In this document: one piece after another, positions 1 through 22,705 of the stretch
Position numbering within the stretch: the stretch's first letter is position 1
Layout: each line of letters begins with the position of its first letter
DNA from: a virus
Reading direction: 5' to 3' (one strand)
Virus record (IMG/VR): IMGVR_UViG_3300047551_001661
Coordinates: 1 to 22,705 of that record
DNA length: 22,705 nt
Program-made: the position numbers and the translations under genes
The notes under the pieces: model-generated
The model's input: the letters and a program-made list of their open reading frames with translations, nothing else
The model's database searches: none
What the model was told of the DNA's origin: nothing

Positions 1-1
1 G

Positions 2-577
2 GTATACAAAACATACCTGGCATTCAAGAATCATTTCACTAAACCAAACTACGATTACTTTCAATATTGCGGGAAGTCCAGGGCTTCCAAAGAATCGTTC
101 AACAAAAGAAAAGATCGTTACTTTTTTGAACGCATGTCTCGTCAGAAATCTGATGATGAGATCCGTCAATATTTCTTGGCTAATTTTGTAGAATGTGATG
201 ATCCTTCAAAACTATGGATCGGTGAAATTATTGAGTCAGGTGAAAAAAATTACGCAAACTGGTTAAAAAGATCGCAAAGCCTCTTTTATCTCTTCAAAAC
301 AGAGGCGGAAGTGTTTCTTCATAAAGATACTTTTGATTCATTGTTTGAAATCAAAGGTTCATCTCATCCAGAAATTCTCAAAAAGTATTTACAAAACGCG
401 GTATCTATAGAAACTCTCGTGATTATGGATATGATTCTTAATTTCTCAAAGAAATTTGATAAAAAACTATTGGATCCAGTGTGGGAATCCGTCAGTTTAC
501 GTGTCAAAAAATACAAGTCTTTCCTAAATATTGATAAGGAAAAGTATATTCAAACATTAAAGGAGATAGTGCTGTGA
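2..577 (+). CDS. gp59: gp59-like loader of the replicative helicase (5' end missing)
   Basis: The frame is open from base 2, so the gene starts upstream of the window; 191 residues are visible, while T4 gp59 is about 217. T4 gp59 binds forked DNA and gp32-coated ssDNA and loads the gp41 helicase. Recognition rests on two stretches that line up with T4 gp59 as I remember it: a basic NKRKDRYFF segment just before an internal Met at 134, and a C-terminal helical stretch with SIETLVIMDMILNF followed by VW and a KKYKSFLNID segment. The internal ATG at 134 lies inside conserved sequence and is not the true start. The stop overlaps the GTG of the next gene (GTGA), and gp32, its partner, lies 1.1 kb downstream. 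Identity is by homology recognition only. Confidence 0.88.
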   Translation, partial: VYKTYLAFKNHFTKPNYDYFQYCGKSRASKESFNKRKDRYFFERMSRQKSDDEIRQYFLANFVECDDPSKLWIGEIIESGEKNYANWLKRSQSLFYLFKTEAEVFLHKDTFDSLFEIKGSSHPEILKKYLQNAVSIETLVIMDMILNFSKKFDKKLLDPVWESVSLRVKKYKSFLNIDKEKYIQTLKEIVL

Positions 578-972
578 TTGAAGATTGTCAATCTAAAATG
601 CAAGAACTTGATCAAATTTTTACCATGATTAAAACTTTCTTGCTTTCTAATAATCCTAACCTTGAATTGAACGAATATTATATACCACTTGGAGATAAAA
701 CTTTTCTTCAACATCTTGTAGAAACTTTGACTAATCCAACAATAGATGAAAATCAAAGAGAAGAATACATAGGACACATAAAAAATTTCATAGAAAAAGC
801 AAAAAATTTGTATTCTATGGTTGAATCATTAGATAGTTTAGAATCACGCCAGATCAAATCAAGTATTAAAGATGGTGCTAAAGTTTTGGGATTTGCTGGA
901 AATGATTCTGAGTTATGTTCAGAGTTAGAGAATGCTATCAAACGTTTAGATAAAGAGGGAATTGCGCTGTGA
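574..972 (+). CDS. DUF1825-like protein, diverged copy
   Basis: This 132-residue acidic helical protein of unknown function starts at GTG 574, which overlaps the gp59 stop, with AGGAG about 8 bases upstream. Its second half resembles the next protein: a helix ending KAKNLYSMVESLDS, then a KDGAKVLGFAG segment and a final ELENAIKRLDK helix, matching KQKNLYFRLSLSDD, AAKFLGFDG and EMENTLTRLDK. The pair therefore looks like a duplication. DUF1825 is a small family I know from cyanobacteria and cyanophages, with no established function. This copy lacks the FF-x-SEIV start typical of the family, so its membership rests on resemblance to its neighbour. The stop overlaps the next GTG. Sitting between replication genes suggests early or middle expression. 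Confidence 0.75.
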   Translation: MIEDCQSKMQELDQIFTMIKTFLLSNNPNLELNEYYIPLGDKTFLQHLVETLTNPTIDENQREEYIGHIKNFIEKAKNLYSMVESLDSLESRQIKSSIKDGAKVLGFAGNDSELCSELENAIKRLDKEGIAL

Positions 973-1298
973 GTGGATTTTTTCAATCCGAGATCGTAAG
1001 GGAAGCCATCAAAGAGATGGGAGAACTTCAACAACAAATTATTCAAGACACCTTCAGAGCCCCTATTATGAGTAAGGAGGAAAAGAAGGAACATGTGGAA
1101 CTGATGAGAACTTTCCTTGAGAAACAGAAGAATCTTTACTTCCGTCTCTCTTTATCTGATGACCCAGAAGCACTTGAAATGAAAGAAAGAATCGAAGAAG
1201 CTGCTAAATTCCTGGGATTTGATGGAAAAAATGTTAACGAATTATTCTCAGAGATGGAAAACACTCTGACCCGTCTAGATAAAATTGCAGATATGTAA
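969..1298 (+). CDS. DUF1825-family protein
   Basis: This 109-residue protein starts at GTG 969, overlapping the previous stop by four bases. The N-terminus SGFFQSEIVREAIKEM matches the start of cyanobacterial DUF1825 proteins (GFFDSEIVQ...), followed by helices with EEKKEHVELMRTFLEKQKN and a C-terminal SEMENTLTRLDK segment. I know of no demonstrated function. Because the family is otherwise typical of cyanobacteria, it supports a cyanobacterial host and a host-derived origin. It is entirely predicted helix, with no signal peptide or membrane segment. It lies in the gp59-gp32 cluster with a paralogue immediately upstream, so a role in replication, recombination or early host takeover is possible but only inferred. 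Confidence 0.85.
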   Translation: MSGFFQSEIVREAIKEMGELQQQIIQDTFRAPIMSKEEKKEHVELMRTFLEKQKNLYFRLSLSDDPEALEMKERIEEAAKFLGFDGKNVNELFSEMENTLTRLDKIADM

Positions 1299-1299
1299 G

Positions 1300-1569
1300 A
1301 TGTCTTACCACTACAAAATCACCTCCTCATATTGCTACCACAATGGTGAGATTGTAGATATGTATTTCATCAATGGAATTCCTTTTACCTTTGATGACAT
1401 TCCATTAATTATGCAACAAGATCCTTATATTCAAGTAGAAGCTCAAAATAATTACGAATATACTTCTGAAGACATGTATCGTTGGTCTAATTATTTGATT
1501 GATGAAATGTGTCACCCACTTCTTTTTGAACTTCAAATTGAAAATCCCGAAGAACTTCCCAAAGACTAG
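1300..1569 (+). CDS. Small hypothetical protein
   Basis: I do not recognise this 89-residue protein. I place the start at ATG 1300 (MSYHYKITSS), one base after the previous stop; an in-frame TTG at 1285 would overlap the upstream gene and is less likely. No clear Shine-Dalgarno sequence is seen, so translation is probably coupled. The protein is acidic and rich in Tyr, with a beta-like N-terminal half (YKITSSYCYHNGEIVDMYFI) and a helical, acidic C-terminal half (EDMYRWSNYLIDEM). It has no membrane segment or recognisable motif. It ends just before the gp32 promoter and is probably the last gene of the gp59 transcript unless that transcript reads through. Confidence 0.7.
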   Translation: MSYHYKITSSYCYHNGEIVDMYFINGIPFTFDDIPLIMQQDPYIQVEAQNNYEYTSEDMYRWSNYLIDEMCHPLLFELQIENPEELPKD

Positions 1570-1572
1570 GGC

Positions 1573-1601
1573 TTGACAACCCTTCTACCCTGCGGTAAGA
1601 T
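1573..1601 (+). promoter_or_regulatory. Sigma70-type promoter for gp32
   Basis: TTGACA (1573-1578) and TAAGAT (1596-1601) are separated by exactly 17 bases, close to the bacterial housekeeping consensus, about 45 bases upstream of the gp32 start. The bases after the -10 box (AAAGTCGT) match those after the promoter at 20976 (AAGGTCGT). This suggests a dedicated early/middle promoter read by host polymerase. Confidence 0.85.
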
Positions 1602-1645
1602 AAAGTCGTCCCAAAGGCCAAATACACTCAATACGGAGAATACAA

Positions 1646-2569
1646 ATGTCTTTTGCTGATCTTAAGAAACAGTCTCGTGCTGGTTCACTGACTGAAAAAC
1701 TGATCAAACAAGTCGAAAAACTGAATAGTGGAGAAGGTGGTGCTGATGATCGTTTCTGGAAACCTGAAGTAGACAAAGCCGGAAATGGTTATGCAGTCAT
1801 CCGATTCCTCCCTGCACCCGAAGGATGTGAACTTCCTTGGGCCCAAGTTTGGAGTCATGCATTCCAAGGCCCTGGTGGTTGGTACATCGAAAACTCTCTG
1901 ACAACTCTGGGACAGAAAGATCCTGTGTCCGAACACAATCGTGTTCTGTGGAACTCTGGATCTGATCGTGATAAGGAGATTGCTCGGAAACAAAAACGCA
2001 AACTCTCCTACTACGCCAATATCTATGTGGTGAGTGATCCTGCACACCCTGAGAACGAGGGTCGTGTGTTCCTCTACAAGTTCGGTAAGAAGATCTACGA
2101 TAAGATTACCGAGGCGATGCAACCGCAGTTTGCAGATGAAGAAGCTGTCAATCCTTTTGACTTCTGGACTGGTGCTAACTTCAAACTGAAGATCCGCAAG
2201 GTTGAAGGTTACTGGAACTACGATAAGTCTGAGTTTGAGAAGCCTTCTGCTCTTCTGGATGATGATGACAAACTGGAACGCATCTACAAGAATCTGAACG
2301 ATCTGAATGAATTCAGTGCTGCATCAAACTTCAAGTCTTATGAAGAACTGAAGAAGCGTCTGGATTATGTCCTGGGTGCAAAAGCTCCCGCACGACAGGA
2401 TCCTGAGACTGTGGAAGAGGATGAACAGTGGGAAGCAGAACGCCGTGGTGAATCTGCCCCGAAGCGTTCCACTCCTTCCTTTGAGATTGCTCGTCCTGCA
2501 GTTCAGGAAGAAGATGATGAAGATGCAGATGATGCTCTGAGTTACTTCCAGAAACTCGCTGAGTCCTGA
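1646..2569 (+). CDS. gp32: gp32 single-stranded DNA-binding protein
   Basis: This 307-residue protein (T4 gp32 is 301) coats ssDNA during replication, recombination and repair and contacts gp59. The N-terminal basic region contains LKKQSRAGS, like the T4 cooperativity LAST motif. The OB core is clear: RFLPAP near 53, HAFQGPGGWYIEN around 71-83, and ENEGRVFLYKFGKKIYDKI around 126-144. The C-terminus is acidic (EEDDEDADDA), the usual protein-interaction tail. The three zinc-binding cysteines of T4 gp32 are absent: only His71 of the site remains, and the sole cysteine is Cys61, outside it. GGAG precedes the ATG. Codon use is rich in CTG and C-ending codons and nearly free of ATA and ACA, unlike the tail genes. 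It has its own promoter and a strong terminator. Confidence 0.97.
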   Translation: MSFADLKKQSRAGSLTEKLIKQVEKLNSGEGGADDRFWKPEVDKAGNGYAVIRFLPAPEGCELPWAQVWSHAFQGPGGWYIENSLTTLGQKDPVSEHNRVLWNSGSDRDKEIARKQKRKLSYYANIYVVSDPAHPENEGRVFLYKFGKKIYDKITEAMQPQFADEEAVNPFDFWTGANFKLKIRKVEGYWNYDKSEFEKPSALLDDDDKLERIYKNLNDLNEFSAASNFKSYEELKKRLDYVLGAKAPARQDPETVEEDEQWEAERRGESAPKRSTPSFEIARPAVQEEDDEDADDALSYFQKLAES

Positions 2570-2575
2570 TAAACT

Positions 2576-2603
2576 AAAAGGAGGGGTTAACCCCTCCTTT
2601 TTT
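2576..2603. terminator. Bidirectional palindromic terminator between gp32 and gp53
   Basis: AAAAGGAGGGG-TTAA-CCCCTCCTTTT is a perfect palindrome with an 11-base stem and a six-T run on the plus strand (four T on the minus strand). It lies 6 bases after the gp32 stop and directly against the gp53 stop at 2602-2604, so it should end both converging transcripts. Confidence 0.92.
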
Positions 2604-4950
2604 ATACTCCAGAAAGTTTTGGATTATAACTATTTTTTAAAGTGTCTGATATGTAATCAGTAGATTCTCTATTATATTTCATAGAATTCTTCAAATCAGT
2701 GATTATAACAGATAAGTATTCTGGTCTTAGAATTAAAATCTGTCTCTTATTCTCATTTAGTTTTAATTCATATTCATAATTTGATACTGGTCTTGAACAA
2801 TTTTTACCATCTATTTTAAGAATAGTATTAATTGTTGGGTCAAAATACTGTAAACCTTCTGTTATTTTTTCTTTCCACTCGGTCCCAGTCCATTTCCAAG
2901 TTTTATTATTTTGTGAATATGTTTCGTCAACGTCTACATTGACTAAATCTGAAGGAGGATCAATGTAGAAAAATGGGAAATTTACATAATTTTGACCACC
3001 ATCAATAATTTGTACAGTGGCTATTCCAGAATTATTATTCATAGAGTATTTGAATATTGCTTGTCTTGAAATAGGTGCAGATTCTATAGTTACTGTAGGT
3101 GCTTGAGTATATCCAAATCCAGAATTAGTAATATAAAGAGCAGTTACTATTCCTGAAGTAATACTTGCAATACCTGTTGCAGTTACCTGTGGATAAGGTG
3201 CAGATATTGTAATTGTTGGCGCTTGCGTATATCCGAATCCAGGATTTGTTATTAAAATATTAGATACAGAACTATTCGATATTGTAGATATTCCTGTTGC
3301 AACTGCCGTCATTTCATACTGATGAATTCTATTGGGATTTGTTGGACTATTTCCTGCAACAAAAACTTTTTGTCTATTTGAATCTACATAAACATCACAT
3401 GGTTGGGAGATCTTATCACCAACATAATAAGATAGTTTGTAGGTTCCTGTAGATACCTCCCAAGGAGTTGATAAATCAAATTCAAAAATAGCTTGAACAT
3501 CGGATCCAATAGCAAATAGTTTTGTTCCATTTTCAAAGAAACTAAATCCTAATAAATTATTATCTCCCGTAATAGTGTTAACATCTAATTGTCCTGTTAT
3601 AGATCCAGATCTTGTAGAAAGGTCCCAAGGAGTTGATAAATCATATTGTTTGATAATATCTGGAGTTGTCAAATCTAAAATATAAATTTTAGTTCCATCG
3701 GATTTTAATCTAACTCCACCTGGAGAATTTGTTCCCAGTTCGTGTATTTTTGATGCACTTAATAAGTTCCATGGTGTAGACAAATAATAAGTTACAATTT
3801 TATATGAACCTGACTGGCCGCCAGAAACAAACATGTAAATTCCGTCTGGACTTAACTCAACTCCGGTGGTATAAGTAAAATCAGCACTAACGTCCAATCC
3901 ATTTACTTGTGTTAGAGTGGAAACATTCCAAGGTGTAGATAAATTAAATTCTCTAATTCTATCTCCACTGAAAAGACTCGCTGTATAAACTTTTGCTCCA
4001 TCAGAACGAACATACATTCCTTCCAATCCATCTCCTGTTAGAATGGAAGAGTTTGACAAATAATAACCTTCCGAAAACACATCGGGCGGAAATTGAAATT
4101 GAACTGTTGGGGCAGTTAGACCATATCCTATTCCACCACTAAAAGATGTTATTCCAGATACTCTATTAAAAAATGAACCACTTCCCAATTCACATGTCGC
4201 TGAAGCTTGAACTGAAGTTGGAGGATCACTGAAAGTAACGATTGGATTATTATTATAGCCCTGACCACTAACTAATCCGACAAAAGAAGTTACTCTAAAG
4301 TCGGATGTTACACAACTTACGGAAGCATTGGAAGTTACTGGAGGAGAACTTAAAAAGACATCTGGTTTATTGTAATATCCTAAACCAGGTTCTGCAATAA
4401 AAACTGAAGCTATACTAAATCCAGCTCCAACCACAGGGAGTAAAACTGCCTGAGTTCCCGGAACTGTTATGGGTGGAAATGTTATTCCTGGGGGAGGACT
4501 CTCCAAACTTTGATATTCTGGAGCGTCATAAAATGCTTGATCGACTAATAATCCACCGGGTAAAACTTCTCTATTATAACTATCGTAAATCGCTATAGTT
4601 TCATAATGATGAACGTCATTAAATGCTTCTTCAGATCCATACTTATCAATCATGTATCTATAAAAAGAATCTAAATTTAAAGGCCATTCATCTTGCACAT
4701 TTAAAATATTATTTGTTAATAAAACTACCCAATCAAGTTCTGGATCTCCATAAACTTTTTCTGCAATTTGATCGGGTCTTTCATCTTCAGTTATCGAGTA
4801 GTATTGAAATGCAGTTGCAACTTGAGCAAAATCTTCTCTAATTTTTGCACGTTTGAATAAGTTTTTTACAATGACTACTTCATCGTTAGAAACTTCATTC
4901 TTCGTTCTATTATTAAATTGTATATTGGGTAGTTCTCTAAAGTATGACAT
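2602..4950 (-). CDS. gp53: gp53-like baseplate wedge protein with large nested insertions
   Basis: This 782-residue protein is about four times the length of T4 gp53 (196), the wedge subunit that helps join wedges around the hub. The N-terminal 130 residues carry the gp53 pattern: a helical lead, YYSITEDERPDQIAEKVYGD (LysM-like), then ELDWVVLLTNNI. The last 100 residues (LKIDGKNCSRPVSNYEYELK..., ILRPEYL) resemble a gp53 C-terminus. Between them are three G-x-G-Y units (about 189-276), five roughly 50-residue units with LSTPW at 337, 390, 438 and 493 (a probable beta-propeller, about 306-548), then three more G-x-G-Y-like units (571-655). The assembled wedge thus probably displays an extra domain. 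It follows gp48 after one base and is last in the minus-strand operon. Confidence 0.85.
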   Translation of the reverse strand: MSYFRELPNIQFNNRTKNEVSNDEVVIVKNLFKRAKIREDFAQVATAFQYYSITEDERPDQIAEKVYGDPELDWVVLLTNNILNVQDEWPLNLDSFYRYMIDKYGSEEAFNDVHHYETIAIYDSYNREVLPGGLLVDQAFYDAPEYQSLESPPPGITFPPITVPGTQAVLLPVVGAGFSIASVFIAEPGLGYYNKPDVFLSSPPVTSNASVSCVTSDFRVTSFVGLVSGQGYNNNPIVTFSDPPTSVQASATCELGSGSFFNRVSGITSFSGGIGYGLTAPTVQFQFPPDVFSEGYYLSNSSILTGDGLEGMYVRSDGAKVYTASLFSGDRIREFNLSTPWNVSTLTQVNGLDVSADFTYTTGVELSPDGIYMFVSGGQSGSYKIVTYYLSTPWNLLSASKIHELGTNSPGGVRLKSDGTKIYILDLTTPDIIKQYDLSTPWDLSTRSGSITGQLDVNTITGDNNLLGFSFFENGTKLFAIGSDVQAIFEFDLSTPWEVSTGTYKLSYYVGDKISQPCDVYVDSNRQKVFVAGNSPTNPNRIHQYEMTAVATGISTISNSSVSNILITNPGFGYTQAPTITISAPYPQVTATGIASITSGIVTALYITNSGFGYTQAPTVTIESAPISRQAIFKYSMNNNSGIATVQIIDGGQNYVNFPFFYIDPPSDLVNVDVDETYSQNNKTWKWTGTEWKEKITEGLQYFDPTINTILKIDGKNCSRPVSNYEYELKLNENKRQILILRPEYLSVIITDLKNSMKYNRESTDYISDTLKNSYNPKLSGV
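2956..3300 (-). repeat. Second G-x-G-Y repeat block in gp53
   Basis: Residues about 551-665 continue the same unit on the other side of the propeller: GFGYTQAPTITISAP, GFGYTQAPTVTIESAP and a degenerate GGQNYVNFPFFYIDPP. The first two are nearly identical, indicating recent duplication or strong constraint. Confidence 0.75.
3307..4035 (-). repeat. Five-unit beta-propeller-like repeat inside gp53
   Basis: Residues about 306-548 of gp53 repeat a pattern of the type G(V/M)xxxxDGxKxYxxxxxxxxIxxYxLSTPWxxST at 48-55 residue spacing. The LSTPW motif appears four times; the fifth unit ends at IHQYEM without it. Alternating beta pattern and D-G turns suggest propeller blades. Function unknown; surface binding is possible. 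Confidence 0.75.
4081..4413 (-). repeat. First G-x-G-Y repeat block in gp53
   Basis: Residues about 180-290 hold three units of roughly 40 residues, each with G-x-G-Y, a Pro a few residues on and a beta strand ending in PP (GLGYYNKPDVFLSSPP, GQGYNNNPIVTFSDPP, GIGYGLTAPTVQFQFPP). The same unit recurs after the propeller and in the gp5-like protein. Confidence 0.75.
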
Positions 4951-4951
4951 T

Positions 4952-6466
4952 TTAGTATCCTATTGATTCAGGATTAACTCGTTGTAAATCGGTTCTACTG
5001 GAGAAGATATTTGCATCTTGATAGTCAGTATCATAGATGGGCTCAAGTTCATTAAAGGTCATGCTCATAACGGTAGACACTGGTTGACCCGATTCATATG
5101 CGGCCCAAAATCCATCTGGAGTATAATCACATTGAAAACTTGATAGCGCACAGGTTTTAAATCTATTTACACCATCTATAAGTTGACCAGTTGCTCCATC
5201 TCTAGTATTTGTTTTATATTCCAACGTGAAAATATTTGGAGTTCCCAAGAAGAATGAAGCTTGTCCTGCTGCTCCACCTGTTGCTGTTATTTTTTTAGCG
5301 GCCATACTTTGTTTAAAGAATCTTATGATTCTTCTAATTCTAGAAGCTTCAGCTGGTTCTCTTGGACTTAGTTTATAAGTGAATGTAAATGTTCTGAGAG
5401 TTGGACCTTTAAATAACAATTCCATATTAGAATTAGGAATAATTCCTACTCCTCGTGCAAGAATAGATTCAGTTTCTACTCCATATCCGCCCATTTTTAA
5501 AAATCTTGACGCCAAAGAAGATCCGAGTATTGTACTTAGTTCAGCACTACCACCACCAGACCTGAATAAATCAGCAATTGATTTAATAAAAACTCCTTGT
5601 GAAGCGGATCCAGCTCCTGCAACAAGATTAGCAGCTCCACCGAGGGCAGCAGCTCCAGCATATCCTGGTATATCTCCCAATACAGCTGCTGTAGCTGCTG
5701 CGGAAAGATTATTCATTGAATCTGCATCCCAACCTACGTTGTTGGAATCTGCAACTTTATTGGGCATGGGAAGTATTACTAATCCAATTCTTTGTTGAAC
5801 ATTAAAATTGGATTGAGTTTGAAATCCAGTAGTTAATATGTTTCTAGTTTCTGTTAAACCTCCAAAAAGACTTGATCCTCTTGAAGATCTGTAACGATAT
5901 CCAGTTATTTGCAAAGTGTCCTGTTGTTCAATGTTCATATCCATGGGATACATCATTGTACCAGAAAATAACTGCGAATCATTACCAGCACCACCAAAAG
6001 CAGCTCCATTTGAAGAAAATTGATCAGCAAGTTGAGGTAAATTTGTAAGACCTTGTACTACTGTTCGGAAAGTATCTAATGCATTACCAGATCCATTATT
6101 TGAAGAGGATGGATTTTGAGCTGGAGTACTTGAAGTTTGTCCTGGAGGTTGATTGAAGTTTGATGGTTGAAACCATGGTGCTAATACTGCACCAGATGCT
6201 GTGCCGCCAGCTTGTCGATATGCAGTAAACGCAAGTTGTTGAATTTGACTATGATATGCACTTTGTTGTTGTTGAGTTAATCCTATTTGAGTGGCACTGG
6301 CATTCCATCTACCATCTTGATATATTGGAAGAGTTCCTGATGGAGCATTAGCTTGAATCAATCGACCTGATCCATTGGAAGGATCATATTGAACAATATA
6401 ATTTATTCCATTTTGGGTAAGGAATATATCATTAACTGTATTTGTTCTTACTGTTCTATATGTCAC
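4952..6466 (-). CDS. gp48: gp48-like baseplate tail-tube cap protein
   Basis: This 504-residue protein is larger than T4 gp48 (about 364), which caps the hub and nucleates the tail tube. The C-terminal half carries the tube/cap-like pattern: NMELLFKGPTLRTFTFTYKLSPRE around 347-370, a basic helix with RRIIRFFKQSM, then GTPNIFTLEYKTNTRDG and FKTCALSSFQCDYTPDG. The first 165 residues, rich in Gln, Ser and Asn with AYHSQIQQLAF and a proline-serine linker, have no T4 counterpart that I recognise. A central Ala/Gly-rich helical segment lies around 252-290. The start is GTG at 6466, directly after the upstream stop. gp54 of the opposite operon would be its assembly partner. Confidence 0.82.
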   Translation of the reverse strand: MTYRTVRTNTVNDIFLTQNGINYIVQYDPSNGSGRLIQANAPSGTLPIYQDGRWNASATQIGLTQQQQSAYHSQIQQLAFTAYRQAGGTASGAVLAPWFQPSNFNQPPGQTSSTPAQNPSSSNNGSGNALDTFRTVVQGLTNLPQLADQFSSNGAAFGGAGNDSQLFSGTMMYPMDMNIEQQDTLQITGYRYRSSRGSSLFGGLTETRNILTTGFQTQSNFNVQQRIGLVILPMPNKVADSNNVGWDADSMNNLSAAATAAVLGDIPGYAGAAALGGAANLVAGAGSASQGVFIKSIADLFRSGGGSAELSTILGSSLASRFLKMGGYGVETESILARGVGIIPNSNMELLFKGPTLRTFTFTYKLSPREPAEASRIRRIIRFFKQSMAAKKITATGGAAGQASFFLGTPNIFTLEYKTNTRDGATGQLIDGVNRFKTCALSSFQCDYTPDGFWAAYESGQPVSTVMSMTFNELEPIYDTDYQDANIFSSRTDLQRVNPESIGY

Positions 6467-6997
6467 TTAAGGTTTACTCCAGGCTCTGTGATTGGGAAAA
6501 GGTTGTCCCCTCATATCAACAAATTTTTCAGTTGGTAATAATGCAACGGAGGGCCAATCTTTTTCGGGAACTCTTAAAAATCCTCCAGCAACTCCAGAAA
6601 AAAAGTAACGATGAATAGTATTACGAGGTATACCTACGGTATCTGACTTATTTATTAGGCCTTTTGCGATTCCTTCACGATATTGTCTGTTAAGATAATG
6701 TAAATTAATTCCAATAAAATAGTTCTTACTATAATTAACCTCAGTAATATATGCAAGAGGTTGTCTATCAAAGAAACCAAGATCTTGTGTGCTTGCACCA
6801 TAAATGAAGAAATACATTCGTCCAACTTCAATACCACCAGTATCCTCAAGGTTGGTATCTGATTGATCAAGTTCTCCAAGATATTGTCTCAGTTGACCTG
6901 AGAACCAATCTCCGCTTCTATTCTTTTTTCCCGACTGTTTTAAAAGATCATACCCAAAACCTTTACCGTCAACATAAGGTTCATCTTTCCAGGTCAT
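6467..6997 (-). CDS. Conserved T4-like phage protein of unknown function, probably virion-associated
   Basis: This 176-residue protein contains VGRMYFFIYGAS near 58-69, followed by PLAYITEVNYSKNYFIGINLHYL. That layout (G-R-M-Y-F-F-x-Y, then a strand, G-x-N-L-H-Y-L) recurs in many large myoviruses, usually without a function. A basic central helix (LNRQYREGIAKGL) and a C-terminal FLRVPEKDWPSVALLPTEKF segment follow. The start ATG overlaps the gp4 stop (ATGA) and is preceded by a strong GGAGG. It sits between gp4 (head completion) and gp48 (tube cap), so a head-tail joining or baseplate role is plausible by position only. No signal peptide or membrane helix. Confidence 0.72.
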   Translation of the reverse strand: MTWKDEPYVDGKGFGYDLLKQSGKKNRSGDWFSGQLRQYLGELDQSDTNLEDTGGIEVGRMYFFIYGASTQDLGFFDRQPLAYITEVNYSKNYFIGINLHYLNRQYREGIAKGLINKSDTVGIPRNTIHRYFFSGVAGGFLRVPEKDWPSVALLPTEKFVDMRGQPFPNHRAWSKP

Positions 6998-7437
6998 ATT
7001 CCTAGATCCTCCTCAGTCATGATTCGGAATTCATAGTTATGATCTGCACAATATTCTCTTGCCGCTTCCCATTTTGCTTGATTTTTAACCCAAGTTTGTA
7101 CTTTATATGCCCATGCCTTTGTTCTTCTTTTAGGATTTTGTTCTGGCATTTCTACTTCCTTTTTGGGCTTAATTTCGATAATTACTGTTCGTGTATTTCC
7201 ATTCTTATCTTTATATTTCACAAAAAAATCTGGGAAGTATCTATGAACTTTATTGTCCAAAGGGTTTTTATATGGAATCCAAAATTCTTCAGATTGCCAC
7301 TGGTTCACATTTTCGTTTAAATCACAATATCTCATGAATTTTCTTTCCCACAAAGAACGATAGACAATGTTTGTGGGGTCGCCTTTATATTTTCTGGGGT
7401 TTTCCGGTCTGTATTTTCCCTTATAACTCATATACAT
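6994..7437 (-). CDS. gp4: gp4 (gp50) head completion protein, PD-(D/E)XK-like
   Basis: This 147-residue protein matches T4 gp4, which is needed to finish filled heads before tail joining. Seen motifs: GKYRPENPRKYKGDPTNIVY, then RSLWERKFMRYCD (Glu31), HRYFPDFFVKY with Asp70, and VIIEIKPK with Glu88-x-Lys90. The spacing resembles the PD-(D/E)XK nuclease core, also found in TnsA-like enzymes; that T4 gp4 has this fold is general knowledge, and activity is inferred. A second conserved block is TWVKNQAKWEAAREYC. The start at 7437 has AAGGAT eight bases upstream; a Met two codons later is less well spaced. It is the first gene of the minus operon, directly downstream of a late promoter. Confidence 0.92.
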   Translation of the reverse strand: MYMSYKGKYRPENPRKYKGDPTNIVYRSLWERKFMRYCDLNENVNQWQSEEFWIPYKNPLDNKVHRYFPDFFVKYKDKNGNTRTVIIEIKPKKEVEMPEQNPKRRTKAWAYKVQTWVKNQAKWEAAREYCADHNYEFRIMTEEDLGI

Positions 7438-7456
7438 ACTATAGATCCTTAAAAAA

Positions 7457-7464
7457 TATTTATA
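7457..7464 (-). promoter_or_regulatory. T4-type late promoter for gp4-gp48-gp53
   Basis: The minus strand reads a perfect TATAAATA followed by TTTTTTAAGGATC and the gp4 start 20 bases downstream. T4 late genes use this box with phage sigma gp55. It lies within the 28-base gap between divergent gp4 and gp54. Confidence 0.88.
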
Positions 7465-7465
7465 G

Positions 7466-8425
7466 ATGCCTGAGAGATTTAGGCCGGATTATCCTTCAAA
7501 CAGATTTAGAGTAGACCCAATCTACACTAGAATGACTCTTCCAAGAGGAACCAATGATGGAAGAGGATCATTACCTAGTGTTCAAGATTTATTTGGTGAA
7601 TTATCAGTAACCAGTCAATTTAAAATAACTCTTTTTTTAGGAGACACGGTATCTTCAGCAAACTCTGATACTAATATCAATTCATGGTTGGTTAGTTGTG
7701 GTGTCTTAGGATCAAATCTCTTCAATGGAAATAATGCAAACTTAAATTCATTACGTTATGAGTTCATGTGTAATGAAACTTCTTTGCCAGGAACGACTTT
7801 AGGAGTAACAGAAGAGTTTGGATCTAAACAAGGTATAACAGAAAAATTTCCAAATAAAAGAGATTTTCCAGATATATCAATGACATTTTATGTTGATGCA
7901 GAATATGGCATCGTTCGTTTATTTGAAGAATGGATAAATTTTATTAATCCTATACACAATAGAACGGGAAGAATACGAAGTGGAAACCCGGCTGGAACTT
8001 TAAGTAGTATTAATGATGCTTGGGAAGTCTTAAGATTTAGATATCCAAACATGTATAAAAAACCCATTGCTATAACAAAATTTGAAAGGGATGTTTATGT
8101 TAATTCTGTGGGGGAAGTAGAAAGAACGCCATCCATGTTAACTTATTATTTTATCAATGCATTTCCAACACAATTAACTGCTCTTCCTGTTACCTATGAA
8201 GGAAGTACCATTACAAAAACAACCGTTAATTTTACATATGAAAGATATGTAATTCTGAATCATCAAGGAACTGGTTCTATCTCGGACGACTCTTTTGCAG
8301 AACAATTCAATAATAATTCTCAAATTCCATTGTTATCCACTCCTAGTATAAGTTTTGGATCTTCAGCACAAACGCAATTCCCACCGTACTTTAACGGAAC
8401 AAATCCATCTCTAAGAATACAATAA
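7466..8425 (+). CDS. gp54: gp54-like baseplate tail-tube initiator
   Basis: This 319-residue protein has the size of T4 gp54 (about 320), which sits on the hub under gp48 and starts tube polymerisation. Tube-fold features are a strand-rich middle with LRYEFMCNETSLPGTT, then FPDISMTFYVDAEYGIVRLFEEWINFI (T4 gp54 has a comparable ISFRMD...MQDWVNSV stretch), and a late LTYYFINAFPTQLTALPVTY ... VNFTYERYVI segment typical of gp19/gp54 proteins. The ATG at 7466 has no Shine-Dalgarno sequence; a Met at codon 23 is an alternative. It opens the long plus-strand operon. The last 50 residues (Ser/Gln/Pro-rich) look disordered. Confidence 0.85.
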   Translation: MPERFRPDYPSNRFRVDPIYTRMTLPRGTNDGRGSLPSVQDLFGELSVTSQFKITLFLGDTVSSANSDTNINSWLVSCGVLGSNLFNGNNANLNSLRYEFMCNETSLPGTTLGVTEEFGSKQGITEKFPNKRDFPDISMTFYVDAEYGIVRLFEEWINFINPIHNRTGRIRSGNPAGTLSSINDAWEVLRFRYPNMYKKPIAITKFERDVYVNSVGEVERTPSMLTYYFINAFPTQLTALPVTYEGSTITKTTVNFTYERYVILNHQGTGSISDDSFAEQFNNNSQIPLLSTPSISFGSSAQTQFPPYFNGTNPSLRIQ

Positions 8426-8428
8426 ATA
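8421..8428 (+). promoter_or_regulatory. Probable late promoter upstream of gp26
   Basis: AATAAATA overlaps the gp54 stop codon and lies 26 bases before the gp26 start. It fits the relaxed N-ATAAATA form that I recall for cyanophage late promoters. Because the site is AT-rich and contains the stop, chance is possible. Confidence 0.55.
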
Positions 8429-8453
8429 AATTTAACTGATTACATAATTATCA

Positions 8454-9182
8454 ATGCCATTACCTAAAATTGCTACGCCAACTTACGAACTTGAGTTGCC
8501 ATCTTCAGGAAAGAATATAAAGTACAGACCATTTCTTGTAAAAGAAGAGAAAGTTTTAATTTTAGCACTAGAAAGTCAAGATGTAAAACAAATTACTCTT
8601 GCAATCAAGTCCGTACTTAAAGATTGTATTTTAACCAAAGGAATTAAAGTAGAGGATCTTCCCTCCTTTGACATCGAATACATCTTCTTAAATATCAGAG
8701 CAAAATCAGTATCAGAATCTATTGAACTGATTGTAACTTGTTCTGATGATGGTGAAACTGAAGTTCCTGTAAAAATATTTGTAGATGAAATTCAGGTTCA
8801 AAAAGATCCAGATCATACGTCTGAAATTAAAGTTGATGATGAAATTGTGATTAAGATGAAGTATCCATCTTTAGATCAATTCATTAAAAACAATTTTGAT
8901 TTTTCTTCCAACGAATCTGTTTCTACTATTGATAAATCTTTTGATATTATTTCTTCTTGCATTGAATCTATTTTTACTGCAGAAGACTCTTGGGCTGCTG
9001 CAGATTGTACTAAGAAAGAACTCATTGAGTTTATTGAAAGTATGAATACGGAACAATTCAAGAAAATTGAAAAGTTCTTTGAAACTATGCCTAAACTTTC
9101 ACATACTTTTGAAGTTACAAATCCAAAAACAAAAGTCAAAAATAGCGTAACGCTGGAGGGTCTGACAAGTTTTTTCGGCTAA
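8454..9182 (+). CDS. gp26: gp26-like baseplate hub protein / tail assembly chaperone (G-like)
   Basis: This 242-residue protein matches the T4 baseplate gp26 family in size and pattern: an N-terminal LELPSSGKNIKYRPFLVKEEKVLILALES segment, helices around IKSVLKDCILTKG, and a beta stretch with IRAKSVSESIELIVTC (80s). It is acidic with no membrane segment. By position, before gp51 and the tape-measure genes, it corresponds to the first tail-assembly chaperone of other phages (lambda G, P2 E). Codons 239-241 (AGT TTT TTC) form a T TTT TTC slippery heptamer two codons before the stop, preceded by GGAGGG, so a fraction of ribosomes may shift -1 into gp51. No Shine-Dalgarno precedes its ATG. Confidence 0.88.
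   Translation: MPLPKIATPTYELELPSSGKNIKYRPFLVKEEKVLILALESQDVKQITLAIKSVLKDCILTKGIKVEDLPSFDIEYIFLNIRAKSVSESIELIVTCSDDGETEVPVKIFVDEIQVQKDPDHTSEIKVDDEIVIKMKYPSLDQFIKNNFDFSSNESVSTIDKSFDIISSCIESIFTAEDSWAAADCTKKELIEFIESMNTEQFKKIEKFFETMPKLSHTFEVTNPKTKVKNSVTLEGLTSFFG
9155..9176 (+). promoter_or_regulatory. Putative -1 programmed frameshift signal joining gp26 to gp51
   Basis: GGAGGG (9155-9160) lies nine bases before T TTT TTC (9170-9176), which is in the right phase (X XXY YYZ) with the gp26 codons. The -1 frame then reads CGG CTA AGT straight into the gp51 ATG with no stop, giving a 304-residue fusion. An upstream Shine-Dalgarno-like stimulator is the arrangement known from dnaX; no clear downstream hairpin is seen. 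Confidence 0.75.
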
Positions 9183-9184
9183 GT

Positions 9185-9367
9185 ATGGCTCACATGGAGT
9201 TGGAGTCATATTATCGAATTAACTTTGCTCTCATGCAGTTCCATAAATACTCTTTGACTGAGATTGAAAACATGATTCCCTGGGAGAGAGATATTTATCT
9301 TGCCCTATTGAAACAACATATTGAAGAAGAAAACGAAAAAGCTAGGGCAGCAAATCGTGGCAATTAA
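9185..9367 (+). CDS. gp51: gp51-like tail/baseplate hub assembly protein (T-like extension)
   Basis: This 60-residue protein starts three bases after the gp26 stop. Its YYRINFALMQFHKYSLTEIENMIPWERDIYLALL core resembles the short P2 gpE-type tail chaperone extension (pattern FHW...L..M...E...W...A) and the small protein annotated as gp51 in cyanophages. From memory T4 gp51 is much larger, so the symbol is positional. The last third is a charged helix (HIEEENEKARAA). The nearest GGAGGG is 24 bases upstream, too far for normal initiation, which favours coupling or the -1 frameshift from gp26. The end overlaps the likely GTG start of the tape-measure gene by 11 bases. Confidence 0.75.
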   Translation: MAHMELESYYRINFALMQFHKYSLTEIENMIPWERDIYLALLKQHIEEENEKARAANRGN

Positions 9368-11123
9368 ACCAGCAATCAATCCAGGAGTAGCAGTTGCCGA
9401 GAGACCGGCAACACTCTCTGGTGCGATGAATTTTATTTCTGGTGGCCAAACACTAGGTACATCTATTGTTGCGTCTGCTGCAAATAAAATTGTAGGATTT
9501 CAAAGAGGAGCTGCAGCTGTTGCTCCTAAAGCACCAGATCTTGGATCAATTATCAATACTTTGTCTACTAATATCTTATCAAATGTAGAAAATAAACTGC
9601 AAAGTGTAAATCAAAATATACAACAAGTAATCCAAAATAAATTCATATCTCAACTGGGAGAATATAGAAATAAAATTCAAGAGTTATCTTCAAATCCTCC
9701 AAATAAAATTCTCCAAAATTTCTTCTCTTTATACAAAGAAGCGATAGGATATATTCAATTTTTAGGTAATCGAAAAAATATTAAACGTCTTGGGGATAAT
9801 TTACAAGCTTTACAAAACGTTTTTTCGGAAACTTTTAAAATTGCTGCATTAGTCAGAACAACTATTATAAAAATAGTAAATCAATTATCTAATTTACCTA
9901 CTGCCTCTAGTGGTCCTGGTGGACTTAATATGGATATTAATGTTCCAGGAGGCCCATTGAGAAGAGGTTTGCCTGGAGGTAAGGTTGGAAATATGTTAAA
10001 AATGGCAGGTATGGGAGCTGCTGTTGCTGGCGCTGGTGCTTTAGGTAGTAAAGTAGTAAGTGGAATGATGGATGTTGGGGGAGATGTTCAACCAGATACC
10101 ACGGGAGTTTCTTCCTCCATACCTACTCCACTTTTGGATAGATTTATGGAGGTTTTGAATCGTTTTGATAATGCATTGAAAAACTTCCAAGCACCACAAA
10201 AAGCCCCATCTGCACCATCTGCTCCTACTGGTGGTGCAAAGCAACCAGAAGACAAAAAAAATCCTGGTGGCCCTGGTGGTGGAGTTAATGCTGGTGATAT
10301 AAAAGCAGACACTGCAGAAGAAAAGGCATTTATAGCCACAGTAAGAGAAGCTGAAGGTACTGCAGGCCCTCAGGGATATAATACCTTTTTTGGTGGTTCT
10401 CAGTATGGTGGAGATTTATCTGGAAAAACGGTAACCGAAGTAAAACAACTACAAGAAAAATTTAAGGCAGAAGGAAAAGGTAGATTCTATGATAGAGGCG
10501 CGGGGAAATGGAGAGACTCTGCAGCAGTTGGTGCTGGTCAATTCTTATATCCTGAACAAATAGTTCGTGAAATGGGAATGGACCCCGATAAAGTTAAATT
10601 TACTCCAGAATTACAAAATCAAATGATTTTGTATCTTGCCAAGAAAAAGAGAGGTGTTGATGTAAGTAAAGAATTAACTGCTACTGATTTCAAAATACTG
10701 CAGAAAGAATGGTCAGGTTTGGGATCATACTATGGACAAGGTGGAGATTTGGGTAGAACAGGAAAAATTTACGCAGAAAATCTTAAAGAAGCTAGAAGTC
10801 AAGTAAAAGCAACTGGTGGTCCTGGAGAAGACGCTGCAAAAATAGAAGCACAAATAAGAGCCTCAACAGATAAATCACAAACAATGAAAGGTATTGCAGG
10901 AGAAGTTGCTCAACCAGCAATACCTTCAGACCAACAATCAAATGTAAGTATTGTTCCACTAGTGATGGGAAGTCCACAAACAAATTCAACTCGATCGGGA
11001 ACTCAAATGGCTGCATCTGCTATGATGAGTGGTGGAGTCACGGCTCCATTTTTAAGTTCTTCTAATGAAGATAACTTCTTTACGATATTATCTAAAGTTG
11101 TGTATAACATTGTAGACGGATAA
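9357..11123 (+). CDS. Tape-measure-like tail protein with lambda-endolysin-type lytic domain
   Basis: This protein is about 588 residues from GTG 9357 (AGGG nine bases upstream); an in-frame TTG at 9321 would overlap gp51 more deeply. Its place right after the tail chaperones, its helical Gln/Asn-rich first 180 residues, and a Gly/Ala hydrophobic segment (MLKMAGMGAAVAGAGALG, about 213-230) fit a tape measure; T4 gp29 is 590. After a Pro-rich linker, residues 318-483 resemble lambda R lytic transglycosylase (GH104-like): AFIATVREAEGT with the candidate catalytic Glu at 333, GYNTFFGG, a VGAGQF segment, FTPELQNQMIL and W-SGLGSYYGQ. It probably opens peptidoglycan during infection. The stop overlaps the next ATG (TAATG). 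Structural role inferred; lytic domain fairly clear. Confidence 0.8.
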   Translation: MAIKPAINPGVAVAERPATLSGAMNFISGGQTLGTSIVASAANKIVGFQRGAAAVAPKAPDLGSIINTLSTNILSNVENKLQSVNQNIQQVIQNKFISQLGEYRNKIQELSSNPPNKILQNFFSLYKEAIGYIQFLGNRKNIKRLGDNLQALQNVFSETFKIAALVRTTIIKIVNQLSNLPTASSGPGGLNMDINVPGGPLRRGLPGGKVGNMLKMAGMGAAVAGAGALGSKVVSGMMDVGGDVQPDTTGVSSSIPTPLLDRFMEVLNRFDNALKNFQAPQKAPSAPSAPTGGAKQPEDKKNPGGPGGGVNAGDIKADTAEEKAFIATVREAEGTAGPQGYNTFFGGSQYGGDLSGKTVTEVKQLQEKFKAEGKGRFYDRGAGKWRDSAAVGAGQFLYPEQIVREMGMDPDKVKFTPELQNQMILYLAKKKRGVDVSKELTATDFKILQKEWSGLGSYYGQGGDLGRTGKIYAENLKEARSQVKATGGPGEDAAKIEAQIRASTDKSQTMKGIAGEVAQPAIPSDQQSNVSIVPLVMGSPQTNSTRSGTQMAASAMMSGGVTAPFLSSSNEDNFFTILSKVVYNIVDG

Positions 11124-13138
11124 TGGCTATTAGTTCTCCTCTTCTTGGCGCATTTAACAACATAGTAAACATAAACAGATCTAAGTCGGCTATGAATTCG
11201 ACTAGATCATCGTTTAATAATTTCCTTAATTTTATGGAAATTGAAACGAAAAGATTAGAGGCTATAAAGTTACCAGAAGAAAGAAAGATAAAAAATCTTC
11301 AAACTTTAAACATTGCTTCTACATTTGGAAGACCTGGAAGTTTATTGAGTTCTTTGTTTAGTGGTGCTCTAGATGTTGGTGGATTCCTTGGAAGTATGTT
11401 TGGTGGTGGAAAAGGAAAATCACCGAAGGCAGGAAAACCTATACCAAAAGCTAAGGGTATTAGATTGGGTGGATTTAAAGCAATAGGTATTGCAAACGCT
11501 GTCTTTGCTGGATTGGACTTTGCAACAGGACTCGCTGAAGGAGAGTCTGTAGGTAAAGCTGCTTCTGGTGCTGGTGGTGCTCTTGCTGGATCTCTGTTAG
11601 GTGGTGCAATAGGTCAAGCATTAATTCCTGTTCCTGGATTAGGATTTGTCATTGGAAGTATGGCCGGTAACTTTTTAGGAGGTTATTTAGCCGATAGAGG
11701 ATATGAAGCTGCAACTGGGGAAGGTCAGTCGGTTAAAGAAAAAACTAGAGAACGATTAAGAGCTCAAGAGAAAAAACAAAGAGAAGAAGCTGCCGCTGGC
11801 GGGGTTACATTTGCAGATGTTACAAGTAGATTTGATCAAGTTGTAAGTAACTTTGAAAAATTTGCTTACTCTGGATTTGCGAACATAATGAATGCCGCGG
11901 CCGCTGCTACAGGTCAGGAAGAAAATCTTGAATGGGGTGCAGAATATCCTGATGATCAACAAGGAACTGGAGATGTAACTGGACAATATGAAGATGTAAT
12001 GGCGGAGGGAGGAAAACTTCCAAGTTCTGCAATTAAAACCAGTGGATTTGGAAAGCGTTGGGGTAGAGACCATAATGGAAATGATTATGCTGGTCCGGGA
12101 GTAGATTATCAACCAGTAAGTATAATTCAGCCAGGAAAAGTTGCGGTTGCTGGACCATTAGGAAGTGCAGGAAATGCGGTAGTAATTGATCACCCTGATG
12201 GTACAACTACAAAATATTTCCACTTAATGGATAATTCAATTAGAGTTAAAGTGGGTCAACAAATAAAACCAGGGCAAGTTATCGGTAATGTTGGAAGTAC
12301 GGGAAGATCTACAGGACCACATCTACACTTTGAAGTTTGGAGAAATGGTAGACCTCAAGATCCAACCGCAGATGCAGATAGATATTTTAGATTTGGTGGT
12401 AATGTAAAGGTTAAACCAAAACAAGGAGGATCTTCAAATGCTCCAACAGCAGTATTGATGGCAGGAACCAATGATGCAGATGCAAATACTGCGGCCGCGA
12501 ATGTTAAAAAATCAATCGAAGAACTTAAGGCAAAAGGATACCGAGTAGTTGTAGTCCCACCTTCTCAACAATCTGGAAGTAAGTACAAAGGAATCGGAGA
12601 GGCTATAGAAAAAGCTGCAGTATCTTCTGGTGCTGAGGTAAGAAATAAAACATATAAAGGTGCTGGAGATGCTTATCCATTTGCTCATTTAGATTCAAAA
12701 TCAGTTAAAGATTTAAAAACTGAATTCCCAAATGCAAAATTTATCGGTGATAGTAACGCAGAACCCTTTGCGGGTTCTATGAATTATAGAGGGAAACCTT
12801 CTGCAACAATTCTTGATGCAGTGAGAACTCTTCCTAGTGTTAAAGGACAAGGTGGTCCAGAAGAAGATGCATCAATTCTAGAAGCTATAGTTCGTTCTGG
12901 TACAACAATTCCTATCATTCCACAACAAGTTTCACAATATCCTTCATATGATATGGGAACAAACAAGATGGTTCTAATTCCCATAATTCAGGGTCAAGGA
13001 ACTCAGCAAAGACCTATGATGATTTCTGGGGGTGGAGGTGGTGGCCAACAAATGATGATTCCTGCAGGACCCTCTAAAGGTGCAATGTTAAATAATGTAG
13101 TTAAAACTCTTTTACTAACTAATTTATCCGGTAGTTAA
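11123..13138 (+). CDS. Second tape-measure-like structural protein with M23 peptidase and SGNH-like regions
   Basis: This 671-residue protein is translationally coupled to the previous gene. Residues 70-190 are Gly/Ala-rich and hydrophobic (GGALAGSLLGGAIGQALIP, GFVIGSMAGNFLGGYLA), as in tape-measure membrane segments. Residues 300-415 form an M23 (lysostaphin/LytM-type) metalloendopeptidase: His317-xxx-Asp321, His367 in KYFHLMD and HLHFE with His400/His402, so all zinc and catalytic residues are present. Residues 441-570 contain GTND (448-451), AHLD (521-524) and GDS (542-544), the three SGNH-hydrolase blocks in a rotated order. A Gly-rich tail follows; the final stretch resembles the end of the upstream protein. 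With its neighbour it likely spans the tail lumen and cuts cell-wall peptides. Confidence 0.82.
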   Translation: MAISSPLLGAFNNIVNINRSKSAMNSTRSSFNNFLNFMEIETKRLEAIKLPEERKIKNLQTLNIASTFGRPGSLLSSLFSGALDVGGFLGSMFGGGKGKSPKAGKPIPKAKGIRLGGFKAIGIANAVFAGLDFATGLAEGESVGKAASGAGGALAGSLLGGAIGQALIPVPGLGFVIGSMAGNFLGGYLADRGYEAATGEGQSVKEKTRERLRAQEKKQREEAAAGGVTFADVTSRFDQVVSNFEKFAYSGFANIMNAAAAATGQEENLEWGAEYPDDQQGTGDVTGQYEDVMAEGGKLPSSAIKTSGFGKRWGRDHNGNDYAGPGVDYQPVSIIQPGKVAVAGPLGSAGNAVVIDHPDGTTTKYFHLMDNSIRVKVGQQIKPGQVIGNVGSTGRSTGPHLHFEVWRNGRPQDPTADADRYFRFGGNVKVKPKQGGSSNAPTAVLMAGTNDADANTAAANVKKSIEELKAKGYRVVVVPPSQQSGSKYKGIGEAIEKAAVSSGAEVRNKTYKGAGDAYPFAHLDSKSVKDLKTEFPNAKFIGDSNAEPFAGSMNYRGKPSATILDAVRTLPSVKGQGGPEEDASILEAIVRSGTTIPIIPQQVSQYPSYDMGTNKMVLIPIIQGQGTQQRPMMISGGGGGGQQMMIPAGPSKGAMLNNVVKTLLLTNLSGS

Positions 13139-13139
13139 T

Positions 13140-14438
13140 ATGTCAACTCCTTCGATTACATATCTAAAATATAGATCCGTTGAAATAAGATCTTTAGATG
13201 GATCTAGAAGGATTGACTTGACTAATTCAATAGTATTTGCAGATTACTTTGAAGATATTTTATCTCCATGTGTCACCATGACTTTGCAAATAGTTTCTCA
13301 GTATTCTATTTTTAATGGTCTGCCTATTCGTGGGGGAGAAGTAGTAACGTTTGATGCAGAAACATATAGTGGTGATTTTATCTTAAACAATGAATTTTCT
13401 TTATACGTATACAAAGTAAGTGGAATAATTGCAGATGCGAATAAAGAAACTTTTACATTACATCTGGTTTCCAGAGAAGGATTGACAAACGAAACATCAA
13501 GAGTTCAGAAAAAATATCCATCAAGACCGATCAATGAACATGTTACTGCAATTCTTAGAGATGTTTTGAGGACAAGTAAATACAGAGAACAAAATATAGA
13601 AAGAACATCAAATTCTTTCTCATTTATAGGCACCCTTAAAAAACCATTTACTGTATTGACTTGGTTGGGCCCAAAAGGAGTTCCCTCTACTGGAAGTTCT
13701 GGAAGAAATGGAAATAGAGGTAGAGGCGTTAGTGGATTTTTATTCTATGAAACTAAAGACGGATTTAATTTTAGAAGTATTGATAGTCTAGTTGCATCAA
13801 CAAGAAGTCAAGTGGGAAGCACTCAAAGAGAAAATATACCAAGATACACTTACAGTCAGGCCACTACAGAAAGTTCCGGTAGTGATTTTAATATTTTAAA
13901 TTATTCTTTTGAGAAGAATATAGATTTGATGAAATCTTTAAGGGTTGGAATGTATTCCAATGTAACATATTTTTATGACATTTATAGAAATAGAATTGAT
14001 GGCATTACATATAAACTTAATGAAGAAATACAATCAAAATTGGGTGGAGAAGGCAGATTAAATTACCCACAAGAATTTGGTAACAGACCCTCAAGAATTT
14101 TAGTCAGAACCAGTGATGCTGGAGTTGTTGATAGTAGTGGAACTACAACAGAATCTGGAAGAGATCCAGTGGACATGGCAAAATCGTTCGCAAGATATAA
14201 TTTACTGTTCACGCAGTCACTAAATATGGTAGTACCATTAAATGTCAATCTAAGAGCTGGTAGTATCATATATGCACAATTTCAAAAAGTTGATGCATCA
14301 AAATCAGGTGAAGTAGATGAAGAACAAAGTGGAAATTATCTCATAAAAGAGTTAAGACACCATTTTGAAGGTGGACAAATGGTTACTTCTCTAAAATTAG
14401 TTAGAGATTCTTACGGATTATACGGTGCTAACCAATGA
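13140..14438 (+). CDS. gp27: gp27-like baseplate hub protein
   Basis: This 432-residue protein (T4 gp27 is 391) forms the trimeric hub ring that joins the tail tube to the gp5 spike complex. The N-terminal tube-like domain shows SVEIRSLDGSRRIDLTNSI, FEDILSPCVTMTLQIV and a LYVYKVSG-ETFTLHLVSRE hairpin, followed by a helical SRPINEHVTAILRDVLRTSKY segment, the usual order in gp27/gpD/VgrG hub proteins. A Gly/Arg/Ser-rich loop (about 180-198, SSGRNGNRGRG) is an insertion. The second half continues with GFLFYETKDGFNFRSIDSLV, a hub hallmark, and ends in a strand-rich LIKELRHHFEGGQMVTSLKLVRD. One base separates it from the gene upstream; its stop overlaps the CP12-like ATG (ATGA). Confidence 0.9.
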   Translation: MSTPSITYLKYRSVEIRSLDGSRRIDLTNSIVFADYFEDILSPCVTMTLQIVSQYSIFNGLPIRGGEVVTFDAETYSGDFILNNEFSLYVYKVSGIIADANKETFTLHLVSREGLTNETSRVQKKYPSRPINEHVTAILRDVLRTSKYREQNIERTSNSFSFIGTLKKPFTVLTWLGPKGVPSTGSSGRNGNRGRGVSGFLFYETKDGFNFRSIDSLVASTRSQVGSTQRENIPRYTYSQATTESSGSDFNILNYSFEKNIDLMKSLRVGMYSNVTYFYDIYRNRIDGITYKLNEEIQSKLGGEGRLNYPQEFGNRPSRILVRTSDAGVVDSSGTTTESGRDPVDMAKSFARYNLLFTQSLNMVVPLNVNLRAGSIIYAQFQKVDASKSGEVDEEQSGNYLIKELRHHFEGGQMVTSLKLVRDSYGLYGANQ

Positions 14439-14647
14439 AAAACATCGACGAACACATTGCAAAGGATAGGGAAATCCTAGATAACCCAGTTACTTCTCCA
14501 CAAGCGAGAAGACATACTCAAGAAGAATTAGAAGCTTTAGAAGCTTATAAAGTCAATCATCCAGAAGATGATCGTGATCCAACACCATTGGAACTTTATT
14601 GTGATACACATCCTGATGCAGCTGAATGTAAAATTTACGAAGACTGA
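14435..14647 (+). CDS. cp12: CP12-like protein
   Basis: This 70-residue protein ends in LELYCDTHPDAAECKIYED, almost the cyanobacterial CP12 C-terminus (LEQYCEENPEAAECRIYDD in my memory of Synechococcus). Cys56 and Cys65 keep the C-x8-C spacing of the redox pair that binds GAPDH. QEELEALEAY at about 29-38 may correspond to the AWD-VEEL core that binds phosphoribulokinase, but the AWD part is not conserved and the N-terminal cysteine pair is missing. CP12 locks Calvin-cycle GAPDH and PRK in an inactive complex; cyanophage versions are thought to divert carbon to the pentose phosphate pathway. It overlaps gp27 by four bases and the gp5-like gene by one (TGATG), so it would be made with late structural proteins. 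Confidence 0.82.
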   Translation: MKNIDEHIAKDREILDNPVTSPQARRHTQEELEALEAYKVNHPEDDRDPTPLELYCDTHPDAAECKIYED

Positions 14648-16905
14648 TGATTGAAGAATCCTTATTAAAATCTAATTTTGCTGGAAAAGATGGATTTATC
14701 TGGTGGATCGGACAAGTTGCTGACCCATCAGTTTGGCGTAATGAAAAAACACGTTTAACAAATTCCAGTGGAGAAGCTAACCAGAGTGGGTGGGCTTATA
14801 GATGTAAAGTAAGAATTGTCGGATATCATAGTTTTAGTAGAAATGAATTACCAGATGCAGATCTTCCATGGGCTCATGTATTAACAAGTGCTGCTGATGG
14901 AGCTCCAGGACAAGGTGGATTTGGAAAAACACCCATGCTTGTCGGTGGAGAATCTGTTGTTGGATTTTTCTTGGATGGAGATGAAGCCCAACAACCAGTT
15001 GTGATGGGATGTTTTCATAGAACTCCCGCAACAGTAAATATAGACAATCCAAATCCCTTTGATCCTTTTACTGGATTTAAAGGTCCTTTTAGAAGTGGAG
15101 CACAAGCCACTAGACAAAAACAACAACCACCTGCACCATTGAACACACCACCTACATCATTTGGTAGTGGTCCGCAGGTCACTATGTTTAGTAATCCTAG
15201 TTTTGGAACTGCGGAACCAGGAAGTTTAGATTTGAGTGCAGGTTTTGTCCCCCTCAGCACAAATCAAAGTTCAAACGCTGGAGCAAATTATGGTTTAAGT
15301 GGTATAGGAACTGCAAATCCAGATACTTTATTCTATAAAGATAAAGGAGAATTAACTTTTCTTAATGCGTTTGATAAACAACCGCCTGCAAAAGGAGATA
15401 ATGGATGTTCAAATAATATTATTGATCAAATCACAGCAACTCTTCAAAATTTCATTAAATTCGTTAATAGTTTGGAAGCAACTGCTTATGGTTTTATAGA
15501 TCCATTAAGAAATAAAGTTGTTGATATGAGGAAAGCGGTTAGAAAAGTAGCTAGACTAATTGCTTCCGTAGTCAAATTTATTATTAATGGAGTTAGGGAT
15601 AATCTTTTTAATCTGGTTGGATGTTTATTTAAAATATTAGGAATTACATTACCATCCTCAATCAAACTACCAGTATCAGAAGCTACAAAAAATATATTGA
15701 ACATTATTTTTTGTTTATTTGAAAAATTATTTGGTCCTCTTCTAGACTTTATAATGGGATTATTGAACGGATTGATTGGAAGATCTCCAAATATTCCTCG
15801 ATGTGCTGCAGAAGAAACCATCGCAACATTGATCGCCAAACTTGCAGATATGATTGACGGTGCTTTAGGCACAGTTGTTTCTGGTTTAGATTGGTTAGCA
15901 GATGGACTGGGATCAATCGCTGGAGCTATAAGACAGGGATTGAACTTCATATCACAAATACTTAGTTTCTTAAGTTGTGATGCATTAGCATGTCAAAATG
16001 TTACGTCATGGGATCCTTTTGCTGGTATTACCTTACCAAATTCGGACGAATGGAGAAGAACTTTAGACAACATTGATATTCTTGGTGGTCTTGACGATGA
16101 AATTGACGTTGCCTTGGGATTTTTATCTATGTTTGGATCATCCGATACTCCATTTAGAGATTGTAGGCAAACAATTGTAAATCCACAAACTCAAACCGAT
16201 GCCCCAAGAACACCAATAGGAGTTACATATCCCAGATGTATACCTCCAGAAATTATTATTAATGGTGACGGTATAGGTGCTGCAGGTCAAGCAGTAGTTT
16301 CCACATTAGATGGATCAATATTAACCATTCAAATTACTAATCGTGGACGTGGATATACAACTGCACCAAGCATTACAATCCAAGATAATACTAGATATGG
16401 TACAGGTGCAGTAGCAAGGTCCACCATAAATTCAAGTGGAGAATTAGAGTCAATTTATCTGGTCCAAAGGGGAAGTGGGTATTGTCAAACTAATTTAAAC
16501 AATTTGGTTGGTGTGGGGTCTACTGCTGGAATAGGTATAGGAACCACAGTTCCAGATCCTAATAGAAGAGTTCCCGGAATATCTACAACAGCTGTAGGCA
16601 TAGTAACTGCTATTGCTATAGATTCTCCTGGAACAGGATATACATCTGGAGACACAATTTCTGTTGGGGGATGTATATACATTCCAATAGTATCTTCTAA
16701 TGGATCTATTGTTGCAATAGAAGGTATTAACTGCACTGAAGAATTTACAGAGTATCCAGATGTGGTGATAAATACTACTCAGGGAGAGGGAGCTATTCTT
16801 TATCCCGTTATAAGTTATGTTCCACAATTTGTCATTGATAGCCCAAATATTAGTGCAAGAGTTGGAATTGGAACAACAATCGTAAGTGTGGTACAGTGCG
16901 TATGA
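14647..16905 (+). CDS. gp5: gp5-like baseplate hub OB-domain protein lacking lysozyme
   Basis: This 752-residue protein begins with a gp5/VgrG-type OB domain (about 13-125): FIWWIGQVADPSVW, a GWAYRCKVRIVGYH strand, ADLPWAHVLTSAADGAP and a GESVVGFFLDGDEAQQPVVMGCF strand pair. No lysozyme motif follows, unlike T4 gp5. A Pro/Gly/Ser linker leads to about 190 residues of strongly hydrophobic amphipathic helix (255-445, e.g. LARLIASVVKFII-like and NIIFCLFEKLFGPLLDFIMGLLNGLIG), then two G-x-G-Y-type beta repeats (568-612, 656-725) like those of gp53, with many V-G-I-G-T-T motifs. It sits directly after gp27 and CP12 and before a spike-like protein. The hub role is well supported; the helical part may enter the host membrane, which is inference. 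Confidence 0.85.
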   Translation: MIEESLLKSNFAGKDGFIWWIGQVADPSVWRNEKTRLTNSSGEANQSGWAYRCKVRIVGYHSFSRNELPDADLPWAHVLTSAADGAPGQGGFGKTPMLVGGESVVGFFLDGDEAQQPVVMGCFHRTPATVNIDNPNPFDPFTGFKGPFRSGAQATRQKQQPPAPLNTPPTSFGSGPQVTMFSNPSFGTAEPGSLDLSAGFVPLSTNQSSNAGANYGLSGIGTANPDTLFYKDKGELTFLNAFDKQPPAKGDNGCSNNIIDQITATLQNFIKFVNSLEATAYGFIDPLRNKVVDMRKAVRKVARLIASVVKFIINGVRDNLFNLVGCLFKILGITLPSSIKLPVSEATKNILNIIFCLFEKLFGPLLDFIMGLLNGLIGRSPNIPRCAAEETIATLIAKLADMIDGALGTVVSGLDWLADGLGSIAGAIRQGLNFISQILSFLSCDALACQNVTSWDPFAGITLPNSDEWRRTLDNIDILGGLDDEIDVALGFLSMFGSSDTPFRDCRQTIVNPQTQTDAPRTPIGVTYPRCIPPEIIINGDGIGAAGQAVVSTLDGSILTIQITNRGRGYTTAPSITIQDNTRYGTGAVARSTINSSGELESIYLVQRGSGYCQTNLNNLVGVGSTAGIGIGTTVPDPNRRVPGISTTAVGIVTAIAIDSPGTGYTSGDTISVGGCIYIPIVSSNGSIVAIEGINCTEEFTEYPDVVINTTQGEGAILYPVISYVPQFVIDSPNISARVGIGTTIVSVVQCV

Positions 16906-17465
16906 CCGATCAACCTAAAGAGTTTTATGATAAAAAACCGGGATATGTTGTAAAATCTGGAACCACCGATGCTGCAGGTAAACCAATAGATTATGCAGTA
17001 TATACAGATTATGGCCAAGGATTTGAGTACACACAGGAAGGAAACAAATTTGACCATTGTTGGAAAACATCCTATGAATTATGTGGAGAGGATGTTCAAG
17101 AAAATGAACCAGCAAAGATTATTAGAGCGGATAATGGAAACATTCTCATCGAAGCTCTAAATGGAGAGGTCGTAATAAGAGCAAAAAATATAAGATTGGT
17201 AGCTCAAGATGGTTCAGGAGAAGTTACAATAACATCAGCAAAACATTTTGCAGTAAATGCTCCTGTTCAAAATTATAAAGGATCAATGTCAAATACTGTA
17301 ATGAGTAATAGTGCTTCTACTGGTGCTTTGGCTGTAGATAGTCGTGGGGAAATACAAAATAGTGCTACATCTGGATCTGAAGATTGTGAGGGTTCTTTAT
17401 TAACGCAATTATTAAAAATTTCTCAAAAATTCAAAGATTGGATATCTAAGTGTACTGGAGGTTAA
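16902..17465 (+). CDS. Spike-like protein, probable detached gp5 C-terminal needle
   Basis: This 187-residue protein starts at ATG 16902, whose ATGA overlaps the gp5-like stop; a GTG two codons earlier is an alternative. Residues about 100-140 are short alternating strands (KIIRADNGNILIEALNGEVVIRA, then KNIRLVAQDGSGEVTIT) of the kind that form the triple-stranded beta-helix of gp5C, VgrG and gpV spikes. The N-terminal 80 residues (GYVVKSGTTDAAGKPIDYAVYTDYGQGFEYT) are not recognised. The C-terminus ends in a charged helix with cysteines (LLTQLLKISQKFKDWISKCTGG). Together with the upstream protein it would rebuild T4 gp5 from two genes. A PAAR-type tip has not been identified in the window. Confidence 0.7.
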   Translation: MTDQPKEFYDKKPGYVVKSGTTDAAGKPIDYAVYTDYGQGFEYTQEGNKFDHCWKTSYELCGEDVQENEPAKIIRADNGNILIEALNGEVVIRAKNIRLVAQDGSGEVTITSAKHFAVNAPVQNYKGSMSNTVMSNSASTGALAVDSRGEIQNSATSGSEDCEGSLLTQLLKISQKFKDWISKCTGG

Positions 17466-17468
17466 ATT

Positions 17469-18338
17469 ATGCCACAGGAACCAGTAAAATATATTGGTGA
17501 CAAACTTGTTGTTGGACCAGTAGATTTTTCATTTGTACCCGCACTTCCTGCGGTTCCTGGAACTACCGTATTAAACGGACCTGTTTGGATAGGATCGGGA
17601 CTGCCTGCTATTCCAACTGCCAATTGTATGATAGGCCCTGGATTAAATCCAGTGACTTTACAAGTTACTGGAATAGCAAATTTTTTAGCAGTTACAAACC
17701 AAATTGGAGTTAACAACAGAAGTGGACTCGCTAATATTTTTGGATCTACTTCTAAATTTGGAACAAGTTTAAAAGCAGCATTTTCTGCAACAACTGGATT
17801 TAGTGCAAAAGCTGCTGCACAGACTACCGCAGGTCCAAATTATGCCAATGCATTTGCACAAACTCCTTTAGCTAAAGCTGCAATTATTGAAGGATTTGCA
17901 GGAACTACCACTGGAATTAATCCCACTCAACAAACAGCATTAAATACAAAAAAACCATTTGATATTAAACATCCAACAAAAGAAGGTTGGAGACTCAGAC
18001 ATGTTTGCGTTGAGGGTCCAACCGCTGATGTTTATGTTAGAGGTATAATAGAAGGTTCTGATGTTATTGAACTACCTGATTATTGGATTGGTTTAGTTGA
18101 CTCGGATACAATTACTATAAGTTTGACTCCTATCGGAGAATATCAAGAACTTTCTGCAGAATTGTTGGACTGCAATACAAAGATACAAGTTTATAATAAT
18201 TTAGGAAAACTGGGAAAGTATAGTTATCTTGTCTTTGGAGAAAGAAAAGACGTTGATAAAAACATTGCGGAATATGAAGGATCATCCGTTGATGACTATC
18301 CTGGAGATAATGCTCAATATGGATTGTTTACTTTATAA
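17469..18338 (+). CDS. Tail/virion structural protein, tandem copy 1
   Basis: This 289-residue protein has an N-terminal part (1-150) of Gly/Ala/Thr-rich strands with MPQEPVKYIGDKLVVG at the start and FSATTGFSAKAA in the middle, and a distinct C-terminal domain (about 165-275): FDIKHPTKEGWRLRHVCVEGP, ADVYVRGII, VIELPDYWIGLVD, ITISLTPIGEYQEL and a closing FGERKDVDKNIAEYEG. This C-terminal domain recurs in cyanophage and other marine phage structural and fibre proteins; its exact role is unknown to me. Codon use is AT-rich like its neighbours. Its position after the spike suggests a baseplate or fibre component. It is followed after five bases by a close paralogue. Confidence 0.8.
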   Translation: MPQEPVKYIGDKLVVGPVDFSFVPALPAVPGTTVLNGPVWIGSGLPAIPTANCMIGPGLNPVTLQVTGIANFLAVTNQIGVNNRSGLANIFGSTSKFGTSLKAAFSATTGFSAKAAAQTTAGPNYANAFAQTPLAKAAIIEGFAGTTTGINPTQQTALNTKKPFDIKHPTKEGWRLRHVCVEGPTADVYVRGIIEGSDVIELPDYWIGLVDSDTITISLTPIGEYQELSAELLDCNTKIQVYNNLGKLGKYSYLVFGERKDVDKNIAEYEGSSVDDYPGDNAQYGLFTL

Positions 18339-18343
18339 TTGTT

Positions 18344-19246
18344 ATGCCACAGGAACCAGTAAAATACATCGGAGATAAACTTGTTGTTGGACAAGTAGAT
18401 TTTTCGTTTATCCCTGGATGTGTTCCACCAATACCAGGAACTTCCGTTTTAAATGGCCCTGTTTGGATCGGCGCAGGGTTGCCTGCTATCCCTACTGCAA
18501 ATTGTATGATAGGGCCAGGTTTACTACCAATTGCATTGCAAGTTACTGGAGTAACTAATTTTTTATCAGTTAATAATCAGGTTGGAAATTATAACAGATA
18601 CGGACTTGCTAATGTTTTTGGAGCTACATCCAAATTTGGTGTTGATACTAAATTGGCTTTTTCAGCAACAACAGGATTTAGTGCAAAAGCTGCGGTTCAA
18701 AAAACAGATGGACCCTACTATGCTCAAGCATTCAAACAAACTCCACTGTTCAAAGCTTCAGTGTGGACAGGAAATATGGCAACAACAACTGGAATGAATC
18801 CGACTTTCATCTCTGCCCTTGCTCCACTAAAACCAGTTGGACATCCAAACTTTGATATTGAACATCCGATAAAAAAAGGATGGAGACTTCGTTATGTTTG
18901 TACAGAAGGGCCTGCTGCAGATGTTTACATCAAAGGTACTCTAAAAAAACATAACATTATAGAATTACCAGATTATTGGCAAGGTTTAGTTCATGCCGAA
19001 ACAATACATGCAATACTAACTCCTATTGGTAAACATCAAAAACTTTTTTATAATGTTTCCGAATGTGGTACAAAGATCATTGTTTCAAGTAATTCTGACG
19101 AGGATATTCATTGTTACTATAAAGTGTTTGCAGAAAGAAAGGACACGCCAAAGAATATTGTAGAATATGAAGGCTTGACATATAAAGATTATCCAGGTGA
19201 TAATAATGAATATAGATTCTGGTTTAGCCCAAGAGTTTTCCCATAA
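18344..19246 (+). CDS. Tail/virion structural protein, tandem copy 2
   Basis: This 300-residue paralogue shares the first 16 residues exactly with copy 1 (MPQEPVKYIGDKLVVG), with nearly identical DNA there, and keeps the whole domain layout: FSATTGFSAKAA, a FDIEHPIKKGWRLRYVCTEGPAADVYIKG block, IELPDYWQGLVHAE, and FAERKDTPKNIVEYEGLTYKDYPGDN. It differs most in the central linker and in the last 15 residues, which extend to a Phe/Pro-rich end. The two may form a heteromer or serve different symmetry positions. The stop codon lies inside a CATAAATA late-promoter-like box. Confidence 0.8.
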   Translation: MPQEPVKYIGDKLVVGQVDFSFIPGCVPPIPGTSVLNGPVWIGAGLPAIPTANCMIGPGLLPIALQVTGVTNFLSVNNQVGNYNRYGLANVFGATSKFGVDTKLAFSATTGFSAKAAVQKTDGPYYAQAFKQTPLFKASVWTGNMATTTGMNPTFISALAPLKPVGHPNFDIEHPIKKGWRLRYVCTEGPAADVYIKGTLKKHNIIELPDYWQGLVHAETIHAILTPIGKHQKLFYNVSECGTKIIVSSNSDEDIHCYYKVFAERKDTPKNIVEYEGLTYKDYPGDNNEYRFWFSPRVFP

Positions 19247-19249
19247 ATA
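19242..19249 (+). promoter_or_regulatory. Probable late promoter before the coiled-coil structural gene
   Basis: CATAAATA overlaps the stop codon of the preceding gene and lies 37 bases before the next ATG. It is followed by an AAAACTA-N5-TAGTTTT dyad (19249-19267) in the leader, AT-rich and without a T-run, so not a convincing terminator. Confidence 0.55.
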
Positions 19250-19286
19250 AAACTAAACCGTAGTTTTGACTGAAAATTAACTAATC

Positions 19287-20957
19287 ATGCCTGGTATATC
19301 TACCCTTTTTATTGCAGATTGTAGAGAAGAACTTGAATTTAGATTAAAGGAAAAGGAACAGTTGTTAGATCAACTTGCATTGTATGATGTAAGAATTGAT
19401 CGTTATGATGCAATCATTGAAAACATGGATAGATCCCTTCTACCTTTAATAAATGAGATTAACGTAGCTATATCTTCGGTAAAAGCTGCATATGACGCGA
19501 GAATTGCCGCAGGATGTAAAAGTGATCTTGCCTGGATTGAAACAGCAAGAGTAACTTATAGACTACCTCTTGGTAGATATTCTGGTAGTACTACGATTAC
19601 ACAAGTTACCTATACTGCTCTAAAAAACCCAGCAGTAAATACAGTATATAATAGATATGGAATAAAATATTATAGAAGACCAAAAAACCAAGACTACGGA
19701 TCAAATATTATTGCAGAATTTTTTGGTTCTATTGGTGCTGGTAGTACAAGACTTGCAATTAGACAAACAGGTCTTGCTGGAACTGCAGGAATTTTACTCG
19801 GAGATACTATTACAGATGATCTAGAAAATCCAGTAACATTTGGAATAGATGATTTGCCATCAATCGTAGGTTTTGGCGTAAGTACAATACTCATTGATAA
19901 TGTGGGTTTTGGTGGAACTGTAGCGATAGGAAAAACAATTATCGCACAAGTTGGAGTAGGAACTACTGGAAATATTAGTGTTGGTAATGGTATAGGATAT
20001 ACAGGAGTTCTTCCATATGGAACGACTGTTGTTGGAATAGGAACAACAACAATTCAACAAGAATTATTCGATTTTGAAGCAGGAACTTTTATTAGTACAA
20101 CTACTACGGCTCCATCCTTAATTGTAAGTCAACCCGCAGTGGCTACAACAAGTGTTGTCTTTACAGTCGGCATCACATCGGATTTCCCGGCTTATTTTAT
20201 GAGTACAACTGCTGATGTTGCAACAGATTACACAAATTTTACAGTCATTAGAACAACTCAATCTGTACTGGATGAGTTTGATCCTTCAAATAATCCTGTA
20301 GATCCTGTTACTGTGGGAATTATGAGTAGTAATACCATTGGATTAGGTCATACTGCTATTTTAGTTAATAATGGAAGCCCTGTTGGACCTTTCCAATGGA
20401 GAGAAGTTCTTGGTGAATATGATCCAGAACCTAATTGCGGAAATAGTTCAGTAAATTGGTATTATGGAAATACTCAATGGCCAACAAAACAAACTATAGG
20501 ATATACCACAACAAGTCCTTGGTCACAAATATCAGTAGTTGAAGTACCAGTGTCCGAAGGAACATCAGTCACAGTATCGATAGGATCAACGATTCCTTCT
20601 AATTACAATATTTCATATACATCCACCAGTCCAACAAATCCATCTTTGTCTGGATGTTCTGCATTAGATGCAGCTATTACCGCAGCAGAATCTAGTAGGG
20701 ATGCGATTATTGCTAGGAATCAACCTATTATTACTTCCACTCTTGCTGCTGCAGCAAGTCTTAGAACATTAAGAGACAAGTTGGAAGGTATCGCATTTAC
20801 TTTCTTGCAAGGAAGAGCGGCTTCTGATGCAGAAATAGTTAGACTTAGAAACCAAATTGCATCCTTGGAAAGCCTAGATTTAACTCAATATGAACCCACG
20901 AGTTACCGAGAAGGTACTAGATTTTCTGGATCTACAGTTGGGATTCCAACCACTTGA
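19287..20957 (+). CDS. Virion structural protein with terminal coiled coils
   Basis: This 556-residue protein shows helical heptad-rich ends and a beta-rich middle. Residues about 10-85 (REELEFRLKEKEQLLDQLALYD... LPLINEINVAISSVKAAYDARI) and 455-535 (SALDAAITAAESSRDAII, ASLRTLRDKLEGIAF, AEIVRLRNQIASLESL) are predicted coiled coils. Between them are repeated V-G-(I/V)-G-T-T motifs, like those at the end of the gp5-like protein, and Trp/Tyr-rich strands (SVNWYYGNTQWPTKQTIGY). It resembles large cyanophage structural proteins without a T4 counterpart. The two helical ends could pair so that the middle projects outward as a loop or fibre, which is inference. It is the last gene before the promoter at 20976. 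Confidence 0.75.
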   Translation: MPGISTLFIADCREELEFRLKEKEQLLDQLALYDVRIDRYDAIIENMDRSLLPLINEINVAISSVKAAYDARIAAGCKSDLAWIETARVTYRLPLGRYSGSTTITQVTYTALKNPAVNTVYNRYGIKYYRRPKNQDYGSNIIAEFFGSIGAGSTRLAIRQTGLAGTAGILLGDTITDDLENPVTFGIDDLPSIVGFGVSTILIDNVGFGGTVAIGKTIIAQVGVGTTGNISVGNGIGYTGVLPYGTTVVGIGTTTIQQELFDFEAGTFISTTTTAPSLIVSQPAVATTSVVFTVGITSDFPAYFMSTTADVATDYTNFTVIRTTQSVLDEFDPSNNPVDPVTVGIMSSNTIGLGHTAILVNNGSPVGPFQWREVLGEYDPEPNCGNSSVNWYYGNTQWPTKQTIGYTTTSPWSQISVVEVPVSEGTSVTVSIGSTIPSNYNISYTSTSPTNPSLSGCSALDAAITAAESSRDAIIARNQPIITSTLAAAASLRTLRDKLEGIAFTFLQGRAASDAEIVRLRNQIASLESLDLTQYEPTSYREGTRFSGSTVGIPTT

Positions 20958-20960
20958 AGA

Positions 20961-20983
20961 AGTGTCACAGACTTGTTGACACT
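20961..20983 (+). promoter_or_regulatory. Dyad overlapping the -35 box
   Basis: AGTGTCA-N9-TGACACT is a perfect 7-base inverted repeat whose right arm includes the TTGACA box. It could be an operator or the stem of a hairpin ending the upstream transcript, though no T-run follows. Confidence 0.5.
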
Positions 20984-21004
20984 CCCATCATATCTTGGTA
21001 TGAT
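20976..21004 (+). promoter_or_regulatory. Sigma70-type promoter for the small-gene/tRNA cluster
   Basis: TTGACA (20976-20981) and TATGAT (20999-21004) are 17 bases apart. The -10 box is the right arm of an ATCATA-N5-TATGAT dyad (20988-21004). The following AAGGTCGT matches the gp32 promoter downstream element. It lies 26 bases before a small gene. Confidence 0.85.
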
Positions 21005-21030
21005 AAGGTCGTTCTCTCAACCACCTTTAC

Positions 21031-21207
21031 ATGCAAGTTGATCGTGAAACCCTGCAAGAACTTCGTGAATTTCAAGAAGATTGTGCAGCCCACTTTGTTG
21101 ATGAATATTTCCCAATGAGTGGTGAACTCTATTGGACTATGGTAGAATGTCTTGCAACTGCAAAACTCGCAGAACTGCGTGGTGAGGTGGTCGCAGATGA
21201 AGTATAA
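21031..21207 (+). CDS. Small hypothetical acidic protein
   Basis: This 58-residue open frame runs ATG CAA GTT GAT CGT ... GAA GTA TAA directly downstream of the promoter. It is acidic and helical (ETLQELREFQEDCAAHFVDEYF, then MVECLATAKLAELRGEVVADEV) with two cysteines. I do not recognise it. Its C-ending and CTG-containing codons resemble gp32 more than the tail genes, fitting early/middle expression. No strong Shine-Dalgarno is seen. The end overlaps the next ATG by 11 bases. Confidence 0.72.
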   Translation: MQVDRETLQELREFQEDCAAHFVDEYFPMSGELYWTMVECLATAKLAELRGEVVADEV

Positions 21208-21346
21208 GGTTCAATACCTTAAACCCAAGAAAAAGGGACTTGCCAAACACGAAGCGGTATTCTACAATATAGAAGACGCAATGAGGTGGGAGTCTTACGT
21301 TAAGACCGAACTCAATGTACAAAACCTAGAGATCGTACCAATCTAG
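21197..21346 (+). CDS. Small hypothetical protein (basic start, helical end)
   Basis: This protein is 49 residues from ATG 21197 (MKYKVQYLKPKKKGLAKHEA). An earlier TTG-type start at 21152 would lie entirely inside the previous gene and is unlikely; GAGG about 11 bases before 21197 supports the ATG. The layout is a short beta strand, a Lys-rich loop, then FYNIEDAMRWESYVKTEL and a strand NLEIVPI, which could be a compact beta-alpha-beta fold. No family is recognised. It is followed by one base and then the next start. Confidence 0.7.
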   Translation: MKYKVQYLKPKKKGLAKHEAVFYNIEDAMRWESYVKTELNVQNLEIVPI

Positions 21347-21347
21347 T

Positions 21348-21557
21348 ATGAATCCTTACAAAATCAGCTACAAAAACCTTTACGAAACTGTAGTAAAAAC
21401 AACTCCAGAAAATGTCCGTGAAGCTAATGAAGGATTATTCCATGCAAAGATGACTCTACCCGCTGCTGCAAAACACTGTGGAATGACTCAAAAAGAAATG
21501 AAGTTGACATTCTTTGAGTACTTAAAGTATAATCCTAAAACCTACAAAACCCAGTAG
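21348..21557 (+). CDS. Small hypothetical protein with helix-turn-helix-like segment
   Basis: This 69-residue protein starts one base after the previous stop. LPAAAKHCGMTQKEMKLTFFEYL at about 37-59 has the shape of a helix-turn-helix (AAxxxGMTxxxMKxxF), preceded by a charged helix (ENVREANEGLFHAKM). A small DNA-binding regulator is possible, but the segment is short and could be an ordinary helical pair. Expression from the promoter at 20976 would put it among early/middle genes. The stop lies 9 bases before tRNA-Ile. Confidence 0.7.
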   Translation: MNPYKISYKNLYETVVKTTPENVREANEGLFHAKMTLPAAAKHCGMTQKEMKLTFFEYLKYNPKTYKTQ

Positions 21558-21565
21558 GTTCTTAT

Positions 21566-21637
21566 GGGACTGTCGCCTATGGGTTAAGGCCCACTGCTTA
21601 TAACGGTGTGAACTGAGTTCAAGTCTCAGCAGTCCTA
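21566..21637 (+). tRNA. tRNA-Ile (anticodon UAU)
   Basis: The cloverleaf is complete: acceptor GGGACTG/CAGTCCT (first pair G-U), D arm GCCT/AGGC, anticodon arm CACTG-CTTATAA-CGGTG and T arm CTGAG-TTCAAGT-CTCAG, with discriminator A. Anticodon TAT reads AUA, a codon common in the tail genes. CCA is not encoded. Confidence 0.88.
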
Positions 21638-21648
21638 CCTAAAAACAT

Positions 21649-21732
21649 GGGGCGGTGGTGGAATCGGTAGACACACCAGACTTAAAATCTGTTGGGGGCA
21701 ACCCCGTGGGAGTTCAAGTCTCCCTCGCCCTA
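21649..21732 (+). tRNA. tRNA-Leu (anticodon UAA)
   Basis: This is a class II tRNA of 84 bases: acceptor GGGGCGG/TCGCCCT with terminal G-U pairs, anticodon loop CTTAAAA with anticodon TAA, long variable arm GGGG-GCAA-CCCC, T arm GGGAG-TTCAAGT-CTCCC, discriminator A. The first anticodon-stem pair is a C-U mismatch. It reads UUA (and UUG). Confidence 0.93.
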
Positions 21733-21735
21733 CCT

Positions 21736-21743
21736 TATAAATA
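21736..21743 (+). promoter_or_regulatory. T4-type late promoter for cpeT
   Basis: A perfect TATAAATA lies four bases after tRNA-Leu and 20 bases before the cpeT ATG. This is the same distance to the start codon as at gp4, and suggests late expression of the lyase. Confidence 0.85.
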
Positions 21744-21762
21744 AATCAAAATATTTCTGACT

Positions 21763-22242
21763 ATGACTATCAAATCAAAATTTATTTCTTATTTTGAAGG
21801 TTACTTTAACAATCAAGCACAGGCATTTCATATGCCAAGAGAATTTGCTTTGATTGAAGTCATTCATACTAAGTTATCTGCGGATACTTTTAAAGTTACT
21901 CAAAAATATATCATTGATCAAGAACCATATAGACAAGCAATTATTGAAGTAACCCAAAAAGATGGAAAAATCATTTTAAAATCATACAAAGATGAAGAAA
22001 AAACCATATACTTAGATGGTTGTGATGTAATCTTTGAATATGATGAAGAAAAAGATCAATTCCATGGAAAAAATTGCTGTGATGAATGCTTTGTAGAAAA
22101 ATTTGGAAAAAATACCTATCTTTCAACTGAAGCCTTTCTCACAGAAGGTTCTTATCATGTAGTAGATAAGGGATTTGATCCAGAAACAGATGAACAAGTT
22201 TGGGGATCATATCACGGCCTATTTCAATTTGATCGGAAATAA
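21763..22242 (+). CDS. cpeT: CpeT-like bilin lyase (phycobiliprotein chromophore attachment)
   Basis: This 159-residue protein belongs to the CpcT/CpeT T-type lyases, which attach a bilin to a cysteine of phycoerythrin or phycocyanin beta subunits. Seen: an N-terminal helix ending FNNQAQAF, EPYRQAIIEV (54-63; the family PYR motif), IYLDGCDVIFEY, a NTYLSTEAFLTEG hairpin and the signature KGFDPETDEQVWGSYHGLFQF at 136-156. At 159 residues it is shorter than the cellular enzymes (about 200), as in other cyanophage copies. Cyanophage CpeT is an established auxiliary gene, with chromophore binding better supported than lyase activity. It has its own late promoter and terminator, so it is a single-gene unit. 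Confidence 0.93.
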   Translation: MTIKSKFISYFEGYFNNQAQAFHMPREFALIEVIHTKLSADTFKVTQKYIIDQEPYRQAIIEVTQKDGKIILKSYKDEEKTIYLDGCDVIFEYDEEKDQFHGKNCCDECFVEKFGKNTYLSTEAFLTEGSYHVVDKGFDPETDEQVWGSYHGLFQFDRK

Positions 22243-22253
22243 TCCGATTTTTT
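22232..22253 (+). terminator. Rho-independent terminator at the end of cpeT
   Basis: ATCGGA-AATAA-TCCGAT followed by six T (22248-22253, the first T shared with the stem). The stop codon TAA is the end of the loop, and the T-run touches the first base of tRNA-Thr. The stem is only six pairs, so termination may be partial. Confidence 0.75.
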
Positions 22254-22327
22254 GCCTTTGTAGCTCAGCTGGATAGAGCAACGGTTTTGTAAACCGTAGG
22301 TCGCCGGTTCAAGTCCGGCCGGGGGCT
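22254..22327 (+). tRNA. tRNA-Thr (anticodon UGU)
   Basis: Acceptor GCCTTTG/CGGGGGC (three G-U pairs in a row), D arm GCTC/GAGC, anticodon arm ACGGT-TTTGTAA-ACCGT with anticodon TGT, and T arm GCCGG-TTCAAGT-CCGGC; discriminator U. It reads ACA. CCA is not encoded. Confidence 0.93.
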
Positions 22328-22347
22328 TTAGAATTAAACTTCTAGAT

Positions 22348-22506
22348 ATGATCATAAATCTCTGGCATAATCAAGAAATGGATCAATGGAGATGGACTCT
22401 CACGGATCCACAAACAATGGATCAACATGCAGGCAATCAAAAAAGTCTGCGTGAAGCAATGAATGATGTCGCAAATACTGTAGAATTCATTATAAAATCA
22501 AAATGA
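22348..22506 (+). CDS. Small hypothetical cyanophage protein
   Basis: This 52-residue frame starts MIINLWHNQEMDQWRWTLTD. The W-H...W-R-W-T-L-T-D start and the helical SLREAMNDVANTVEFI end look like a small conserved cyanophage protein of unknown function. It begins 20 bases after tRNA-Thr with no clear Shine-Dalgarno. Three Trp and four Met in 52 residues are unusual. Its stop overlaps the next start (ATGA). Confidence 0.7.
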   Translation: MIINLWHNQEMDQWRWTLTDPQTMDQHAGNQKSLREAMNDVANTVEFIIKSK

Positions 22507-22705
22507 AAGATACAGATCCATATTTTACAAAATTAAAGGACAAATCAATATTTTTACATGACTATTGTTCGTCGATAATAAAAGAATTTGATACCTATCC
22601 ACCAGAAAGATTTTTGTCTCTGCCTGAATTTATAGGATTTGAAATAGATAAAAGTTATTGCCTACAAGAACCTGTCATTAAAAAAATAAATGAAAAATTT
22701 GAAAT
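22503..22705 (+). CDS. Hypothetical protein, 3' end cut by the window
   Basis: The frame is open from ATG 22503 to the end (67 residues seen), overlapping the previous stop. It starts MKDTDPYFTKLKDKSIFLHD and continues with a helix (YCSSIIKEFDTY), a PPERFLSLPEFIGFEI segment and a Lys-rich end. I do not recognise the family. The AT-rich codon use matches the tail genes. Confidence 0.65.
   Translation, partial: MKDTDPYFTKLKDKSIFLHDYCSSIIKEFDTYPPERFLSLPEFIGFEIDKSYCLQEPVIKKINEKFE

Follow-up and report, generated by a model that had tools for sequence, protein, structure and literature searches.

Sequence signals for a probable −1 frameshift joining gp26 and gp51 in T4-like phages

Phages lambda (G/GT) and P2 (E/E+E′) produce a short tail chaperone and a longer −1 frameshift fusion from genes located upstream of the tape measure region, with a poly-T heptamer serving as the slippery site in P2; these frameshifts were reportedly described by Levin in 1993, Christie in 2002 and Xu in 2004. 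In the Escherichia coli dnaX gene, the slippery heptamer A AAA AAG is preceded by a Shine–Dalgarno (SD)-like sequence approximately 10 nt upstream and followed by a stem–loop a few nucleotides downstream. For T4-like phages, Vladimirov, Gautam and Davidson are said to have found in 2022 that frameshifting is apparently conserved in several groups, with T4 having separate genes 26 and 51. That study identified the tail assembly chaperone (TAC) genes of T4-like phages (Virology, doi 10.1016/j.virol.2021.11.003). Of two other papers that cite it, one does so in connection with poly-T signals for −1 frameshifting in the TAC-N genes of this group (PMC12846349), the other for the separate short and long TAC genes that some of its members have (PMC10885494). 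The idea of a frameshift is therefore already published in kind for T4-like phages, and the original prediction, which knew of no description for the gp26/gp51 pair, has to be corrected on this point. The same paper describes the TAC locus of Pakpunavirus Adele, which, like the locus analysed here, has a conserved poly-T site and a −1 frame open through ‘intergenic’ sequence, but which belongs to another phage family and has a GTTTTT motif (PMC12846349). T4 gp51 is essential yet is not found in the particle (PMC3004832), and a 2010 comparison of T4-like cyanophages noted a short cyanophage gp51 with approximately 200 residues fewer than T4 gp51, with no mention of frameshifting (PMC3037559).

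We analysed an IMG/VR virus record of 22,705 bases (hereafter, the window), which derives from a T4-like phage, probably with a cyanobacterial host. A tail tube homologue (7466–8425) lies upstream of gp26, and the two open reading frames (ORFs) downstream of gp51, one encoding 587 aa and one carrying an M23 peptidase domain, are tape-measure-like by position. The features of the junction are as follows.

8454–9182, plus strand: gp26 ORF, predicted short tail assembly chaperone (TAC-N), 242 aa; PF12322 T4_baseplate 9e-72, phrog_150 1e-78
9155–9160, plus strand: GGAGGG, SD-like putative stimulator, 9 nt before the heptamer
9170–9176, plus strand: candidate slippery heptamer T TTT TTC for a −1 shift, in X XXY YYZ phase
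9176–9367, plus strand: −1 frame continuation (TAC-C), 63 residues after the slip plus stop; phrog_634 1.7e-27, phrog_150 C-terminus
9182–9212, plus strand: stem–loop, arms 9182–9191 with 9203–9212 and inner pairs 9193–9194 with 9201–9202, 10–12 bp
9185–9367, plus strand: gp51 ORF as usually annotated, 60 aa
9360–11123, plus strand: ORF after gp51, 587 aa from GTG 9360, overlapping the end of gp51

The gp26 gene ends in AGT TTT TTC GGC TAA, and after a −1 slip the frame reads CGG CTA AGT ATG and stays open until the stop at 9365–9367. As originally predicted, the heptamer occupies 9170–9176 in the correct phase with GGAGGG nine bases upstream, and translation with the slip yields a 304-residue gp26–gp51 fusion (TAC-NC) with the junction ...LTSFFRLSMAHMEL... 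The layout matches lambda G/GT and P2 E/E+E′ in combining a short form with a −1 fusion; the protein family differs by sequence, and the slip site in the window is flanked by both an SD-like element and a hairpin. It shares the same three parts with E. coli dnaX, although the gene is unrelated, the heptamer there is A AAA AAG and the hairpin of the window's clade has a start codon within it as well.

On the evidence of profile matches, gp26 and gp51 are homologous to T4 gp26 and gp51 (PF12322, phrog_150/634). The window's gp51 belongs to phrog_634 and also matches columns 239–280 of the gp26 profile phrog_150, so some proteins of the family carry both parts in a single chain. Both T4 proteins match PF12322, and T4 gp51 spans positions 13 to 280 of the 282 in phrog_150, together with phrog_634; having both a complete match to the gp26 profile and the gp51 domain, T4 gp51 corresponds to the fused TAC-NC, and T4 gp26 to the short form. 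Rather than a shrunken T4 gp51 (compare PMC3037559), the short cyanophage gp51 is most likely the C-terminal domain of a longer frameshift product, which is the counterpart of the complete T4 gp51. In T4, Aeromonas phage 31, Serratia phage PS2 and Proteus phage PM2, the short and long forms are separate neighbouring genes in opposite orientation and, unlike in the window, gp26 ends without the heptamer; the T4 group would in this respect contrast with most T4-like lineages, in which a frameshift is predicted. An AlphaFold model of gp26 (pLDDT 85.7) matched many viral ‘baseplate hub’ proteins in a structure search, and its only relevant match in the PDB, ranked second, was the HK97 tail assembly chaperone 2ob9, a weak and non-significant one (E = 1.0, probability 0.69) that is only suggestive of a shared TAC fold. 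A sequence search of solved structures found none related to gp26.

The original prediction proposed a comparison across relatives, and this comparison bore out the frameshift reading: the heptamer, the phase of gp51 and, in most relatives, the SD-like element are kept. Among 235 distinct junctions collected from IMG/VR scans and named phages, with gp26 identity down to about 25%, 232 had T TTT TTN in phase with an open −1 frame (228 TTC, 3 TTT and 1 TTA, located 0–6 nt before the stop); these counts do not represent independent events because the sequences are related. In the 80 closest IMG/VR loci the junction was readable in 79, all of which kept the heptamer, and gp26 searches started singly from KVP40 and Cr30 returned two loci each. 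The phages conserving it infect cyanobacteria, Vibrio, Aeromonas, Caulobacter, Agrobacterium and other hosts, and include Kyanoviridae, Methylophilales Melnitz-1, Caulobacter Cr30, Vibrio KVP40 and K571, Aeromonas PX29, Ochrobactrum OC and ORM_20, Stenotrophomonas Moby and Agrobacterium OLIVR5, as well as PhiW-14 and Vibrio Bakedbeans, which were examined after the 235-junction count. Where complete, the −1 extension past the 0-frame stop comprises 55–68 residues, and the junction peptide FFR[LIV] is conserved in the −1 frame. Exceptions are Cygsa01 and the Ackermannviridae-like Vibrio phages D531, 1.244 and K469, which carry CATTTTC, CTTTTC or CTTTTT in place of the heptamer and in which the gp26 stop and the gp51 ATG overlap as TAATG, with gp51 again in the −1 phase; these phages may make the long or split form by a third route, either reinitiation or slippage at a non-canonical site. 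One further candidate counterexample, a locus with no heptamer and a 20-residue extension, was set aside as probably a frame error or truncated gene.

Upstream of the heptamer, GGAGG was present in 101 of 232 relatives against 14.5 expected (maximum 26) from 300 synonymous resamplings, an approximately sevenfold enrichment, and the distance from the end of GAGG to the heptamer was constant at 10 nt in 171 of 176 cases. The enrichment is not universal, and the element is missing in some clades. Consistent with constraint at the nucleotide level, the Glu of the LEG motif, whose codon is part of the SD-like element, is encoded by GAG in 171 of 212 cases, compared with 28% elsewhere.

Downstream of the heptamer, after a 5-nt spacer, we found a hairpin at 9182–9212 that was absent from the original prediction and that contains the gp51 ATG. 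Its predicted stability is −12.9 kcal/mol (z −2.74 against shuffles), the downstream region of the window has a z of −2.84 against synonymous recodings, and the 60 nt past the heptamer are comparatively stable for their surroundings (median 12.8th percentile of local windows). Across 102 diverse sequences, the 45 nt downstream had a mean z of −2.04 against synonymous −1-frame recodings, with 53% of the sequences below −2, compared with mean z values of −0.34 to −0.64 and 6–14% below −2 at four control positions in gp26. In an alignment of 62 rows picked by gp51 peptide, without regard to pairing, the proportion of cells forming the ten-pair stem was 85.8%, and slid versions reached no more than 56%; the stem contained 20 double-change cells against 4.6 in shuffles (reached in 0 of 500) and gave a covariation score of 0.160 against 0.085 shuffled (0 of 500). 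One stem pair occurs as UA, GC or AU (GCT..GAG, GCG..GCG and GCA..GTG), with five changes to the GC state and one to AU on the gp26 tree, although recombination could mimic some such repeated compensatory changes. RNAalifold alone returned no consensus structure for the 62-sequence alignment, probably because of about 7 rows that do not form the stem, so the case for the stem is built on single-sequence folds, synonymous-recoding nulls and counts at named pairs. The shape of the stem also varies between clades, being weak or absent in some; given this and the RNAalifold result, support for the hairpin is strong in the window's clade and moderate across the relatives as a whole. An Rfam search at the junction gave no relevant match. 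In another cyanophage clade (loci L111, L117, L138, L169 and relatives), a different small hairpin, of the GGUCCAUAUGGACC type, occurs downstream of the heptamer at columns 18–31 of alignment A2, where two pairs show exchanges (UA/CG and AU/GC); it overlaps the conserved MVHMDL peptide, and we make no strong claim for it.

The codons at the slip site speak to the simplest alternative, in which TTT TTC is kept only for a Phe-Phe pair at the gp26 C-terminus and its phase is an accident of common descent. The pair is indeed nearly invariant across the family, distant gp26 proteins included, but the codons encoding it are not free: T4 gp26 encodes the same residues as TTC TTT, which gives no heptamer, and the combination TTT TTC is rare at the other Phe-Phe pairs of the genes analysed (11 of 222). 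The A-site codon is TTC at 228 of 232 junctions, compared with 742 of 2,728 Phe codons elsewhere (27%). In the codon directly after the pair, the −1 frame encodes Arg in 198 of 207 relatives, whereas the 0 frame encodes G, A, V, E, S or D, which marks the −1 frame as the constrained one. These sequence statistics indicate that conservation of the heptamer is not due to chance, and they contradict an explanation by Phe-Phe alone, to which we give almost no credence.

In a second alternative, gp51 is a gene in its own right that is translated from the ATG at 9185 through termination–reinitiation after the gp26 stop two bases upstream, and the heptamer is incidental. An ATG does stand at the same place in 127 of 207 relatives, stop and ATG lie within 5 nt of each other, and the TAATG overlaps of Cygsa01 and Vibrio phages D531, K469 and 1.244, which lack the heptamer, would suit such a scheme. 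The initiation signals do not: an SD core in the usual place precedes none of the 127 ATGs, and the ATG lies within a stable hairpin. The 24-nt gap between GGAGGG and the ATG is, as the original prediction had argued, too long for a ribosome-binding site, leaving the gp51 ATG without one. In 40 of 232 relatives, including ACG-2014d and S-CAM8, there is no ATG, GTG or TTG near the junction at all, and gp51 has been left unannotated in several cyanophage records, these two among them. Independent translation would also leave the TTT TTC bias, the GGAGG enrichment and the −1-frame Arg before the ATG unexplained, and we regard it as very improbable. Somewhat less improbable, though still unlikely, is a variant that does not exclude the frameshift, in which the gp51 domain is made mostly by slippage and a little free gp51 (TAC-C) arises by reinitiation in the clades that keep the ATG. 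Retention of the ATG in the window's clade goes beyond the apparent requirements of the fusion (of 207 relatives, 127 have M and 72 have L at codon 6), but this could be owed to the amino acid or to the sequence of the hairpin, and the lack of a ribosome-binding site and the hairpin covering the ATG weigh against this variant as well. Where the original prediction spoke of a gp26/gp51 pair, gp51 is most likely the C-terminal part of the fusion (TAC-C) rather than a free-standing gene. No fusion is annotated in the related phage records that we examined.

Taken with the sequence elements, their conservation, the codon constraint, the RNA pairing and the homology of T4 gp51 to the fused product, all of which are observed, a programmed −1 frameshift at T TTT TTC that yields a gp26–gp51 TAC-NC, with gp51 as its C-terminal domain, is in our judgement very probable. 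Most ribosomes would complete gp26 and release the 242-aa TAC-N. Others would be held up by the pairing of the SD-like GGAGGG behind them and by the 10–12-bp hairpin 5 nt in front, would shift from T TTT TTC to TTT TTT and would read on into gp51, producing the 304-aa TAC-NC. On the model of lambda gpG/gpGT, the two forms together may coat the tape measure protein and let the tail tube assemble. The occurrence and rate of the shift, the contribution of each stimulator and the chaperone function are predictions of this model. For T4-like cyanophages we lean, with less assurance, towards a more specific proposal: the TAC frameshift would be driven by a signal of three parts, as in dnaX (SD-like GGAGGG, T TTT TTC and a hairpin after 5 nt), whose hairpin differs in shape between clades. 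In the window's clade this hairpin would, in addition, close off the gp51 ATG; gp51 would then be made only as the tail of the fusion, and the annotated cyanophage gene 51 would not be a gene of its own. The SD-like element and the hairpin may be unreported so far; together with the missing start codons and the assignment of cyanophage gp51 as the C-terminal domain of the fusion, they are what this analysis adds, and the signal is compact and directly assayable.

Elsewhere in the window, the 587-aa ORF directly after gp51 (9360–11123) had no family match in profile searches, and its position suits a tape measure or ejection protein. The next gene (11123–13138), two genes past the chaperone, encodes a protein of 671 aa that carries an M23 peptidase domain, and it is the only one of the two to match tape measure profiles, in part and through the peptidase domain. 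Tandem paralogues at 17469–18338 and 18344–19246, 63% identical over 293 residues and with no Pfam match, are probably a duplicated virion or tail protein. A CpeT/CpcT-family gene at 21763–22242 (PF06206, 1.4e-25), a phycobilin-related auxiliary gene, is consistent with a cyanobacterial host, and on the minus strand (2602–4950) a homologue of the baseplate wedge protein gp53 is enlarged to 782 aa and is repeat-rich after its N-terminal gp53 domain.
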